Part shown: piece by piece, positions 1 to 64,000 of the stretch | How the letters are laid out: every line of letters begins with the position of its first letter | How positions within the stretch are numbered: position 1 is the stretch's first letter | Assembly: GCF_006516955.1 (NCBI RefSeq) | Contig: NZ_VHLG01000001.1 | Span: 186,001 to 250,000 of the forward strand | DNA: 64,000 nt | Direction: 5' to 3' | Origin: Martelella alba | GTDB lineage: Bacteria > Pseudomonadota > Alphaproteobacteria > Rhizobiales > Rhizobiaceae | Translations under genes and position numbers: made by a program | The notes under the pieces: model-generated | Told to the model about the DNA's origin: nothing | Database searches by the model: none | The model's input: the letters and a program-made list of their open reading frames with translations, nothing else

Positions 1-2
1 TC

Positions 3-131
3 TGCGTGGCGATCTTCAATCAAGGCATGCTCTCCGCAATTGGTACTGTACGGTACGGTACCGATCTTTTGCAGCAAAACCTGTCGGAGGTCAAGACGGA
101 AATCGTGATCAGAGGAATGGCAAGAGTTTAA
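3..131 (+). CDS. 3' end of an unidentified gene (partial)
   Basis: An open frame enters from the left edge and ends at the TAA at 129-131, giving about 42 residues ending in VIRGMARV. The tail (LSAIGTVRYGTDLLQQNL and onward) is amphipathic and could be the last helices of a regulator such as a TetR-type protein, but that is a guess. A second frame is also open across this stretch down to about 208, so the coding call is weak. No function is assigned. From 132 to 277 I see only the upstream region of the next gene. Confidence 0.35.
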   Translation, partial: CVAIFNQGMLSAIGTVRYGTDLLQQNLSEVKTEIVIRGMARV

Positions 132-277
132 GCCGCGAAGGCGCAAATCACCTTGATTTGATGCCGATGGGGAAATTGAGAACACTGCGTAAACGTCAAA
201 TCACTTGAAAAATGACAGGTGAAAGCCCAGATATTGATCAACCGATTAATTAACGGATGATTCGTTTAGGTGTCATC

Positions 278-535
278 ATGAAAAACACAATGAAAAAGGT
301 CGCCATGCTGGCGGCCGTTTTGCCGCTTCTGGCTTCCCCTGCTCTTGCGCTACAGCCGGTTCAACTCAATCTGGAGGACCAGCTTCCTGGCGTGAGCGCG
401 CCGGAAGACGCTGTTGTCGGCTCGGTCGTGCATCAGAACGGCCAGGACCGCAACGGCAAGTCCTACACTGATATCTATATGGTCGCCCCTGATGGCAATC
501 TCCACCATGTGGGCCGGTTTGCCGGAAGCAAATGA
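278..535 (+). CDS. small secreted hypothetical protein (85 aa)
   Basis: Begins MKNTMKKVAMLAAVLPLLA with a basic N-end and hydrophobic core, then a likely signal peptidase site after ASPALA, so the mature product is a periplasmic or secreted protein of about 60 residues. The ATG at 278 is preferred over the one at 257 because AGGTG lies five bases before it, while nothing ribosome-binding-like precedes 257. The mature part is polar, lacks cysteine, and carries no domain I recognise. It stands alone and is followed by a short inverted repeat and a terminator. Confidence 0.7.
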   Translation: MKNTMKKVAMLAAVLPLLASPALALQPVQLNLEDQLPGVSAPEDAVVGSVVHQNGQDRNGKSYTDIYMVAPDGNLHHVGRFAGSK

Positions 536-542
536 TAGACGT

Positions 543-561
543 GTTTCAGTGCGACTGAAAC
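543..561 (+). other. short perfect inverted repeat after the secreted protein gene
   Basis: GTTTCAGT and ACTGAAAC form a perfect 8-bp stem around a GCG loop, eight bases after the stop codon. It is either a first weak terminator or an RNA-stabilising hairpin; there is no T run after it. Confidence 0.5.
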
Positions 562-584
562 TTGACGACCGAAACTAAACAGAT

Positions 585-607
585 GGCCGGGCATGACCCG
601 GCCATTT
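585..607 (+). terminator. terminator hairpin, left of repeat copy 1
   Basis: GGCCGGG pairs with CCCGGCC around a CATGA loop and is followed by ATTT. It terminates the small secreted protein gene. An almost identical hairpin lies on the other side of the adjoining repeat at 817-842. Confidence 0.7.
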
Positions 608-814
608 CTGACTGCTGGCAAACTCTATCCCCTCTCTAAAATCATGCCTGTGCTTGGTCCACAGGCATCCAGCCGACGCGCGTCCGCGCGGCGAAAGGAC
701 TGGTCTATTCAATGCCTTATGAATCTGGATCCCCGTGACAAGCACGGGGATGACGACGGAGGGGGGGATTATCTCCTCAGAACAGAGAAGCTGAATGACT
801 TTGTCAACAGTCTG
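608..814 (+). repeat. MITE-like / RIME-like mosaic repeat, copy 1 (about 207 bp)
   Basis: The ends are imperfect inverted repeats: the left reads CTGACTGCTGGCAAAC, and the right, read on the other strand, CAGACTGTTGACAAAG. Inside are two perfect 9-bp hairpins, ATGCCTGTG/CACAGGCAT at 644-668 and ATCCCCGTG/CACGGGGAT at 729-751, with a GC-rich segment between. A second copy in the same orientation lies at 62971-63174. The two-palindrome core is reminiscent of the intergenic RIME elements of rhizobia; that comparison is from memory. The element has no coding capacity of its own, so it would be mobilised in trans if at all. Confidence 0.75.
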
Positions 815-816
815 AT

Positions 817-842
817 GGCCGGGTACAATCCCGGCCATTTTT
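817..842 (+). terminator. terminator hairpin, right of repeat copy 1
   Basis: GGCCGGG pairs with CCCGGCC around TACAAT and is followed by ATTTTT. It has the same stem as the hairpin at 585-607 but a different loop, so the repeat sits between two versions of one terminator. Confidence 0.75.
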
Positions 843-1130
843 CGTATTCCGGCGACTTGCTGCCACTACGTCGCGAATCCCCGCATGCGGTTTCACTTTC
901 CTCTACGGAAACAGACTTTATCTCATTCGTGATTTCGAATGGCGGAATGTTGCGCCCGTTGCCATTGGCTTGCGTTGCCGAATTGAGCGGAGCAAGTTTG
1001 CAGGTGCCGTATTACGGGTTCGTTCTGACGCCAGTATTTCTTTCCTGTTCTCTAACGTGATTATATTGGCGAATTTCAATCTATACAGGTATTTCCGGAC
1101 TTCAATATATGAAACGGGATCTCCTGATTG
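843..1130. other. intergenic stretch, no gene seen
   Basis: About 290 bp between the repeat and the membrane protein gene. Frames that are open here show no start with a ribosome-binding site and no recognisable protein. The AT-rich part from about 1058 presumably holds the promoter of the next gene, but I cannot point to a convincing -35/-10 pair. Confidence 0.5.
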
Positions 1131-2021
1131 ATGACTTTCAGATCGCGGCTGACGCTGGTTTTCAAAAATAGCTTGCACCTGTTCACGGCAAACATGGCGA
1201 GCGCGGTCCGACTGTTATGGCCTTTTGCCGTGCTTGGTGTGCTGCAATATGAATTTCTTGCCATTGTGACGGCGGACAATGCCCTTGCCAACGCCATCGC
1301 GAACCGCCTGCAGATTTCCCTGATGGTATTCAAGATCCTCTCCGTCGCCTATCTTCTGCTTGCAGCTTCCGTTGCTGTTGCCTGGTATCGCTGCCTGCTG
1401 CAAGCGAAAGCACCCGGCTGGTTTGCGCATCGTTTTGGTCTGCGTGAATTTCTCGTCTGGCTGCCTTTGTTTGGCGTCTATTCTATTCATCGCGCATTCG
1501 CTTTTGCGTGCATCAGCGCTGGAAACCATCTCGATATCGAAACCGCGACCGGCCCATATGGCTATGTCTTTTCGGTGCTGGCTTTGCTTGTCTACATGCT
1601 GCTTGCGCCGCTCGGCCTGCGGCTGGCGCTCATTCTGCCGGCCATCGCAACGGATCGAAAAATTGCCTATCTGCTCAATATGCGGCCGAAGGATTTCTAT
1701 GTCTGGTATTGTCAATTCGGGCGCGGTTTCGGCCTGCCAATGGCAATCACCGGGCTGGGCGTCGTTGCCCTTTATAAGATTTCAATACCGCTGTTCCTTG
1801 CGCTTGGAAGCCTGGCTTTCTGGCTGGCCGGCAGTGTGGGCCTTGGTGACGTCTCGCAAGCACCAAACCCACAGTTAACCGTGTTGGTCTACGCGAGCTT
1901 TGTGGTGATAAAAGCCTGGCTGTTTCTCGGCTTCATGACCGTCATCTACGCAGCATACCGGATCGTTCTGGCTCAGATCACCACGGGAAAAGTGAACACC
2001 CGCAGGCAATCTGCAGGCTGA
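1131..2021 (+). CDS. multi-pass membrane protein of unknown function (296 aa)
   Basis: Very hydrophobic protein with roughly six or seven membrane segments, for example around LLWPFAVLGVLQYEFLAIV near the N-end and several Leu/Ala/Val-rich stretches later. There is no signal peptide and no motif I recognise. The overall look (repeated helices separated by short basic loops) resembles uncharacterised integral membrane proteins of alphaproteobacteria. The ATG at 1131 is used; a TTG directly before it at 1128 is in frame but not needed. It stands alone, convergent with tex downstream, so context gives no hint of its job. Confidence 0.75.
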   Translation: MTFRSRLTLVFKNSLHLFTANMASAVRLLWPFAVLGVLQYEFLAIVTADNALANAIANRLQISLMVFKILSVAYLLLAASVAVAWYRCLLQAKAPGWFAHRFGLREFLVWLPLFGVYSIHRAFAFACISAGNHLDIETATGPYGYVFSVLALLVYMLLAPLGLRLALILPAIATDRKIAYLLNMRPKDFYVWYCQFGRGFGLPMAITGLGVVALYKISIPLFLALGSLAFWLAGSVGLGDVSQAPNPQLTVLVYASFVVIKAWLFLGFMTVIYAAYRIVLAQITTGKVNTRRQSAG

Positions 2022-2077
2022 GATGCCCGCGCGGAAGCGAGGCGGCATGTTTCTTGCCGGTCCCGCTCAAGCCGCAA

Positions 2078-4387
2078 TCACTTCTTGCGCATGGCTGCGG
2101 CCAGTGCCGCGCCGAAGGCGCCCTGCCCGCTTTCCTCCTGGCGGCGTCCGCCTTGGCCATTATTGCGATTGCGGTTGCCACCATCCGGCCGGGATGCGCG
2201 CATCCCTGAAGCGGCGGCATCATCATTCTTCTTCATCGACAGGCTGATGCGCTTTCGTTTCACATCCACATCAAGCACCCGAACCTTGACCACATCTCCG
2301 GCCTTGACCACCTCATGCGGATCCTTGACGAAGCGGTCGGCCAGCGCCGAGACATGCACCAGCCCGTCCTGATGCACGCCGATATCGACGAAGGCGCCGA
2401 AAGCGGCGACATTGGTCACCGTGCCTTCCAGCATCATGCCGGGCTTCAGGTCGGAGATTTCGTCAATGCCTTCGGCAAAGCTGGCGGTCTTGAATTCCGG
2501 GCGCGGATCGCGTCCGGGCTTTTCCAGCTCAACCAGAATATCGCGCACCGTCGGCAAGCCGAAACGCTCATCGACAAACTGGCGCGGGTCAAGGCCCTTC
2601 AGCGTGGCACTGTCGCCCATCAGCTGACGCAGATCGCGGCCGCAGGCGGCGATGATTTTTTTGGCGACACCATAGGCTTCCGGGTGAACAGACGAGGCAT
2701 CCAGCGGCTCGGCGCCATCGCGAATCCGAAGAAAGCCGGCACATTGTTCAAAGGCGCGCGGCCCAAGTCGCGAGACCTTCAGCAGTTCCTTGCGGCTCCT
2801 GAACGCACCATTGACATCGCGGTGTACCACGATCGACTCTGCAAGCGAGGCGCCCAGGCCGGACACCCGCGCCAGAAGCGGTGCTGACGCGGTGTTGAGA
2901 TCGACCCCGACACCGTTCACCGCATCCTCAACCACGGCGTCGAGCGAACGCGACAGCTTCATCTGGTCGACATCATGCTGATACTGGCCAACGCCGATGG
3001 ATTTCGGTTCGATCTTCACCAGTTCGGCCAGCGGATCCTGCAGCCGCCGGGCAATGGAAACCGCGCCACGCAGTGACACATCGAGCTCGGGGAATTCCTT
3101 CGCCGCCGTCTCGGACGCCGAATAGACCGAAGCCCCTGCCTCCGAGACGATGACCTTCATCGGCTTCGGATCAGGGATTTCACGCATCAGATCCATCACC
3201 AGCTTTTCGGTTTCACGGCTGGCCGTGCCGTTTCCAATGGCAATAAGGTCGACCTTGTGCCGGGCGATCAGCGCCTTCAGCACGGCTCTCGCACCTGTGA
3301 CATCATTCTTCGGCTGGAATGGATAAATCGTTGCGGTATCCAGCAGCTTCCCGGTTCCATCGACACAGGCAACCTTCACGCCGGTACGGATACCCGGATC
3401 AAGGCCAAGCGTCACGCGTGATCCGGCAGGAGCCGCCAGAAGCAAATCCTTCAGATTGCGGGCAAAGACCTGGATCGCCTCATCTTCGGCGCGCTCGCGC
3501 ATTTCCCGCATCAGATCAAGTGACAGCGAGGTCGACAGCTTCACCCGCCAGGACCAGCCGGCAACGCCCATCAGCCATTCATCGGCAAGGCCGCGGCTGG
3601 CGATATCATAATGCCGCGCGATCATCTTCTGCGCCGGCTTGACCGGTGACAGGTCATCGCGATCCGCTTCAATCGCAATCGTCAGCACTTCCTCATTCCA
3701 GCCGCGCAGCATGGCAAGGATACGGTGCCCCGCTGCCGTGGCGAAGCGCTCTGAATGGGCGAAATAGTCGGAAAATTTCGCGCCGGCCTCCTCCTTGCCG
3801 GTTACGACGGTGGCGTAGACAAACGCATTGTCGCGCATATATCGCCGCAAGGCACCAATGAGGGCGGCGTCTTCGGAAAACTGCTCTGCCAGGATATCGC
3901 GCGCACCATCCAGTGCGGCCCGGCTGTCGGCGACGTTTTCACTGACATAGGCCTTGGCCAACACTTCCGGATCAGCCGTCCGGTCGGCAAAAATGGCGTC
4001 AGCCAGTGGCTGCAGACCGTTTTCACGCGCAATCTGGGCCCGGGTGCGGCGCTTCGGCTTGTAGGGAAGATAAAGATCCTCCAGCTCTGCCTTGGTGGCA
4101 ACCGTTTCAATGCGCCGCATTAGCTCATCGGTCATCTTGCCCTGGCCGGTGATGGATTCAACGATGGTCTGCCGCCGCGCCTGCAATTCGCGCAGATAGG
4201 TCAGCCGCTCGGCCAGAAGTCGCAGCTGTCCGTCATCGAGCCCGCCGGTCACTTCCTTGCGATAGCGCGCGATGAAAGGAACGGTCGCGCCTTCATCGAG
4301 AAGCGTGATTGCGGCGGCGGCCTGTTCGGGCCGGGCTTTCACTTCCGCTGCGATGATATGTGCGAGATCGTTGTTTTGAGCGGGCAT
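2078..4387 (-). CDS. tex: Tex-family RNA-binding protein / transcription accessory protein
   Basis: About 769 residues, the normal Tex length. The family signature near the start ([15 protein letters not shown]) is followed by the helical Tex domain, a YqgF/RNase H-like domain ([19 protein letters not shown]), helix-hairpin-helix repeats ([17 protein letters not shown]) and a C-terminal S1 RNA-binding domain ([14 protein letters not shown]), then a basic Gly/Asn-rich tail. Tex is a conserved cytoplasmic nucleic-acid-binding protein linked to transcription and stress or virulence gene expression; its exact activity is poorly defined. The start is placed at MPAQNNDL, nine bases after a GAGGG; an ATG at 4396 is almost as good. 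It is a single gene with its own promoter region towards purD. Confidence 0.93.
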
Positions 4388-4604
4388 TGCGGCCATCCCT
4401 CTTCCTGAATTTCCCGGCAAAGCCGGAATCATGCGCCATAAATGACGAGATTTAGCCGCAGGACCAGACGAAACAATGGCCATCTAGGCCGAAAAAAGTG
4501 CCGATCCACAATATTGCCACCATGACGCCCCGCTTTGGCGCTTGACCTTTGCGCTGGCTCTGCTTACCCCAACGGCCGAGACGGACCACTGGAGACGCAT
4601 CACG

Positions 4605-5885
4605 ATGAATGTCCTTCTGATCGGCTCGGGCGGGCGCGAGCACGCGCTGGCCTGGAAACTGGCGCAGTCCCCGCGGCTTGAGACGCTTTACGCCGCGCCC
4701 GGTAATCCCGGCATTGCCCGCCACGCGACCTGCGTCGCGCTGGATGTTGAAGATCACGCCGCCATCATTGCTTTCTGCCGCGAGCATGCCATCGATCTGG
4801 TTGTTGTCGGCCCCGAGGCGCCACTGGTCGCCGGTCTCGCCGACGACCTGAAAGCGGAGAATATCGCCGTCTTCGGCCCAAGCCGGGCGGCGGCACAGCT
4901 GGAAGGATCGAAGGGCTTCACCAAGGATCTCTGCGCCCGCTTCAACATCCCGACCGGCGCCTATCGTCGTTTCACCGATGCACAAGCCGCACGGATCTAC
5001 CTGGAGGAGATCGGCGCGCCGATCGTGGTCAAGGCCGACGGCCTTGCCGCCGGCAAGGGCGTTACGGTTGCCAAGACCAAAAAGGAAGCGCTTGACGCCA
5101 TTGATGACTGCTTCGCAGGCACGTTCGGCGCTGCCGGAGCGGAAGTGGTGATTGAGGAATTTCTGATCGGCGAAGAAGCCAGCTTCTTCTGCCTTTCCGA
5201 TGGCAAACACGCGCTCGCACTCGCGACCGCTCAGGATCACAAGGCCGTCGGCGATGGTGATCTCGGCCCCAATACCGGCGGCATGGGGGCCTATTCGCCA
5301 GCACCGGTGATGAGCGAGGCGATGATCGAACGGACGATGAAGGAGATCATCGAGCCGACGATCGCCGGCATGGCCGAACTCGGCCATCCCTTTTCAGGCG
5401 TTCTTTATGCCGGCCTGATGATCACCGACACCGGTCCACAGCTTATCGAATACAATGCCCGTTTCGGCGATCCGGAATGCCAGGTGTTGATGATGCGGCT
5501 GAAAAGCGATCTGCTGGACCTGCTGGAAGCATCCAGCAATGGCACGCTGGACAAAGTGTCAGCCGAATGGGCAAATGATACGGCGCTGACCGTCGTCATG
5601 GCCACCAACGGCTATCCTGGATCGTACAAGAAGGGCAGCGTCATCGCTTCCCTGCCCGACGATACCGCAACGGGCCGCACTTTCCATGCAGGTACGGCGT
5701 TCAGGGATGGCAGCCTGGTTGCCAATGGCGGACGCGTTCTGAACGTCACGGCACTCGGCCACAATGTTACCGAAGCGCAGACGGCTGCCTATGAGATGAT
5801 CGAGGATATCGACTGGAAAGATGGTTTCTGCCGTCGCGACATCGGCTGGCGCGCCGTTGCCCGCGAACAAGGCGAGCCCGGCTGA
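4605..5885 (+). CDS. purD: phosphoribosylamine-glycine ligase (GARS)
   Basis: 426 residues, full length for PurD. It ligates glycine to 5-phosphoribosylamine with ATP, the second step of purine synthesis in the cytosol. The N-terminal Rossmann motif [19 protein letters not shown], the ATP-grasp region ([18 protein letters not shown]) and the metal-binding [10 protein letters not shown] motif are all present. The start at 4605 is chosen because the family begins [13 protein letters not shown] and CTGGAG precedes it; the frame is open further upstream. It is divergent from tex and converges with the HxlR regulator through a shared hairpin. No PurD regulatory site is evident. Confidence 0.96.
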
Positions 5886-5912
5886 TTTGGTTCAGCCGAT
5901 CACTGAATCCCA

Positions 5913-5945
5913 GAAATCGCCTGGCGCCAAACGTCAGGCGATTTC
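5913..5945. terminator. bidirectional terminator between purD and the HxlR gene
   Basis: GAAATCGCCTG and CAGGCGATTTC form a perfect 11-bp stem with an 11-base loop, followed by ATTTTC on the purD side. The right arm overlaps the last codons of the convergent regulator gene, so one hairpin can serve both genes. Confidence 0.75.
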
Positions 5946-6347
5946 ATTTTCAGGACTGTTGTCAAATGCCTCACGGGCCGCCCTCACCGCTTCATGGTGG
6001 TGGCCCGCCCAATCCATAAGCGCCGATAGTGGTTCAAGATAGGACCAGCCGAGCGCGGTCAGAGCATAGTCGACCCGCGGCGGCTTTGTCGGATAAACGC
6101 TGCGGCTGAGATAGCCGTCGCGTTCAAGATCCTTCAGCGTTTTGGTCAGCATACGCTGCGAAATATCGGGAACGAAACGGCGCAATTGTGAAAACCGCAT
6201 CGGCCCTTCGCTGAGAGCAACGATCAGCAAGGAACTCCATTTGCTCGAAACCGGCGCGAGAACATCGCGCATCGGACAGTTCTCCAGCGCGCCGCTATTG
6301 ATCGAGGCGGTCAGCCGCTGACGAATGGTTGGCGTTGAATCGGTCAT
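5934..6347 (-). CDS. HxlR-family transcriptional regulator, QorR-like
   Basis: 137 residues with the HxlR winged-helix fold: the entry motif [14 protein letters not shown], recognition region ([24 protein letters not shown]) and wing ([19 protein letters not shown]) are in the expected order. A cysteine at about residue 24 (ENCPM) matches the redox-sensing cysteine of HxlR/QorR-type proteins. It is divergent from a QorB-like reductase gene, the same arrangement as ytfH (qorR) and ytfG (qorB) of Escherichia coli. It is therefore probably a repressor of both genes that responds to quinones or electrophiles; the inducer is inference. Confidence 0.88.
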
Positions 6348-6380
6348 GGATCTGATGCTGGTTCCCTTGCTGTGACTGCC

Positions 6381-6407
6381 TTACAAAATAGTGCCTTCTT
6401 TACAAAA
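6381..6407. promoter_or_regulatory. direct repeat in the qorR/qorB-like intergenic region
   Basis: TTACAAAA occurs at 6381-6388 and again at 6400-6407, 19 bp apart (about two helical turns), in the 150-bp divergent gap. It is a candidate operator for the neighbouring HxlR-type regulator, since such proteins bind as dimers in intergenic sites; the sequence specificity is not known to me. Confidence 0.4.
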
Positions 6408-6497
6408 AAGCCATAGTCTCTATTTGAATAGTGATCTCAAAAAGAGACCAGCAATCGGAAATAAACCGGTTGTCGTCAAAACAAGGGAAGAATTCAG

Positions 6498-7379
6498 ATG
6501 AGCGACACGAAACTCCTCGTCACTGGTGCATCCGGCAAACTCGGCCGGGAAGTGCTGGACCAGCTGCTTGCGTCAGGCGTGACGCCTGCCAACATCATTG
6601 CGACGACCCGCGACCCATCCAAGCTCGGCGATTACGCCGCACGCGGCATTACCATCCGCGCAGCCGACTTTGACAAGCCAGAAACCCTTCATGCTGCCTT
6701 TGAAGGCGCTGACCGACTGGCCATCATTTCCACCGACACGCTTGGCCCCGATGCCCACCGCATCATCCAGCACGGCAATGCCGTCGCCGCTGCCAAAGCC
6801 GCCGGCGTTTCCCATATCATCTACACGTCCATGCCAGGGCCTGAAACGTCAAAAATCAGCTTTGCGCATGAGCACCTGGGATCGGAAAAGGCGGTCAAGG
6901 ATAGCGGCCTTGCTTATACGATCCTGCGGAATGCCTGGTATCAGGAAAATCTGCTGATGAGCCTGCCCAATGCCTTTGCCAGTGGCGCATGGGTCAGCGC
7001 TGCGGGCGATGGCAAACAGAACCTTGTTGCCCATGAAGACTGCGCCGCAGCGCTTGCTGCTGCCCTCGCTGCAGACACCACGGAGAGCGCCACCTACACG
7101 CTGACCGGGCCGGAAGCACTGACGATCCCCGACATTGCCAACCTTGCATCCGAAATTGTCGGCAAACCGCTCGCCGTTCAGCCGGTGTCCACCGAAGCTT
7201 TGGCCGAGGGTCTCGGCAAGTCCGGCCTGCCCGCCTTTATTGTTGATCTGCTGGTCTCGACCGACGCTAATATCGCCGCCGGTGGCTTTGATATCAGGAC
7301 AGATGATTTCGAGACACTGACTGGCCGCAAACCAAAGAGCCTGAAGGCCTTCTTTGAAAGCAACAAGGCCGCGTTCTGA
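6498..7379 (+). CDS. qorB: NmrA-type NAD(P)H:quinone reductase, QorB-like
   Basis: 293 residues of the NmrA-like branch of short-chain dehydrogenases. The dinucleotide-binding glycine motif is VTGASGKLG near the N-end, and the line continues like QorB: the ITIRAADFDKPETL segment, YTSMPGPETS, AYTILRNAWYQEN and AAGDGKQNLV. It probably reduces quinones with NADPH as a detoxification enzyme in the cytosol. The start ATG at 6498 follows GGGAAG. It is divergent from its presumed regulator, supporting inducible expression. The qorB symbol is by similarity of sequence pattern and gene order; other NmrA-family reductases are possible. Confidence 0.85.
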   Translation: MSDTKLLVTGASGKLGREVLDQLLASGVTPANIIATTRDPSKLGDYAARGITIRAADFDKPETLHAAFEGADRLAIISTDTLGPDAHRIIQHGNAVAAAKAAGVSHIIYTSMPGPETSKISFAHEHLGSEKAVKDSGLAYTILRNAWYQENLLMSLPNAFASGAWVSAAGDGKQNLVAHEDCAAALAAALAADTTESATYTLTGPEALTIPDIANLASEIVGKPLAVQPVSTEALAEGLGKSGLPAFIVDLLVSTDANIAAGGFDIRTDDFETLTGRKPKSLKAFFESNKAAF

Positions 7380-7387
7380 ACGCGGCC
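7367..7387 (+). terminator. hairpin overlapping the qorB-like stop codon
   Basis: GGCCGCGTT and AACGCGGCC form a perfect 9-bp stem with a CTG loop that includes part of the stop codon. No T run follows, so it may end transcription weakly or protect the mRNA 3' end between the convergent qorB-like and pdxJ genes. Confidence 0.5.
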
Positions 7388-7415
7388 CCGAAACAGAAGA
7401 AACAGACGGGCCGGT

Positions 7416-8168
7416 TCAGACCGGCTCGCCACAGGCACGGCGGAACCGCAACACACTTTCACGCATGCCAAATTCCAGTGCGTCCGCGGTCAATCCATGC
7501 CCAATCGACACCTCGGCCAGATGCGGGATCTGGCGTGCCAGAAGCGGCAGGTTGGCAACGGTCAGATCGTGCCCGGCATTGACGCCCAGCCCGAGTTCAT
7601 GCGCCATGATCGCCGTCTGCCCCAGTTCAAGGGCGATTTCCTTTTTCTTTGCAGGGTCATCATAGCAGGCACCGTATGGTCCTGTGTAAAGCTCGATCCG
7701 ATCGGCGCCCGTGGAGGCAGCCGCGCGCAATTCTGCCATCGAGGCATTGCCATCGGCGAACAGCGAAACACGGGCGCCCTTCTTCTTCAGCTTTTCGACC
7801 ACGCGGCACAGCGTGTCACGCGATTCAACAAAGCGCCAGCCATGATCCGAGGTTGCCTGGGCCGGATCATCTGGCACCAGCGTGACCTGATCGGGCGCAT
7901 TGGCGCAGCACAGACCGATAAAATGATCGGTCGGATAACCCTCAATATTGAATTCGGCTCTGCTTTCAAATTCGTGCGTCAATTTGCGCAGAACAGGCAG
8001 ATCGGTAAAGCGGATATGGCGCTGGTCCGGGCGCGGGTGAACGGTAAGGCCGTGCGCACCGGATTGGAGGGCGATGAGGCCGAGTCCGGCAACGCTCGGC
8101 CAGGGAAGATTCCGGCGGTTGCGAAGCTGGGCGATAGCATTGAGATTGACCGATAATTTAGCAGGCAC
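7416..8168 (-). CDS. pdxJ: pyridoxine 5'-phosphate synthase
   Basis: 250 residues, full length. PdxJ condenses 3-amino-2-oxopropyl phosphate with 1-deoxy-D-xylulose 5-phosphate to give pyridoxine phosphate, the last step of the DXP-dependent vitamin B6 pathway. Characteristic segments are [16 protein letters not shown] at the start, [32 protein letters not shown] and VNAGHDLT. Translation starts at GTG 8168, supported by GGAGG five bases upstream. It is a single gene converging with qorB; in many relatives it is followed by acpS, which is not the case here. Confidence 0.96.
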
Positions 8169-8544
8169 GCGGGCCTCCGACGTTCATGAAATTCCGTGAT
8201 TTGGCGCGCACACCATTAGGGGAAAGGTAGGCAAGCACCAATCGTTTTTTTTGATGACGGTATCACCCACCATGCGTTTGTCATTATTCAGCGCCGCCTT
8301 TTTTGATCGAAAAAGCCGTCCTGAAACGGGTCATCTGTCACCATAGACAAACATAGGCGGCAATTCGCAATTTGGAAGACTGCTGGAAAATACAAACATC
8401 TATAGCTGTCAATATTGAATGATTGCAGGAAACATTCAGTTATCAATCAGTAAACTACGGTAACATCTTACCAAGTATTCACGAGACATCGGTCGCAAAC
8501 GCAGATAATTTGCGGACGAAACGCTCTTCTCACGGAACACCGAG
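8169..8544. other. intergenic stretch between pdxJ and the DUF4405 gene
   Basis: About 375 bp, divergent promoters expected for both neighbours. It is noticeably AT-rich from 8380 onward. I see no RNA gene, long inverted repeat or small reading frame worth calling. Confidence 0.5.
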
Positions 8545-9060
8545 ATGCCTAAAATATTTTCGCGCTATGCCACCCCCTTTATCACCGGTCTTTTCCTTGT
8601 ATCGGCCATTTCAGGCGTTGCGCTGTTCTTCAACGTCCAGATGGGCCTGTTTCACAACATGCATGTCTGGCTCAGCATGGTGCTGCTGATTCCCTTTATG
8701 CTGCATATCTGGAAAAACTGGCGCCCCTTCAGCAATTATTTCAAACACTGGCCGATGGCACTGGCGCTGATCGTGTCGCTGGCCGGCGGGCTTTATTATG
8801 CCTATGGCAGCGTGGCCGCCTCAAATGGCGGGAGTGAAGGCGGTGGACGTCCTGAATTTGCGCTGCTTGGCAAGATCCAGACAGCCCCGGTCAGCGATGT
8901 CGCACCCCTGCTTGATCTGTCGGACGACGATGTGACACGTGGCCTTCAGACTGCAGGCTTTATTGTTGCCGGTCCCGATGATACGATTGCGTCAATCGCA
9001 AAGAATTCGTCCAGATCGCCGACCGAGGTTTATGGCGCATTGCTGAAAATCGGGAACTGA
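8545..9060 (+). CDS. DUF4405-type membrane protein (171 aa)
   Basis: The first 90 residues hold three membrane segments of the DUF4405 pattern, with conserved histidines in the second and third (FHNMHVWLSMVLLIPFMLHIWKNW), resembling b-type cytochrome-like membrane anchors that bind haem. The remaining 80 residues are soluble and end in a region (DDTIASIAKNSSRSPTEVYGALLKIG) that looks like a small helical domain. An inner-membrane electron-transfer role is suggested by the histidines but not shown. ATG 8545 follows GGAA at eight bases. It is a single gene, convergent with the RecD-like helicase gene. Confidence 0.75.
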   Translation: MPKIFSRYATPFITGLFLVSAISGVALFFNVQMGLFHNMHVWLSMVLLIPFMLHIWKNWRPFSNYFKHWPMALALIVSLAGGLYYAYGSVAASNGGSEGGGRPEFALLGKIQTAPVSDVAPLLDLSDDDVTRGLQTAGFIVAGPDDTIASIAKNSSRSPTEVYGALLKIGN

Positions 9061-9078
9061 TGGCGACGGACTGGCCGC

Positions 9079-10206
9079 TCAGCGCACGATCGTCAGCGTT
9101 TCCGCAGCACGGGTGACGGCGGTGTAAAGCCAGCGTTCGCTCATATCGCGGAAGGCCCAGCTTTCATCGAATAGCACGACATTGTTCCACTGCGAGCCCT
9201 GCGCCTTGTGTACCGTCAGCGCATAGCCGTAATCAAAATCGTCGTAGCGCTTCTTCGTCGACCAGGGAATTTCCGTCTCACTGTCCTCAAAAGCTGCTTT
9301 CAGCAGCTTGATACGGGCTGCACCGCGGTCGATATCATCGTCGTCAGGCTTGACCAGCAGGTTCATGCCCGGCTTCACCGTTTCTCGCGATGATGACATC
9401 ACCTGCCAGAGCGAGCCATTCAGCAAGCCCTTGGCCGGATCATTCCTGAGACAAACCAGCTTGTCACCGGCCTGCGGATGGATCTGGGTGAAGCCTTTCA
9501 ACTCACGCAGACGCTGATTATAGCGCCGGCGCGTGCGATTGGTGCCAACCAGCACCTGATCAGCGTCCAGCACCAGATCCTGCGTCACCTCGCGACGCGA
9601 GATCACCCGCGCCGTGCCGAAATCACCATAGTTCAGCTCCTCGCCGTTACGCACGCGCATGGCGAGATCGATAATTGGATTGTCCCGGGCTTGGCGGTGA
9701 ATTTCCGTGAGCAGGAAATCGGGCTCCTGTTCGGTGAAATAGCCGCCGCCTGAGACCGGCGGCAACTGGCCCGGATCGCCAAGCACCAGAACCGGCGTGC
9801 CAAAACTCATCAGATCCTGACCAAGCTTCTCGTCCACCATCGAGCATTCGTCGATGACAATGAGGGCCGCCTTGGCGAGCGGGCTCTGCCGGTTGATCGA
9901 AAACATCGGTGAAACCGAGGTCTTGCCGGTCTCCTCATTCTCGATCATTTCCTCACCCTTGGGGCGATAGATCAGCGAATGAATGGTGCGTGCATTGCTG
10001 GCGCCGCGTGCGCGCAGAACCTGCGCCGCTTTTCCGGTGAAGGCGGCAAACAGTACCTCGCCATCAACATGTTCGGCGAAATACCGCGCAAGCGTGGTCT
10101 TGCCCGTTCCGGCATAGCCGAACAGACGGAAGATCGGTTTGCGCCCCTCTTTGAGCCATGTCGAAACGGCCTTGAGCGCTTCATCCTGTTGCGGTGAAAA
10201 CTCCAT
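9079..10206 (-). CDS. RecD-like ATP-dependent DNA helicase / exodeoxyribonuclease V-like
   Basis: About 375 residues. SF1B helicase motifs are in order: Q-like FSPQQDEAL, Walker A GYAGTGKT (30-37), Walker B LIVIDECSMVD, QLPPV after LVLGDPG, and the C-terminal VHKAQGSQWNNVVLFDE plus YTAVTRA. It is shorter than RecD2 and lacks its N-terminal extension, so it is the compact family often annotated as an ATP-dependent RecD-like helicase, presumably acting on DNA ends or in repair. The start is uncertain: ATG 10206 fits the family, but TTG 10233 has GGAGG nine bases before it and adds nine residues. It lies downstream of three LysE-type genes on the same strand. Confidence 0.85.
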   Translation of the reverse strand: MEFSPQQDEALKAVSTWLKEGRKPIFRLFGYAGTGKTTLARYFAEHVDGEVLFAAFTGKAAQVLRARGASNARTIHSLIYRPKGEEMIENEETGKTSVSPMFSINRQSPLAKAALIVIDECSMVDEKLGQDLMSFGTPVLVLGDPGQLPPVSGGGYFTEQEPDFLLTEIHRQARDNPIIDLAMRVRNGEELNYGDFGTARVISRREVTQDLVLDADQVLVGTNRTRRRYNQRLRELKGFTQIHPQAGDKLVCLRNDPAKGLLNGSLWQVMSSSRETVKPGMNLLVKPDDDDIDRGAARIKLLKAAFEDSETEIPWSTKKRYDDFDYGYALTVHKAQGSQWNNVVLFDESWAFRDMSERWLYTAVTRAAETLTIVR

Positions 10207-10284
10207 GGCGCGAATTGGCCGGATTCGGGCCAAAAAGGCAAGCCTCCATAGCCTGGCTTTAAAAGATTGCGCGCCGCCTGGCGA

Positions 10285-10884
10285 TCAGCGCAACATCGGC
10301 CAGAGACTGGCGACAAGCAGGATAGCCATGGCGATATTGAAGATCTTCAGACGTGTCGGATGGGCGAGCCACTGGCTCAATGCCGAACCAAAGCCAGCCC
10401 ACACAGACACGGAAAACAGTGAGACGAAACCAAAAAAGCCCGCAACCATGGCAACGCTGGAAACATAAGCGGACGGGCTCGTATAGAGTGCCATCGCCGT
10501 CATGCCCATGATCCAGGCTTTGGGATTGACCCATTGAAAGGCGGCAGCCTGCAAGAAGGTCAGAGGCCTGCCGTCGATGTCGGCTCTCCCTTCGCCCATG
10601 CTGCGCGTCGTCGCAATTTTCCAGGCAATCCAGACAAGATAGGCTCCACCGGCGAATTTCGTCGCCACAAAGAGCGCCGGAAAAGCCGTCAACAGCGCTC
10701 CGAGACCTGCACCGACGCAGGCAAGAAGAAATGCAAATCCGGCGGCGATGCCGCAAATATGCGGCAACGATCGAACATAGCCGAAATTCACACCCGATGC
10801 GAAGACCATCATATTGTTCGGCCCAGGCGACAGCGAGGCTGCGATCGCAAATCCAGACAAGGCTAAGAATGTTTCCAGCGGCAT
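10285..10884 (-). CDS. LysE/RhtB-family amino-acid exporter (paralogue 1)
   Basis: 199 residues with about six membrane helices and the family signature SPGPNNMMVFASG in the first loop, then AFQWVNPKAWIM in the middle. These inner-membrane proteins export amino acids or related metabolites by secondary transport. It starts at ATG 10884 with GGAG six bases before; the frame continues up to a TTG at 10896. It is clearly related to the next gene (shared GPNNMM, AGGAYLVWIAWK/GGAYLIYLAWR, FQWVNPK and a C-terminal SLWPML ending), so the pair is a tandem duplication. The substrate is unknown. Confidence 0.88.
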   Translation of the reverse strand: MPLETFLALSGFAIAASLSPGPNNMMVFASGVNFGYVRSLPHICGIAAGFAFLLACVGAGLGALLTAFPALFVATKFAGGAYLVWIAWKIATTRSMGEGRADIDGRPLTFLQAAAFQWVNPKAWIMGMTAMALYTSPSAYVSSVAMVAGFFGFVSLFSVSVWAGFGSALSQWLAHPTRLKIFNIAMAILLVASLWPMLR

Positions 10885-10961
10885 ATCGGTCTCCAAAGGG
10901 GCGCAAAAAAACTATGCCTGACCTTCGTCGACCTCAACATGCTTGTGATGCGCTGCGCTTG

Positions 10962-11555
10962 TTATTTCAGCATCGGCCAGAGGCTGAGCATCAGTAACGT
11001 CGCCATCGACAGGTTGAAACCGCGCAGATAGCGCGGGCGCTGCAGATATTGGCGCAGTGCCGTACCGAAACCGGTCCACACAGACAGGCTGATGGTCGAC
11101 ATGGCCGCAAAGGACAGAACGACGAGGACGGCCATCACCGCATAGGGACCCTCACTTGTAAATGCAGCCATGGCTGCCAGCGCCGAAACCCAGCCCTTCG
11201 GGTTTACCCATTGAAAGGCCGCCGCCTGGGTAAATGTCATCGGCGAGCCGGTGGCGTCCGTTGCGGCAATCGTCCGCCGTGTCGCCAGCCGCCAGGCCAG
11301 ATAGATGAGATAGGCGCCACCGACGATTTTCAGGGCATTGAGCAGCGGTGGAAAGGATGTAATCAGGATACCAAGCCCGGCGCCGACAGCGGTCTGCAGC
11401 ACCATCGAACCGAAAATTACGCCGCTCATATGGGGCAAACTGCGTCTGAAACCGAAATTGGCACCGGATGCCAGCAGCATCATATTATTCGGCCCTGGCG
11501 TGATCACGGCAGCAAAGGCAAAGCCGATCAGCGCCAGAATGAGACTCAGTGCCAT
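10962..11555 (-). CDS. LysE/RhtB-family amino-acid exporter (paralogue 2)
   Basis: 197 residues, same architecture as its downstream paralogue: TPGPNNMMLLASG in the first loop, GGAYLIYLAWRLATRR, AAAFQWVNPKGW and the ending LSLWPMLK. About six membrane segments span the inner membrane. ATG 11555 is preceded by GAGG at seven bases. The 77-bp gap to paralogue 1 is short enough for one transcript. Substrate unknown; closeness to ilvIH suggests a branched-chain amino acid or keto-acid link, which is inference only. Confidence 0.88.
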   Translation of the reverse strand: MALSLILALIGFAFAAVITPGPNNMMLLASGANFGFRRSLPHMSGVIFGSMVLQTAVGAGLGILITSFPPLLNALKIVGGAYLIYLAWRLATRRTIAATDATGSPMTFTQAAAFQWVNPKGWVSALAAMAAFTSEGPYAVMAVLVVLSFAAMSTISLSVWTGFGTALRQYLQRPRYLRGFNLSMATLLMLSLWPMLK

Positions 11556-11711
11556 GGAAAGACCTCGGTAACTGCGGCCAGGCGGGCCGGATTAAACTAT
11601 TGGTCTTTCGTAGTAAGCAAGCGGTTTGAAAGCTGACAACCGCCAAGTCCGCATAGCTGCCTTACGCATTTTGCGTGCAGTGCAGCATGCGCATAACGCG
11701 GCGCTGTGGCG

Positions 11712-12311
11712 CTACCAGAACAGCCAGAGCGGAACCTGAGTTGCGACAAGAAGAAGGACGGGCGCGGTGCGCGCCAGCTTGGAACAATGCGCCCTGTTGC
11801 AGACGGCCTGCATCTGCCGCCCCATCAGCAACCAGGCGAGGCTGGCGATCAGACGGACGGCAGCACAGATGGCGATGGCCACTGGAAACCACAATAAAAA
11901 CCGGGCCTCATTGGTATAGAGCAGAAACAGCGCCAGCGCCGTGAACCATTGCCGCGGACTGATCCATTGCAGCATCAGCGTTTCGGAAAAATAGCGCCCC
12001 TCTGTGACGAAAAGCACGCGATCAGCCGGCAGCGACCGCCAGAGCGAGATGGCCATGAAGATGAAAATCAGCAGACCGACGCCGCGCAAAAAGAGATTCA
12101 AGTGCGGCATTGCAAACATAACCGCACCGGTCAGACAGGCTGCCCAAATCTGCAAGCTTATCTGCCCGAACACAAGCCCTGAGATGGAGGGCATAATTGC
12201 GCGTCTCCGGCCTTTTTCAGCCAGAGACATCACATAAAGATTATCAGGCCCCGGCGGCAGATAGGCCGCCAGAGCCAGCCCTATCAGGGCCAGAAGTATT
12301 TCCTGCGTCAT
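11712..12311 (-). CDS. LysE-family exporter, divergent member, next to ilvH
   Basis: 199 residues with several membrane helices. The signature is altered to PPGPDNLYVMSLAEKGRRRA, and the FQWVNPK segment of the two neighbours is LMLQWISPRQWF here, so it is a more distant family member. It has a very strong ribosome-binding site (GGGAGGGGAG) and starts only 34 bp after the ilvH stop on the same strand, so it is probably co-transcribed with ilvIH. A role in exporting branched-chain amino acids or their keto acids is a reasonable guess from position. A cysteine-bearing C-terminal part (VCNRAHCSK) is unusual for the family. Confidence 0.82.
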   Translation of the reverse strand: MTQEILLALIGLALAAYLPPGPDNLYVMSLAEKGRRRAIMPSISGLVFGQISLQIWAACLTGAVMFAMPHLNLFLRGVGLLIFIFMAISLWRSLPADRVLFVTEGRYFSETLMLQWISPRQWFTALALFLLYTNEARFLLWFPVAIAICAAVRLIASLAWLLMGRQMQAVCNRAHCSKLARTAPVLLLVATQVPLWLFW

Positions 12312-12345
12312 CTCCCCTCCCTGGAAAAGGACGCTGCATCAATAT

Positions 12346-12918
12346 TCACATTCCCTGCGAGCCGCGATTCATCGAAGCGGGTCCGGTTCTGCAGATCTCA
12401 ACCAGTCCAAGCGGCCGCAAGACCGCGATGAACTGATCCACTTTCGACACCTTGCCCGTCAGTTCGAACATGAAGTGCTCTACTGTAGCATCAACGACCT
12501 TGGCATTGAAAGCGTCCGCTAGTCTAAGAGCCTCGGCGCGCTGCTCGCCTCGACCGGCGATCTTGATCAGCGCGACCTCGCGTTCAACCGGTCCGTCCTG
12601 GCCGAGTTCACGGGCCCGCACGGACAGGTCGACGACCTTGTGCACGGGAACAAGACGGTCGAGCTGCGCCTTGATCTGCTCCAGGACTTCCGGCGTTCCC
12701 TTGGTGACAATGGTGATGCGCGACAGATGTGCCTCATGCTCGGTTTCCGAAACGGTGAGGCTTTCGATGTTGTAGCCGCGACCGGAGAAGAGACCGATAA
12801 CCCGGGCAAGAACACCCGGCTCGTTGGCAACGAGGATGGAAAGCGTGTGGCGCTCGGCGATCGTGTGTTGCCGGCTGATGAAATAGGCCGAACCGGTCGG
12901 CTGTAGCTTGGCGTTCAT
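12346..12918 (-). CDS. ilvH: acetolactate synthase small (regulatory) subunit
   Basis: 190 residues. The N-terminal ACT domain begins RHTLSILVANEPGVLARVIGLFSGRGYNIESL, which binds valine in the family, and the C-terminal ACT-like half carries the KVVDATVEHFMFELTG segment. It activates and confers feedback inhibition on the catalytic subunit IlvI. AAAGGG precedes the ATG. It sits 15 bp behind ilvI and is expressed from the same attenuated transcript. Confidence 0.96.
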   Translation of the reverse strand: MNAKLQPTGSAYFISRQHTIAERHTLSILVANEPGVLARVIGLFSGRGYNIESLTVSETEHEAHLSRITIVTKGTPEVLEQIKAQLDRLVPVHKVVDLSVRARELGQDGPVEREVALIKIAGRGEQRAEALRLADAFNAKVVDATVEHFMFELTGKVSKVDQFIAVLRPLGLVEICRTGPASMNRGSQGM

Positions 12919-12933
12919 TGTCTTACCCTTTCA

Positions 12934-14712
12934 TCAAACCAGCTGGCGGCCCTTGGCGTCGATGGCCGTGGCAACGGCCTCGTCGCTGGCTTCATCCGGC
13001 AACAGCATTTCATTATGCGCCTTGCCCGACGGGATCATCGGGAAGCAATTGGCAAGATTGGCGACACGGCAATCGAAAATCACCGGCTTCGGGCTTTCGA
13101 TCATGCGGATGATCGCCTCGTCGAGATCGGCGGGATCGTCGCAATAGATCCCCTCGCCGCCATAGGCTTCCGCCAGCTTGACGAAGTCCGGCATTGCCTC
13201 GGTATAGGAATGCGACAGCCGGTTGCCATGCAGAAGCTGCTGCCACTGGCGCACCATGCCCATATACTGATTGTTCAGGATGAAGATCTTGACCGGCGCA
13301 TTGTGCTGAACGGCGGCCGACATTTCCTGAATGCACATCTGGATCGACGCGTCGCCGGCAATATCGATCACGAGGCTTTCGGGATGGGCGATTTGAACGC
13401 CGAGCGCTGCCGGCAGGCCATAGCCCATCGTGCCGAGGCCGCCAGAAGTCATCCAGTGGTTGGGCTCTTCAAAATCGATGAACTGCGCCGCCCACATCTG
13501 ATGCTGGCCGACTTCCGTTGTGATATAGAAGTCCCGGCCCTGCATATGCGCATTCAGCCGCTCCAGCGCATATTGCGGCATGATGACATCCTTGCTCGGC
13601 GTATAGGCAAAACAGTTGCGCGCGCGCCAGCGTTCGATATCACTCCACCAGTTCTTTAGTGACGGCAGCGCCGGCTCCTTGGGCAGCGCCCGCCACAGAC
13701 GAACCATCTCCTCCAGAACATGGGCGACATCGCCGAGGATCGGAATATCAACGCGGATGTTCTTGTTGATCGAGGACGGGTCAATATCGATATGGATCTT
13801 CTTCGAATTGGGTGCGAACGCGTCAACCCGGCCGGTAATGCGGTCGTCAAACCGCGCACCGATACAGACCATCACATCGCATTCATGCATGGCCAGATTA
13901 GCCTGATAGGAACCATGCATGCCCAGCATGCCGAGCCAGTTCTTGCCCGATGCTGGATAGGACCCCAGTCCCATCAGCGTCGAGGTGATCGGAAAATCGG
14001 TGATCTCGACCAGTTCGCGCAGAAGGCGAACCGCATCAGGACCGGAATTGATGACGCCGCCGCCCGTGTAGAGAACCGGGTGTTTGGCATTGGCCATCAG
14101 TTCAACGGCTGCCTGAATGGCTGCGGCATCGCCGGAAACACGCGGCTGGTAACTTTCACGGATCGGGTGGTCGGCAAGCGGCGTATAGCGCCCCGTTGCG
14201 AACTGCACATCCTTCGGGATATCAACAACGACCGGGCCAGGCCGTCCGGTTCTGGCAATGCGGAACGCCTCATGAATGACACTTGCCAGCTCGTTCACAT
14301 CCTTGACCAGCCAGTTATATTTGGTGCAGGGGCGTGTGATGCCAACCGTATCGCATTCCTGAAAGGCATCAGAGCCGATCAGCGAGGTTGGAACCTGGCC
14401 GGAGAGGCAGACAATCGGGATCGAATCCATCAGCGCATCCTGCAGCGGCGTTACCGCATTGGTCGCGCCTGGACCGGAGGTGACCAGCATGACGCCGACC
14501 TTGCCGGTGGAGCGGGCATAGCCTTCGGCCGCATGGCCGGCGCCCTGTTCATGACGCACGAGCACGTGCTGGATATCGTCCTGCTGGAAGATTTCGTCAT
14601 AGATCGGAAGCACAGCGCCACCCGGATATCCGAAGATGTGCTCTACCCCGTTCTCTTTCAGCGCCTGGAGGACGATCTCCGCGCCCGTCATCATGTTTTC
14701 CTTAGCAGTCAT
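12934..14712 (-). CDS. ilvI: acetolactate synthase large (catalytic) subunit
   Basis: 592 residues from the ATG at 14712. This thiamine-diphosphate- and FAD-dependent enzyme joins two pyruvates, or pyruvate with 2-oxobutyrate, in the first shared step of valine, leucine and isoleucine synthesis. Visible landmarks are FGYPGGAVLPIYD, the catalytic glutamate at about residue 55 (LVRHEQGAGHAAEGYA), and the ThDP/Mg motif GDASIQMCIQE ending in FILNNQYMGMVRQWQ. The frame extends 50 codons upstream through the attenuator, but that part is not protein-like. Expression is expected to respond to branched-chain aminoacyl-tRNA through the leader peptide at 14828-14884. Confidence 0.97.
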   Translation of the reverse strand: MTAKENMMTGAEIVLQALKENGVEHIFGYPGGAVLPIYDEIFQQDDIQHVLVRHEQGAGHAAEGYARSTGKVGVMLVTSGPGATNAVTPLQDALMDSIPIVCLSGQVPTSLIGSDAFQECDTVGITRPCTKYNWLVKDVNELASVIHEAFRIARTGRPGPVVVDIPKDVQFATGRYTPLADHPIRESYQPRVSGDAAAIQAAVELMANAKHPVLYTGGGVINSGPDAVRLLRELVEITDFPITSTLMGLGSYPASGKNWLGMLGMHGSYQANLAMHECDVMVCIGARFDDRITGRVDAFAPNSKKIHIDIDPSSINKNIRVDIPILGDVAHVLEEMVRLWRALPKEPALPSLKNWWSDIERWRARNCFAYTPSKDVIMPQYALERLNAHMQGRDFYITTEVGQHQMWAAQFIDFEEPNHWMTSGGLGTMGYGLPAALGVQIAHPESLVIDIAGDASIQMCIQEMSAAVQHNAPVKIFILNNQYMGMVRQWQQLLHGNRLSHSYTEAMPDFVKLAEAYGGEGIYCDDPADLDEAIIRMIESPKPVIFDCRVANLANCFPMIPSGKAHNEMLLPDEASDEAVATAIDAKGRQLV

Positions 14713-14770
14713 CGCTTCATTTCCGTCTCGATGGTCCGTTGAATGGATGTTTCCGGTTGTTTTCGGGCAT

Positions 14771-14794
14771 AAAAAAAGCCCCCTTGAGGGAGCC
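14771..14794 (-). terminator. intrinsic terminator of the ilvIH attenuator
   Basis: On the minus strand GGCTCCC pairs with GGGGGCT (two wobble pairs) around TCAA and is followed by a run of seven T. It lies between the leader peptide and ilvI, 59 bp before the ilvI start, where it would stop transcription when branched-chain tRNAs are charged. Confidence 0.85.
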
Positions 14795-14801
14795 GTTTGT
14801 C

Positions 14802-14848
14802 GCGCATGGGAGGCTACTGCCGAACGGTTACACCGTCCTGCCCATGCG
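14802..14848 (-). promoter_or_regulatory. ilvIH leader hairpin overlapping the leader-peptide end
   Basis: GCGCATGGG and CCCATGCGC pair as a long stem. Its left arm (minus-strand reading) is inside the last codons of the leader peptide, so a ribosome there would open it. It is the natural pause or protector stem of the attenuator; the exact competing antiterminator pairing was not folded. Confidence 0.7.
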
Positions 14849-14884
14849 CGATCCCACCACAATAAGAAGTGCCTTGATAATCAT
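14828..14884 (-). CDS. ilvIH leader peptide (18 aa)
   Basis: The peptide is MIIKALLIVVGSRMGRTV. Codons 2-3 are isoleucine, 6-7 leucine, 8 isoleucine, and 9-10 valine, so 7 of the first 10 residues are exactly the three end products of the pathway. It stops at a TAA inside the leader hairpin and is followed by an intrinsic terminator, the classical attenuation layout known for branched-chain operons. It is too short to be found by length-based gene calling. A candidate promoter places the transcription start at or next to the ATG, so translation may be leaderless; a weak AGG five bases upstream is the only ribosome-binding candidate otherwise. Confidence 0.88.
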   Translation of the reverse strand: MIIKALLIVVGSRMGRTV

Positions 14885-14890
14885 GAAAGC

Positions 14891-14919
14891 CTGATACCCT
14901 CTAAACGCTGCCCCGTCAA
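14891..14919 (-). promoter_or_regulatory. candidate promoter of the ilvIH leader
   Basis: Minus strand: TTGACG (14919-14914), 17-bp spacer, TATCAG (14896-14891), then only six bases to the leader-peptide ATG. The predicted +1 falls on the A of that ATG or within a base or two. Confidence 0.6.
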
Positions 14920-14978
14920 CAATGCCTGCAAGAAAAATAGCCAAATGCGCCCTGGCGTGAAATATTATTAAGCAAATG

Positions 14979-15887
14979 TCAGTTTGCCGCCCCGGATAGC
15001 GGATCGAAACGTGCCCAATCCGTGCCCATCTGGTTGCGAAACCAGGTCATCTGACGCTTGGCATATTGCCGGGTTGCCGCACTGGCCTTCTCAATGACCT
15101 CTTCACGGGTCATCTTCCCGTCCAGCATGGCGGCAATTTCGCGCACGCCGATTGCTTTCATCAGCGGTTGCGTCGGGGCGAGGTCGAGCGCCATCAGCGC
15201 CCTCACCTCCTCGACGGCGCCCTGATCAAGCATGGCCTCGAAACGGCTGTTGATACGCTGATGCAGTGCGGCGCGCTCTGGCAGAACGACAATCTTCTGC
15301 GCCTGTGCCGCATCGACAAGCGGAACTGAATTTTCCGCCTGAAACGCCGCAATGGAGCGGCCGGTGCTTTCAAGAACCTCCAGCGCCCGCACGATCCGCT
15401 GCGCATCGCCAGGCCCGAGCTTTGCCGCCACAGCCGGATCTCTTGCCTCAAGCTCGGCATGCAGCGCGCTGGCTCCGCCTGCCTGCTGCAGGCCGCGATA
15501 ATGGGCGCGCACCGCCGGATCGATCGCTGGCATAACCGCGATGCCTTCCGTCAGCGCCTTGAAATAGAGCCCCGTCCCACCGACGAAGACCGGTTTTTTC
15601 CCATCCAGTTGCTTCATCACTTCGAAGACATCATCCAGCCAGCGGCCGGTGGAATAATCAGCTGGGGCCGGAACATGGCCATAAAGTTTATGAGGCCGGA
15701 CGGCGCGGTCAGCGGCTGGCGGCCGGGCCGTCAGCACATCCAGCGTGTCGTAAACCTGCATGCTGTCGGCATTAATGATGACACCATCAACACGCGCTGC
15801 AATATCGAGCGCAAGGGCAGACTTGCCGCCCGCCGTCGGTCCCGTTATCAGATAGGCATCAAAACTGTCGTTTAAGGAAATATCCAT
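14979..15887 (-). CDS. miaA: tRNA dimethylallyltransferase
   Basis: 302 residues from the start MDISLNDSFDAY. It transfers a dimethylallyl group to N6 of A37 in tRNAs that read UNN codons. The P-loop GPTAGGKS lies at residues 16-23, followed by the family motifs INADSMQVYDTLDVLTARP, FVGGTGLYFKALTEG and the C-terminal YAKRQMTWFRNQ. The ATG at 15887 overlaps the start codon of serB on the other strand; the frame stays open further upstream, but those residues are antisense to serB and are not family-like. No strong ribosome-binding site is seen at 15887. Confidence 0.94.
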   Translation of the reverse strand: MDISLNDSFDAYLITGPTAGGKSALALDIAARVDGVIINADSMQVYDTLDVLTARPPAADRAVRPHKLYGHVPAPADYSTGRWLDDVFEVMKQLDGKKPVFVGGTGLYFKALTEGIAVMPAIDPAVRAHYRGLQQAGGASALHAELEARDPAVAAKLGPGDAQRIVRALEVLESTGRSIAAFQAENSVPLVDAAQAQKIVVLPERAALHQRINSRFEAMLDQGAVEEVRALMALDLAPTQPLMKAIGVREIAAMLDGKMTREEVIEKASAATRQYAKRQMTWFRNQMGTDWARFDPLSGAAN

Positions 15888-16764
15888 GGCTCTCGTTGCC
15901 ACGCTCATCACCAATCCGTCAAACCCGATTTTGAGCGTAGCGCTGGTGAAAGCAGCGGCGGCTGCCTCTGGTGCGGAAAAGACCGCCTGGCTTGCCGAAG
16001 GCGTTGCGGCCGATCTCTTCTTCTCCGCCAGCCCGGATCGCTCTGCCATTGAACGGGTGCTTGCGGGCGCAGCGGTTGATATCGTCATTCAACAGGATGA
16101 AACCCGCCGCAAGAAGGCACTGCTTGCCGATATGGATTCGACCATGATCGGTCAGGAATGCATTGATGAACTGGCGGCCGAAGTCGGGCTGAAGGAAAAG
16201 GTCGCAGCGATCACTGCGCGCGCCATGAATGGCGAGATTGAATTCGAGCCGGCCGTGCGCGAACGCGTCGGCCTCTTGAAGGGCCTGCCGATCTCGATCG
16301 TTGACGAGATTATTGCCAAACGTATCACCCTGACGCCGGGCGGGCGCGAACTGATCGCGACCATGAAAGCCAATGGCGGCTACAGCGCGCTCGTGTCTGG
16401 CGGCTTCACCGTCTTCACCAGCCGCATCGGTGCCATGATCGGCTTCGACGAAAACCGCGCCAATATTCTCAACGAGCAGGATGGTTTGCTGACCGGTACG
16501 GTCGCCGAGCCAATTCTTGGCAAACAGGCCAAGGTTGAAGCGCTTTATGATGTCGCGAAAAAGCGTGGTATCGGCCTGGAGGACGTCATGGTCGTCGGCG
16601 ACGGTGCCAATGATCTCGGCATGATCCAGCTAGCCGGCGCCGGGGTCGCGCTGCATGCCAAGCCCACCGTTGCCGCGCAGGCCGAAATGCGCGTCGATCA
16701 CGGTGACCTGACCGCGCTTCTATATATTCAGGGCTACCGGCGGGACGATTTCGCCGCCGTTTGA
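15886..16764 (+). CDS. serB: phosphoserine phosphatase
   Basis: 292 residues. It hydrolyses phosphoserine to serine, the last step of serine synthesis. The HAD motif I is ADMDSTMIGQ with catalytic aspartates at about 82 and 84; GGFTVFTSRIGAMIGFDENRAN and the Mg-binding MVVGDGANDLGMI follow. About 75 N-terminal residues precede the catalytic domain, starting MALVATLITNPSNP. AAGGAA seven bases before the ATG confirms the start. The first bases of this gene and of miaA overlap on opposite strands. An acetyltransferase gene follows after nine bases, probably on the same transcript. Confidence 0.95.
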   Translation: MALVATLITNPSNPILSVALVKAAAAASGAEKTAWLAEGVAADLFFSASPDRSAIERVLAGAAVDIVIQQDETRRKKALLADMDSTMIGQECIDELAAEVGLKEKVAAITARAMNGEIEFEPAVRERVGLLKGLPISIVDEIIAKRITLTPGGRELIATMKANGGYSALVSGGFTVFTSRIGAMIGFDENRANILNEQDGLLTGTVAEPILGKQAKVEALYDVAKKRGIGLEDVMVVGDGANDLGMIQLAGAGVALHAKPTVAAQAEMRVDHGDLTALLYIQGYRRDDFAAV

Positions 16765-16773
16765 GGGTGAAAA

Positions 16774-17349
16774 ATGCTGATTGCCGAAACCGACCGCCTG
16801 ATCATCCGTAACTGGCGCGACCGTGACCGCGATCTCTATTTTGAGATCAATTCTGACGATCGCGTCATGGAATTTTTTCCCATGCGGCGCAGCCGCGCCG
16901 AATCCGATGCGATCTTCGATCAGGTGCGCGACAAGATCAGCAATACCGGCCTTGGCTTTTTCGCACTCGAGCTGAAAGAACTCAGCGCGCCGATCGGCTT
17001 TTGCGGTCTGAATGACCGCTATTCAGTCCCGGTAAAGCCTGAGGGAACCTATGAGATTGGCTGGCGGCTTGCCGCCCGCTACTGGGGCAAGGGCTATGCA
17101 AGCGAGGCCGCCAGGGCACTGCTTGCGCTGGGCTTCGACACATATGCGCAGCAGCAGATTGTCGCCTTTGCCGTTGCCAGCAATCATCGCTCCACCGCCG
17201 TGATGGAGCGTCTTGGCATGTGGCGCGATCTTGATGCCGACTTCAACCATCCGGCCGTGCCGGACAGCCATCCGCAGCTGAAACGCCATGTGCTATACCG
17301 CATCATGCGCGAAGATTGGCTGGGTCGGGCTATTCCAGAACGAGGCTGA
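16774..17349 (+). CDS. GNAT-family N-acetyltransferase, RimJ/RimL-like
   Basis: 191 residues of the RimJ/RimL-type GNAT fold (Acetyltransf_3): ETDRLIIRNWRDRD at the start, YEIGWRLAARYWGKGYASEAARALL as the acetyl-CoA-binding motif A, and SNHRSTAVMERLGM towards the end. Members acetylate amino groups of ribosomal proteins, antibiotics or small metabolites using acetyl-CoA; the substrate here is unknown. GAGGG precedes ATG 16774, ten bases after serB ends. Its last 20 bp overlap the end of the convergent protease gene. Confidence 0.88.
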   Translation: MLIAETDRLIIRNWRDRDRDLYFEINSDDRVMEFFPMRRSRAESDAIFDQVRDKISNTGLGFFALELKELSAPIGFCGLNDRYSVPVKPEGTYEIGWRLAARYWGKGYASEAARALLALGFDTYAQQQIVAFAVASNHRSTAVMERLGMWRDLDADFNHPAVPDSHPQLKRHVLYRIMREDWLGRAIPERG

Positions 17350-18883
17350 CGACTTTCAGCGTGCCATCGGGCGAGGCAACCATCACCGATACGCTGCGAC
17401 GCCCTTCTGACACCAACTGCGTCAGCCGCTCCGTCACCTCTTTCGGCGTATCGACGGCCTGCTGGCCGACTTCCGATATCACCATGCCCGGCAGGATCCC
17501 CTCTTTCGCTGCTTCCGAGTCTGGTTCGACAGCCGTAACCAAAACGCCTTCCACCGAGGGATCGATGGCATGAACGGCCCGGCCATTATCATCGAGCAGC
17601 CCCATTGTCATGCCATAGGCGGCGGATACCGGGTCCGGCGCGCCGGTCTCAGGTGCTGTCTGCTCCGGCATGATTTGTCCGTCCGGAGCCGCATCCTTAT
17701 CGCTTTCGGCCTCGTCAGCTGCAGGCATCTCATCACTGCTGCCACCGGCGACCAGCGCCGGTGCCATGCGCACCGTCATGCGTTTCCCCTCGCGCATGAT
17801 CTCGATCGGCACATTTTCCCCGGGAATGCTTTCTGCGACAAAGCGCGGAAGATCCTTCACCCCCTCAACATTCTGCCCGTCATAGCGCAGAATGATGTCG
17901 CCGGGCCTGAGTGGGCCGTTTTCAGCGGGACCACCTTCAATCAGGCTGGCAATCACCACACCATCGGGATCATCATCACCAAGCGATTTGGCAAGATCCT
18001 CGCTGACTGCCATGACCCTAAGCCCCAGCCAGCCACGACGGGTATGGCCATAATCGATCAGCTGCCGCACGACCTTTTCGGCAAGTTCGCTTGGAACGGC
18101 AAAACCGATGCCAATCGATCCGCCTGAAGGCGACAGGATGGCGGTGTTGATGCCAATGACATTGCCATCCATATCGAATAGCGGGCCACCGGAATTGCCC
18201 TTGTTGATTGCAGCGTCCGTTTGAATGAAATTGTCATAGGGGCCGTCCAGCGTCCGCCCGCGCGCCGAGACGATGCCGAGCGTGACCGAACCGCCAAGGC
18301 CAAAGGGGTTGCCGATGGCCAGCACCCATTGTCCGATCCTCACCTTGCGCGAATCGCCGAAGGAAACCGCTTTCAATCGTTTCTCCGGCTCCACTTTCAG
18401 CACAGCCAGATCGGTTTCCTTGTCGACACCAAGAAGCGTTGCCGGCATCGAGGTTCCATCGGCAAGCGTCACCTCAATGGAGGTGGCGCCATCAATGACG
18501 TGATTATTGGTAACAATAATGCCCGACGGATCGATGATAAAACCGGAACCAAGCGATGAAATAGGGTTCTTCTGGCGTTCCCCATCATGATTGTCGAAAT
18601 AATCCTTGAACAGATCCGAAAAGGGCTGACCTTCCGGCACTTTGGGACGCGGAGTGGTATCAGGATCACTTTCGTCTGCGGCACTGTCGTCTTGTTGAGA
18701 AATCGAGATATTCACCACTGCATCAAGCAGTTTCTCCGAAAGATCGGCAACCGAGACATCGGCAAGGCTTTCTGGCCGCGGGTTGGCCGCCGCCAGAGAG
18801 GTGAGCGGCGCAGTGGCCGCCAGCAGGGCTGCAAAACCGGCGCATAACAGGCGCTGGTGATGACGGAGCAACATGGACTTCAC
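17330..18883 (-). CDS. periplasmic serine protease of the Do/DegP (HtrA) family
   Basis: 517 residues. A signal peptide (LLCAGFAALLAATAPLTSLAAA) directs it to the periplasm. The catalytic triad is visible as His128 (VTNNHVIDG), Asp158 (KETDLAVL) and Ser231 (GNSGGPLF), followed by two PDZ domains (GWLGLRVM onward and the C-terminal GVLVTAVEPDSEA). An acidic, low-complexity linker of about 50 residues separates the two PDZ domains. It degrades or refolds misfolded envelope proteins. Translation starts at GTG 18883, with GGGAGG eight bases before. It follows hflKC and DUF2065, the usual alphaproteobacterial order of membrane protein quality-control genes. Confidence 0.94.
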   Translation of the reverse strand: MKSMLLRHHQRLLCAGFAALLAATAPLTSLAAANPRPESLADVSVADLSEKLLDAVVNISISQQDDSAADESDPDTTPRPKVPEGQPFSDLFKDYFDNHDGERQKNPISSLGSGFIIDPSGIIVTNNHVIDGATSIEVTLADGTSMPATLLGVDKETDLAVLKVEPEKRLKAVSFGDSRKVRIGQWVLAIGNPFGLGGSVTLGIVSARGRTLDGPYDNFIQTDAAINKGNSGGPLFDMDGNVIGINTAILSPSGGSIGIGFAVPSELAEKVVRQLIDYGHTRRGWLGLRVMAVSEDLAKSLGDDDPDGVVIASLIEGGPAENGPLRPGDIILRYDGQNVEGVKDLPRFVAESIPGENVPIEIMREGKRMTVRMAPALVAGGSSDEMPAADEAESDKDAAPDGQIMPEQTAPETGAPDPVSAAYGMTMGLLDDNGRAVHAIDPSVEGVLVTAVEPDSEAAKEGILPGMVISEVGQQAVDTPKEVTERLTQLVSEGRRSVSVMVASPDGTLKVVSLVLE

Positions 18884-19019
18884 CGTTCAAACCTCCCGAA
18901 CCGGGCATTGGAGTGGCGCATCGGACAGGATGAACGCCGGCTACGACACTTGGTGTGACCTTTGGCAAGAGACTAGCATGGCAAGCCCGAAGCTTTCCTG
19001 CCCGATCCGGTCGCTGTGG

Positions 19020-19226
19020 TCAGAACCCCGTCAAACTTGTGTGAACCAGCCACACCAGACCGACACCGCCGGCGACAGCAACCACACCCAGAATACGCAG
19101 ATAACCTTCGTCGATCTCGGGAATATGGCGTGCCATCGCCTTAACGAGTGAAGGGGCCAGTGCATAGACCAGCCCCTCGATGACCAGAAAGAACGCCAGT
19201 CCGATCACAATATCACGAAGCGGCAT
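19020..19226 (-). CDS. DUF2065 small membrane protein (68 aa)
   Basis: Two hydrophobic segments (VIGLAFFLVIEGLVYALAP and ILGVVAVAGGVGLVWLVH) with a short loop and the length typical of DUF2065. Its ATG shares one base with the hflC stop (TGATG), so it is translationally coupled to hflC. Function is not established; constant association with hflKC suggests it belongs to that inner-membrane complex or its assembly. Confidence 0.87.
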   Translation of the reverse strand: MPLRDIVIGLAFFLVIEGLVYALAPSLVKAMARHIPEIDEGYLRILGVVAVAGGVGLVWLVHTSLTGF

Positions 19227-20164
19227 CAGTTGCCGGCTCCTGCTTTCGCGGCGGCAGGTTTAGCGGCCGCTGCGGGCTTGGCGTCTTTGCCGTCGCTCGT
19301 TCCGAAATAGTCGAAGAATTCGGAACTGGGCGACAGAACCATGGTCGAGTTCCCGTTGAAGGCACCCTGATAGGCCTGCATCGAACGGTAGAAGTCGAAG
19401 AAGGATGGATCCTTGCTGTAGGCTTCACCGAGAACGCGGTTCCGCTCGGCATCGCCTTCACCACGCAGGATTTCCGATTCCTTGTTGGCTTCGGAGCGGA
19501 TTTCGACGACCTGACGATCCGCGACAGCCTTGCGGGTTTCGGCCTTTTCGCGGCCCCTTGCCCGTGTGGCTTCCGCCTGTGCCAGACGTTCGGCCTTCAT
19601 GCGGGCATAGGTCTGCTCGGAGACTTCCTGGGTCAGATCAGTGCGCAGAATGCGCACATCGACGATATCGACACCGAGCGATTCTGCGTCAGGCCGCAAT
19701 TGATCGCCGACTTCCTTCATCATCGAGCCACGTTCGGTCGAAAGTGCCGCCTGGAAATCCCTGAGACCATAAACACGACGCAGAGACGAATCGAGGCGGG
19801 TTCTCAGACGCGATTCGGCAATCGTGCGGTCACCGGATACCGTCTGACGGAAACGGCTCGGATCGCTGATCTGGTAGATCACGAAAGCGTCCACATCATA
19901 GAATTTGCCGCCCGAGACCTGAACGCGGATATCGGTCAGATCGAAACGCAGATCCTGGTTGGACAAATACTGAACCTCGTCCGCTCCGGCAAAGGAGAAG
20001 GGCAGCTTGAAATAGATGCCTGGCTCCTGCTTTACGGCGGTGATCTGCCCGAAGCGGATCACCAGGGCCTGCTGACGCGGATTGACCACGAAGATCGAGC
20101 CATAGATCAGAAGAGCAACAGCAATGAAGGCTGCAAGGATGACGAAAATACGATTCGAGTTCAT
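19226..20164 (-). CDS. hflC: HflC, membrane protease modulator subunit
   Basis: 312 residues. An N-terminal membrane anchor (FVILAAFIAVALLIYGSIFVV) is followed by the SPFH/band-7 domain (NPRQQALVIRFGQI, PGIYFKLPF) and a long helical region with the QAEATRARGREKAETRK coiled-coil-like stretch. With HflK it forms a large periplasmic-side cage around the AAA protease FtsH and modulates its action. The tail is Ala/Lys-rich. Start and stop codons overlap with hflK upstream (TGATG) and DUF2065 downstream, indicating one tightly coupled operon. Confidence 0.95.
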   Translation of the reverse strand: MNSNRIFVILAAFIAVALLIYGSIFVVNPRQQALVIRFGQITAVKQEPGIYFKLPFSFAGADEVQYLSNQDLRFDLTDIRVQVSGGKFYDVDAFVIYQISDPSRFRQTVSGDRTIAESRLRTRLDSSLRRVYGLRDFQAALSTERGSMMKEVGDQLRPDAESLGVDIVDVRILRTDLTQEVSEQTYARMKAERLAQAEATRARGREKAETRKAVADRQVVEIRSEANKESEILRGEGDAERNRVLGEAYSKDPSFFDFYRSMQAYQGAFNGNSTMVLSPSSEFFDYFGTSDGKDAKPAAAAKPAAAKAGAGN

Positions 20165-21306
20165 CAGTTCGCCGCTCCCTGTGTCAGTGACTGCGTTGTC
20201 GTGGACGTTGTTGGCCGTGTCGTATTCTGCGTTGCCGCCTTGTTGATCTGGTCAAGCGGAAGATAGGGCACGACGCCGGTTCCGTTATCGTCAACAATGA
20301 CGTTATTGCTGTGCGACAGAGCGTCCTGCATGGTCTCCAGATAGAGACGCTTGCGCGTGACATCCGGCGCGGTCTTGTAGCTGTCATAAATCGACGAGAA
20401 CCGCTGGGCCTCACCTTCGGCTTCCTTGGTGACGCGATCCTTGTAGGCAGCCGCATCTTCGCGAATCTTGGCCGCCTCGCCGCGTGCGGCACCCAGTTCC
20501 TTGTTGGCGTACTGGTTCGCCTCTTCCATGTAGCGATCTTCGTCCTGTTCAGCGCGCTGAACCTCATCGAAGGCGTCCGCGACTTCCTTCGGCGGAGATG
20601 CATCCTGAACGGTGACGGCCGTGATCGTCAGGCCCGCACCGTAGCGATCCATCGTGTCCTGAACGATCGCCTTGACGTCGGAGAGAATGCCTTCACGGTC
20701 ATCACGGAAGACATCGTCTGCCGGACGACGGCTCACCACTTCACGCATGGCGCTTTCGGCAACCTGCTGCAGCGTTTGCACCGGTGCCTCGACGTCAAAG
20801 AGATAATTCTGCGGATTGGTAACCGTGTAGAAGACGGAGAAGGAGATATCGACGATGTTCTGGTCACCCGTCAGCATGATACCGGACCGCGCCGAGTTGC
20901 CCGTTCCAATATTGACCTGCTGTTCGGTGATGTTCACCAGCTCGACGGATTCAATTGGCCAGATCATGAAATGCAGGCCCGGCATCTGCACTTCCTGTTT
21001 CGGCTTGCCGAAGCGCAGTTCAACGCCGCGCTGATCCGGCTGGACCGTATAGGTGCTCTGAAGGACCCAGAAGGCCGCGACAATCACGATGATGACCGCG
21101 ACAATGCCGATACCGAACCCGCCAGGGAACATGCCCTTGAACTGGTCCTGACCGCGCTTGAAGAAGTCCTCGATGTCCGGAGGTCCACCATTGCCGTTGC
21201 CGCCGCCATTGCCACGGGGACGATTTGGTCCCTGTCCCCAGGGACCGGGATTGTCGCCGCCGCCACCTCCCCAGGGACCGCCGCCATTCTGATTGCTCCA
21301 GGGCAT
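20164..21306 (-). CDS. hflK: HflK, membrane protease modulator subunit
   Basis: 380 residues. The first 45 residues are rich in Gly, Asn and Pro (typical for HflK), a single membrane segment follows (IGIVAVIIVIVAAFWVLQS), then the SPFH domain starting QPDQRGVELRFGKP and a charged helical region. It partners HflC in controlling FtsH in the inner membrane. AGAGGTGTGA precedes the ATG. The C-terminus is Thr/Gln-rich and low-complexity. The gene heads hflK-hflC-DUF2065 with the protease gene behind. Confidence 0.95.
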   Translation of the reverse strand: MPWSNQNGGGPWGGGGGDNPGPWGQGPNRPRGNGGGNGNGGPPDIEDFFKRGQDQFKGMFPGGFGIGIVAVIIVIVAAFWVLQSTYTVQPDQRGVELRFGKPKQEVQMPGLHFMIWPIESVELVNITEQQVNIGTGNSARSGIMLTGDQNIVDISFSVFYTVTNPQNYLFDVEAPVQTLQQVAESAMREVVSRRPADDVFRDDREGILSDVKAIVQDTMDRYGAGLTITAVTVQDASPPKEVADAFDEVQRAEQDEDRYMEEANQYANKELGAARGEAAKIREDAAAYKDRVTKEAEGEAQRFSSIYDSYKTAPDVTRKRLYLETMQDALSHSNNVIVDDNGTGVVPYLPLDQINKAATQNTTRPTTSTTTQSLTQGAAN

Positions 21307-21456
21307 TCACACCTCTAAAAAAAGAACCCTCTCGGATCGCGCCTGCATGACAGCGACCCATTTGACGCATAATCGCGTCTGCACCGTTATAGGTATGCGC
21401 GTGAGGCCTTTCAACGCGAGCGTTACAAAAGCGTCAGAATTTTCCGGGAAATCCGC

Positions 21457-21972
21457 TCAAAGACGGCGTCCATAGACGACAAAGCGAGTGGCAAAGTCGT
21501 CCTTTGGCCCGGCCGGCAATCTCTCTTCTTCAAGTGGAAGCCATATCGCCGGATCAATCGGCGGAAAACAGGTATCGCCTTCAACCAGCGTTTCGACGTG
21601 AGTAATATAGAGCTTGTCGGCAAGCGGGATCGCCTGTCGATAAATTTCGCCGCCGCCCTGAATACAGATCTCGCCAATATCTTTCGCTTCGGCATCGGCC
21701 CGGGCAAGCGCGATGGCATCTTCAAGCGTTGTCGCGGTCAGACAGCCGGGAAAGCCGAATTCAAGATTGCGGGTGACGATGATATTGGTGCGGCCAGGAA
21801 GCGGGCGCCCGATCGATTCAAACGTCTTGCGCCCCATGATCTGCGGCTTGCCCATGGTCAGTCGCTTGAACCGGGCAAAATCGGAACTCAGGTGCCATGG
21901 CATCTGATTATCTTTTCCAATCATGCCGTTACGGGCAATTGCTGCAAAACAGACAATGTCAATTTTGGCCAT
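21457..21972 (-). CDS. folA: dihydrofolate reductase
   Basis: 171 residues, the usual DHFR size. It regenerates tetrahydrofolate with NADPH and is the target of trimethoprim. IARNGMIGKDNQMPWHL near the N-end, MGRKTFESIGRPLPGRTNIIVTR and the cofactor-binding IQGGGEIYRQAI are all present. AAGGAAA before the ATG at 21972 fixes the start 23 bp behind thyA, so both are made from one transcript, coupling thymidylate synthesis to folate reduction. Confidence 0.96.
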   Translation of the reverse strand: MAKIDIVCFAAIARNGMIGKDNQMPWHLSSDFARFKRLTMGKPQIMGRKTFESIGRPLPGRTNIIVTRNLEFGFPGCLTATTLEDAIALARADAEAKDIGEICIQGGGEIYRQAIPLADKLYITHVETLVEGDTCFPPIDPAIWLPLEEERLPAGPKDDFATRFVVYGRRL

Positions 21973-21995
21973 TTCCGTTTCCTTGAAAGAGGATC

Positions 21996-22790
21996 TCACA
22001 CCGCGATAGGCGCCTTGATCGACGGGGCGGCGACATAGTTTTCGAGCATGAAATCATCAAAGGTGAATGCGAAGAGATCATCCACATCCGGGTTGATCCG
22101 CATGGTCGGCAGCGCTCCCGGTTTGCGGGTGAGCTGCAGTTTAGCCTGTTCGAAGTGATTGCTGTAGAGATGTGCATCACCAAGTGTGTGCACGAAATCG
22201 CCGGGCTTCAGCCCGCACACCTGGGCTATCATCATCGTCAAAAGCGCATAGGAAGCGATATTGAACGGAACGCCGAGGAAGATATCGGCGGAACGCTGAT
22301 AGAGCTGGCAGGACAATCTGCCATCCGCCACATAGAACTGGAACAGGCAGTGGCAGGGCGGCAGCGCCATGTCGTCAACCTCGGCCGGATTCCAGGCTGA
22401 GACGATATGCCGCCTGCTGGCCGGATTGGTGCGGATCTGCTCGACGAGATTGGCGATCTGGTCGATCCGGCGTCCATCAGGCGCTGGCCAGGAGCGCCAT
22501 TGCGCGCCATAGACGGGACCGAGATCGCCATTTTCATCGGCCCACTCATCCCAGATCGAAACACCGTTTTCCTTCAGATAGGCAATATTGGTATCGCCTT
22601 TGAGGAACCACAGCAATTCGTGAATGATCGAGCGCAGATGCAGCTTCTTGGTGGTGAGAACCGGAAATCCGACAGCCAGGTCAAAGCGCATCTGGTAGCC
22701 GAAAACCGAGCGTGTTCCCGTTCCGGTTCTGTCACCGCGGTCGCTGCCCTTGTCCAGCACATGTTGAAGAAGGTCCAGATATTGCTGCAT
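21996..22790 (-). CDS. thyA: thymidylate synthase (ThyA type)
   Basis: 264 residues, the same length as the E. coli enzyme, with the nucleophile Cys146 in [13 protein letters not shown]. It methylates dUMP to dTMP using methylene-tetrahydrofolate. [50 protein letters not shown] and the C-terminal APIAV (closing over the active site) are intact. It precedes folA on the same strand. The upstream region towards the tmRNA gene has no site I can identify for its control. Confidence 0.97.
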
Positions 22791-22928
22791 GGTCTCGCCC
22801 TGCCCTCGATTTGTTCTTCTCTGACATAAGGCAAAGCGCCGCGCCTCGCGATGGTTTCATTCAGACACTTCACAGGAAATGACCCGTAGCTGATCCACAG
22901 GCAAATGGGAAAATCGTCCTGCCCCCCT

Positions 22929-22956
22929 TTGCGAAAGGTTCTGAAAGCCTTATATG
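22929..22956 (+). promoter_or_regulatory. candidate promoter of the tmRNA gene
   Basis: TTGCGA (22929-22934) and TATATG (22951-22956) are separated by 16 bp, just upstream of the first tmRNA hairpin. Predicted start about 22962. Confidence 0.55.
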
Positions 22957-22959
22957 AAA

Positions 22960-23283
22960 CCTGCCGGCTTGACCGGCTATGGTGATAAACGGCAATGTAA
23001 TAAGCTTATTGGACCCGGGGGCGGTACCCGGCGCCTCCACCATAACCAGGCGGTAGGGCCTTGTTATGATGGGGGCGAAATAGGATCGACAAGAGTGTAA
23101 AGATTGACCTTTTGCCCGGCATGATACCACCGTTATCGGGTCACTAGAGTAGTTGCAAATGACAACAATGCTCAGGGTTACGCTGTAGCTGCCTAATGGC
23201 GGTTCCAGAAACCCAATTTAAGTCCTTGCGGGTAGCACTGTAAGGCGGGGTCCGGAGGCACCTGGCAACAGAAGCCTCCACCG
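22960..23283 (+). ncRNA. ssrA: two-piece, circularly permuted tmRNA (alphaproteobacterial type)
   Basis: The 3' acceptor piece comes first: a T-arm-like segment with GGTACCCG, then GGCGCCTCCACCA ending at about 23033. After a short spacer (about 28 bp, processed out) the coding piece begins GGGGGCGAAATAGGATCGAC, whose first bases pair with GCCTCC of the acceptor piece as an acceptor stem. The mRNA-like part encodes a tag whose resume codon is GCA at 23155. The 3' region ends with a GGAGGC/GCCTCC hairpin. tmRNA rescues stalled ribosomes and marks the products for degradation. Outer ends are approximate. The gene is adjacent to sspB, encoding the tag adaptor. Confidence 0.93.
23155..23196 (+). 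other. proteolysis-tag reading frame inside tmRNA
   Basis: From the resume codon the frame reads ANDNNAQGYAVAA then TAA. The C-terminal AVAA is the ClpX-recognition type, and the N-terminal AND/N part is the region contacted by SspB adaptors. Confidence 0.92.
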
Positions 23284-23337
23284 AAATTTGAACATATTCC
23301 ATACACATAATTGCCGATAATCATCCGCCAAAGGGTT

Positions 23338-23366
23338 TTGACGCACTGGCTTATTGTCGATATAGG
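23338..23366 (+). promoter_or_regulatory. candidate sspB promoter
   Basis: TTGACG (23338-23343), 17-bp spacer, TATAGG (23361-23366), 39 bp before the sspB start. This suggests sspB has its own promoter separate from tmRNA. Confidence 0.6.
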
Positions 23367-23405
23367 CTTTAGCTAGAACCGAGTTTTGAAAGCGGGAAGG
23401 ACAGT

Positions 23406-23891
23406 ATGGCTCAGGACCACATTCGCTACGATATTCTGGCGCAGGATGCCTTGCGCGGTGTCATCCGCAAGGTCCTGTCAGAAGTTGCAGCAGCGGGAAG
23501 ACTTCCCGGTGAACATCACTTCTTCATCACCTTCCTGACCGGCGCACCCGGTGTGCGGATCTCGCAATTCCTGAAGGAAAAATACAGCCAGCAGATGACC
23601 ATCGTCATCCAGCACCAGTTCTGGGATCTCAAGGTAACCGAGAGCCAGTTCGAGATCGGCCTGTCCTTTTCCGACAAGCCGGAAAGGCTGGTGATCCCCT
23701 TCAACGCCATCGTCGGTTTCTACGATCCTTCCGTCAATTTCGAACTGGAATTCGACGTTGCAGCCCTTGATGTCGATGATCCCGAAGGCCAGCCCGTCAG
23801 CGATGACGACAATGATGATCAGCCGCCGCCGACGAGCGATGATGACGGTTCGTCTGTCGTGTCGCTGGATGCATTTCGCAAGAAACACTGA
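23406..23891 (+). CDS. sspB: SspB-family adaptor for ClpXP (alpha type)
   Basis: 161 residues. Residues 1-115 form the SspB fold, starting AQDHIRYDILAQDALRGVI and including HHFFITFLTGAPGVRIS; then comes an acidic, Asp-rich linker of about 35 residues and a short tail, VVSLDAFRKKH, that matches the ClpX-docking end of such adaptors. SspB tethers ssrA-tagged proteins to ClpXP for degradation. Its gene lies 122 bp from ssrA, so the tag and its adaptor are neighbours. Two small genes follow on the same strand, probably read through. Confidence 0.93.
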   Translation: MAQDHIRYDILAQDALRGVIRKVLSEVAAAGRLPGEHHFFITFLTGAPGVRISQFLKEKYSQQMTIVIQHQFWDLKVTESQFEIGLSFSDKPERLVIPFNAIVGFYDPSVNFELEFDVAALDVDDPEGQPVSDDDNDDQPPPTSDDDGSSVVSLDAFRKKH

Positions 23892-23901
23892 TCCTTGAAG
23901 C

Positions 23902-23917
23902 CCGGCCTTAAGGCCGG
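23902..23917 (+). other. perfect palindrome between sspB and the DUF4169 gene
   Basis: CCGGCCTTAAGGCCGG, 11 bp after the sspB stop and before the next ribosome-binding site (AGGAG). It can form a 6-bp hairpin with a TTAA loop; no T run, so more likely an mRNA-stability element than a terminator. Confidence 0.5.
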
Positions 23918-23931
23918 AACAGGAGTGTTGC

Positions 23932-24132
23932 ATGAGTGCTGATATCGTCAATCTTCGCCAGTTCAAAAAGCGCCGCCAGCGTGAGGATGACAGCCGCAAG
24001 GCTGAGGAGAACAGGCGGCTCCACGGGCGAAGCAAGTCCGAGCGTTCGCTGGAAGAAGCCGAGCGCTCAATGTTTGAAAAGAAACTCGATCAGGGGCGGA
24101 TCGAGCGCAATCCTGGAGATGAAACGGATTGA
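23932..24132 (+). CDS. DUF4169 small basic protein (66 aa)
   Basis: Short, highly charged protein (MSADIVNLRQFKKRRQRED, many Arg, Lys and Glu), the DUF4169 pattern seen in Rhizobiales. Likely all helical, with no membrane segment. AGGAG precedes the ATG. Its stop overlaps the start of the next gene (TTGA), so the two are translationally coupled. Function unknown. Confidence 0.82.
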   Translation: MSADIVNLRQFKKRRQREDDSRKAEENRRLHGRSKSERSLEEAERSMFEKKLDQGRIERNPGDETD

Positions 24133-24350
24133 TTCGCAAGCACTCTGTGAGCCTGCACGGCCACAAGACCAGCTTTTCCCTCGAAGACGCCTTTTTTGAC
24201 GAACTGAAAATCATCGCCGCCAAGCGTGATATTGCCCTCGCCGCACTTCTGCGCGAGGTGGACGATGATCGACCGGCCGAGATGAACCTCTCTTCAGCGC
24301 TCAGGCTCTTCGTTCTGGCAACCCTGAAACAGCAGGCAACGCACCACTAG
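24129..24350 (+). CDS. ribbon-helix-helix domain protein (RHH_4 type)
   Basis: 73 residues starting at TTG, MIRKHSVSLHGHKTSFSLE, with the RHH_4 layout: a beta strand (HKTSFSLEDAFFDELKIIA) then two helices ending SSALRLFVLATLKQQ. Ribbon-helix-helix proteins usually bind DNA as dimers, but this subfamily has no known target. The start overlaps the DUF4169 stop, hence coupled translation. The non-ATG start is accepted because no ATG fits the conserved N-terminus. Confidence 0.82.
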   Translation: MIRKHSVSLHGHKTSFSLEDAFFDELKIIAAKRDIALAALLREVDDDRPAEMNLSSALRLFVLATLKQQATHH

Positions 24351-24426
24351 AATATCGGTCTGGCGAAAGGCCGACGGTCGCATTCTCGCCGAAAGCGCGA
24401 AGATGCCTCCTGCGCGCCGCTGCGAC

Positions 24427-25956
24427 CTATTCTGCCGCGTCGCGGCCTTCGGCTATGGCAAGCGGTGCATCGGCATCGCCCGGCGCTGTCTGCGCATCGA
24501 AATCCGGGAAGGCGACGATCCGTTTGCCCGAAAAATCGCTGTGCAGCACGATCAGTCCCTGTTCCTCGAAATAATCGAGGAACCGGCGCGCGCGCCGCGT
24601 GGAATGCGTGCCATAGGCCTGGGCAATCCGTGCGTCGGAGGGACATGGCTCGCCGCCAAGTGCAGTCTTGGCCAGCATGAGAAAGACGCCGGCAAGATCA
24701 TCCGTGACGCGGCTGGCAAGACCAAGCGCCATCTGCCAGGCCTCGCTTTCGGCCATCGCATCATCAACACCTGAGCGGCCAATGGCGAGCTTCAGCCGGA
24801 ATTCAGACATGGAAAGCGGTGCGCCGGCGATCCGCTTCATGCGACCACGCATCAAGAAATCCTGATAGAGTACTGAATCAGAACGGAAAGCTGATTGTGG
24901 ATCAGAGGCAATTTCAGCCATGGTCGCAGCGATCCAGGCCTCCTTCTCCTCGGCACTCATGGCCGGGGCGCGGCTTCGGCGGTGCTCCACTTCCTCGCTA
25001 TGCCCCCCATTTTCACCCGCACGGGCGAGTTCTTCCATCAGATCAGGCATCGGCCGCACGGTGTGGACCGGGCGGCTGCGTGGCATGGCAGGCCGGGTCA
25101 GGTCATCCGGATCCGGCGTCATGATCAGGTCTTCGATATCTTCCGGCTTGTCGGGCAGCGGCATCAACTTCGGGCTGGACGAGCGGGCCGATGTTTCGAC
25201 TGTCCCGATCACCACCTTCAGCGGCCGGCGCGACATGGCCGGGCCGAGAGCGACAAAATTGCCGCGCTTCAGATCGCGAAACTGCTCTGCCTGGCGCCGA
25301 TCCATGCCGAGCAAGTCAGCCGCGCGCGCCATGTCGATATCAAGGAAAGTACGCCCCATAAGGAAGTTGGAGGCCTCGGCCGCGACATTCTTGGCCAGTT
25401 TGGCAAGACGCTGGGTTGCGATAACGCCCGCCAGGCCGCGCTTGCGGCCGCGACACATGAGATTGGTCATCGCGCCAAGAGATGCTCGCCGGGCGTCTTC
25501 GGCAACCTCGCCACCAGCGGCGGGCGCAAACATCTGCGCTTCGTCGACGACGACGAGGATTGGATACCAGTGTTCACGATCGGCATCGAACAGCGCATTG
25601 AGAAAGGTGGAAGCCGCCCGCATCTGGTCGTCGATTTCCAACCCCTCCAGCGTCAACACGCAGGAGACGCGGTGTTGACGGATGCGGTTGGCAATACCGA
25701 TCAGCTCGCCTTCGCTGCGATCGGCGTCAACAACAACATGACCGAACTTGTCGGCGAGCGTCACGAAATCGCCTTCCGGGTCGATCACGACCTGCTGCAC
25801 CCATTTGGCTGACTGTTCCAGCAGGCGACGCAAGAGATGCGATTTCCCGGAACCGGAATTGCCCTGAACCAGAAGACGCGTCGCCAGCAGTTCCTCGATA
25901 TCGAGTTCGGCCACTTCGCCGGTGGACGTCGTTCCCATATCGATATTGATCTGCAA
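24427..25956 (-). CDS. HerA/FtsK-like ATPase (DUF87-type ATP-binding protein)
   Basis: 509 residues. Walker A GNSGSGKS lies at 32-39 and Walker B is ILVVVDEAQMFAP; MCRGRKRGLAGVIATQRLAKL is the arginine-rich sensor-like region typical of HerA-type hexameric translocases. An insert rich in Pro and acidic residues (about 270-345) precedes a C-terminal helical part. HerA relatives translocate DNA with a nuclease partner (NurA), but no nuclease gene is adjacent, so the role is unclear. TTG 25956 is used because the family begins MQI.ID; AGGT lies just before it. Confidence 0.82.
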   Translation of the reverse strand: MQINIDMGTTSTGEVAELDIEELLATRLLVQGNSGSGKSHLLRRLLEQSAKWVQQVVIDPEGDFVTLADKFGHVVVDADRSEGELIGIANRIRQHRVSCVLTLEGLEIDDQMRAASTFLNALFDADREHWYPILVVVDEAQMFAPAAGGEVAEDARRASLGAMTNLMCRGRKRGLAGVIATQRLAKLAKNVAAEASNFLMGRTFLDIDMARAADLLGMDRRQAEQFRDLKRGNFVALGPAMSRRPLKVVIGTVETSARSSSPKLMPLPDKPEDIEDLIMTPDPDDLTRPAMPRSRPVHTVRPMPDLMEELARAGENGGHSEEVEHRRSRAPAMSAEEKEAWIAATMAEIASDPQSAFRSDSVLYQDFLMRGRMKRIAGAPLSMSEFRLKLAIGRSGVDDAMAESEAWQMALGLASRVTDDLAGVFLMLAKTALGGEPCPSDARIAQAYGTHSTRRARRFLDYFEEQGLIVLHSDFSGKRIVAFPDFDAQTAPGDADAPLAIAEGRDAAE

Positions 25957-26065
25957 TTTACCTATACCTTCATTCGTGCGGGTTGGTTCTTTTTACCAGT
26001 TTAATGGCCCGGCCAGACGCGGTCCGGCAGGTTTTCCCCAGCGCATTTTCCGATTGGGTTATCGC

Positions 26066-26785
26066 TCATCCGGCATCGAGGTCAAGCACTTTGCCGCTGA
26101 GATCGAAGGCCTTGCCGAAGCCCGCCTGCCCCTTGCGGGTCAGCACCAGTGTGCGGCCGCTTTCTTGACGGCGCATCCAGCCCAGTTCGAGACTTTTCGT
26201 CAGGATCGACGCGCCAAGCCAACCGCCGAGGTGATACCGCCGCTCGCTCCAGTCGAGACAGGTGCGGCACAGCGCGCGGCGCGACTGCCGGGCGTCATCA
26301 ACATCAATGCCGAAGCAGTGGAAGGTCGCACGCCCCTGATCGGTCACCATGCCTGCCCCGTCGGCAATCACCAGATCACCGCTATCGATCAGCCGGTCGG
26401 CAAGGGCGACGGCAATGCTGCCAGCCATGTGATCGTAACAGGTCCGCGCCTTGCGCATCGCAAGATCTTTCGGGCCGGTCGGGCGATGTCGCTGAGGCCC
26501 GGTTGCTGCAACCGCGGACAATGTCTCGATCAGCTCGGCGACGTCAGCGGAGGCCAGCCGGAAATAACGGTGACGCCCCTGCTTTTCAACGCTGACCAGA
26601 TGGCCATCGACCAGCTTTGCCAGATGGCTGCTGGCCGTCTGCGGTGTCACATCAGCGAGTGACGCAAGTTCACCAGCCGTCAGCGCCTTGCCGCCCATCA
26701 GCGCAGACAGAATATTGGCTCTGGCGACGTCGCCGATCAAGGCAGCGACAGAAGCGAGCGAATTGCCGGAAATCTGATTGATCAT
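26066..26785 (-). CDS. ArsR-type transcriptional regulator with long C-terminal domain
   Basis: 239 residues. The N-terminal winged helix (VARANILSALMGGKALTAGELASLADVTPQTASSHLAKL) is ArsR-like, with the wing LVSVEKQGRHRYFRLA. The C-terminal half is longer than a classical ArsR sensor and contains a Cys-x2-Cys (RRALCRTCLDW) and another Cys (ARTCYDH), possible metal or redox ligands. The paired HTH plus extended domain is common in alphaproteobacterial regulators. It is alone, and what it regulates cannot be read from the neighbours. Confidence 0.82.
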   Translation of the reverse strand: MINQISGNSLASVAALIGDVARANILSALMGGKALTAGELASLADVTPQTASSHLAKLVDGHLVSVEKQGRHRYFRLASADVAELIETLSAVAATGPQRHRPTGPKDLAMRKARTCYDHMAGSIAVALADRLIDSGDLVIADGAGMVTDQGRATFHCFGIDVDDARQSRRALCRTCLDWSERRYHLGGWLGASILTKSLELGWMRRQESGRTLVLTRKGQAGFGKAFDLSGKVLDLDAG

Positions 26786-26904
26786 CAGCGGAGATTATCA
26801 CCGGCAGCCAGCGGCGTCAGCAGACAAAGCTTCGATGCCGGTCGAAACATCATCGTCCATCAAGCCGCTATTGCGATTGGCGAAACCAGCCATGGAGGCA
26901 GACG

Positions 26905-27120
26905 ATGACGACGATCGGTGAAGATGTGATTTCCACGCAGGACAAGGATGTCAGCAGGCCGGGCCGATGGATCGGCCGCGCATGGAACCTGTATCGCAAG
27001 GCCCGCAGGCGGCGCCGGCAACGACGCCAGCTTAGCGATCTGGAAGATTATCTGCTCAAGGATATCGGTGTCAGCCGGCGCGACGCCCGGGCCGAGGCCG
27101 ACAAACCCTTCTGGCGTTAG
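26905..27120 (+). CDS. DUF1127 (YjiS-like) small Arg-rich protein
   Basis: 71 residues with the DUF1127 core RQLSDLEDYLLKDIGVSRRDARAEADKPFWR at the C-end, and an Arg-rich stretch (RKARRRRRQRR) before it. Such proteins are widespread in Rhizobiales and have been linked to RNA binding and to phosphate or stress adaptation in Agrobacterium and relatives. GGAGG precedes the ATG. It ends two bases before the convergent mntR gene. Confidence 0.87.
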   Translation: MTTIGEDVISTQDKDVSRPGRWIGRAWNLYRKARRRRRQRRQLSDLEDYLLKDIGVSRRDARAEADKPFWR

Positions 27121-27121
27121 A

Positions 27122-27559
27122 TCAAGATGTCCGCGCGATAAAACGGGCAAAGGCAGACAGCGTTTCTTCCGAGACGTGATGCTCGATACCCTCGGCATCG
27201 AGCTCAGCGGCATCGGCGGGAACGCCGATCGCCAGCAGGAGCTCCAGCACGATCCGGTGGCGCTCCCGCGCCTTGACCGCCATGGCCTCCCCCTCCGCCG
27301 TCAGGAACACGCCGCGATAAGGCCGTGAGGTGGCGAGCCCCTCACGCTTCAGCCGCCCGATCGCCTTGGTCGCGGTCGGGTGGGCGACCCCCATATGCCG
27401 GGCAATGTCGGTAATCCTCGCCTCGCCATGCTCGGCGATCAAATCGGCAATCAACTCTGTGTAATCTTCCAGAAGCGCCAGCGAGCGCTGGTTGCGGGCC
27501 TGCGAAAAGCGGTCCGCTTCTGCTGCACAGTTTTCAGCCGATTCGCTGTTGTCTTCCAT
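27122..27559 (-). CDS. mntR: manganese-responsive DtxR-family repressor
   Basis: 145 residues from the ATG at 27559, supported by GGGAGA upstream; the frame continues upstream but that part is not family-like. The winged helix (ARITDIARHMGVAHPTATKAIGRLKREG) and metal-binding residues of MntR are in place: LEDYTE near 30-35, H101, and the EGIEHHVSEE cluster near 123-132. MntR with Mn(II) represses manganese uptake. The gene is divergent from mntH, its usual target, with a palindrome lying in the mntH promoter. Confidence 0.93.
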   Translation of the reverse strand: MEDNSESAENCAAEADRFSQARNQRSLALLEDYTELIADLIAEHGEARITDIARHMGVAHPTATKAIGRLKREGLATSRPYRGVFLTAEGEAMAVKARERHRIVLELLLAIGVPADAAELDAEGIEHHVSEETLSAFARFIARTS

Positions 27560-27696
27560 CGCTCTCTCCCGAAAACAAAACATGGCCGGAGGAAATTGAT
27601 AGCACCGGCTACACTTTAGAACGCGACATAACACATTGATCGCAGGCTTGACAATTTGGTCGCGAAAATTGCCGAAATTCCGTGGAATGAGCCTCG

Positions 27697-27724
27697 TTGA
27701 CAAAAATGTAGCCAAGGCTATATT
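27697..27724 (+). promoter_or_regulatory. mntH promoter with embedded MntR-operator-like palindrome
   Basis: TTGACA (27697-27702) and TATATT (27719-27724) are separated by 16 bp. Between them lies TAGCC-AA-GGCTA (27709-27720), a perfect inverted repeat extending to near-symmetric flanks. A bound repressor would block RNA polymerase. Assignment to MntR rests on position; the consensus was not compared. Confidence 0.72.
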
Positions 27725-27768
27725 CAATCTCAAACGAATGTTAGTTTCGCACCCTCCCGGCGGAAAAG

Positions 27769-29082
27769 ATGACTGATTTGAGCAATAGACGCCCTTCCCT
27801 CACAGAACGAAATACAGCCAAGATCAACGCGGTAATGGCCGCAGGCCGGGTGCGTCCGCGCTCGGCGCTTCTCTTTGCCGGACCGGCGGTGATCGCTTCG
27901 ATCGCCTATGTCGATCCCGGCAATTACGCGACCAATATTCAGGCTGGCGCCGGTTATGGTTACACGCTGCTCTGGGTCGTGCTCGTCGCCAATCTGATCG
28001 CCATGCTGTTTCAGGCCCTGTCGGCCAAGCTCGGTATTGTCACCGGCAAGAACCTTGCGGAAATGTGCCGCGATGAGTTTTCCAAACCGGTGGTGATCCT
28101 TATGTGGATCGTCAGCGAAATTGCTGCCATGGCGACCGATCTTGCCGAATTTCTCGGCGGCGCCATCGGTCTTGCCCTGCTGTTTAACATGCCGCTGATG
28201 GCAGGCATGGGCGTCACCGCCATTGTCACCTATGGCATTTTGATTTTCGAAGGCCGCGGTTACCGGCCGATGGAACTGATCATCGGCGCACTGATCGCGG
28301 TGATCAGCCTTTGCTACGTGGTCGAGCTCTTCATTGCGCCGATTGCCTGGGGCGAGGCTGCGACCCATATGGTGTCACCCGAAATCCCGGATGCGACGGC
28401 GCTTGCAATCGCGGTCGGCATCATCGGTGCCACCGTTATGCCGCATGCCGTCTATCTTCATTCCGGCCTGACCCAACATCGCTTTCACATCGACAACGAG
28501 CATAACCGGCGCCGCCTGCTGCGCTTTTCCAACCGCGAAGTTGTGATCGCCCTGGCGCTCGCAGGTGTGGTTAACATGGCTATGGTGATGATGGCGGCAA
28601 GTGCCTTCCATCAGGGCCATTCCGACGTTGCCGAAATCGAGACCGCCTATCACATGCTGACTCCGCTGCTCGGTGGCTTTGCTGCGGCTGCATTCCTCGT
28701 GTCGCTTATCGCGTCCGGCATCTCGTCTTCGGTGGTCGGCACCATGGCCGGGCAGATGATCATGCAGGGCTTCGTCGGCTTCCGCATCCCGATCTGGCTG
28801 CGCCGCCTCATCACCATGGCACCTGCCTTCATTGTCGTCGCGCTCGGTGTCAATGCAACGCAGGCGCTGGTGGTCAGTCAGATCATCCTGTCGATCTCGC
28901 TGCCAGTTCCGATGATCGCGCTGGTGATCTTCACCCGCCGTCGCGACCTGATGGGCACTTACGCCAACAGCAAGCTGATCGATGCGCTGGCAATCCTCGG
29001 GGCAGTCGCGGTTCTGTCGCTGAATTTCGTGCTTCTGGCGCAGACCTTCGGAATTGAAATTCCGGGTCTGCCGTCGGCCTGA
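27769..29082 (+). CDS. mntH: NRAMP-family manganese transporter
   Basis: 437 residues with eleven or so membrane helices. The metal-binding DPGN motif in helix 1 is YVDPGNYATN (Asp49 and Asn52), and helix 6 carries MPH at 224-226. It imports Mn(II), perhaps also Fe(II), with protons across the inner membrane. A strong promoter with an embedded palindrome lies upstream and the divergent regulator is mntR, the standard manganese-control arrangement. The gene abuts the convergent murI (no gap). Confidence 0.95.
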   Translation: MTDLSNRRPSLTERNTAKINAVMAAGRVRPRSALLFAGPAVIASIAYVDPGNYATNIQAGAGYGYTLLWVVLVANLIAMLFQALSAKLGIVTGKNLAEMCRDEFSKPVVILMWIVSEIAAMATDLAEFLGGAIGLALLFNMPLMAGMGVTAIVTYGILIFEGRGYRPMELIIGALIAVISLCYVVELFIAPIAWGEAATHMVSPEIPDATALAIAVGIIGATVMPHAVYLHSGLTQHRFHIDNEHNRRRLLRFSNREVVIALALAGVVNMAMVMMAASAFHQGHSDVAEIETAYHMLTPLLGGFAAAAFLVSLIASGISSSVVGTMAGQMIMQGFVGFRIPIWLRRLITMAPAFIVVALGVNATQALVVSQIILSISLPVPMIALVIFTRRRDLMGTYANSKLIDALAILGAVAVLSLNFVLLAQTFGIEIPGLPSA

Positions 29083-29892
29083 TCACGGCACGTTGAGATC
29101 AAGGCCGAAACCATGCAACAGCCGTCGCGTTTGCGGGCTGATGGCAGGATTGGTGAAAAGCGTGACGTCATGATTGTGGGACGGTTCGGAGGGCCAGTCA
29201 GCGGCCGCAAGCACCCGTCGCGCCTGGCGGGCGATGGCCTCGGCCGGATCGATCCAGTCGACCGGCCACGGCGCCAACCGTCGGAATTCATTGGCGAGAA
29301 AAGGGTAATGGGTGCAGGCCAGCACGATGATATCGGTGCGGCCCGTTTCATTGCTCTGAAAGCAGGGCAGCACCTCGGCCTTTAGCGCGTTCTCATCGAC
29401 CAGCTCACCGCGAATATGCGCCTCCGCCATGGCGGCAAGCGGCTTGGAGCCGATCAGCGTAACCATACAGCCTGCGGCATAGCGATCAATCAGCGCGCGG
29501 GTATATTCGCGCGAGACGGTTCCCGGCGTCGCCAGCACCGTGATCAGTCCGGACCGCGTGCGCTCGGCAGCAGGCTTGATCGCCGGAACAGTGCCGATGA
29601 AAGGCGTATCAGGAAAACGCGCGCGCAATGCCTCACCGGCGAGCGTGAAGGCGGTGTTGCAGGCGATCACCACCGCTTCCGGACGGATCTCATCCAGGAG
29701 GCGCTTGAACAAGGTGACGATATGATCGAGCAGCGGAGCCTCTTCCCAGTCGCCATAGGGAAACCCGGCATTGTCGGCGACATAGACGAAGCGCCGTTCC
29801 GGCATCTGCACGCGCGCTTCGCGCAGAACGGTAAGACCGCCAATGCCTGAATCGAAGATCAGAACCGGCCGTGCGACACGCTCTGCGCTCAT
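29083..29892 (-). CDS. murI: glutamate racemase
   Basis: 269 residues. It converts L- to D-glutamate for peptidoglycan. The substrate-side motif [16 protein letters not shown] includes the catalytic aspartate region, and the two cysteines of the racemase are present as [10 protein letters not shown] and [12 protein letters not shown]. The ATG at 29892 follows the trmJ stop by one base, so it is probably in the same transcript. Downstream it converges directly onto mntH. Confidence 0.95.
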
Positions 29893-29893
29893 C

Positions 29894-30688
29894 TCAGTCC
29901 TCCGATGGCGGATTGCCGCGCGGTGATTTGCGGGTAAACCTGTCGAGTGAGGAAATCACGCCGCGGATAAGGTTGACCTCCTGCAGCGACATCTCGCGAC
30001 GGGTAAACACCGCGCGCAGATTGTCGATCATCTTCGGCTTCTTGTCTTCGGGACGGAAATAGCCACGTGCATCCAGTGCCTCTTCCAGATGGCCGAACAG
30101 GCCGAACAGATCGTGCTTGGTGGCAGGCGTCTGTTCAAGCGGCGCAAAGGCGGTGGCGCTCTCGTCTTCCATGCCGGATTTCATCCATTCATAGGACATC
30201 AGCAGCACGGCCTGGGCAATATTGAGAGAGGCAAAGGCGGGATTGACCGGAAAGGTGACGATCTCGTCAGCCAGCGCCACTTCCTCATTGGAAAGGCCCC
30301 AGCGCTCACGGCCGAACAGGATGCCAGTGCGCTCGCCCTTGGCAAAGCGTTGGCGCAATGTCTGCGTTGCAACCGTCGGCGCGCGCACCGGCTTGAAACC
30401 ATCGCGCGACCTCGCCGTTGTCGCATAGACGAAATTGAGATCGGCAATCGCGTCTTCAAGCCGGTCATAGACCTTGGTATTGTCGATGACATGATCGGCC
30501 TTGGACGCGGCAGCGCGGGCCGTATCGGATGGCCAGCCGTCGCGCGGTTCAACCAGACGCAATTCCCAAAGACCGAAATTGGCCATGGCGCGGGCCACCA
30601 TGCCGATATTCTCGCCGAGCTGCGGATTGACCAGAATGACCACCGGTCCCTCGGTGATCAGTTCAAGCTCGCTATTCGTGCCTGCCAT
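29894..30688 (-). CDS. trmJ: tRNA/rRNA 2'-O-methyltransferase of the TrmJ (SpoU) type
   Basis: 264 residues. SPOUT motifs are visible: [20 protein letters not shown] at the start, [20 protein letters not shown] (knot motif 2) and [18 protein letters not shown] (motif 3). TrmJ methylates the ribose at position 32 of certain tRNAs, though RNA specificity cannot be read from sequence. The start at 30688 follows AGGA; an ATG at 30715 is an alternative. It lies upstream of murI and separate from the catabolic operon. Confidence 0.88.
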
Positions 30689-30774
30689 GTCGTCCTGTTC
30701 TTCATATCGTCGCATTTGAGGGGATGAACCCGGCTTATCCACCCCGCGCGCTTGAAATGCAAGTCTTGCGATTG

Positions 30775-31596
30775 TCAGGCGCGATATTGCGCTGGCGGCC
30801 AGTTGCCATCAGGCATTTCAACGATGGTGAGATCCTTCACCAGCGCGGCTAGAGCTGTGGCCGCGTGGTCGAGAAGTACCCTGCCCTTTTCAGCTGTTGC
30901 CCGGCTTGCATCGCCGGTGACGCCATCGGGGTGCAGATCCTGTGCCTTCCAGCCAAGCCCGCCGACGCGGCCGCCACCGGGATTGGCGGATAGCTGCGCC
31001 GTCTTGCCCTCGATCTCATCGACAGCTGAACGGAAATCCTCCGCCCTGTCCATCGCCACGAGCTCGGGATGCAGCGCCAGCATCATCGATGTCTCGATAT
31101 CGCCGCCATGGAAGCCGGTACTGATCTCGTGATCGGTGAACAGGCCTTCCGGATAGCCGCTGTCGAACCATGTCGCATAGGCGGCGAGGATATTGTGACG
31201 GACCCGCTGATCCAGCGCCACGACCGACAGCAGGCCGGACTGGCCGCCATGGCTGTTGAAGATCAGCAGGCGTTTCAGACCGGTGGAGCGTACCGCACAG
31301 TCCAGGATTCGCGTCCAGGATTGCATCAGATCGGGTGCCGGATGCGCCAGCGAACCGGCATAATCGAGATGTTCCTGCGAGGCCCCGACCGGCTGCAGCG
31401 GCAGCACCACGGCGGGCACGTCATCCCCGAGCTTTTCCAGCATGGCGGCAATGATGCCATTATTGATCAGGCAATCGGTTCCGACCGGCAGATGCGGCCC
31501 ATGCTGTTCGACGGCGGCGACCGGCAAAATTGCCAGCGTATTGTCCGGCAGCACCGCATGTTCGGGGCTTGAAAGCTCCATCCAGTAGCGTTTCAT
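30775..31596 (-). CDS. creatininase-family amidohydrolase
   Basis: 273 residues. The family's metal-ligand motif is LPVAAVEQHGPHLPVGTD (Glu30, His32, Asp41), with FNSHGGQSG and GGDIETSMML further on, as in creatininase and its relatives that open cyclic amides or remove formyl groups. AGGGAG precedes ATG 31596, which lies one base from the ADP-ribosylglycohydrolase-like gene's stop. It is the last gene of the eight-gene transporter operon and probably acts on a ring or amide produced in that pathway. The exact substrate is unknown. Confidence 0.85.
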   Translation of the reverse strand: MKRYWMELSSPEHAVLPDNTLAILPVAAVEQHGPHLPVGTDCLINNGIIAAMLEKLGDDVPAVVLPLQPVGASQEHLDYAGSLAHPAPDLMQSWTRILDCAVRSTGLKRLLIFNSHGGQSGLLSVVALDQRVRHNILAAYATWFDSGYPEGLFTDHEISTGFHGGDIETSMMLALHPELVAMDRAEDFRSAVDEIEGKTAQLSANPGGGRVGGLGWKAQDLHPDGVTGDASRATAEKGRVLLDHAATALAALVKDLTIVEMPDGNWPPAQYRA

Positions 31597-31597
31597 T

Positions 31598-32647
31598 TCA
31601 GGCTCCCTTGGCAAAGCGTGCATTATAGGCGCTAAGCCCTGCGGCAACGGCGGCAAGATCAAGCCCGTTGATGGCGACAGCTTCGGCAATCAGTCCGTCC
31701 GGAATGTCCGCTGCCCCATTCCACGCTGCAGCAACCGAACCGGCGATCATCGCAATCGTGTCACTGTCATTGCCGCCATTGACGGCGGCAACGATCGCGT
31801 CCCAGGCCGAACCGTTGGCAGCCTTGACCAGACCGAAGGCATGCGGCACGGCCTCGGCCATTGCGACACCATTGCCAACCACTTCGGTCAGTTCGGTGCG
31901 CGCCGCCTCCATGTCTCCCGCATAACGTTCGGCGATTTCGAAGGCGAGTTCAATGCGGCGGATCACACCGGTTCCGCCGACGATGCGGCCGGTTTTCACA
32001 GCTTCCGCCTCGCCAAGCCGGGCCCCTTCAAGCGCTGCATCCTCCAGCGACATGCTGCGATCTTCAGCAAGCCCGACGGCGATCGCACCGGCAACGGCCG
32101 AAGCACCCGAAAAAGCGATCTGGGTATTGTGGGTGGGGGCGGAAAGCAGGCAGGCCAGCCGCACCGCCGCCTCCAGATTGCCCGCAGCCGCACTGCCAGC
32201 GGTTGGCGCGCGCATGGCGCCGCCATTGGAGGTGCCGAACATGCAGGAATAGGCGGCGGGTGTAGCAACATCTTCAGCCCTTGCACCCGCACGCATGGCT
32301 TCCACCGCGATGCGGGTCGTCGGACCAGCGAAACGCTGGAACATTTCCTCATCATTCGACCAGTCGATGAAGCCGGCAATCGCATCGTCGGGACCGGCCG
32401 GCCGGTCAAGCGCGATCAGTCGCCGGGCCATGGCCAGCATCTGTGTTGCATCATCGGTCAGCCGTCCCGGCGCCAGGCCCTTGGCGAAGGGCGCATGTTC
32501 CGGCGGTTGGCGATAGGTCACGACCGGACCGCCAAAGACCTCATTGATCAGCGCCGGATACATGCATTCCGTCGCAGCACCCAGCGCATCGCCAACGCAG
32601 GCGGCGGCCAGTACCGCTTCGATTTTCTGGGCCATATCCGCACTCAT
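31598..32647 (-). CDS. ADP-ribosylglycohydrolase-family (ADPRH) protein
   Basis: 349 residues. Magnesium-site motifs of the family are present at both ends: GDALGAATE with TDDATQM (residues 64-70), and NGGNDSDTIAMIAG (Asp294 and Asp296). Known members cleave N-glycosidic bonds to ADP-ribose on arginine or release the modification from proteins (DraG), but many bacterial members act on small molecules. Here it sits between a PfkB kinase and a creatininase, coupled by start/stop overlap with the kinase gene (4 bp), so a nucleoside-like N-glycoside is the likelier substrate. That is inference. Confidence 0.86.
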   Translation of the reverse strand: MSADMAQKIEAVLAAACVGDALGAATECMYPALINEVFGGPVVTYRQPPEHAPFAKGLAPGRLTDDATQMLAMARRLIALDRPAGPDDAIAGFIDWSNDEEMFQRFAGPTTRIAVEAMRAGARAEDVATPAAYSCMFGTSNGGAMRAPTAGSAAAGNLEAAVRLACLLSAPTHNTQIAFSGASAVAGAIAVGLAEDRSMSLEDAALEGARLGEAEAVKTGRIVGGTGVIRRIELAFEIAERYAGDMEAARTELTEVVGNGVAMAEAVPHAFGLVKAANGSAWDAIVAAVNGGNDSDTIAMIAGSVAAAWNGAADIPDGLIAEAVAINGLDLAAVAAGLSAYNARFAKGA

Positions 32648-33582
32648 GATACTGCATTCTCCCTGTCGCGCAGCCGCTCGGCTGCCTTGTCATATTCACA
32701 TTTTCCGGTTTCGAGAAAATGGGCGGAACAGGCCGTCGCCTGTCGCAGGGCCCTCTCGAAAGCGCTTCCGCGGCGCAGCGCGGTTGCAAGGCCGGCGAGA
32801 AAGACATCGCCGGCGCCAGTGGTGTTCTTCGGCGTTACCTTCAGCGCAGTGACCGTCTGCACCGCGCCATCGGCGAACGCGATCAGCCCTTCGGCCCCAA
32901 GCGTCACGATGGCCCGGCCCGCGCCTTTTTCAACGAGTGTTTTCGCAAGCGTAATGGCGGCGTCTTGAAGATCTGCCCTCACTGAATTGCGCTTCATCCA
33001 GGCTTCCAGCATCTGCCTGTTGGTAACGGCGATATCGGTCCGGGGCAGCACGCGCTCCAGAGCATCCCAGCCCCAGCGCTCGATTTCCGGCAGCTCGAGA
33101 TCGATCATCCGCGACAGGCCAAGTGCTTCGGCCCGTGCGAAAATCGCCGCAACAGCTTCGGGGTGGAAAAGATTGGCAATGACGGTATCGCCCGGCTGAA
33201 GCTCCACTTTGGTTCCGATTGCCTCAAGCGCTTCGATCCGCATCGGGTCGATCAGGATCGCCTTTTCGCCGGTATGATCAACGATGATCATCGCCGAGGC
33301 AGTGGACGCATCGGCCTCGACTTCGACAGCCTCGGTCGAAAGGTCATTCTCCGCCAGCCACTGCATCAGCTTGGTGCCGTCGCCATCATCACCGATGGTG
33401 GAAACGAGGCGGGCATCTTCGCCGAAGCGCGACAGGGCAAAGGCGCAGTTGAGCGGCGGCCCGCCAGCGCGTTCGTCCTTTTCCTTGATGAAGGCTTTCT
33501 CGTCATGGCCAGGCAGATCATCGACCGTCAGTATACGGTCGAGCACCAGCGGCCCGAGGCAATAGACTGCACCCTTGGTCAT
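32644..33582 (-). CDS. PfkB-family (ribokinase-like) sugar or nucleoside kinase
   Basis: 312 residues. The family N-terminal motif ERAGGPPLNCAFALSRFGED binds the sugar, and the C-terminal NTTGAGDVFLAGLA carries the catalytic Asp259 and the anion hole. It phosphorylates a sugar or nucleoside hydroxyl with ATP; specificity is not visible. The start shares an ATGA overlap with the ABC ATPase gene. In this operon it may phosphorylate the sugar released from, or the intact, imported compound. A longer reading to 33732 lies within the ATPase gene and is not family-like. Confidence 0.87.
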   Translation of the reverse strand: MTKGAVYCLGPLVLDRILTVDDLPGHDEKAFIKEKDERAGGPPLNCAFALSRFGEDARLVSTIGDDGDGTKLMQWLAENDLSTEAVEVEADASTASAMIIVDHTGEKAILIDPMRIEALEAIGTKVELQPGDTVIANLFHPEAVAAIFARAEALGLSRMIDLELPEIERWGWDALERVLPRTDIAVTNRQMLEAWMKRNSVRADLQDAAITLAKTLVEKGAGRAIVTLGAEGLIAFADGAVQTVTALKVTPKNTTGAGDVFLAGLATALRRGSAFERALRQATACSAHFLETGKCEYDKAAERLRDRENAVS

Positions 33583-34682
33583 GCGGCCTCCAGCTTCTGT
33601 CCGGTCTTTGCATCGAAAAGCAGAGGTGTGGCATCGGCGATGCGAATATGCGCAGGCGCGCCGAACTGCGGCGGCTTTTCGCGCGATGGCACCGCGAGGC
33701 GATGTTCGCCGAGAGCGACATGCACGAGCCATGCCCCGCCGATATATTCGCTGGAATGAACCTCGCCCGAAACCGTTCCGTCATCGGCCGCATCGGCAAA
33801 GGACAGACGGTCGGAACGAAGGCCGAGCAGCAGAGACCGGCCGGGTGCCGCATCAACGGCGTGCCGAAGCGCGGCTGATGGGGTGAAGGCTGCCCCTCCA
33901 AGCGTCAAACCGCCGTCCTGCGCCTTTTCCACCGGCAGAAGGATCGCCGGCGGATTACCGACAAAGGTGGCGACAAAGGCGGAAGCGGGCTGCTCGTAAA
34001 TCGTCTGCGGGCTGTCATGTTGCAACACATAACCGTTCGCCATCACAGCAACCCGGTCGGCCATGCTCATCGCCTCCTCCTGATCATGCGTGACCATGAC
34101 CGTGGTGAGCCCGATGCGCTCGTGAAGCTCGCGGATATCGACGCGCACGCTCTTGCGCAGCACCGCATCGAGATTGGACAGCGGCTCATCGAGAAGCAGA
34201 AGTTTTGGCCGGATCACCAATGCACGGGCAAGCGCGACGCGCTGCTGCTGACCACCGGAAAGCGCGTTGGGCATGCGCGCCGAAAGTCCGTGCAGCTTGA
34301 CCAGATCGAGCGCCTCGGCGACCCGGTCATCGGCCTCTTGCCCCTTGATACCCCGCATATCGAGGCCAAAACGGATATTCGCATCAACGCTCATATGCGG
34401 AAACAGTGCATAGGACTGAAACACGATGCCGATATCGCGCTTGAAGGTCGGGATCGCATCCAACCCCGCGCCAGCCAGCGCCATCGTGCCCTGGGTCGCT
34501 TTTTCAAGTCCGGCAATGATCTTCAAAAGCGTGGTCTTGCCGCAACCCGACGGGCCGAGAAGCGCAAGAAACTCACCCTTGCGGACGGAAAGCGAAACGC
34601 TCTTCAGCGCCGGTTCCGGTCCGCCATAGTTTTTCATCACCTTGGAGATCACCAGATGATCCGGCGCGTGTTTTTCAGCCAT
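33579..34682 (-). CDS. ABC transporter ATP-binding protein, PotA/spermidine-type
   Basis: 367 residues. Walker A GPSGCGKTT, signature LSGGQQQRVALARAL, Walker B LLLDEPLSNLDA and the H-loop VTHDQEEAM are intact. A C-terminal TOBE-like domain (LLLGLRSDRLSF) makes it the CUT1/PotA type. It drives the importer formed by the two permeases and the binding protein of the same operon. GGAGG is placed six bases before ATG 34682, which overlaps the preceding gene by 8 bp. The nucleoside phosphorylase gene is inserted between it and the permeases, tying uptake and metabolism together. Confidence 0.94.
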   Translation of the reverse strand: MAEKHAPDHLVISKVMKNYGGPEPALKSVSLSVRKGEFLALLGPSGCGKTTLLKIIAGLEKATQGTMALAGAGLDAIPTFKRDIGIVFQSYALFPHMSVDANIRFGLDMRGIKGQEADDRVAEALDLVKLHGLSARMPNALSGGQQQRVALARALVIRPKLLLLDEPLSNLDAVLRKSVRVDIRELHERIGLTTVMVTHDQEEAMSMADRVAVMANGYVLQHDSPQTIYEQPASAFVATFVGNPPAILLPVEKAQDGGLTLGGAAFTPSAALRHAVDAAPGRSLLLGLRSDRLSFADAADDGTVSGEVHSSEYIGGAWLVHVALGEHRLAVPSREKPPQFGAPAHIRIADATPLLFDAKTGQKLEAA

Positions 34683-35502
34683 TCGCATCCTCCCGGTGCA
34701 GGCGGGCAAGCGCCTTCAGGCCCACGGAAATCGCCGCTGTCTGGCCGGAACCGGATTTGTGCAGCTCGCCGGTCACGACATTGTCGCCAACCGAGCAGAC
34801 TGCACCGCCGCGACGGCCGTAAAGGCTGCATAGCGTCAGGATCGCCGCACTTTCACGGTCCGTGTTCAGGATTCCGGCCCGGCTCCAATAATCGATAATG
34901 CCTTTGTGATCATCCTGAAGATAGCCGCCCGGCCCCGGCTTGCCCCAGCCGCAATATTCACTGTCGCCCGAGCGGGTGATGCCGATATGATAGGGATGAC
35001 CAACCTCATCGGCCGCAGCCTTCATCGCGGCAACCACCTGCCAGTCAGCGACCGCCGGATATTCCACCCGCACATGGGCCTTGGTCATCCCCTCATCGCG
35101 CACCGCGCCGGAGGAGATCACGACATCGCCAACGCCGACCTTCGGGCTCCAGGCGCCACAGCCGCCAATGCGGATAACCGTGCTGCAGTCGGTAAAGTTG
35201 AACAGGTCCATCAGTGCCAGTTCCGCTTCCGGCGAACCGGAACCGCCGGAAACAACGGTGACCGGCGTGCCCTCATAGGTTCCCGTGATCGAAGTGAACA
35301 GCCCGGTTTTCGCGGCAAGCTCAGCATTGTCGAGGGCAGAGGCGAGAGAGTCTTCAGCAGCGCCATCGCCGACCACCAGCGGATCAGCAACGGCCAGCAC
35401 GACATAAGGGGCGATCCTGTCACGCTTGAAGCCCGTCAAAAGCGGAATACCGTCACGCACGAAATGCGGCATGGTTTTCATATATTTATATTCTTCAGAC
35501 AT
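34675..35502 (-). CDS. nucleoside phosphorylase-like protein (PNP/UDP family 1)
   Basis: 275 residues of the NP-I fold. The phosphate/ribose-binding segment VTVVSGGSGSPEAEL and the family motif VIRIGGCGAWSPKVGVGDVVI are clear. The usual N-x-E-M-E ribose motif is replaced by NTDRES (Glu217), so the pocket is somewhat altered. Known relatives split nucleosides with phosphate into base and ribose 1-phosphate (uridine or purine phosphorylases). It lies inside the transporter operon between the permeases and the ATPase gene, so it most likely acts on the imported compound. Confidence 0.85.
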   Translation of the reverse strand: MSEEYKYMKTMPHFVRDGIPLLTGFKRDRIAPYVVLAVADPLVVGDGAAEDSLASALDNAELAAKTGLFTSITGTYEGTPVTVVSGGSGSPEAELALMDLFNFTDCSTVIRIGGCGAWSPKVGVGDVVISSGAVRDEGMTKAHVRVEYPAVADWQVVAAMKAAADEVGHPYHIGITRSGDSEYCGWGKPGPGGYLQDDHKGIIDYWSRAGILNTDRESAAILTLCSLYGRRGGAVCSVGDNVVTGELHKSGSGQTAAISVGLKALARLHREDANG

Positions 35503-35516
35503 TTACATGACTTTCT

Positions 35517-36311
35517 TTACAGTCTACGCGACCATTTGAACAGGAACTCGCCGATCAGCGCGGCAAAGAGAATGAAGGCAACAATGGCCGAGCCGATTGC
35601 CAGCGTAATCGGATCAATGCCCTGGCTTCTGAGCTGGGCGTAGAGGCGCACCGGAAAGGTGATCCAGCGCGCGCCGGCAATCAGCGAGGAAACGATGACA
35701 TCGTTGAAGGAGATCAGCAGTGAGAATGCGGCAGACGACACAAGGCCCGGCATGGCGAGCGGCAGAGTGATACGGCCGATCACCCGCATCGGAGAAGCGC
35801 CAAGCGTGGCGGCGGCCTGCTCCAGCAGCGGATCGAGATCGGCAAAGGTCGAGACCATGATGCGCACGGTAAAAGGCATGGTGATGACCGCATGCGCGAG
35901 CACCAGCGCCGGAAGCGTGCCGGACATGCCAAGCTTCGAATAGATCTGCAAAAGCGCGATCGCCCAGACGATCAGCGGCAGCACCAGCGGCGTCATTAAG
36001 ATCGCCTCGATGACCCGGCCACCTGCCGGTTTGAAGCGCACCAGCGCGAAGGCCGCAAGGCCACCGAAGATGACCGAAACGAAACCCGCCAGCACGGCGA
36101 CGATCAGGCTGACGGTGAGCGCGCTTTTATATTCACGGCTCTCAATGGCTGCCTGATACCAGCGCAGCGAATAATCCTTCGGCGGAAAACGGAAGAAACT
36201 GGCGTCATCGAAGGAGGCAAAGATCAGCACGGCAATCGGTGCAAGAAGAAAGATAAAGGCAAGGATGGTCCAAAGGAAGCGGGCCGAGACGGCAAAGCCA
36301 TAGGTTTTCAT
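35517..36311 (-). CDS. ABC transporter permease, PotC-like
   Basis: 264 residues with six membrane helices. The EAA-type loop reads EQAAATLGASPMRVIGRITLPLAMPG, the ATPase-coupling site of ABC importers. The protein matches the PotC/CUT1 second permease. The start overlaps the stop of the first permease gene by 4 bp (ATGA), so the subunits are co-translated. The substrate cannot be read from the permease itself. Confidence 0.92.
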   Translation of the reverse strand: MKTYGFAVSARFLWTILAFIFLLAPIAVLIFASFDDASFFRFPPKDYSLRWYQAAIESREYKSALTVSLIVAVLAGFVSVIFGGLAAFALVRFKPAGGRVIEAILMTPLVLPLIVWAIALLQIYSKLGMSGTLPALVLAHAVITMPFTVRIMVSTFADLDPLLEQAAATLGASPMRVIGRITLPLAMPGLVSSAAFSLLISFNDVIVSSLIAGARWITFPVRLYAQLRSQGIDPITLAIGSAIVAFILFAALIGEFLFKWSRRL

Positions 36312-37192
36312 GCCGTTATCCCCGTTTCAGCGGAAACCGGGTCAGGTTCGCGGGCGAAAAGCTTCGTCAGCGCCGAGCCAATGCCGAGACCGATCGCCAG
36401 AAGCGCAAGCATGACAACGGCAATCGCCGAGGCAAACGGCCAGTCGAGCACCAGCGAGGCCTGCTGATAGGCCATGGTGCCGAAGGTGGCGATCTTGCCC
36501 TGTCCGAGGATCTGCGGCGTGACAAAGGAGGTGAGCGATGCGCAGAAGACCAGCACCGAACCGGCGACAACGCCGGGCGCAATCAGCGGCAGGATCACCC
36601 GGCGCCAGATGACAGGCATCGGCGCGCCAAGCGTGGCCGCTGCCGCCTCGACATCCTTCGGCAGGTGCGACAGCGCATTGACCAGCGGCAGCAGCATCAG
36701 CGGCAGAAAGGCCTGAACAAGGCCGATGACGACGCCGGGTACCGTGCCGAGAAACTTTATGCTCGATCTGATCAGGCCCATTTCCTTCAGGATCGAATTG
36801 ATCACACCAAGCGGACCGAGAAGATGCAGCATGCCAAGCGATGGCAGCAGCGCGCCGGAGACGAGCGGCACGAGGATCAGCGCCAGAAGCAGGCCTTTCG
36901 CCCGGCCGGCGCTGACGGCGATCTGACGGGCGACAGGCAATGCGATGATGAGGCACAGAATGGTCGCAAGCGCGCTCAGCCAGAGCGTGCGGAAGAACAC
37001 TGCGGCGAAATAGCTGTCGGAGATGAGGCGCGCATAATTGGCGAGGCTGAAGCCGTCAGCCATCAGCAGCGATCCCTCGCCACGGACCTTGAAGGAGGTT
37101 ACGACCAGCCAGAGGAAAGGCAGCAGGAAAACGCCCCCTGAAAGAATGAGGGCCGGAGCCAGAAGAAGCGTGGCGCGTCTGTTCATCGGCAT
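36308..37192 (-). CDS. ABC transporter permease, PotB-like
   Basis: About 294 residues with six membrane helices and the coupling loop DVEAAAATLGAPMPVIWRRVILPLIAPG. It pairs with the PotC-like permease. Candidate starts are ATG 37192 and 37186, neither with a clear ribosome-binding site; the reading frame also extends upstream across a hairpin, which is not expected to be translated. It follows the binding-protein gene after a 93-bp gap holding that hairpin. Confidence 0.9.
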   Translation of the reverse strand: MPMNRRATLLLAPALILSGGVFLLPFLWLVVTSFKVRGEGSLLMADGFSLANYARLISDSYFAAVFFRTLWLSALATILCLIIALPVARQIAVSAGRAKGLLLALILVPLVSGALLPSLGMLHLLGPLGVINSILKEMGLIRSSIKFLGTVPGVVIGLVQAFLPLMLLPLVNALSHLPKDVEAAAATLGAPMPVIWRRVILPLIAPGVVAGSVLVFCASLTSFVTPQILGQGKIATFGTMAYQQASLVLDWPFASAIAVVMLALLAIGLGIGSALTKLFAREPDPVSAETGITA

Positions 37193-37229
37193 CACAATCG
37201 AAAAATCTAAAAGCAGATTGGGCATGAGC

Positions 37230-37260
37230 GCCCGCCGCACGGGGGATCTGCGCGGCGGGC
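37230..37260 (-). terminator. intercistronic hairpin between binding protein and permease genes
   Basis: GCCCGCCGC and GCGGCGGGC form a perfect 9-bp stem with a 13-base loop, with no T run. Such hairpins in ABC operons usually protect the upstream mRNA so that the periplasmic binding protein is made in excess over the membrane parts; that is the likely role here. Confidence 0.65.
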
Positions 37261-37285
37261 CGTTCAGGAACTTTTCAGGCCGGAA

Positions 37286-38317
37286 TTACTGGCCGAGAAG
37301 GTCCTTGTTCCAGCGCTGGGTCCAGTCGCTGCGCTGGCTGATGACATAAGGCCAGTCGAGCTGAACCAGGCTGTCGACCTCTTCCGGCGTGTCGATCACA
37401 TCGGCAGAAACCGTTTCAGGCAGCTTCACATTCTTGTTGGTCGGGCCGAAATAGATCTGTTCGGCGTAGTCTGTCTGGTTCTTCACGCCGAGCGCCTTTT
37501 CGGCAAACATCTTGGCCAGTTCCGGCTCGGGGGAATTCTTGACGGTGCAGAGCATGTCGCGCACCAGAACCGGACCCGGATCGGTCGGGAAGGAGAAACC
37601 GATATCGGGATGTTCCTTCAGCGCGGAGAGCACATAGCCCGAGATCATCGGCGCCATGACAACTTCGCCGGCATCCATCATCGCAAAGACCTCGTCCAGA
37701 TTGGTGTAGGTCATGGCGATCGGCTTCAGCTCTTCAAGCTTGGCGAAAGCGGCATCGGGATCATGCTCGTCAGTACCGGCAAGGCGGGCGGCAACGCCGA
37801 TCAGGCCATCACCTTCCGAACCCGGATACTGCGAAACGGCGATCTTGCCGTTATATTGCGGGTCCCACATGTCCTTCCATTCCGGCGGATGGTCGACCAG
37901 TGTCTTGTTATAGGCAATGCCGAGACCAACCAGAGACATGGCGTAGCAGCCATTATTCATGCCGTCCCAGATGTTCTTGTACATGTCACTGTCCGGATCG
38001 GGCGCATTGACGATACCATCGGCCAGAGCCTGCGGTGCCTCGTACATGTTAAGGAAGGCAATATCCATGGTCGGATTGTCCTTCTCGGCGTAGATGCGGG
38101 CCATGCGGTCGCCCGTGCCGCCAAGCACGAATTCAACCTTGGCGCCGGTTTCCTTTTCAATCGGATCGGCGGCATTTTCGCGCAGCAGACGTTCGATATC
38201 GCCGCCCCATACGCCGACAACCAGCGTGTGACCGGAATAGTCTTCTGCCGCAAAGGCGCTGACGGCCGAAAGGCCGATCGTGCCGGCCAGAAGCATGCTC
38301 GTGAGAGACTTCAGCAT
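37286..38317 (-). CDS. ABC transporter periplasmic binding protein, PotD/spermidine-type
   Basis: 343 residues. A signal peptide (MLKSLTSMLLAGTIGLSAVSAFA) leads to a PotD/SBP-type fold, starting EDYSGHTLVVGVWGGDIERLL, with GGTGDRMARIYAEKDNPTMD and VGLGIAYNKTLVDHPPEWKDMWDP in the first lobe. Relatives bind polyamines, putrescine-like or sugar-like solutes. It is the first gene of the operon with nucleoside phosphorylase, ADPRH-type, PfkB and creatininase genes, so a nucleoside-like or cyclic-amine solute is suspected. Ligand not identified. Confidence 0.9.
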   Translation of the reverse strand: MLKSLTSMLLAGTIGLSAVSAFAAEDYSGHTLVVGVWGGDIERLLRENAADPIEKETGAKVEFVLGGTGDRMARIYAEKDNPTMDIAFLNMYEAPQALADGIVNAPDPDSDMYKNIWDGMNNGCYAMSLVGLGIAYNKTLVDHPPEWKDMWDPQYNGKIAVSQYPGSEGDGLIGVAARLAGTDEHDPDAAFAKLEELKPIAMTYTNLDEVFAMMDAGEVVMAPMISGYVLSALKEHPDIGFSFPTDPGPVLVRDMLCTVKNSPEPELAKMFAEKALGVKNQTDYAEQIYFGPTNKNVKLPETVSADVIDTPEEVDSLVQLDWPYVISQRSDWTQRWNKDLLGQ

Positions 38318-38479
38318 GGTGGATCATTCCCCTTGTTTGTTTTGATCGGGTTACCCCGGCGCATGGAACGCGGCAAGCCAGACACAGCGGCTGATCGAGA
38401 GATCAAGGCGACAGGCACTGGCTGCGCTCTCCGGCAACGATTAAACGGCAGGAATTGACAAACCATAAGTGTCTTGGGG

Positions 38480-38496
38480 CTAATACAGTCTATTAG
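38480..38496. promoter_or_regulatory. palindrome upstream of the transporter operon
   Basis: CTAATA and TATTAG around CAGTC form a perfect 17-bp inverted repeat overlapping the LysR stop codon, about 160 bp before the binding-protein start. It is a candidate operator for the LysR-type regulator, although its spacing is not the textbook T-N11-A. Confidence 0.4.
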
Positions 38497-39476
38497 TCCA
38501 GACGAATGGGTTCACGCGAAGTTTCACTTGAAGGAAGGGTATCGAATTCGCTTATCTCTTGGGCAACCCGGCGCAGCAATTTTCGGAACCACTGATTGCC
38601 GGGCGAGAGATGCGACCGTTCATGCCACAGTGTGTAGAAACTCATTTTCGCCAGTTCTTCAGGCGCCGCCACGATGGTGAACCGGCCGGACAGTGCCATC
38701 TGTTCGGCAAAGGGGCGCGAACTGGTGAAGACGAGGTCGGTGCGCTCCAGCATATGCGGCACCAGCGTGAATTCGGCAACCGACATGGCGATGTTGCGCT
38801 TCACATCCAGCTGCGCCAGCTGTCCGTCGATCGGGCTGATGGCTGGGCTGGTATGCGGCGTCGGCGACAGATGATCGAGCGTCAGATAGTCCTCAAGGCT
38901 GACGCGATGCCGCCCCGCCAGCGGGTGATCATTGCGCATCACCAGCACGATGTCGGTTTCCAGCAACGGGGCGAAACGCAGATAGTCGCGCGGGGTCGGC
39001 CAGTTGCCGATGACGAGGTCGAGCTTGCCGCTTTCCAGCTCGGAGAAAATCTCGCTCTCCTCGGGGATCGAGCAGAAATCAAGCGGCATCATCGGCGCTT
39101 CCCGGCGCACCAGTTCGGCAATGCGCGGCATGAAGAAAGTGCCAAGACAATTGGCGGCATAGACGCGGAAACGCTTGTTGTAACGGGCCGGATCGAAGCT
39201 TTCGCCACTATCGGCGAGCGCATCGATATCCTGAAGGATCCGCGCCACCTGCCCCCTTATGCGAAGCCCCTTTTCCGTCGGGATCAGTCTAACCCCGCTT
39301 CTGACAAGCAGCGGATCGCCGAGAATTTCGCGAAGGCGCTTCAGCGCCAGCGAAACGGAGGGCTGGCTCTGGCCGAGAATGGTGGCGGTTTTGGAAACGC
39401 TGCACTCGTCCATGAGAACATTCAGAATGCGCATCAGGCGCAGATCAAGACCATGGTCGCCGGCAAGATTTGCCAT
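38493..39476 (-). CDS. LysR-type transcriptional regulator
   Basis: 327 residues. The N-terminal winged helix reads LRLMRILNVLMDECSVSKTATILGQSQPSVSLALKRLREILGDPLLVR, followed by the LysR substrate domain (FRVYAANCLGTFFMPRIAELV). ATG 39476 is preferred over an upstream ATG at 39500. It lies between the transporter operon and the divergent deaminase/dehydrogenase genes, so it probably controls both, with the pathway substrate or an intermediate as inducer; this is inference from position. Confidence 0.9.
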   Translation of the reverse strand: MANLAGDHGLDLRLMRILNVLMDECSVSKTATILGQSQPSVSLALKRLREILGDPLLVRSGVRLIPTEKGLRIRGQVARILQDIDALADSGESFDPARYNKRFRVYAANCLGTFFMPRIAELVRREAPMMPLDFCSIPEESEIFSELESGKLDLVIGNWPTPRDYLRFAPLLETDIVLVMRNDHPLAGRHRVSLEDYLTLDHLSPTPHTSPAISPIDGQLAQLDVKRNIAMSVAEFTLVPHMLERTDLVFTSSRPFAEQMALSGRFTIVAAPEELAKMSFYTLWHERSHLSPGNQWFRKLLRRVAQEISEFDTLPSSETSREPIRLD

Positions 39477-39563
39477 GAGACATGCTCCCTTTTTCGTCAA
39501 AGGGTTTCACAATGCCGGCGCGCGGCCCACCACAGGCGCCCCGACGGTCCAATAATCATCCCC

Positions 39564-39578
39564 GCTTTTGATAAAAGC
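39564..39578. promoter_or_regulatory. palindrome between the LysR gene and the deaminase gene
   Basis: GCTTTT and AAAAGC around GAT form a perfect 15-bp inverted repeat in the divergent gap, 48 bp before the deaminase start. It is a candidate binding site of the adjacent LysR regulator. Confidence 0.5.
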
Positions 39579-39625
39579 AAGCTTTGTGCCACACAGCACA
39601 TCAAGACATCGCAATGGAGAATGAA

Positions 39626-41131
39626 ATGGCAATCCTGATCAGGAACGGTCTCGTTATCGACCAGTCGCTTCCCGAACATCCCTTCACGCGCGGCGACGTG
39701 CTGATCGATGGTGACCGGATTGTCGCCCGCGGTGCCGATCTTTCAGAACGCGCCGCCGGCTTTGCCGATCTCGAGACAATCGATGCCAGCGACAAACTGG
39801 TCATGCCCGGCTTCATCGATGCCCATATGCATTCCAATGAAGGCTTCGAGATGGGCCGCTATGACAACCTGCCGCTCGAAATCTGGCTCTCGGAAGTCTA
39901 TCCGCCGCTCTATGCAAACCAGATGTCCTGGCGCGACCATTATCTGCGCGCCATGCTGGTGGCGATCATTTCGCTGCGCTCGGGCGTCACCACGCTGCAG
40001 GACGATGTGATCAACATTTCCGGCACACCGGACGCCGTCGATGCAACGGCAACGGCCTTTCGCGATGTCGGCCTGCGCGGATGGATCACGGCGTCGATGT
40101 GGGATGAGAGCTATTGCAACAGCCTGCCCTTCATCGGCAACCTTGTGCCGGCAGAGCTGAAAGCCCGCCTCGACGCAACACCTGCGCCGGACTGGAAGGC
40201 GCAGATCGAACTGTTCGAGGAATTGTCGAAGAACTGGCACGGCAAAGACAATATGCGCATCATTCTCGGCCCCTGCGGGCCGCAGCGCTGCTCCGAGCGT
40301 CTGCTGCAGGAGGTCGCCAGCCTGTCCGAGGCGCGTAATCTGCCCGTGCACTGCCATGTTCTGGAAACCAAGACGCAGGCCGTGACCGGGCAAGAGAAAT
40401 ATGGCCGCACGCTGGTCGAGTTCCTCAAGGATATGGGGCTTATGACCCATCGCCTGACGATGAACCACGCCATCTGGTTGACCGACAGCGACATTGCCAC
40501 CATGGGCGCTGCCGGATGCTCGACCACCCACAATCCGCTCGCCAATCTCAAGCTCGGCTCAGGCGTGTCTCCGGTGCGCAAGATGATGAAGGCTGGCGTC
40601 AATGTCGCGCTCGGCTGCGATGGCGTCGCCTCTGCCGATACCGCTGATATCTTTGTCGCCTTCAAGGTAGCCGCCGGTCTGCACAAGATTGGTAGCTTCG
40701 ATTACAACGACTGGATTTCGGCGCATGACGTCTATAACATGGCGACGACCGCCGCTGCCCGCACCAGCCTGATGCAGGACGACGTCGGCACGCTGGCGGA
40801 AGGCAAGCTTGCCGACATCATCTTGATGGACAGGAATGACTGGGGCTTCATGCCGCTGCATGACCCGATCAAGAAAATTGCCTTCTCGGTCAATTCGGAC
40901 GTGGTGACCCATTCGATCGTTGGCGGCAAGGTGGTCATGCGCGACCGAAAGCTCACCGCCATCAGCGAAGATGATCTGCGCGGCGAAATCGCGGAAGCCG
41001 CGGCCCGGTTCGAGCGCGACATATGCCCTGCCATGAGCAAGGGGGCCACCGAGGTTCGCCCCTATCTCGACCAGATGTATGCTAAGGCGACGCAACGCGC
41101 GCTGCCAATCCATCCGCGCGTTGGCAGCTAA
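39626..41131 (+). CDS. amidohydrolase of the ATZ/TRZ, SAH/guanine-type deaminase family
   Basis: 501 residues from ATG 39626, chosen because GGAG lies six bases before it. Metal ligands follow the family: HxH in PGFIDAHMHS (67 and 69), HCHVLE near 251-253, NHAIWL and Asp in GCDGVASADTADIF. The signature CSTTHNPLANLKLGSG is that of cytosine/guanine/SAH-type deaminases and triazine hydrolases, enzymes that remove an amino group from a nitrogen heterocycle. Substrate not identifiable; the surrounding operon favours a nucleobase or nucleoside-like ring. A dehydrogenase gene follows after a hairpin. Confidence 0.88.
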   Translation: MAILIRNGLVIDQSLPEHPFTRGDVLIDGDRIVARGADLSERAAGFADLETIDASDKLVMPGFIDAHMHSNEGFEMGRYDNLPLEIWLSEVYPPLYANQMSWRDHYLRAMLVAIISLRSGVTTLQDDVINISGTPDAVDATATAFRDVGLRGWITASMWDESYCNSLPFIGNLVPAELKARLDATPAPDWKAQIELFEELSKNWHGKDNMRIILGPCGPQRCSERLLQEVASLSEARNLPVHCHVLETKTQAVTGQEKYGRTLVEFLKDMGLMTHRLTMNHAIWLTDSDIATMGAAGCSTTHNPLANLKLGSGVSPVRKMMKAGVNVALGCDGVASADTADIFVAFKVAAGLHKIGSFDYNDWISAHDVYNMATTAAARTSLMQDDVGTLAEGKLADIILMDRNDWGFMPLHDPIKKIAFSVNSDVVTHSIVGGKVVMRDRKLTAISEDDLRGEIAEAAARFERDICPAMSKGATEVRPYLDQMYAKATQRALPIHPRVGS

Positions 41132-41140
41132 CGCGGCAAA

Positions 41141-41170
41141 GGCCGGGCGCGGCAACAAGCGCGCCCGGCC
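41141..41170 (+). terminator. strong intercistronic hairpin after the deaminase gene
   Basis: GGCCGGGCGCG and CGCGCCCGGCC form a perfect 11-bp stem with an 8-base loop, nine bases after the stop codon; no T run. It may reduce read-through to the dehydrogenase gene or stabilise the upstream mRNA. Confidence 0.65.
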
Positions 41171-41188
41171 ATACAAGGAGAAACGCCC

Positions 41189-42169
41189 ATGCGCATTGCC
41201 GTCATTGGCGCCGCCGGCATGATCGGTCATGAACTCACCCGTGAGCTGGTCACGACGGACCGAATCAATGGCCAGAAAATCGAGCAACTGATTCTCAGTG
41301 ATATCCGTCCGGTCGACACGAAAACCGATGAGACGCATATCACCGAGGTTATCGGCGACGCTGCGGACAGTCGCGTTGTCGAGACCATCCTGACAGCACG
41401 GCCAGACGTCATTTTCCATGTTGCCGCAACAGCCATGGGCCAGGCCGATCGCGATTTTGCAATTGGCTATCACATCAATTTCGACACGGTCCGTACACTG
41501 GCCGAGGGGCTGAGACTTGCCGGTGAAAGCCTCTGCCCTCGCCTTGTTCACGCCTCCTCAATCGGTGTCTTCGGCGGCCCCTTTCCAGCCGTTATCGAAG
41601 ACCATCACACGCCATGCCCGGACAGTTCCTATGGGGCGCAGAAGCTGATGAGCGAAACGCTGATTGCCGATTATTCGCGCATGGGATTCCTCGATGGAAT
41701 CTGCCTGAGACTGCCGACAATCGCCATTCGGCCTGGCGCTGCAACACATGGAAATTCTGGGTTCTTTTCCAATATCATACGAGAACCTCTTCATAATAAA
41801 GATGCGATTTTGCCGGCCTCCGACAATGTCCGCCACTGGCTCGCTTCACCGAAAACGGCCGTTGCCCAGCTGATCCATGCAGCCACTCTCCCGAGCGCCG
41901 ATATTGACGGTAGCCGCGCCCTTACAATGCCCGGAATTTCGGTGACTGTCGCCGAGCTTCTGGATGCACTCAAAGCCGAGGCCGGAAAGCACGCACTGTC
42001 ACGGGTCAAGCGCCAGCTCCCACCACTCTATCAGGCCGAAGACTTCCCGCAGCGCTTCGCGACCAGCCGCGCGCATGCGCTCGGATTTCCCTGTCTTGAG
42101 CAGACCGCATCTGACCTCATCAACGATTATCTGGCGACCTCACATGTCCAGCAAAACCCTGACAGATAA
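41189..42169 (+). CDS. NAD-dependent dehydrogenase/epimerase, DenD-like
   Basis: 326 residues of the extended SDR family. The NAD motif is VIGAAGMIGHEL (glycines at 8-14), the catalytic Tyr-x3-Lys is YGAQK, and LVHASSIGVFGG supplies the Ser. The pattern matches DenD, the D-erythronate dehydrogenase of four-carbon sugar-acid catabolism, and related nucleoside-diphosphate-sugar epimerases. GGAG precedes the ATG. It follows the deaminase on the same strand and could oxidise a sugar or sugar acid released by the pathway; a four-carbon acid substrate is plausible but unproved. Confidence 0.85.
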   Translation: MRIAVIGAAGMIGHELTRELVTTDRINGQKIEQLILSDIRPVDTKTDETHITEVIGDAADSRVVETILTARPDVIFHVAATAMGQADRDFAIGYHINFDTVRTLAEGLRLAGESLCPRLVHASSIGVFGGPFPAVIEDHHTPCPDSSYGAQKLMSETLIADYSRMGFLDGICLRLPTIAIRPGAATHGNSGFFSNIIREPLHNKDAILPASDNVRHWLASPKTAVAQLIHAATLPSADIDGSRALTMPGISVTVAELLDALKAEAGKHALSRVKRQLPPLYQAEDFPQRFATSRAHALGFPCLEQTASDLINDYLATSHVQQNPDR

Positions 42170-42189
42170 AGTCTTTTTCGCCGGGACGC

Positions 42190-42235
42190 TTGCAGAACAC
42201 ATAAGGAACAGATATAGTCCGTTCCGTATTTGTTT
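42190..42235 (+). promoter_or_regulatory. lexA promoter with SOS boxes
   Basis: TTGCAG (42190-42195), 17-bp spacer, TATAGT (42213-42218). The alphaproteobacterial SOS box GAAC-N7-GAAC lies at 42195-42209, exactly between the two promoter elements. A degenerate second copy, GTTC-N7-GTTT, is at 42221-42235, over the start of the transcript. Both would let LexA repress its own gene. Confidence 0.88.
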
Positions 42236-42255
42236 CGAACTGGTGGTGACCACAG

Positions 42256-42966
42256 ATGCTGACTCGCAAGCAACAGGAACTGCTTTTATTCATCCATGAA
42301 CGGATGAAAGAGACGGGAATTCCCCCGTCCTTCGATGAGATGAAGGAAGCCCTCGATCTTGCCTCCAAGTCCGGCATCCATCGACTGATCACTGCGCTCG
42401 AAGAGCGCGGCTTCATCCGGCGCCTGCCCAACCGGGCGCGTGCTCTGGAAATCCTGCGCATGCCGGACAGTTACGTCGCCAGCCAGCAGCCACGTCGCGG
42501 CTTTTCGCCGAGCGTGATTGAAGGCAGTCTCGGCAAAAAGACCGAAAAACCCGAGGTCAAGGCGGCCGCCGTGCCCGAAAATGTCGCCCAGGTGCCGATC
42601 ATGGGGCGGATCGCTGCCGGTGTGCCAATTTCAGCCATTCAGGAGAACACGCATGATATCGCCGTCCCGGCCGAGATGCTGGGCACGGGTGAACATTATG
42701 CGTTGGAAGTTCAGGGCGATTCGATGATCGAAGCGGGCATTTTCGACGGCGATACGGTCATCATTCGTAATGTAACGGCAGCAACACCTGGCGATATCGT
42801 CGTTGCCCTTGTCAATGACGAGGAGGCTACGCTGAAACGGTTCCGCCGCAAGGGCGCATCCATTGCACTGGAAGCTGCCAATCCTGCTTACGAAACCCGT
42901 ATTTTTGCCGCAGATCAGGTCAAGGTTCAGGGCAAGCTTGTCGGGCTTATTCGGCGCTATCACTGA
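42256..42966 (+). CDS. lexA: LexA repressor / SOS master regulator
   Basis: 236 residues. The N-terminal winged helix starts [17 protein letters not shown]; the C-terminal protease half has the cleavage site Ala121-Gly122 in GRIAAGVP, catalytic Ser156 ([10 protein letters not shown]) and Lys194 (EEATLKRF). RecA-stimulated self-cleavage releases SOS genes after DNA damage. The promoter contains its own boxes, so autoregulation is expected. The end overlaps the convergent comEC gene by 20 bp. Confidence 0.97.
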
Positions 42967-45598
42967 AACTGATTTCAGCGGGCAGAGGTAGACGGGGCGA
43001 GAATCCGCTTGAGCGCCAGTCATAGAGACGGTGCTGCTCCCAGGCGCGGGCAATATTGCTGATGGCGGGCGTTACGGAAAAGCGTGTGCAACCGGTCTTT
43101 TGCGTATCATTTTCAGTGGCTTTGCAGCGGAAACTGGCGCTGGCTTTGATCTCTTCGCCCACCGTTTCCTGAACGGATGGCAGCTGTTCTTTTTGCCTTT
43201 GGGTGCCTGACGTTATGGGCATAGTACCTGCTGGAACCGTAGCGTTGATTGCTGCCATTTTTGCAGGCGCGAGGTTCGCTTTGCTTTTCTGCCCGATGCG
43301 ATCCAGGCGCAAGGCGCCGGACTGGCGCAGCAATGCGGGCGTGATGAGGAAACTGCCTGAGCGGCAGCGGTCAAATCCGGGATCGCGGGTTGCCACAACG
43401 ATCGCGACGGTATCGCAGGCCGTCATGGCGTAGGCCTTGTGGCCGGTGATGACCGCAATTGCGGGTCCATCCGGTGTGATAGCGACACACCAATTCTTGT
43501 CGCGACAGAAGAAGCGGCCGACGGCATTTTGCGCCTCGCTAACCGTTTCGCGCATCTGGCGCTCTGCTATAGCAAGTTGATCGACCGTGAGCGGCTGCTT
43601 GGCGTCCGGCGATGGCTGACCATCTTTGGTTATCACGGGTTTGACCGCTGTTTTCAATCGCAATGCCTGCTGCCACTGGTCGTAAATGAAGGATGGCGGT
43701 CGCGTGCGACTGAGGTTCGGCACGCGATCGGACACAATGGCGACCAGACTTGCATTCTCCGCGATCAGTATAGCGGTCTGATCCGGTGGACGGGCCATGA
43801 CAAACACCAGTATTGAAGCAGCGATCGGCACAAGGCCGAGCCAGCGCAATTTCGTCTTGAGAAAGACGACGATCACGAAGCCAAGGCTGAAGAGCAGGAG
43901 AAATCCTTTTGGTGGCAGGCCCGTATTGACCAGACCGCCCAGCGCATCGACATGTCGGGCGATGGCTATCACAATATCGAGCCCTTTGCCCATAACGGCC
44001 AGAAACGGTGCATCGAGCCCGAAAGGCATGGTCAGCATCGCCATCAGCCCCGCCGGCATGACGATGATTGTGATCACCGGCATAGCGAGCAGATTGCCGA
44101 TCAAGCCATAGGCCGCTGCACGATGAAAGTGCTGAAGCGCGTAAGGCGCGGTCGACAGTCCACCGATCAGCGACGTCAACAAGATGCCGCCCATAAAGGC
44201 AAGCGGAAGGCCGAGCCAGGCCGGTAGTCTGATCAGCCCGTCCTCCCGCTTTGCCGCATGGCCAACCCAAAGACCATAGCCGGCAATCAAGGCTGCGGTT
44301 GCGGCAAAAGACATTTGCAGGCTTGGCCCCAGCACCTCGGAAGGCCAGACAAACAGCACGATCATCGCCGCGATGGCGACATTGCGTAGGCTGAGCGCCG
44401 CACGGTCGAAGATCGCAGCCATCAGCATGATCGCCAGCATGATGAAGGCGCGGCGGGCAGAGACCTGCATTCCGGAAATGGCCAGGTATAGCGATGCCGT
44501 GCACAGGGCAGCCGCCGCGGCTATCTTTTTCGTCGCAACGGCTTCGGCGAAACGCGGGAAAAGCGCAAAACCGATCCTGAGACTGGCAAAGAAAATCCCT
44601 GCGGCAAGCGCCATGTGCAGCCCCGAAATTGCGATGACATGTGCAAGCCCGGCATTGCGCAGCGCATCAAGCGTCGCGTCATCCATGCCGCGGCGCTCCC
44701 CGATGATGATGGCATTGGCAAAAGCGCCCGATTCGCCGGGCAAAACGGAGCGCACACGTTCGCCAATGAGGTCGCGCAAACGCTCGATCGCAAGCGCCAG
44801 ACCAAGCCCCAGCCCTCCGGAGACAGTGACACACGGCTTCAGTTCCGGCGGACCATAGAAGAAGCCGATGGCACCGATGCCATCAAAATAGGACAGAAAG
44901 GCAAAATCAACGAGGCCCGGCAACGCCGGTCCGGACGGCGGAGACAGCCGCGCTGTGCCGGTGACAATGCTGCCGACAGCAAGGCCAGCCCCGTCGCCGC
45001 CGCGCGCCACCAGCGTAACACGCTCGGGTGGACGCCGAAGAACCGGATCATCCGTCTCAAGCAGGCGAATTTGATAGCGCCAGCTGGTTTCGCCCGTCCG
45101 TTCACGCGCCTCTATCTGCCCGGTTACATGGGTTGTTACGGTGGAATCAAATATCACCGTTGCCCGCCGTGCGGTCTCGAACTGGGCGAGCAGGCCACCG
45201 GCGAAAAAAAGTGCGGCGGCGGCAGCGACGAAGGCGAGCTGCCGCCGCGAATAACGCAGAATGATTGCGACCAGCGCCGTCAGAAGTGTCGCCGCGATCA
45301 GGCCGAACAGCATTGGCGCCACCGGCCGTGTCAACCACCATGCTGCCCCCGCCCCGAGAAAAACAGGCGCAAACAGAAAGGCGCGTCCATAGGCGCTTTC
45401 GTCAGCCAAAGCTGACGCGACGAAACGCCGCGCTCTTCCAAGATAAAGATACAGGAAATCGAACAGCCTCAACCGGCGACGCAGAGGTGCCGATGGCGCC
45501 ACAAAAGGCGCCTCTGTGCGGTTTCTCCCCTCGTTTTTGCCCCTATTTGCCTCCCGATCCCGGGTCAGGTCGGCCAGCCAGGCATCACGTTCATCCAT
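42947..45598 (-). CDS. comEC: ComEC/Rec2-family DNA uptake membrane protein
   Basis: 883 residues with many membrane helices. The competence domain runs from [25 protein letters not shown] through [21 protein letters not shown] to the [10 protein letters not shown] region, and an N-terminal DUF4131-like part precedes it. The C-terminal third (from about 640) is a remnant of the metallo-beta-lactamase-like domain. It forms the inner-membrane channel for single-stranded DNA in competent bacteria; no other competence genes are in the window. The last 150 residues are low-complexity and unrelated to the family core. Confidence 0.88.
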
Positions 45599-45854
45599 AG
45601 CGCGTGCCCATCACATGCTTCAACGCTGCATCGTGGCGTCACAATCGGGCTTTTGCAATCGTCACAGATGATATCTTGATAAAAATCCTCTTTTCAGACC
45701 GGCAGAAAACTTGCTAAACGCAACTATCAAAGATCAATTGCGCCGCTTTATCGCCCTTTGGGTGACTTGGCAGCGTCCTCTCGATCAGATAGCTAGTTAT
45801 TATAATCCATGAATATTCAGCAGGCGCTGTCAGCCTGCCAGTTTGGAGGATAGT

Positions 45855-47141
45855 ATGACGGAAACGAACACGCTGAAGCTCGCAGACAAGGATCTCGAGC
45901 TCACTGTGGAATCCGGCACGTTCGGCCCCAAGGTCATCGACATCAATACGCTGTACAAAGAAACGGGCATGTTCACTTATGACCCGGGCTTCACCTCTAC
46001 GGCGTCGTGCAAATCGAAGATCACCTATATCGATGGTGACGAGGGCATCCTGCTGCATCGCGGTTACCCGATCGAACAGCTGGCCGAAGATGCCGACTTC
46101 CTGGAAGTCTGCTACCTGCTGCTTTACGGTGAACTCCCCACCGCAACGCAGAAGAAAGATTTCGACTTCCGCATCACCCATCACACGATGATTCATGAGC
46201 AGATGACGCGTCTGTTCTCCGGCTTCCGCCGTGATGCCCACCCGATGGCCATCATCTGCGGCGCTGTTGGCGTGATGTCGGCCTTCTACCATGATTCGAT
46301 CGACATCTCCGATCCGCGCAAGCGCATGATCGCCAGCATGCGCATCGTCGCGAAAATCCCGACGATTGCCGCAATGGCCTACAAGTACTCGGTTGGCGAG
46401 CCTTTCATCTATCCGCGTAACGACCTCGATTATGCTGCAAACTTCCTGCATATGTGTTTCGCCACACCGTGTGAGGAATACAAGGTCAATCCGGTTCTGG
46501 CCCGCGCGCTTGATCGCATCTTCATCCTTCACGCCGATCACGAGCAGAACGCCTCGACCTCGACCGTCCGCCTCGCCGGTTCGTCGGGTGCGAACCCGTT
46601 TGCCTGCATCGCAGCTGGTATTGCCTGCCTTTGGGGCCCCGCCCATGGCGGTGCCAATGAAGCAGCCCTCAACATGCTGCAGGAAATCGGTTCGGTTGAC
46701 CGCATTCCGGAATTCATCGACCGTGCGAAGGATCGCAATGATCCCTTCCGTCTGATGGGCTTTGGCCACCGCGTCTACAAGAATTATGACCCGCGCGCCA
46801 AGATCATGCAGAAGACCTGCCATGAAGTGCTGACCACGCTCGGCATCAAGGATGACCCGCTGCTCGACGTTGCCATGGAACTCGAAAAGATCGCTCTGAC
46901 CGATCCCTATTTCATCGAGAAGAAGCTCTATCCGAACATTGACTTCTACTCCGGCATCACGCTGAAGGCTCTGGGCTTCCCCACGACCATGTTCACCGTT
47001 CTCTTCGCCCTGGCCCGTACCGTTGGCTGGATCGCCCAGTGGAGCGAAATGATCGAAGACCCGGAACAGCGCATCGGCCGCCCGCGTCAGCTTTATACCG
47101 GCGCCGCAAAGCGCGATTTCGTTCCGATCAGCGAACGTTGA
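45855..47141 (+). CDS. gltA: citrate synthase
   Basis: 428 residues, type II (hexameric, NADH-sensitive family). It condenses oxaloacetate and acetyl-CoA at the entry of the citric acid cycle. [16 protein letters not shown] holds the catalytic His, [19 protein letters not shown] is the family signature, and [12 protein letters not shown] lies in the second domain. GGAGG five bases before ATG 45855 fixes the start; an upstream TTG in frame is not used. It ends in a clear terminator. Confidence 0.97.
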
Positions 47142-47161
47142 TCCGAAAACATATCATTGAG

Positions 47162-47189
47162 AAAGGCCGGCTCCACGCCGGCCTTTTTT
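47162..47189 (+). terminator. gltA terminator
   Basis: AGGCCGG and CCGGCCT form the stem around CTCCACG, followed by six T. It lies 20 bp after the gltA stop. Confidence 0.85.
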
Positions 47190-47235
47190 GTGCGGCTCAA
47201 TGAACAAAATAGCTGAGCCGGCATAACCGCAGATA

Positions 47236-47269
47236 CAAAAAACCCGCCGGAATGACCCGGCGGGTTTTT
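47236..47269. terminator. bidirectional terminator, mainly of the IalB-family gene
   Basis: ACCCGCCGG and CCGGCGGGT form a 9-bp stem with A runs on the left and T runs on the right, so it works in both directions between the convergent gltA and IalB-family genes. Confidence 0.85.
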
Positions 47270-47307
47270 GCGACCGCATCAGCGATCGCAAATCGAAGAG
47301 ACCGGCC

Positions 47308-47982
47308 TTAGTTGCCGTTGGCAGCCGGTGCGGCTGACCCGGTTGCACTCTGCTGGGCCTGTTCAATCTTCTTGCGACGATCATCAGCCATCTTCTTGAC
47401 TGATTCGTCGAGATTCCGCTGGCTTTCAACCAGATCAGGCTGGCTGACCGGATCACCGTCATTGGCAGCGGTAAAGCCGCTCAGCGAGATTTCAACCGGG
47501 TTGGGCTGCTGACGGAAGTTGACGGAGGTGAAAGTCACCTTGCCGCCCCGCTTCATCGCATTGACCAGATCATCCGTCAGCTGCGCGTGGGCGACACACT
47601 TGTCGCTGGTGCAGATGGCATAGGGAAGCGTGACCGGCTTGTTGGTGTCGATCTGCATCGAGATTCCGGCCGGAATAGTCCGGAAGGTCGGAACCGTAAC
47701 TTCCAGGATGCGCTGATTCTGAGCGCCCGTGGCTGTTATAAGGCCAACGGCCGTCAGAATCTGACCGTTATCGGCACGGGCAATGTTCTGCACCACGCAG
47801 ACATTGACATCGCCAGCAGGGTTACAGGTCTTGAACCAGCCCTGAGCCGGCGCGCCACCCTGAGCTGCCGCCGGAGCAGGAGCTGCCTGTTGTTCCTGAG
47901 CCGAAGCGCCCGTCGCAGCCAAACCGGCAATCGCGAAAACGCAAAGCGCGACATGCTTCATTTTACTGGCTCGTGAAAGCAT
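47308..47982 (-). CDS. invasion-associated locus B (IalB) family protein
   Basis: 224 residues. A signal peptide (MKHVALCVFAIAGLAATGASA within the first 30 residues) precedes an Ala/Gln/Pro-rich linker and the IalB domain (WFKTCNPAGDVNVCVVQNIARADNGQIL through MQIDTNKPVTLPYAICTSDKCVAHAQL) with two pairs of cysteines likely disulfide-bonded in the periplasm. The Bartonella homologue aids erythrocyte invasion; in most Rhizobiales the role is unknown and probably general envelope function. AGGAG lies nine bases before ATG 47982. The C-terminal 40 residues are charged and low-complexity. Confidence 0.9.
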   Translation of the reverse strand: MLSRASKMKHVALCVFAIAGLAATGASAQEQQAAPAPAAAQGGAPAQGWFKTCNPAGDVNVCVVQNIARADNGQILTAVGLITATGAQNQRILEVTVPTFRTIPAGISMQIDTNKPVTLPYAICTSDKCVAHAQLTDDLVNAMKRGGKVTFTSVNFRQQPNPVEISLSGFTAANDGDPVSQPDLVESQRNLDESVKKMADDRRKKIEQAQQSATGSAAPAANGN

Positions 47983-48220
47983 GAAAATTCTCTCCTAGTC
48001 TTCTGCAATCAGATCAATTTGATTTGACCATGACGTGGCATTGTTACCGAATTGCGGCAACCTCCGCCGCAAAGTCACTCTCTGATAGCCTCGGATATCG
48101 CACAGAGAAAGCCCTTTGGGCAGAAAAATGCATGCGCGGGCAGAAAATGCGTTTGATATTTTCGTCGCACCGATCGTCATGATACGCTTGTTGAGTTCAT
48201 AATTAATACAAGGTGAATCG

Positions 48221-50038
48221 ATGCGCCCCGCTGTTCCGCTGATTCTCGCAGCCCTGCTTGCAAGTCCGGCCCTTGCCGATCCGCTCTATGGTATCGCGAT
48301 GCATGGCGCCCCTGCCCTGCCTGCTGATTTCCAGCACTTCCCCTATGTAAACCCTGAGGTCAAAAAGGGCGGTGAGATCACCTATGGTGTCATTGGCTCG
48401 TTCGATAGCCTCAATCCCTTCGTCATCAAGGGCATGCGCTCGTCAGCGCGTGGCATGTGGGAAGAACAGCTCGGCCATCTCATCTATGAACCGCTGATGG
48501 AGCGCTCGCGCGACGAGCCCTTCACGCTTTACGGTCTTCTGGCCGAATCGGTCGAATGGGATGATGCCCGCAGCTATATCCAGTTCAACCTCAACCCAGA
48601 TGCCAAGTGGTCCGATGGCCAGCCTGTGACACCGGAAGATGTGATGTTTACCTTCAAGCTTCTGGCGGAAAAGGGCCGCCCGCCCTATTCCAACCGGCTG
48701 AAGCTGGTCGACAAGATGGAAAAGGTCGGCGCGCATTCGGTGAAATTCACCTTCAACGAGAATGCCAATCGCGAGACGCCGCTGATCTTCGCGCTGATGC
48801 CTGTCTTTCCCGAACATGCGACCAATGCCGATACGTTCGACACGGATACGATGGCGATGCCCGTCGGCTCTGGTCCCTACCTCATCGACAAGATCGAACC
48901 CGGCCAGCGCATCGTCTACAAGCGTAATCCCGACTACTGGGGCAAGGATCTGCCGGCCAAGGTCGGCGTCGACAATTACGACAAGATCACGGTCGACTAC
49001 TACCTTCAGGACTCCTCGCTGTTCGAGGCCTTCAAGAAGGGCGACGTCGATGTCTATCTCGAAACGGATACCAGCCACTGGGACCGCGCCTATGATTTTC
49101 CCGCCGTCAGTGACGGCAAGGTGATCAAGGATGTGTTCCACCCCAAGACACCGACCGGCATGATGGGCTTCGTTTTCAATACGCGGCGGCCGATTTTCGC
49201 TGACGAGAAGGTGCGTGAGGCGCTCTCGGACGTGTTCGATTTCGAATGGGTGAACAAGACGCTGTTTAACAATGCCTATCAGCGCACCGAAAGCTTCTGG
49301 CAGAATTCCAGCCTCGGCGCCTATGGAAACAAGGCCAGCGATCATGAAATCGCGCTTCTGGGCGATGCCGCCAAGACGATGGACCCTGCTTTGCTCGACG
49401 GCACCTATGCCATGCCGGTGACCGACGGCTCGGGCGCTGACCGCAAGGTGCTGGGGGCGGCGGTGAAGGAACTGGCTGCCGCCGGTTACACGATCCAGAA
49501 TGGCAAGATGATCGGTCCGGACGGTAAACAGCTTTCCTTCGAGATCATGACCACCAACGAATTGACGGAAAAGCTGGCACTCGCCTACCAGCATTCGCTC
49601 AACCTGATTGGCGTCAATCTCGATATCCGCACTGTCGACGATGCGCAGTATCAGAAGCGGCTCAACACATTCGACTATGACATGATCATTCTGGCCGCAC
49701 CGGGATTCTATTACATGTCGTCCCTCTCGCCGGGGTCGGAACAGATCTATCGCTGGTCATCACAATCGCGCGACATGGAGGGATCGTTCAATTTCGCCGG
49801 TGTCGATAGCCCGGATGTTGACCGCCTGATTGATTCGATGGTGAAGGCCAAATCGACGGAAGATTTCGAGGATTCGGTGCGTGGTCTCGACCGGTTACTG
49901 GTTGCCGGCCATTATGTTCTGCCGCTCTATCACGACGATGGCCAGCGGGTCGCACGCTGGGCGGATATCGAACACCCTGAAGAAACGCCGATTTACGGTT
50001 TCCAACTGCCAACCTGGTGGGATAAGACCGCGCAGTAA
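48221..50038 (+). CDS. periplasmic oligopeptide-type ABC binding protein (YejA-like), orphan
   Basis: 605 residues. After a signal peptide (MRPAVPLILAALLASPALA) the SBP_bac_5 fold reads YGIAMHGAPALPADFQHFPYVNPEVKKGGEITYG, with LAESVEWDDARSYIQFNLNPDAKWSDGQPVTPEDVMFTFKLL and the VGSGPYLIDKIEPGQRIVYKRNPDYWG core. The leading ALPADFQHFPYVNP is typical of YejA, which with YejBEF imports peptides such as microcin C. No permease or ATPase gene is adjacent, so it may use distant subunits. The gene is monocistronic or leads the following DsbA-like gene 58 bp downstream. Confidence 0.87.
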   Translation: MRPAVPLILAALLASPALADPLYGIAMHGAPALPADFQHFPYVNPEVKKGGEITYGVIGSFDSLNPFVIKGMRSSARGMWEEQLGHLIYEPLMERSRDEPFTLYGLLAESVEWDDARSYIQFNLNPDAKWSDGQPVTPEDVMFTFKLLAEKGRPPYSNRLKLVDKMEKVGAHSVKFTFNENANRETPLIFALMPVFPEHATNADTFDTDTMAMPVGSGPYLIDKIEPGQRIVYKRNPDYWGKDLPAKVGVDNYDKITVDYYLQDSSLFEAFKKGDVDVYLETDTSHWDRAYDFPAVSDGKVIKDVFHPKTPTGMMGFVFNTRRPIFADEKVREALSDVFDFEWVNKTLFNNAYQRTESFWQNSSLGAYGNKASDHEIALLGDAAKTMDPALLDGTYAMPVTDGSGADRKVLGAAVKELAAAGYTIQNGKMIGPDGKQLSFEIMTTNELTEKLALAYQHSLNLIGVNLDIRTVDDAQYQKRLNTFDYDMIILAAPGFYYMSSLSPGSEQIYRWSSQSRDMEGSFNFAGVDSPDVDRLIDSMVKAKSTEDFEDSVRGLDRLLVAGHYVLPLYHDDGQRVARWADIEHPEETPIYGFQLPTWWDKTAQ

Positions 50039-50096
50039 TCTGCCTGCGCTGCGGCAAACCAGCCTTTGCCGCAGCGCCCGAACAGAAAGGAACGGC

Positions 50097-50741
50097 ATGA
50101 AAACCGTCACCGTTGACGCCATTATCGATGTTGTCTGCCCCTGGTGTTATCTGGGCAAGGCCCGCCTCGACAATGCGATCCGCTCGCTCGGCGATGCAGC
50201 GGAGGTTGTCGTGCAATGGCGCCCTTTTGAGCTTGATTCCACCGTGCCGAAAGAAGGCGTCGACATTCAGGCGATGCTGGCGGAAAAACTTGGCTCGGCC
50301 GAGCGCCGCGACGAGATGCATGCCCAGCTGACCGAGATGGGCAAGGCCGAGGGCATTGAATTCCACTTCGAGCGCATCTTGATCCGGCCGAACACCTTCG
50401 ACGCGCATCGTCTGCTGCTCTGGGCCCATACCGAAAGCATATCGCTGCAAAATGATGTGATTGACCGGCTGTATCGCGCCAATTTCACCGAAGGCCGCAA
50501 TATTGGCGACCACGGCGTGCTGGCGGATATTGCCGCCGAAGCTGGCATGGACCGCGAATTGGTGATGCGGCTGCTGGCCAGCGATTCGGATGTCGATATG
50601 GTCCGCCACGAGATCGACAACGCCAACGAGATGGGCGTCACCGGCGTACCCTTCTTCATCTTCGACGGACGCTACGCCGCCAATGGCGCCCAGCCCGTCG
50701 AGGTCTTCAAGGATGTGCTCGGCCAACTGGCCGCTGCCTGA
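50097..50741 (+). CDS. DsbA-family thiol-disulfide oxidoreductase (FrnE-like)
   Basis: 214 residues. The active-site motif is DVVCPWCYLG (Cys14 and Cys17), in the FrnE/2-hydroxychromene-isomerase branch, with the cis-Pro strand TGVPFFIFDGRY. No signal peptide, so it is cytoplasmic, unlike classical DsbA. Relatives are implicated in resistance to oxidative or metal stress or in disulfide isomerisation. AAAGGAA before ATG 50097 sets the start; the frame is open far upstream but that part is not family-like. It converges with mfd through a hairpin. Confidence 0.9.
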   Translation: MKTVTVDAIIDVVCPWCYLGKARLDNAIRSLGDAAEVVVQWRPFELDSTVPKEGVDIQAMLAEKLGSAERRDEMHAQLTEMGKAEGIEFHFERILIRPNTFDAHRLLLWAHTESISLQNDVIDRLYRANFTEGRNIGDHGVLADIAAEAGMDRELVMRLLASDSDVDMVRHEIDNANEMGVTGVPFFIFDGRYAANGAQPVEVFKDVLGQLAAA

Positions 50742-50749
50742 CGGAAAGA

Positions 50750-50768
50750 CCGGGGCGTCACGCCCCGG
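50750..50768. terminator. bidirectional hairpin between the FrnE-like gene and mfd
   Basis: CCGGGGCG and CGCCCCGG form a perfect 8-bp stem with a TCA loop that coincides with the mfd stop codon. A short T-rich stretch (TCTTT) follows on the mfd side. Confidence 0.6.
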
Positions 50769-53700
50769 CAATCTTTGCCAGCTTTGACATGATGATGGCC
50801 GCCTGACCGAGCCGCTTTTGCGGCGTCGGCAGATCGCGGTTGAAATAGACACTCTGATCGGCGCGGATCTTGGTCGACACGCTTTCCGATGCGATCAGTT
50901 GCACCAGTCCGGCCGGATTCGGGAATTCTGCATTGCGGAACTGGACGACAACGCCCTTTGGCCCGGCATCGAGTTTTTCGACATTGGCGATGCGGCAGAG
51001 CGATTTGATATAGACCACCTTCAGCAGTGACTGTAGCTCTTCCGGCATTGGCCCGAAACGGTCGATCATCTCGGCGCCGAAGGCATCGATGTCACGCGCG
51101 TCCGACAATTCGCCGAGCCGGCGGTAAAGCCCCATGCGCAGATTGATATCCGGCACATAATGTTCCGGGATCATCACCGATGTGCCCAGCGCGATCTGCG
51201 GCGACCAGTCGGCTGAGCCGAGATCCTCGTCTCCCTTGGCTTCGGCCACGGCTTCTTCCAGCATCTGCTGATAAAGCTCAAAGCCGACTTCCTTGATATG
51301 GCCAGACTGCTCCTCGCCGAGCAGATTGCCCGCCCCGCGAATATCCAGATCGTGGCTCGCCAGCTGGAAACCGGCACCAAGCGTATCGAGCGACTGCAAT
51401 ACTTTCAGCCGGCGCTCGGCCGTATCGGTGAGCTTCTTCTTCACCGGCAGGGTGAAGAGCGCAAAGGCACGGATCTTGGAACGGCCAACACGACCGCGCA
51501 GCTGATAGAGCTGGGCGAGACCGAACATATCGGCGCGGTGCACGATCAGCGTATTGGCGGTCGGCACATCAAGGCCCGATTCGACAATGGTGGTCGAGAG
51601 CAGCACATCATACTGGCCGTCATAGAAGGCGTTCATGATGTCTTCGAGTTCGCCGGCGGCCATCTGGCCATGGGCAACCGCGACCTTCAGCTCCGGCGCG
51701 TTCTCGCTCAGGAAGTCCTGAACCTCAGCCAGATCAGCCAGGCGCGGGCAGACATAGAAGCTCTGGCCGCCGCGATAATGCTCGCGCATCAGCGTTTCGC
51801 GGATCACCAGCGGATCAAAGGGGGAGATGAAGGTTCTGACCGCCATGCGGTCGACCGGCGGCGTGGTGATCAGCGACAATTCGCGAACGCCGGTCATGGC
51901 AAGCTGCAGCGTGCGCGGGATCGGCGTTGCCGACAGCGTCAGCACATGAACGTCGCTCTTAAGCTCCTTCAGCCGTTCCTTGTGCTTGACGCCGAAATGC
52001 TGTTCCTCATCGATGATCAAAAGACCGAGATTGGCAAATTTGATCGATGAACCGAGCAGCGCATGGGTGCCGACGACCACGTCGAGCTTGCCATCGGCTA
52101 GATCCTTCTTGGTCTGCGCCAGCGCCTTGCCGGATACCAGGCGCGAGGCCTGGGCAAGCTTGATCGGCAACCCGCGGAAACGCTCGGCAAAGGTTTTGTA
52201 GTGCTGGCGCGCCAGAAGCGTCGTCGGCACAACAACGGCAACCTGCACGCCGTTCATGGCTGCGACGAAAGCAGCACGCAGCGCCACTTCCGTCTTGCCG
52301 AATCCGACATCACCGCAGACGAGCCGATCCATCGGCCGGCCGGCTGCGAGATCTTCCCGCACCGATTCGATGGCATTGAACTGGTCTTCTGTCTCCTCAT
52401 AGGGGAAACGGGCAGCAAATTCGTCGTAAAGACCTTCCGTGGTCGTCAGCGCCGGCGCCGAGCGCGTCGTGCGTTTGGCGGCAATGGCAATCAGCTGATC
52501 GGCCATATCCAGCAGCCGCTTCTTCAGCCGGGCCTTCTTGGCCTGCCATGCACCACCACCCAGCCGGTCAAGCAGGGCCTCGGTGCCTTCCGCGCCATAG
52601 CGCGACAAAAGCTCGATATTTTCGACCGGCAGGAACAGTTTTGCCGCATCGGCATAATGGAGTTCGAGACAGTCACGCGGCGCGCCTGCCGCCTCGATGG
52701 TGCGCAGGCCGACAAAACGGCCAATACCGTGCTCGACATGGACGACCAGCGCGCCTTCCTCAAGGCCGGAGACTTCCGAAATGAAGTCGGCTGCCCGCTT
52801 GCGCCGTTTCGACTTGCGGATCAGGCGATCGCCGAGAATATCCTGCTCGCCGATGATGACGAGATCGCCGGTCGCAAAACCCGCTTCAAGGTTGAGAACG
52901 GCACTCGCCGCCTCGCCCTTGTCGAGACGCTTCATATCCTTCAGCGCCTTGACCGGCTTGATCCGCTCGAGCCCGTGTTCCTGCAACACCTGCAACAATC
53001 GGTCGAGCGAGCCTTCCGACCAGCCGGTAATCAGCACTTTCGCGCCATCGGAACGCTTTTCGGCGATGTGCTTGACGGCCTGTTCGAACACATTGACGCG
53101 TGGCTCGCCTTCCGCTGCCGGTGCATCGCTCTTGACCGCCCAGCGCGGGCCGGCATGGGCCTCAACGGACAGAACCGGTTTGCCGAGCGATGATGGCTCG
53201 TTGAAGGGCGAAAGCCGGATCGAACCGCGCGAATCAAGGCCCGCGCCAAACTGGCCGTCGCTGAGATAGGCAAGCTCGGGCGGAACCGGCTTGTAAGGGG
53301 CCGCCTGGCCGACCGACCCGCCGGTCAGGTTTTCGGAGCGTGCGCTGTAATAATCGCGGATCAGCGTATAGCGCTCGGCAGCAGCCTCGCGGGCGGTGTG
53401 ATCGCAAAGAAGGGTGAAATCATCGAGATAATCAAACATCGTCTCGAGATTTTCATAAAAAAGCGGCAGCCAGTGCTCCATGCCGGCATAACGCCTGCCC
53501 TCGGAAATCGCCTGATAGAGTGCATCATCGCGATTGGCGGCGCCGAACATGCTGAGATAGTTCTTGCGGAAGCGCGAAATGGTCTCATCGCTCAGCGCCA
53601 CTTCGCTCATGGCGTTCAGTTCCAGCGACGTGACCGTGCCGGTGGATCGCTGACTGGCCGGATCAAAGGCACGGATACTTTCCAGCGTATCGCCGAAGAA

Positions 53701-54261
53701 ATCCAGACGGACGCCATTTTCCGAACCGGGAACGAAAATATCGAGAATGCCGCCTCTGACAGCAAATTCGCCAACCTCCCGCACGGTCGGCACGCGCTCA
53801 AAACCGGCCTGTCCCAGCCGGTGGATGATCGTGTCCATCGAAATCACCTGACCGGCACGGGCCGAAAGGCCAAGCGTCTTGACGATCTCGGCCGGCGGCA
53901 GTTTCTGCAGCATGGCGTTGACGGTGACCAGCAGAATCATCGGATAGGGCTTCTGCCGCCGCATGGCGAGCGCCGAAAGCGTCGACAGCCGTTCCGCGGC
54001 CGTGGCAGAGCCCGGAGACACCCGGTCATAGGGCAGGCAGTCCCAGGCTGGCAGCCGCATCACCGGGATGTCCGGTGCGACGAAGGACAGCATCTGCTCG
54101 AAATCGGCGATCCGCTGCCCGTCTGACATGACAAAGGCGACGGCTTTTCCGGCGCGCGCCATTTCGGCCAGAACAAGCGGTTCAGTGCCCGGCACGGCAT
54201 TGGCAATAGTAACGGCCCCGGTCAGGCCATCGAGTTTTTTCGGGTTGAATCCGGCGATCAT
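50758..54261 (-). CDS. mfd: transcription-repair coupling factor
   Basis: 1167 residues, full length. It removes RNA polymerase stalled at DNA damage and recruits UvrA. Landmarks in order: UvrB-like N-terminal module, CarD-like RNA-polymerase-interacting domain (DLVIIGEQDILGDRL and GALVVHVEHGIGRFVGL), helicase Walker A CGDVGFGKTEVA, DEEQ motif IIDEEQHFGVKHKE, SATPIPRTLQLAMTGVRELS, and the TRG segment QLYQLRGRVGRSKIRAFA. It lies behind sdhE and divergent to recG, the common alphaproteobacterial order. Confidence 0.97.
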   Translation of the reverse strand: MIAGFNPKKLDGLTGAVTIANAVPGTEPLVLAEMARAGKAVAFVMSDGQRIADFEQMLSFVAPDIPVMRLPAWDCLPYDRVSPGSATAAERLSTLSALAMRRQKPYPMILLVTVNAMLQKLPPAEIVKTLGLSARAGQVISMDTIIHRLGQAGFERVPTVREVGEFAVRGGILDIFVPGSENGVRLDFFGDTLESIRAFDPASQRSTGTVTSLELNAMSEVALSDETISRFRKNYLSMFGAANRDDALYQAISEGRRYAGMEHWLPLFYENLETMFDYLDDFTLLCDHTAREAAAERYTLIRDYYSARSENLTGGSVGQAAPYKPVPPELAYLSDGQFGAGLDSRGSIRLSPFNEPSSLGKPVLSVEAHAGPRWAVKSDAPAAEGEPRVNVFEQAVKHIAEKRSDGAKVLITGWSEGSLDRLLQVLQEHGLERIKPVKALKDMKRLDKGEAASAVLNLEAGFATGDLVIIGEQDILGDRLIRKSKRRKRAADFISEVSGLEEGALVVHVEHGIGRFVGLRTIEAAGAPRDCLELHYADAAKLFLPVENIELLSRYGAEGTEALLDRLGGGAWQAKKARLKKRLLDMADQLIAIAAKRTTRSAPALTTTEGLYDEFAARFPYEETEDQFNAIESVREDLAAGRPMDRLVCGDVGFGKTEVALRAAFVAAMNGVQVAVVVPTTLLARQHYKTFAERFRGLPIKLAQASRLVSGKALAQTKKDLADGKLDVVVGTHALLGSSIKFANLGLLIIDEEQHFGVKHKERLKELKSDVHVLTLSATPIPRTLQLAMTGVRELSLITTPPVDRMAVRTFISPFDPLVIRETLMREHYRGGQSFYVCPRLADLAEVQDFLSENAPELKVAVAHGQMAAGELEDIMNAFYDGQYDVLLSTTIVESGLDVPTANTLIVHRADMFGLAQLYQLRGRVGRSKIRAFALFTLPVKKKLTDTAERRLKVLQSLDTLGAGFQLASHDLDIRGAGNLLGEEQSGHIKEVGFELYQQMLEEAVAEAKGDEDLGSADWSPQIALGTSVMIPEHYVPDINLRMGLYRRLGELSDARDIDAFGAEMIDRFGPMPEELQSLLKVVYIKSLCRIANVEKLDAGPKGVVVQFRNAEFPNPAGLVQLIASESVSTKIRADQSVYFNRDLPTPQKRLGQAAIIMSKLAKIAGA

Positions 54262-54272
54262 GTCGTGTCGTA

Positions 54273-54572
54273 TCAGACTTTCACCACCGGATCGAAATCC
54301 GGCTTGTAGGCTGCAATTTCTTGAAAGAGCGGGATCTGCAGATGTTCCGGCACGGGTCTCGCGCCATTGATCCAGTTGATCAGATCATTGTCCTCTTCGG
54401 CCATGATCATCTCGAAGAGATCGAGCGTCGCCTCGTCCATGGTCTCAAGCCGTTCTTCGGCAAACTGACCGAGGATCAGGTCCATCTCGCGGATGCCGCG
54501 ATGCCAGCAGCGAAAAAGCATGCGGCGGCGGCGCGGCTCGAGATCGGCACTGGTGCGTTTCAACCCTGTCAT
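54273..54572 (-). CDS. sdhE: FAD assembly factor SdhE
   Basis: 99 residues. The DUF339/SdhE signature is RRRMLFRCWHRGIREMDLILGQFA, with the RGxxE motif (RGIRE) needed for attaching FAD to succinate dehydrogenase, and NDLINWINGARPVPEHL downstream. ATG 54572 has GGAAGG eight bases before; TTG 54578 lies upstream in frame. It precedes mfd on the same strand with an 11-base gap. Confidence 0.92.
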   Translation of the reverse strand: MTGLKRTSADLEPRRRRMLFRCWHRGIREMDLILGQFAEERLETMDEATLDLFEMIMAEEDNDLINWINGARPVPEHLQIPLFQEIAAYKPDFDPVVKV

Positions 54573-54665
54573 GTTCAAAACCTTCCCTGTTGGAATTCTC
54601 TATATCGTCTCGTTTCGCGCTTGTCAGCCTTGTCAAAAGCGTCTTGTCAGTCCATTTGAATATCC

Positions 54666-56771
54666 ATGCGTCCGGCTTTGCTCGATCCACTCTTTGCGCC
54701 CGTCACCAGCCTCACCGGTATCGGGCCGAAACTCGCCAAGCTCATCGCCCGGCTCACCGGTCGCGAGGATGAGGACGATTGCCGTATCATCGACCTTCTG
54801 TTCCATGCCCCTTCCGGGGTGATTGACAGGCGCCTGCAGCCCGGCATTGCCTATCTGCCGGAGGGCGCGATCGTCACGGTGCGCGGTTTCGTCGACCGGC
54901 ATCAGCCCGCGCCTGCGCGCTCCAATGCGCCCTATCGCGTCTATATTCACGATGAAACCGGCGAACTTGCATTGACCTTTTTCCATTCCAAGGCCGATTG
55001 GCTGGAAAAAAGTCTTCCCGTTGGCGAAGAAGTGCTCGTCAGCGGCAAGGCGGAATGGTTCAACGGCCGCCCCTCCATGGTTCATCCCGACCATATGGTT
55101 CCCGCCGAAAAGGCCGACAGCCTGCCGGTGGTAGAACCGGTTTATCCGCTGACGGCCGGACTTTCGGCCAAGCTGCTCAATCGCGCGATCGAGGCGGCCC
55201 TGCCGCGCCTGCCGGATTTTCCCGAATGGATCGATCCGACCGTCGTCAAGCAGCAGGGCTTTCCGGTCATCCGGACCGCGATTGAAAGCCTGCACAATCC
55301 GCGCGATGAGACCGATATCGCCTTCGAAGCACCGGCGCGGCGCAGGCTCGCCTATGATGAATTTCTCGCCGGCCAGCTTTCGCTGGCGCTGGTTCGCCAG
55401 CGCATGCGCAAGATCCCCGGCCGCCCGGTGCACGCGAGCGGCGTGCTGTCGGGCCGGGTGCGCGCTGCCCTGCCCTTCGCGCTGACCGCCGGGCAGGAAG
55501 ATGCCATTACGGCCATTCTCGCCGATATGGGCAAGCCGGAGCGCATGCTGCGCATGCTGCAGGGTGATGTTGGCGCCGGCAAGACAGTGGTGGCGCTGAT
55601 GGCCATGCTGGCGGTTGTCGAAGATGGCGGTCAGGCGGTGATCATGGCCCCGACGGAAATTCTGGCGCGCCAGCATTTCGAAAGCATCTCCGCCCTTGCG
55701 GAAAAGGCCGGCGTCGGCGTGGCACTTCTGACCGGCAAGACCAAGGCGCGAGAACGCCGCGACATAGCCGAGCGCATGACAACCGGCGATGCAAAGATCG
55801 TCATCGGCACCCACGCATTGTTTCAGGACAATGTTGACTATGCCGATCTCAGGCTGGTGATCGTCGACGAACAGCATCGGTTCGGCGTCCATCAGCGCCT
55901 GAAACTTGCCGCCAAGGGGGCGTCTCCGCATCTTCTGGTGATGACGGCGACACCCATTCCGCGCACGCTGATGCTGGCAGCCTTCGGCGACATGGATGTG
56001 TCGAAATTGACCGAAAAACCGGCGGGTCGCAAACCCATCACAACGGTCACCATTCCCTCTGAACGCCTCGGCGATATTGTCCAGCGTCTGCGCGCTGCGA
56101 TTGCTGACGGAAAGAAAGCCTACTGGATCTGCCCGCTGGTGGAAGAATCCGAAGTCGTTGATCTAATCTCGGCGGAAGAACGTTTCCAGACACTTGCCAA
56201 GGCCTTCGGCGCCGAACATGTCGGGCTGATCCATGGCCGCATGGCGACGGCCGAGAAAGAGGTGGCGATGGAGGCCTTCAAGGCCGGACGAACGCGGCTT
56301 CTGGTGGCAACCACAGTGGTCGAGGTCGGCGTTGATGTGCCCGATGCCACGATCATGGTAATCGAACATGCCGAACGCTTCGGCCTTGCGCAATTGCACC
56401 AGCTGCGCGGCCGTGTCGGACGCGGCGACGAGGCCTCAACCTGCATTCTGCTCTACAAGGGCCCGCTGGGAGAGATCGGCAAGGCACGGCTGAAGATCAT
56501 GCGCGACAGCAATGATGGTTTCCGCATTGCCGAGGAAGATCTGAAACTGCGCGGCGAAGGCGAGCTGCTCGGCACACGCCAGTCCGGCATTCCGGGCTTT
56601 CGCTTTGCAAGCCTTGAGGCGCATGCCGATCTCCTGGAAATTGCGCGCAAGGATGCCGCCTATCTCGTCGGCAAGGATCCGCAGCTGACAGGCAGTCGCG
56701 GCGAGGCCCTGCGTGTGCTGCTGTATCTCTTCCGCCGCGATGAAGCGATCCGCTACCTCAATGCCGGATAG
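54666..56771 (+). CDS. recG: ATP-dependent DNA helicase RecG
   Basis: 701 residues. It remodels stalled replication forks and Holliday junctions. After the N-terminal wedge domain (VTVRGFVDRHQPAPARS) come Walker A QGDVGAGKTVVALMAM, DEQH motif IVDEQHRFGVHQR, TATPIPRTLMLAAFGDMDVS and QLHQLRGRVGRGDEASTCIL. It is divergent from sdhE-mfd, 93 bp apart, the usual alphaproteobacterial order of these repair genes. No ribosome-binding site is visible before the ATG. Confidence 0.96.
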   Translation: MRPALLDPLFAPVTSLTGIGPKLAKLIARLTGREDEDDCRIIDLLFHAPSGVIDRRLQPGIAYLPEGAIVTVRGFVDRHQPAPARSNAPYRVYIHDETGELALTFFHSKADWLEKSLPVGEEVLVSGKAEWFNGRPSMVHPDHMVPAEKADSLPVVEPVYPLTAGLSAKLLNRAIEAALPRLPDFPEWIDPTVVKQQGFPVIRTAIESLHNPRDETDIAFEAPARRRLAYDEFLAGQLSLALVRQRMRKIPGRPVHASGVLSGRVRAALPFALTAGQEDAITAILADMGKPERMLRMLQGDVGAGKTVVALMAMLAVVEDGGQAVIMAPTEILARQHFESISALAEKAGVGVALLTGKTKARERRDIAERMTTGDAKIVIGTHALFQDNVDYADLRLVIVDEQHRFGVHQRLKLAAKGASPHLLVMTATPIPRTLMLAAFGDMDVSKLTEKPAGRKPITTVTIPSERLGDIVQRLRAAIADGKKAYWICPLVEESEVVDLISAEERFQTLAKAFGAEHVGLIHGRMATAEKEVAMEAFKAGRTRLLVATTVVEVGVDVPDATIMVIEHAERFGLAQLHQLRGRVGRGDEASTCILLYKGPLGEIGKARLKIMRDSNDGFRIAEEDLKLRGEGELLGTRQSGIPGFRFASLEAHADLLEIARKDAAYLVGKDPQLTGSRGEALRVLLYLFRRDEAIRYLNAG

Positions 56772-57130
56772 GGCATCGCGTGCCAGCACGGATGCCGGCT
56801 TTTCGGCAATCCGATGCCCAAGGCGAGGGACAGGGAACACGACAGGTCGTTAACCGCCGGGCCGCCCTGCGTATGAGTTTATCGAATTTCAGCCGGCTCC
56901 GGTCCGGAAGCCAGTTTCCCGAGACATAAAGCGACGCGCCACGGCGTCCGATCGTCAACGCCAGTCAAAGCACGCGCTACAGCAAGAAGCTGTCAGCCCC
57001 GTTGAGCGATTGACGCGGAAATACACAACTGCCGCGACACATAACGAATTTAACAAACATAGAACACAATATAAATTGATATTTAACTTGTAATATTAAA
57101 TTTAAATTCACTAGACTCTAGTAAATTCAC
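56772..57130. other. gap between recG and the unknown gene; AT-rich promoter region
   Basis: About 360 bp. The first 240 bp have no gene. From about 57040 the sequence is strikingly AT-rich compared with the rest of the window, with palindromes AATTTAAATT (57099-57108) and ACTAGA-C-TCTAGT (57110-57122). TTGTAA (57088-57093) and TAGACT lie 18 bp apart, a possible promoter for the next gene. Confidence 0.6.
57110..57122. promoter_or_regulatory. perfect 13-bp palindrome before the unknown gene
   Basis: ACTAGACTCTAGT is a perfect inverted repeat with a single central base, nine bases before the GTG start, overlapping the suggested -10. It is a candidate operator of an unknown regulator. Confidence 0.45.
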
Positions 57131-58882
57131 GTGCAAAAAGCCGAAAATCGGTCGAACAAAGCTACATATACACAATCTTATATCAATATAAATCTGTCGG
57201 CCGACCAACCAGGAGCGATGAACGCATCGTCAGGGAAGGCTATGGGTATATCTTCGAAAATCGTCCGCCTGAAACTCGCCGCGACAAACTTCATAGAAAC
57301 GGCTCCGCAGAAGATCATTAATGGTGTCCGGCCGGGACAGAGGCCCGCAGCGAAAAAGGCCGCGTCAGATGCAAGGAATGGCGCATGCCCTGACGAGAAC
57401 ATTCGGGCGCTTCTCGGCGCCAGTATTTCGCCGAAGACAGCCGAGCTATATCGCAAGCAGGTTCAGGTCGACGGTGTCGGCAAAATCCGGTCGCTGGCAC
57501 AAAACAAGCTGAGCAAACGCGATATTGAAGTCTTGGTGAATAGCCGCATTCGGCCGCTCAGCGAAACACCGTCCGTTCAGCAATACAAGATGCTGACTCC
57601 GGGCGAAGCGCTTGTAGACCTGGCCGCCGTGTTGGGCACAAGCGCAGATCATTCGCAACAGAAAAGCGATACAGAGCAGGCCATCAAGACTATGTGGCTC
57701 GATGGCACTGCCGGGCGTGAGGCCATTCCCAGCCTCGCCGCACAGGCAAAGCAGACCCTGGGCGAGAATGATCAAAGCCTTTCCCCCAAGATTGACAGGG
57801 TCGTGCAGAACCTGGAGCCGGGCTTCTTCCAGACGCGACGGAATGACGGCTATTATTCGCGCCTTTTCGACACGGAACTTGCCAGATACATCGTCGACAA
57901 CCCCAGCGATGGCGTACTGAAGACACGCGATCGGGTCGCCGCCTATCTGCATGAACGGCTGGATGAGCTGAGCGAGCCCGAAAGAAACGAATTGTGCCTC
58001 GGCGTCGCAAGCATGATGCTAGCAGATCCGCCTTCATGGCGTGCCAACATTGACAGCGCAGCTGCCTTTCTGAGAGAGCCGAACCCAACGACATTAAAAA
58101 ACATGATAGACGATCGGGGACAGTATTCCGTCCCGCTTGTTTTGCATATCGCCGTCAAAGTTATGGCCAATAAATATGTCGATACGAAGGAAATCAAGGC
58201 GGCGACCAAAGCATACATAGAGGACATCCTTCCACAAAGGGAGCTGCGGCATTCCACGGTGACACTTCCGTCAAAGCAGGCGGCCAACCCACCGGGTGTC
58301 GGGAACAAAGCAGGCAAGGCGGCCCGCGGCAAAGCAGGCGATCAGGGTGTGAATAAAGATGCCGTCATTGGTTTCCCCTCTTCTGTTCACGGGTTCAGAC
58401 GGACAGGCATCCGCCTAGCCTATCAGGAGGACCGGCAGGAAAAGCCTGAAAGTCCGATCGGCTATGGTCAACGCCCGTTGGATCGAAGAATTCTTCAGCC
58501 GGCAGACACAGGCCTGTCCCCCCACGATGCCGTCGCCCTCACGCATGAAAGGCCGACAGCAGAGGGAATGTCAGGGTCTTCCAACCTGTTGGAGTTTGCC
58601 TTCAGAATGTTTAAGGAAAAAGATCCGACCTTCCCCGTCGACGAGGCGCGGCTTGCGACGGCCGCTTGGCTTACCTATAGTGGCGGGCATTCATTCAATG
58701 AAGCCTATTCGGTTTTCAATTCCCTGAAACCGGAAACATTTTCTCCGATCTCCTACAATCGCCTCGCTGAGACCAGCGACCTTGCAGCACGGGCCGTAGA
58801 CCACGCCTATCAGCAGATTGTCGAAAGGTCGCAGGAGCTGGCTGGCCTCGAACACAGCGCCGATAGCAGGTCGAGACATTAA
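57131..58882 (+). CDS. large unrecognised protein (583 codons); possible transferred gene or secreted effector
   Basis: I recognise no domain. The N-terminal 30 residues are polar and rich in Ser, Thr, Asn and Gln (SNKATYTQSYININ), then a basic, Ala/Lys-rich stretch to about 85; the middle (about 90-360) looks helical and charged; residues 375-440 are low-complexity; a compact-looking C-terminal part (LLEFAFRMFKEKDPTFPVDEARLATAAW) ends in basic residues SRSRH. There is no signal peptide, membrane segment or Cys-rich motif. Starts are uncertain: GTG 57131, ATG 57218 (GGAG too close) or ATG 57242. Placement between recG and glmS, and the AT-rich upstream region, suggest acquisition by transfer. 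A polar N-end and basic C-end fit secretion signals only loosely. Confidence 0.7.
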   Translation: MQKAENRSNKATYTQSYININLSADQPGAMNASSGKAMGISSKIVRLKLAATNFIETAPQKIINGVRPGQRPAAKKAASDARNGACPDENIRALLGASISPKTAELYRKQVQVDGVGKIRSLAQNKLSKRDIEVLVNSRIRPLSETPSVQQYKMLTPGEALVDLAAVLGTSADHSQQKSDTEQAIKTMWLDGTAGREAIPSLAAQAKQTLGENDQSLSPKIDRVVQNLEPGFFQTRRNDGYYSRLFDTELARYIVDNPSDGVLKTRDRVAAYLHERLDELSEPERNELCLGVASMMLADPPSWRANIDSAAAFLREPNPTTLKNMIDDRGQYSVPLVLHIAVKVMANKYVDTKEIKAATKAYIEDILPQRELRHSTVTLPSKQAANPPGVGNKAGKAARGKAGDQGVNKDAVIGFPSSVHGFRRTGIRLAYQEDRQEKPESPIGYGQRPLDRRILQPADTGLSPHDAVALTHERPTAEGMSGSSNLLEFAFRMFKEKDPTFPVDEARLATAAWLTYSGGHSFNEAYSVFNSLKPETFSPISYNRLAETSDLAARAVDHAYQQIVERSQELAGLEHSADSRSRH

Positions 58883-58990
58883 AGCACCATGCGTCCATTT
58901 GGACACTCAAACCTGTTGAGCCAGGGCAACCGATCTTAACCGCCCGATGCTCCAAGGCCTTTCCGCCTCGCGCTGAAATGTCAGAGCCAT

Positions 58991-59491
58991 CTAGATTTCG
59001 CCAAAAAACGCCTTGTGAAAGGCAACCTCGCCTTTGGGGAGCTCGCCCTCAAAGGGAAGCGCCAGCAGGTTTTCCGCCGGAACGCCCATATGGGTGATCT
59101 GCGGTTCGGCGCGAAAGCCGAAACGCTGATAGAAGCCCGGATCACCGACAAGGATCGCGCCATTGGCACCCGTGTCGCGCAACAACTCCAGCCCACCAAG
59201 CATCAGCGCCGTTCCGATACCCTTGCCTTGATAGTCGGGATGGACGGCAAGCGGGCCGACGCCGTACCAGCCTTCCGTTCTGTCCGCAAAGCCGACCGGC
59301 GAAAAGGCGACGTGGCCGACCGGCATATCATATTCCTCAGCCACCAGCGCCAGAGAGAGCGCACCTGCCTTGCGCAGCCGCTTGATGATGGCCGGCTCGC
59401 TGCCATCACTGTGGGGATGGCCGTAAAATGCCTTGGCGACAAGCGGATAGATCGCGTCGACATCCTCGGCACGCTCGCGGCGTATGATCAT
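58991..59491 (-). CDS. GNAT-family N-acetyltransferase, YhbS-like
   Basis: 166 residues. MIIRRERAEDVDAIYPLVAKAF at the start and the acetyl-CoA motif LAVHPDYQGKGIGTALMLGGLELLRD define a GNAT protein. GAILVGDPGFYQRFGFRAEPQITHMG is the YhbS-type pattern. The substrate is unknown. GGGAGG lies eight bases before ATG 59491; a TTG at 59509 is in frame. It lies just behind glmS on the same strand. Confidence 0.88.
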   Translation of the reverse strand: MIIRRERAEDVDAIYPLVAKAFYGHPHSDGSEPAIIKRLRKAGALSLALVAEEYDMPVGHVAFSPVGFADRTEGWYGVGPLAVHPDYQGKGIGTALMLGGLELLRDTGANGAILVGDPGFYQRFGFRAEPQITHMGVPAENLLALPFEGELPKGEVAFHKAFFGEI

Positions 59492-59565
59492 CACTCCATC
59501 CTCCCTCAATGCTGCGGCACAGTATCAAGCCTCCCGCAGGCACGCTGCCCTGTCTCTGACGATTG

Positions 59566-61392
59566 TCATTCCACAGTAACAGATTTGGCGAGGTTACGCG
59601 GCTGATCCACATCCGTTCCCATGAAAACGGCGGTGTGATAGGCCAAAAGCTGGATCGGCAGCGAAAATACCATCGGCGTGATGAATTCCGGCATATCCGG
59701 CAGGATGATGGTTTCCATCGTCGGCAGGGTCGAGGCTTTCGCACCGCTCTCATCGGTGATGAAGATGATTTTTCCGCCGCGCGCTGCAACCTCCTGCATG
59801 TTCGACACGGTCTTCTCAAAGAAGCGGTCATGCGGTGCGATCACGATCACCGGCATGTTTTCATCGATCAGTGCAATCGGCCCATGCTTCAGCTCGCCAG
59901 CGGCATAGCCCTCGGCGTGGATATAGGTGATCTCCTTCAGCTTCAGCGCGCCTTCAAGCGCCAGCGGATAGGACGTGCCTCGCCCGAGATAAAGCACATG
60001 ACGGAAGCGCGACAGATCCCGCGCCAGACGCTCCATCTGCGGCTGGATCTGGTGCAGAACGCGGTTCATCAGCCGCGGCATTTCCGACAATTCCTGCACG
60101 AGACGCTTTTCGTCTGTCTCGCTCAGCGTGCCACGTTCACGCCCGGCCCTGAGCGCCAGCGTCGCCATCAGCGCCAGCTGGCATGTGAAGGCCTTGGTTG
60201 ATGCCACACAGATTTCCGGACCCGCCAGGATCGGGAAGACAGCATCGGATTCGCGCGCGATCGTTGACCCGGTGACATTGACCAGTGCGCCGGTCTTCAG
60301 CCCCTCGCCCTTGCAATAGCGCAGCGAAGCCAGCGTGTCGGCGGTTTCGCCCGACTGCGAGATGAACAGCGCCACCTGATCAGGGCGAAGCGGCAATTCG
60401 CGGTAGCGGAATTCTGACGCAACATCGATCTCGACCGGCAGGCGTGCATAGCGCTCGATCCAGTATTTGCCGATCAGGCCGGAGAGATAAGCCGTTCCGC
60501 AGGCGGCGATGGCAAGGCCCGAGACATTCGAAAAGTCGATGCCCGTATCGCTCATGGCGACCGTGCCATGGGCGAAATCGCAATAGTGACCCAGCGTATG
60601 GGAAATCACATCCGGCTGGTCGAAGATCTCCTTCTCCATGAAATGCCGGTGATTGCCCTTGTCGACCAGCATGGCGGCGAGTTGCAGCGGCTGGCGTGGC
60701 CGATGGACGGTCTGGCCATCGAAGGTGACGAAGGTAATGTCATCGCGGTCGACAATCGCCAGATCGCCGTCTTCCAGATAGGAAATGCCCTCAGCGAAGG
60801 GCGCCAACGCGATCGCATCCGATCCCACATACATTTCGCCATGACCGTAGCCGACGGCAAGCGGCGGCCCGAAACGTGCGGCATAAAGCCGTTCCGGCTC
60901 CTCAGAGAACAGAATCACCAGCGCAAACGCCCCGGTCACCCGCTTCAGCATGGCAAGAACCGCATCAGGCGGAGCCATGCCGGCCTCAAGGTTCTGCCGA
61001 ACCAGCTGAGCGACGATCTCGGTGTCGGTTTCACTTTCAAAGGTGACGCCGGACGCCTGAAGCTCTGCCTTCAGCTCGGCGAAATTCTCGATGATTCCGT
61101 TGTGGACGATGGCGACCCGTCCGGCGATATGCGGATGGGCATTGGCTTCATTCGGCACGCCATGGGTCGCCCAGCGGGTATGGGCAATGCCGGTCAGCCC
61201 GTCAACCGGGCTCTCGCGCAACACATCACGCAGATTATCAAGCTTGCCGGGCGCGCGGCGGCGGCTGATCCCGCCATTTTCGATCACCGCAACACCAGCC
61301 GAATCATAGCCGCGATATTCCAACCGCTTCAGAGCATCGACCAGCCGCTCCGTGACATTTTCCGAGCCGACAATTCCAACGATACCGCACAT
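59566..61392 (-). CDS. glmS: glucosamine-6-phosphate synthase (glutamine-hydrolysing)
   Basis: 608 residues. It makes glucosamine 6-phosphate from fructose 6-phosphate and glutamine, feeding peptidoglycan and lipopolysaccharide. The Cys2 nucleophile follows in MCGIVGIVGSENVTERL; the glutaminase half ends about 240, then two SIS domains (FISQSGETADTLASLRYCK and YLGRGTSYPLALEGALKLKE), and the C-end PRNLAKSVTVE is canonical. AGGAG precedes the ATG. The 12-bp gap to glmU leaves no room for a glmS ribozyme, so control differs from that of Firmicutes. Confidence 0.97.
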   Translation of the reverse strand: MCGIVGIVGSENVTERLVDALKRLEYRGYDSAGVAVIENGGISRRRAPGKLDNLRDVLRESPVDGLTGIAHTRWATHGVPNEANAHPHIAGRVAIVHNGIIENFAELKAELQASGVTFESETDTEIVAQLVRQNLEAGMAPPDAVLAMLKRVTGAFALVILFSEEPERLYAARFGPPLAVGYGHGEMYVGSDAIALAPFAEGISYLEDGDLAIVDRDDITFVTFDGQTVHRPRQPLQLAAMLVDKGNHRHFMEKEIFDQPDVISHTLGHYCDFAHGTVAMSDTGIDFSNVSGLAIAACGTAYLSGLIGKYWIERYARLPVEIDVASEFRYRELPLRPDQVALFISQSGETADTLASLRYCKGEGLKTGALVNVTGSTIARESDAVFPILAGPEICVASTKAFTCQLALMATLALRAGRERGTLSETDEKRLVQELSEMPRLMNRVLHQIQPQMERLARDLSRFRHVLYLGRGTSYPLALEGALKLKEITYIHAEGYAAGELKHGPIALIDENMPVIVIAPHDRFFEKTVSNMQEVAARGGKIIFITDESGAKASTLPTMETIILPDMPEFITPMVFSLPIQLLAYHTAVFMGTDVDQPRNLAKSVTVE

Positions 61393-61404
61393 ATGATCGC
61401 TCCT

Positions 61405-62769
61405 TCAGCCCTTGTTCTTCGTCCGTTCAGCCTTCAACGCGCGGGTGCGTGCGCGGATCACTTCTGCACGGCCGTCCTTCACCGTCTGGCGCGCGCGACC
61501 GAAGGCAAGTGCATTTTCCGGCACATCTTCGGTGATCACACTGCCGGAGCCGACATAGCTTTTCGCACCGACAGAGACCGGGGCCACAAGCGCGGTATTC
61601 GATCCTATGAAAGCGCCCTCGCCGATGACCGTGCGCCATTTATTGACGCCATCATAATTGCAGGTGATCGTGCCAGCGCCGATATTCACATCTGCGCCGA
61701 TATCCGCGTCACCGATATAGCTCAGGTGATTGACCTTGGCGCCGACACCGAGCGTTGCATTCTTCACTTCACAGAAATTGCCGACCTTGGACTTCTCACC
61801 CGTCACGGCGCCCGGACGCAGCCGTGCAAAGGGCCCGATGGCACTTGCCGCGGCAACCGTCGCGCCTTCGATATGGCTGAACGCATGGATGACAACATCT
61901 CCGGCAATCTTCGCTCCCGGCCCGAAAACGACATTGGGTTCAATCACCGTGTCCGCGCCAATCTCCGTGTCATAGGCTAGAAACACCGTTTCCGGTGCGA
62001 TCATCGTCACGCCGGAAAGCATCAGCTCTTCGCGACGGCGCTGCTGCCAGAGCCGCTCCAGCACCGCAAGTTCGGCCCGGTTGTTACAGCCTGCCACCTC
62101 GTCGACATCAGCCATGACAACGGTGGCGCGGCCGCCTTCGGCCAGCATCACTTCCACGATGTCGGTCAGATAGAATTCGCCCTTGGCATTGTCGTTGCCG
62201 ATCGCATCCAGAAGCGCCAGTGCCCGGCGGCCATTGATCGCCATCAGCCCGCTGTTGCAGCTCGTCACCTCGCGCTCGGCATCGCTGGCATCCTTTTCCT
62301 CGCGGATGGCGTAAAGCGCACCGTCACGGGTCAGAAGCCGGCCGTAACCGGTCGGACGATCCGTCTCAAAACCAATCACCACCACATCATTGCCCTCGGC
62401 CAGCTTTTCACGCGCGGCAGCGAGCGTCGCTGTCGTGATCAGCGGCGTATCGCCATAGGTGACCAGCAGGTCATCATAGCCGCGGGCAATCGCCGCACGC
62501 GCCGAAAGAACGGCATGCGCCGTCCCCAGCCGCTCCGTCTGCTCGAAGGTTTCAAGCGCCACGCCCGGCAACCGGCAGGCCGCCTCCACCATCGCGCCAT
62601 CACGTCCGACCACCAGGGCGATATCGTCAACGCCGGCACCTGCGACACTGGCAACCGCATGCGCGGCCATTGGCCGGCCTGCGATTTCATGCAGCATCTT
62701 GGTTTTGGCGGATTTCATCCGGGTTCCGTCGCCTGCGGCGAGGACAATGGCGAGACTGGTGCGGGACAT
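61405..62769 (-). CDS. glmU: bifunctional GlcNAc-1-P uridyltransferase / GlcN-1-P acetyltransferase
   Basis: 454 residues. The N-terminal nucleotidyltransferase starts [29 protein letters not shown]; the C-terminal left-handed beta-helix acetyltransferase contains hexapeptide repeats ([21 protein letters not shown] onward). It makes UDP-GlcNAc for cell-wall and LPS synthesis. GGAGG precedes the ATG. It leads the glmU-glmS pair, so both steps to UDP-GlcNAc are transcribed together. Confidence 0.97.
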
Positions 62770-62950
62770 GGGGCCTCCGATATTTCAACGGACCTGCTTT
62801 TAGCCCAATATGCGCTGCGACCTATTCAAAAAATGTGAAGATGCGTCACGAATACCAGTGAAACGCTGGCGAGGAATCGGGAACATTCGTTGTTGAGTCA
62901 TAATTATAATTAAAATCAGTTACTTAGCAACACATATTCAGAAATGAAAA

Positions 62951-62970
62951 GAGGCGCCCGAAGGCGCCTC
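62951..62970 (-). terminator. terminator hairpin, left of repeat copy 2
   Basis: GAGGCGCC and GGCGCCTC pair around a CGAA loop. On the minus strand it is followed by TTTTC, so this is the T-tailed (functional) copy for the BMP gene. The identical 20-base hairpin recurs on the other side of the repeat at 63175-63194. Confidence 0.8.
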
Positions 62971-63174
62971 ACGCTGCTGGCAAACCCCGCCTTTTTTCTG
63001 TCGTCATGCCTGTGCTTGGTCCACAGGCATCCAGCCGACGCGCGTCTGTGCGGCGAAAAAACTATTCTATTCAATATTTTGTGAAGCTGGATCCCCGTGA
63101 CAAGCATGGGGATGACGACTGAGAGGCGGATTCGACCCCGGAACAGCCAATCTGAACGACTTTGTCAGCAGTCT
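62971..63174 (+). repeat. MITE-like / RIME-like mosaic repeat, copy 2 (about 204 bp)
   Basis: The same element as at 608-814: left end ACGCTGCTGGCAAAC, right end (other strand) AGACTGCTGACAAAG, hairpins ATGCCTGTG/CACAGGCAT at 63006-63030 and ATCCCCGTG/CATGGGGAT at 63091-63113. Long identical stretches are shared with copy 1. Copy 1 lies after a plus-strand gene, this one after a minus-strand gene, so insertion is not oriented by the host transcript. The 445-bp gap between glmU and the BMP gene is otherwise empty. Confidence 0.75.
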
Positions 63175-63194
63175 GAGGCGCCCGAAGGCGCCTC
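63175..63194 (-). terminator. terminator hairpin, right of repeat copy 2 (near the BMP gene)
   Basis: An exact duplicate of the hairpin GAGGCGCC-CGAA-GGCGCCTC at 62951-62970, directly after the BMP gene. On the minus strand it is followed by AGACTG instead of a T run, because the repeat begins there. Confidence 0.75.
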
Positions 63195-63214
63195 TCTATA
63201 GGAACAGTTTTCGT

Positions 63215-64000
63215 TCACTGGGCAGATGGCAGCGAACCTTCGACGCCTTCAACCAGAACATTCAGCCCCAGAAGCGTGCCGTCATCGGCCTCTTCGCCAG
63301 CTGCAAGCCACGGCGAGCCGTCCTGCAGATTGATCGGGCCGGTGAACGGCTTCAGCTCGCCGGACTTGATCTTGGCTTCGGTTTCCTCTGCCAGCGCTTT
63401 CACATCGTCAGGCATGTTGGTGTAGGGCGCCATGGTCAGGATGCCTTCCTTGAGGCCATACCAGTTCTGAACCGGCTCCCAGGTGCCGTCCATCACAGCC
63501 TTGACCCGTTCAATGTAATACGGACCCCAGGTATCGACGATCGCGGTCAGCTGGGCATCGGGACCGGCCTCAATCATGTCCGAGGCCTGGCCGAAGGCCT
63601 TGATGCCGCGTTCTTCTGCAACCTGCATCGGAGCGGTCGTATCGGTGTGCTGTGCCAGAACATCAACGCCTTGGTCAATCAGCGCCTTGGCGGCATCAGC
63701 TTCGCGGCCGGGGTCAAACCAGGTATTGGCCCAGACGACCTTGGTCTTGAAATCGGGATTGACCGACTGTGCACCGAGTTCAAAGGCATCAATACCCATG
63801 ACGACTTCCGGGATCGGGAAGGAGCCGATATAGCCGCCGATGCCAGATTTGGACATCTTGGCAGCAATCACGCCGGAGATATAGCGGCCTTCATAAAAGC
63901 GCGAATTATAGGTACCGACATTCGGGGCGGTCTTGTAGCCGGTGGCGTGTTCGAACTTCACGTCGGGATACTTGGCGGCAACCTTCAGCGTCGGTTCCAT
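63215..64000 (-). CDS. BMP-family ABC transporter binding protein (3' part; gene continues past the window)
   Basis: 261 residues seen; the N-terminus and signal peptide lie beyond 64000. The BMP family (Med/BmpA-like, periplasmic binding proteins for purine nucleosides and related solutes) is recognised by YNSRFYEGRYISGVIAAKMSKSGIGGYIGSFPIPEVVMGIDAF and WFDPGREADAAKALIDQGVDVLAQHTDT. Transporter genes are expected nearby outside the window. The gene ends in a terminator interrupted by the repeat. Confidence 0.9.
   Translation of the reverse strand: MEPTLKVAAKYPDVKFEHATGYKTAPNVGTYNSRFYEGRYISGVIAAKMSKSGIGGYIGSFPIPEVVMGIDAFELGAQSVNPDFKTKVVWANTWFDPGREADAAKALIDQGVDVLAQHTDTTAPMQVAEERGIKAFGQASDMIEAGPDAQLTAIVDTWGPYYIERVKAVMDGTWEPVQNWYGLKEGILTMAPYTNMPDDVKALAEETEAKIKSGELKPFTGPINLQDGSPWLAAGEEADDGTLLGLNVLVEGVEGSLPSAQ

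What the first reader, a model, noticed from the sequence alone, without database searches (positions are those of the whole stretch)
30775..38317. Compact operon joining a PotABCD-type importer with nucleoside phosphorylase, ADPRH-type, PfkB and creatininase proteins
Eight minus-strand genes run from the binding protein to the creatininase with 1-14 bp gaps or 4-8 bp overlaps after the first gap, so they are one unit. The set (importer, N-glycoside-cleaving fold, ADP-ribosylglycohydrolase fold, sugar/nucleoside kinase, cyclic-amide hydrolase) is not a known named pathway to me. It suggests uptake and stepwise dismantling of a nucleoside-like N-glycoside: cleave the glycosidic bond, phosphorylate the sugar, open the ring. 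The ADPRH protein acting on a small metabolite would be unusual for that family.
Basis: partly seen in the sequence, partly recalled or inferred. Interest (0 to 1): 0.78.

Follow-up and report, generated by a model that had tools for sequence, protein, structure and literature searches.

The report
Operon for importing and dismantling N-ribosides
A compact set of bacterial genes that recurs in distant phyla probably imports an unusual nucleoside-like compound and takes it apart, using as a metabolic scissor a protein family otherwise known for removing ADP-ribose tags from proteins.

Summary
The eight-gene unit is real and where stated; gaps and overlaps match. It belongs to a larger island, 30775-42169, with a LysR regulator, a divergent aminohydrolase and a dehydrogenase-like gene. 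The set recurs in 14 genomes of the window's kind (window included, duplicates merged) and, rearranged, in three spirochaetes and one Anaerolineaceae. Those four lack ADPRH in the cluster and carry a NADAR-family N-glycosidase instead. Each family is found fused to a PfkB kinase: PfkB-ADPRH in Kaistia, PfkB-NADAR in a spirochaete. In 20 of 20 ADPRH loci fetched PfkB adjoins ADPRH, as in E. coli yegUV. So ADPRH here most likely frees a sugar that PfkB phosphorylates. The "nucleoside phosphorylase" has lost three of four phosphate-site residues in 17 of 17 copies aligned and carries the Asp of purine-cleaving relatives, so it is probably a hydrolase. The substrate is unknown; my best guess is a ring-opened, oxidised or alkylated purine nucleoside (formamidopyrimidine type). 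No description of the system turned up in the searches made.

The parts
37286..38317 (-). Solute-binding protein of an ABC importer (SBP_bac_8)
   Evidence: 75-99% identical in loci of the window's kind where present, 47-51% in the three spirochaetes
36308..37240 (-). ABC importer permease, PotB-like but below the PotB cut-off (143.3 against 348 bits)
35517..36311 (-). ABC importer permease, PotC-like but below the PotC cut-off (138.6 against 326 bits)
34675..35502 (-). NP-I (uridine phosphorylase-like) enzyme, probable nucleosidase; E. coli Udp R30, R48 and T94 lost, DeoD/Mtn-type Asp present
33579..34682 (-). ABC importer ATPase (ABC_tran + TOBE_2)
32644..33582 (-). PfkB sugar kinase (ribokinase-like)
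   Evidence: relatives fused to ADPRH or NADAR
31598..32647 (-). ADP-ribosylglycohydrolase family protein, proposed small-molecule N-ribosidase; TDD and DxDT motifs intact
30775..31596 (-). Creatininase-family amidohydrolase (not creatininase by NCBIfam cut-off)
38493..39500 (-). LysR-type regulator conserved with the operon
39584..41131 (+). Aminohydrolase of the TRZ/ATZ, 5'-deoxyadenosine and SAH deaminase group (divergent; likely start a few codons inside)
41189..42169 (+). NAD-dependent dehydrogenase/epimerase just below the D-erythronate dehydrogenase cut-off (293.8 against 325 bits); its relative overlaps the end of the creatininase-family gene in Bauldia (L061)

Best explanation
A catabolic operon for a nucleoside-like N-riboside. 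The PotABCD-type importer brings the compound in (inferred). The NP-I enzyme hydrolyses a purine-like ring-N riboside without phosphate (inferred from lost phosphate-site residues and a purine-type Asp). The ADPRH protein, like NADAR in the spirochaete version, hydrolyses a ribose attached to an exocyclic or ring-opened amino group (inferred from the known activities of the two families and their exchange). PfkB phosphorylates the freed sugar (inferred from adjacency in 20 of 20 loci and two kinds of fusion). The creatininase-family enzyme hydrolyses an amide, best guess removing the formyl group of a formamidopyrimidine riboside, and the aminohydrolase deaminates base or nucleoside (both inferred). 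The confidence is for the general statement: import, hydrolytic release and phosphorylation of ribose from a purine-derived N-riboside, with ADPRH acting on a small molecule. The formamidopyrimidine, oxidised or alkylated purine identity I put at about 0.25.
For: Conserved cassette in 14 genomes of the window's kind and four from other phyla. NADAR over the TIGR02464 cut-off in 4 of 18 operon genomes, exactly the three spirochaetes and the Anaerolineaceae, and not in the window's own genome. In these four NADAR is fused to PfkB (L060), next to PfkB (L064), or one gene from it in the operon (L056, L062). ADPRH has no match in three of these genomes and only a weak partial one (3.5e-5) in the fourth. 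Fusions PfkB-ADPRH (L044) and PfkB-NADAR (L060). PfkB adjoins ADPRH, same strand, in 20 of 20 fetched loci. Control: among 39 other NADAR loci of the two phyla, widened to about 6 kb each side where contigs allowed, PfkB was found in 1 (4.6 kb off, opposite strand) and the creatininase-family gene in 0, against 4 of 4 for both in the operon loci. NADAR is otherwise in 18 of 251 and 23 of 247 genomes, counts that include three of the operon genomes. NP residues: 17 of 17 aligned operon copies lost Udp R30, R48, T94 and carry the Asp; 13 of 13 controls keep R30, R48, T94. Two of three spirochaete operons carry a protein over the 8-oxoguanine deaminase cut-off. YbiA-type NADAR cleaves riboflavin intermediates, other NADARs ADP-ribosyl-guanine (PMC11543638, passages).
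Against: No biochemistry. The aminohydrolase of the window's kind has Glu where the guanine-deaminase cluster has its catalytic Gln (12 of 12), so a guanine base is not supported there. 8-oxoguanine-deaminase-family genes are common in these genomes anyway (11 of 19 handles over the cut-off), so their presence in two operons is weak evidence. The creatininase-family protein scores 17.6 bits against the formamidopyrimidine deformylase model ArfB (cut-off 180) and is nearer MftE. The ADPRH/NADAR exchange rests on few lineages and may be one or two events; elsewhere the two families are not exclusive (a distant ADPRH lies beside NADAR in 4 of 39 loci). In the Anaerolineaceae the NADAR cluster and NP-I are on different contigs. 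Kaistia dalseonensis lacks ADPRH in the operon, though it has one at another locus. The DenD-like gene is unexplained.
Confidence: 0.6

Rival explanations
1. Substrate is creatine riboside or creatinine riboside: ADPRH removes ribose from the guanidino nitrogen (as DraG/ARH1 do from arginine), the creatininase-family enzyme interconverts the cyclic and open forms.
For: Guanidino N-ribosides are the textbook linkage of DraG/ARH1 (recalled); a creatininase-family gene is present. Creatine riboside is a real metabolite (43 papers hold the term; 30 seen as a listing).
Against: The protein has 68.7 bits on the creatininase model against a cut-off of 235; none of the operon genes given to Pfam or NCBIfam was called creatinase or a sarcosine enzyme, but the genomes were not searched for these; none of the 30 listed titles and abstract starts concerns bacterial use; NP-I and the 8-oxoguanine-deaminase-family genes are not explained.
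Confidence: 0.08
2. Substrate is a diribosyl or alpha-riboside nucleoside (for example 2'-O-ribosyladenosine from poly(ADP-ribose), or cobamide-derived alpha-ribosides): ADPRH cleaves the alpha bond, NP-I the remaining beta nucleoside.
For: ADPRH enzymes act on alpha ribosides (recalled); two different glycosidases in one operon; in Kaistia the related ADPRH-PfkB pair sits with an adenine deaminase.
Against: Gives no role to the creatininase-family protein.
Confidence: 0.15
3. The importer carries a polyamine-like or phosphonate solute and the enzymes act on unrelated substrates; co-location reflects shared regulation only.
For: Importer subunits resemble PotABC and the binding protein resembles 2-aminoethylphosphonate binders.
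Against: These scores are below curated cut-offs (PotA 315.3/355.6, PotB 143.3/348, PotC 138.6/326, PhnS 65.5/395.3); the same importer stays with NP-I, PfkB and creatininase-family genes in spirochaetes.
Confidence: 0.07
4. ADPRH is a genuine ADP-ribosylation eraser regulating the operon's enzymes post-translationally.
For: Fold and metal motifs are those of DraG/ARH3.
Against: PfkB adjacency in 20 of 20 loci and PfkB-ADPRH fusion; no ADP-ribosyltransferase among the island genes given to Pfam.
Confidence: 0.07

Closest known systems
E. coli yegTUV (transporter, ADPRH YegU, PfkB YegV, GntR regulator YegW/GgaR)
   Same: ADPRH directly beside PfkB in one operon with a putative nucleoside transporter; YegU 28% identical to P0002, YegV 25% to P0003.
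   Different: No NP-I, creatininase-family or aminohydrolase gene in the stretch shown; MFS transporter in place of ABC; function also unknown (PMC10819704, passages).
Uridine phosphorylase / DeoD / MTA-SAH nucleosidase (NP-I family)
   Different: Phosphate-site residues lost, and a DeoD/Mtn-type Asp where Udp has none.
YbiA/NADAR riboflavin-intermediate N-glycosidase
   Same: Takes the ADPRH role in the spirochaete/Anaerolineaceae versions; the L062 copy is 45% identical to E. coli YbiA; all four above the TIGR02464 cut-off.
   Different: In an importer operon and once fused to PfkB; not in the window or its genome.
DraG/ARH3 ADP-ribosyl hydrolases
   Different: About 20-22% identity; DraG equivalog cut-off not met (38.8 against 337.05 bits).

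Membership tests
ADP_ribosyl_GH (PF03747) | Pfam gathering score and TDD / DxDT metal motifs (role recalled) | tested here: met
   145.8 against 26.2 bits; motifs in 14 of 14 aligned rows
DraG (TIGR02662) | equivalog cut-off | tested here: not met
   38.8 against 337.05 bits
Uridine phosphorylase (TIGR01718) | equivalog cut-off | tested here: not met
   160.5 against 280.3 bits
Uridine phosphorylase | phosphate-site residues R30, R48, R91, T94 (roles recalled) | tested here: not met
   only R91 kept in 17 of 17; all four kept in 13 of 13 controls. The alignment around R30 holds a 7-residue insertion and is less certain than the rest
Creatininase (TIGR04448) | equivalog cut-off | tested here: not met
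   68.7 against 235 bits
ArfB formamidopyrimidine deformylase (NF033501) | equivalog cut-off | tested here: not met
   17.6 against 180 bits for P0001; 27.3 the best of five operon members
MftE (TIGR03964) | equivalog cut-off | tested here: not met
   90.6 against 172 bits
Ribokinase (TIGR02152) | equivalog cut-off | tested here: not met
   122.5 against 299.65 bits
Polyamine importer PotABC | NCBIfam cut-offs | tested here: not met
   PotA 315.3/355.6, PotB 143.3/348, PotC 138.6/326
8-oxoguanine deaminase (NF006055), window aminohydrolase | equivalog cut-off and Gln after the HxH motif | tested here: not met
   216 against 532 bits; Glu in 12 of 12; that this Gln is Q74 of poNdmH is my reading of the motif
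8-oxoguanine deaminase (NF006055), spirochaete operons | equivalog cut-off | tested here: met
   590.3 and 590.4 against 532 bits in L062 and L056. PA 8-oxoguanine deaminase clusters with N2,N2-dimethylguanine hydrolases (PMC13054789, sections 7-8), so the substrate is not settled
NADAR riboflavin-intermediate N-glycosidase (TIGR02464), spirochaete and Anaerolineaceae operons | curated cut-off | tested here: met
   113.6-132.6 against 73.7 bits, 4 of 4
D-erythronate dehydrogenase (NF043036) | equivalog cut-off | tested here: not met
   293.8 against 325 bits
N-riboside catabolism | release of ribose from an N-riboside | not testable with these tools
   needs enzyme assay

The most novel reading that the evidence does not exclude
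Two families known as erasers of ADP-ribosylation, ADPRH and NADAR, serve interchangeably as ribosidases of one catabolic pathway that feeds on ring-opened (formamidopyrimidine), oxidised or alkylated purine nucleosides, that is, on the debris of damaged or modified RNA; a creatininase-family enzyme deformylates, ADPRH/NADAR cuts the ribosylamine, PfkB captures the ribose, and E. coli yegTUV is a reduced relative.
Probability: 0.2. Interest if true: 0.82.

Novelty: new variant of a known kind. Interest (0 to 1): 0.62.

Why it matters
It gives a testable metabolic role to ADPRH-family proteins that sit beside PfkB kinases in many bacteria, including the uncharacterised E. coli yegUV. One role filled by two unrelated N-glycosidase families, each also found fused to a kinase, constrains the reaction strongly. 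If the substrate is a damaged or modified purine nucleoside, the operon would be a dedicated route for recycling such nucleosides.

Tried and rejected
Rfam: one sub-threshold match in the window stretch (20 bits against 218) and none at gathering scores in seven relative loci, so no riboswitch hint. Plasmid collection: no ADPRH match at 1e-30 and one distant NP relative in Rhizobium leguminosarum in a different, sugar-importer-like context. NP profile at 1e-40 in 398 sampled genomes of the phylum: only the window's own genome, so the operon is rare. In the spirochaete phylum sample 20 of 247 genomes matched at 1e-40, but only G670 and G664 reach about 1e-154; the others lie between 3e-46 and 7e-41, and the 13 that I aligned keep the phosphate-site residues and served as controls. 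A first ORF caller (longest ORF) misplaced genes in GC-rich loci and was replaced. A first NADAR control with about 1.5 kb each side (0 of 39 with PfkB or creatininase-family gene) was too narrow to see genes as far off as in L056 and L062, so I widened it. Even so, in two operon loci the creatininase-family gene lies about 7.2 kb from NADAR, so the widened control is weak for that gene. Of the 26 match places I fetched 20; left out were the window itself, G121 and four weak partial matches. Rows dropped: L051 and L054 (duplicates of L030 and L028), L058 (run of N inside the gene), and 5 of 18 possible controls for which my script picked no ORF, the row for L094 (wrong frame picked). L058 (gene absent, contig ends) and L059 (truncated ORF) were not in the aminohydrolase set. 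Creatine riboside was considered and kept as a rival. Structure: the NP model is only middling (mean pLDDT 74.6; residues 179-195, which align with the Udp base-binding stretch, under 50), so no pocket argument is made from it.
Full report
WHAT IS THERE. The eight minus-strand genes from 38317 down to 30775 are present as described: solute-binding protein, two permeases, an NP-I (uridine-phosphorylase-like) enzyme, an ABC ATPase, a PfkB kinase, an ADP-ribosylglycohydrolase-family protein (ADPRH) and a creatininase-family protein (Pfam). Spacings are 45, -4, 14, -8, -4, -4 and 1 bp. The unit is part of an island that also holds a LysR regulator (38493-39500, minus) and two divergent genes, an aminohydrolase (39584-41131) and a dehydrogenase close to D-erythronate dehydrogenase (41189-42169). 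The window is very near Martelella (97% NP identity to Martelella sp. HB161492).

CO-OCCURRENCE. The ADPRH protein was sought in 297 genomes of the order: 25 have a match at 0.001. I fetched 20 of the 26 match places as 20-kb stretches (the window itself, G121 and four weak partial matches were left out). The NP-I protein was sought in the species-level genome collection: 16 loci. That leaves 14 genomes of the window's kind, the window included. By title or kinship these are Hyphomicrobiales-type Alphaproteobacteria, except one record titled only Proteobacteria (L059) and one titled Marinicella sp. W31 (L050, 90% NP identity). By tblastn, PfkB and the creatininase-family gene are found in 14 of 14 and ADPRH in 13 of 14 (in L050 the PfkB and ADPRH frames appear broken). 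The aminohydrolase, LysR and binding protein are found in 13 of the 13 whose contigs reach that far. The DenD-like gene is near in 6 of 14; in Bauldia (L061) it overlaps the end of the creatininase-family gene. The one genome without ADPRH in the operon, Kaistia dalseonensis (L052), has a 53% identical ADPRH elsewhere, beside PfkB and an adenine deaminase.

THE KEY COMPARISON. Three spirochaete genomes (L056, L060, L062) carry the same importer, NP-I, PfkB and creatininase-family genes, at 27-53% identity, with a GntR-type regulator. The Anaerolineaceae genome has importer and NP-I on one contig (L057) and PfkB, NADAR and creatininase-family genes on another (L064). No ADPRH gene was found in these clusters. 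Their genomes have no ADPRH match (three) or only a weak partial one, 3.5e-5 (G664). All four have a NADAR protein over the TIGR02464 cut-off, and none of the other 14 handles searched does, nor does the window's genome. In L056 and L062 NADAR is a gene of the operon, one gene after PfkB. In L060 it is fused to PfkB in one 466-aa protein (Pfam PfkB 1-288, NADAR 326-466). In the Anaerolineaceae it lies between PfkB and the creatininase-family gene. NADAR is found in 18 of 251 and 23 of 247 sampled genomes of the two phyla, three of them operon genomes. Of the 39 other NADAR loci, taken with up to 6 kb each side, 1 has a PfkB match (4.6 kb away, opposite strand) and 0 a creatininase-family match, against 4 of 4 for both in the operon loci. 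On the ADPRH side, PfkB adjoins it on the same strand in 20 of 20 fetched loci (match gap 0-126 bp), and one Kaistia protein is a PfkB-ADPRH fusion of 618 aa (L044). E. coli yegUV is the same pair. From established knowledge (recalled), DraG and ARH1 cleave ribose from a guanidino nitrogen. NADAR proteins cleave riboflavin intermediates and ADP-ribose on guanine (PMC11543638, passages; the riboflavin result is reported there by citation). The shared reaction is hydrolysis of an N-riboside to free sugar, which PfkB would phosphorylate. This is inference, but well constrained. Against a simple rule of exchange: a distant ADPRH relative (21-30%) lies beside NADAR in 4 of the 39 other loci.

THE NP-I ENZYME. 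Fold and family are clear. Aligned with E. coli Udp, DeoD and Mtn, all 17 operon copies in the alignment have lost the positions of Udp R30, R48 and T94 and keep only R91. They have DRE where Udp has EME, and carry the Asp that DeoD (D204) and Mtn have near the leaving group. The 13 control proteins keep R30, R48, R91 and T94 (roles of these residues recalled). The region around R30 holds a 7-residue insertion, so that position is less certain. I read this as a hydrolytic, purine-type nucleosidase. The residue loss is seen; the loss of phosphate use is inferred.

THE OTHER ENZYMES. The creatininase-family protein keeps E30, H32, D41, H116 and E168 in five aligned sequences (their role as metal ligands is recalled) but is far below the cut-offs of creatininase, MftE, IolN and ArfB. 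ArfB, a formamidopyrimidine-nucleotide deformylase of the same superfamily, is the reason for my best guess, not a sequence match. The window aminohydrolase has the deaminase motifs but Glu where the guanine-deaminase cluster has the catalytic Gln (12 of 12; the Gln is Q74 of poNdmH, PMC13054789 section 8, and its place in the motif is my reading). The spirochaete operons L056 and L062 carry a different aminohydrolase over the 8-oxoguanine deaminase cut-off and with that Gln. But 11 of 19 handles searched, the window's genome included (two of the 19 are one genome), have a member of that family over the cut-off somewhere, and its relatives include N2,N2-dimethylguanine hydrolases. So guanine-type chemistry has some support in spirochaetes and none in the window's lineage. 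The importer subunits fall below polyamine and phosphonate cut-offs.

READING. The operon most likely imports a purine-derived N-riboside, releases its ribose by hydrolysis and phosphorylates it, with amide hydrolysis and deamination of the base part. ADPRH acts on a small molecule. A formamidopyrimidine-type, oxidised or alkylated nucleoside would give each enzyme a job: NP-I for the closed ring, the creatininase-family enzyme for the formamide, ADPRH/NADAR for the ribosylamine. This identity is a guess at about one in four. Rivals are diribosyl or alpha-ribosides and creatine riboside.

LITERATURE. Searches for the ADPRH-PfkB combination with catabolic or transporter terms found no paper. 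One with ribokinase and nucleoside terms found a single paper on iron in Bacteroidetes (listing only). One for creatininase with deformylase and riboflavin found a paper on a hydroxyglutarate dehydrogenase (listing only). YegTUV is reported as of unknown function, with a link to glycogen accumulation (PMC10819704, abstract start and passages). The library holds open-licence papers only, so this is not proof of absence.

Noticed in passing
L044:9229-11085 (-), Kaistia dalseonensis (G293, same places as G660): Single ORF of 618 aa joining a PfkB domain to an ADPRH domain.
   Followed up: yes
L031-L035 (one genus; G293 is Kaistia dalseonensis): Adenine deaminase - PfkB - ADPRH cassette, ADPRH 49-53% identical to the window's; in L032 and L034 isochorismatase and hydantoinase genes lie beside it.
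   Followed up: partly
L036-L046: Most of these loci hold a further cassette type with ADPRH and PfkB: a GntR-type regulator adjoins in 8 of 11 and ABC permeases lie nearby in 9 of 11.
   Followed up: partly
L159, L181, L182, L184: A distant ADPRH relative (21-30%) lies 37-101 bp from a NADAR gene, so the two families also occur side by side.
   Followed up: no
L098:11899-12876 (Rhizobium leguminosarum plasmid pRL1): NP-I relative (46%) with the same loss of phosphate-site residues but in a different neighbourhood with ABC importer genes.
   Followed up: partly
L062:3945-5216 and relatives in L056, L060: A 423-aa divergent amidohydrolase of unknown role conserved (83-98%) in the spirochaete operons.
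   Followed up: partly
G000:C54:173584-174924 (L095): The window's own genome has a separate 8-oxoguanine-deaminase-family gene over the cut-off (604 bits), away from the operon.
   Followed up: no
L050:12129-13348: PfkB and ADPRH frames appear broken into pieces in the record titled Marinicella sp. W31; sequencing error or real decay not resolved.
   Followed up: no
[not shown]
   Followed up: no
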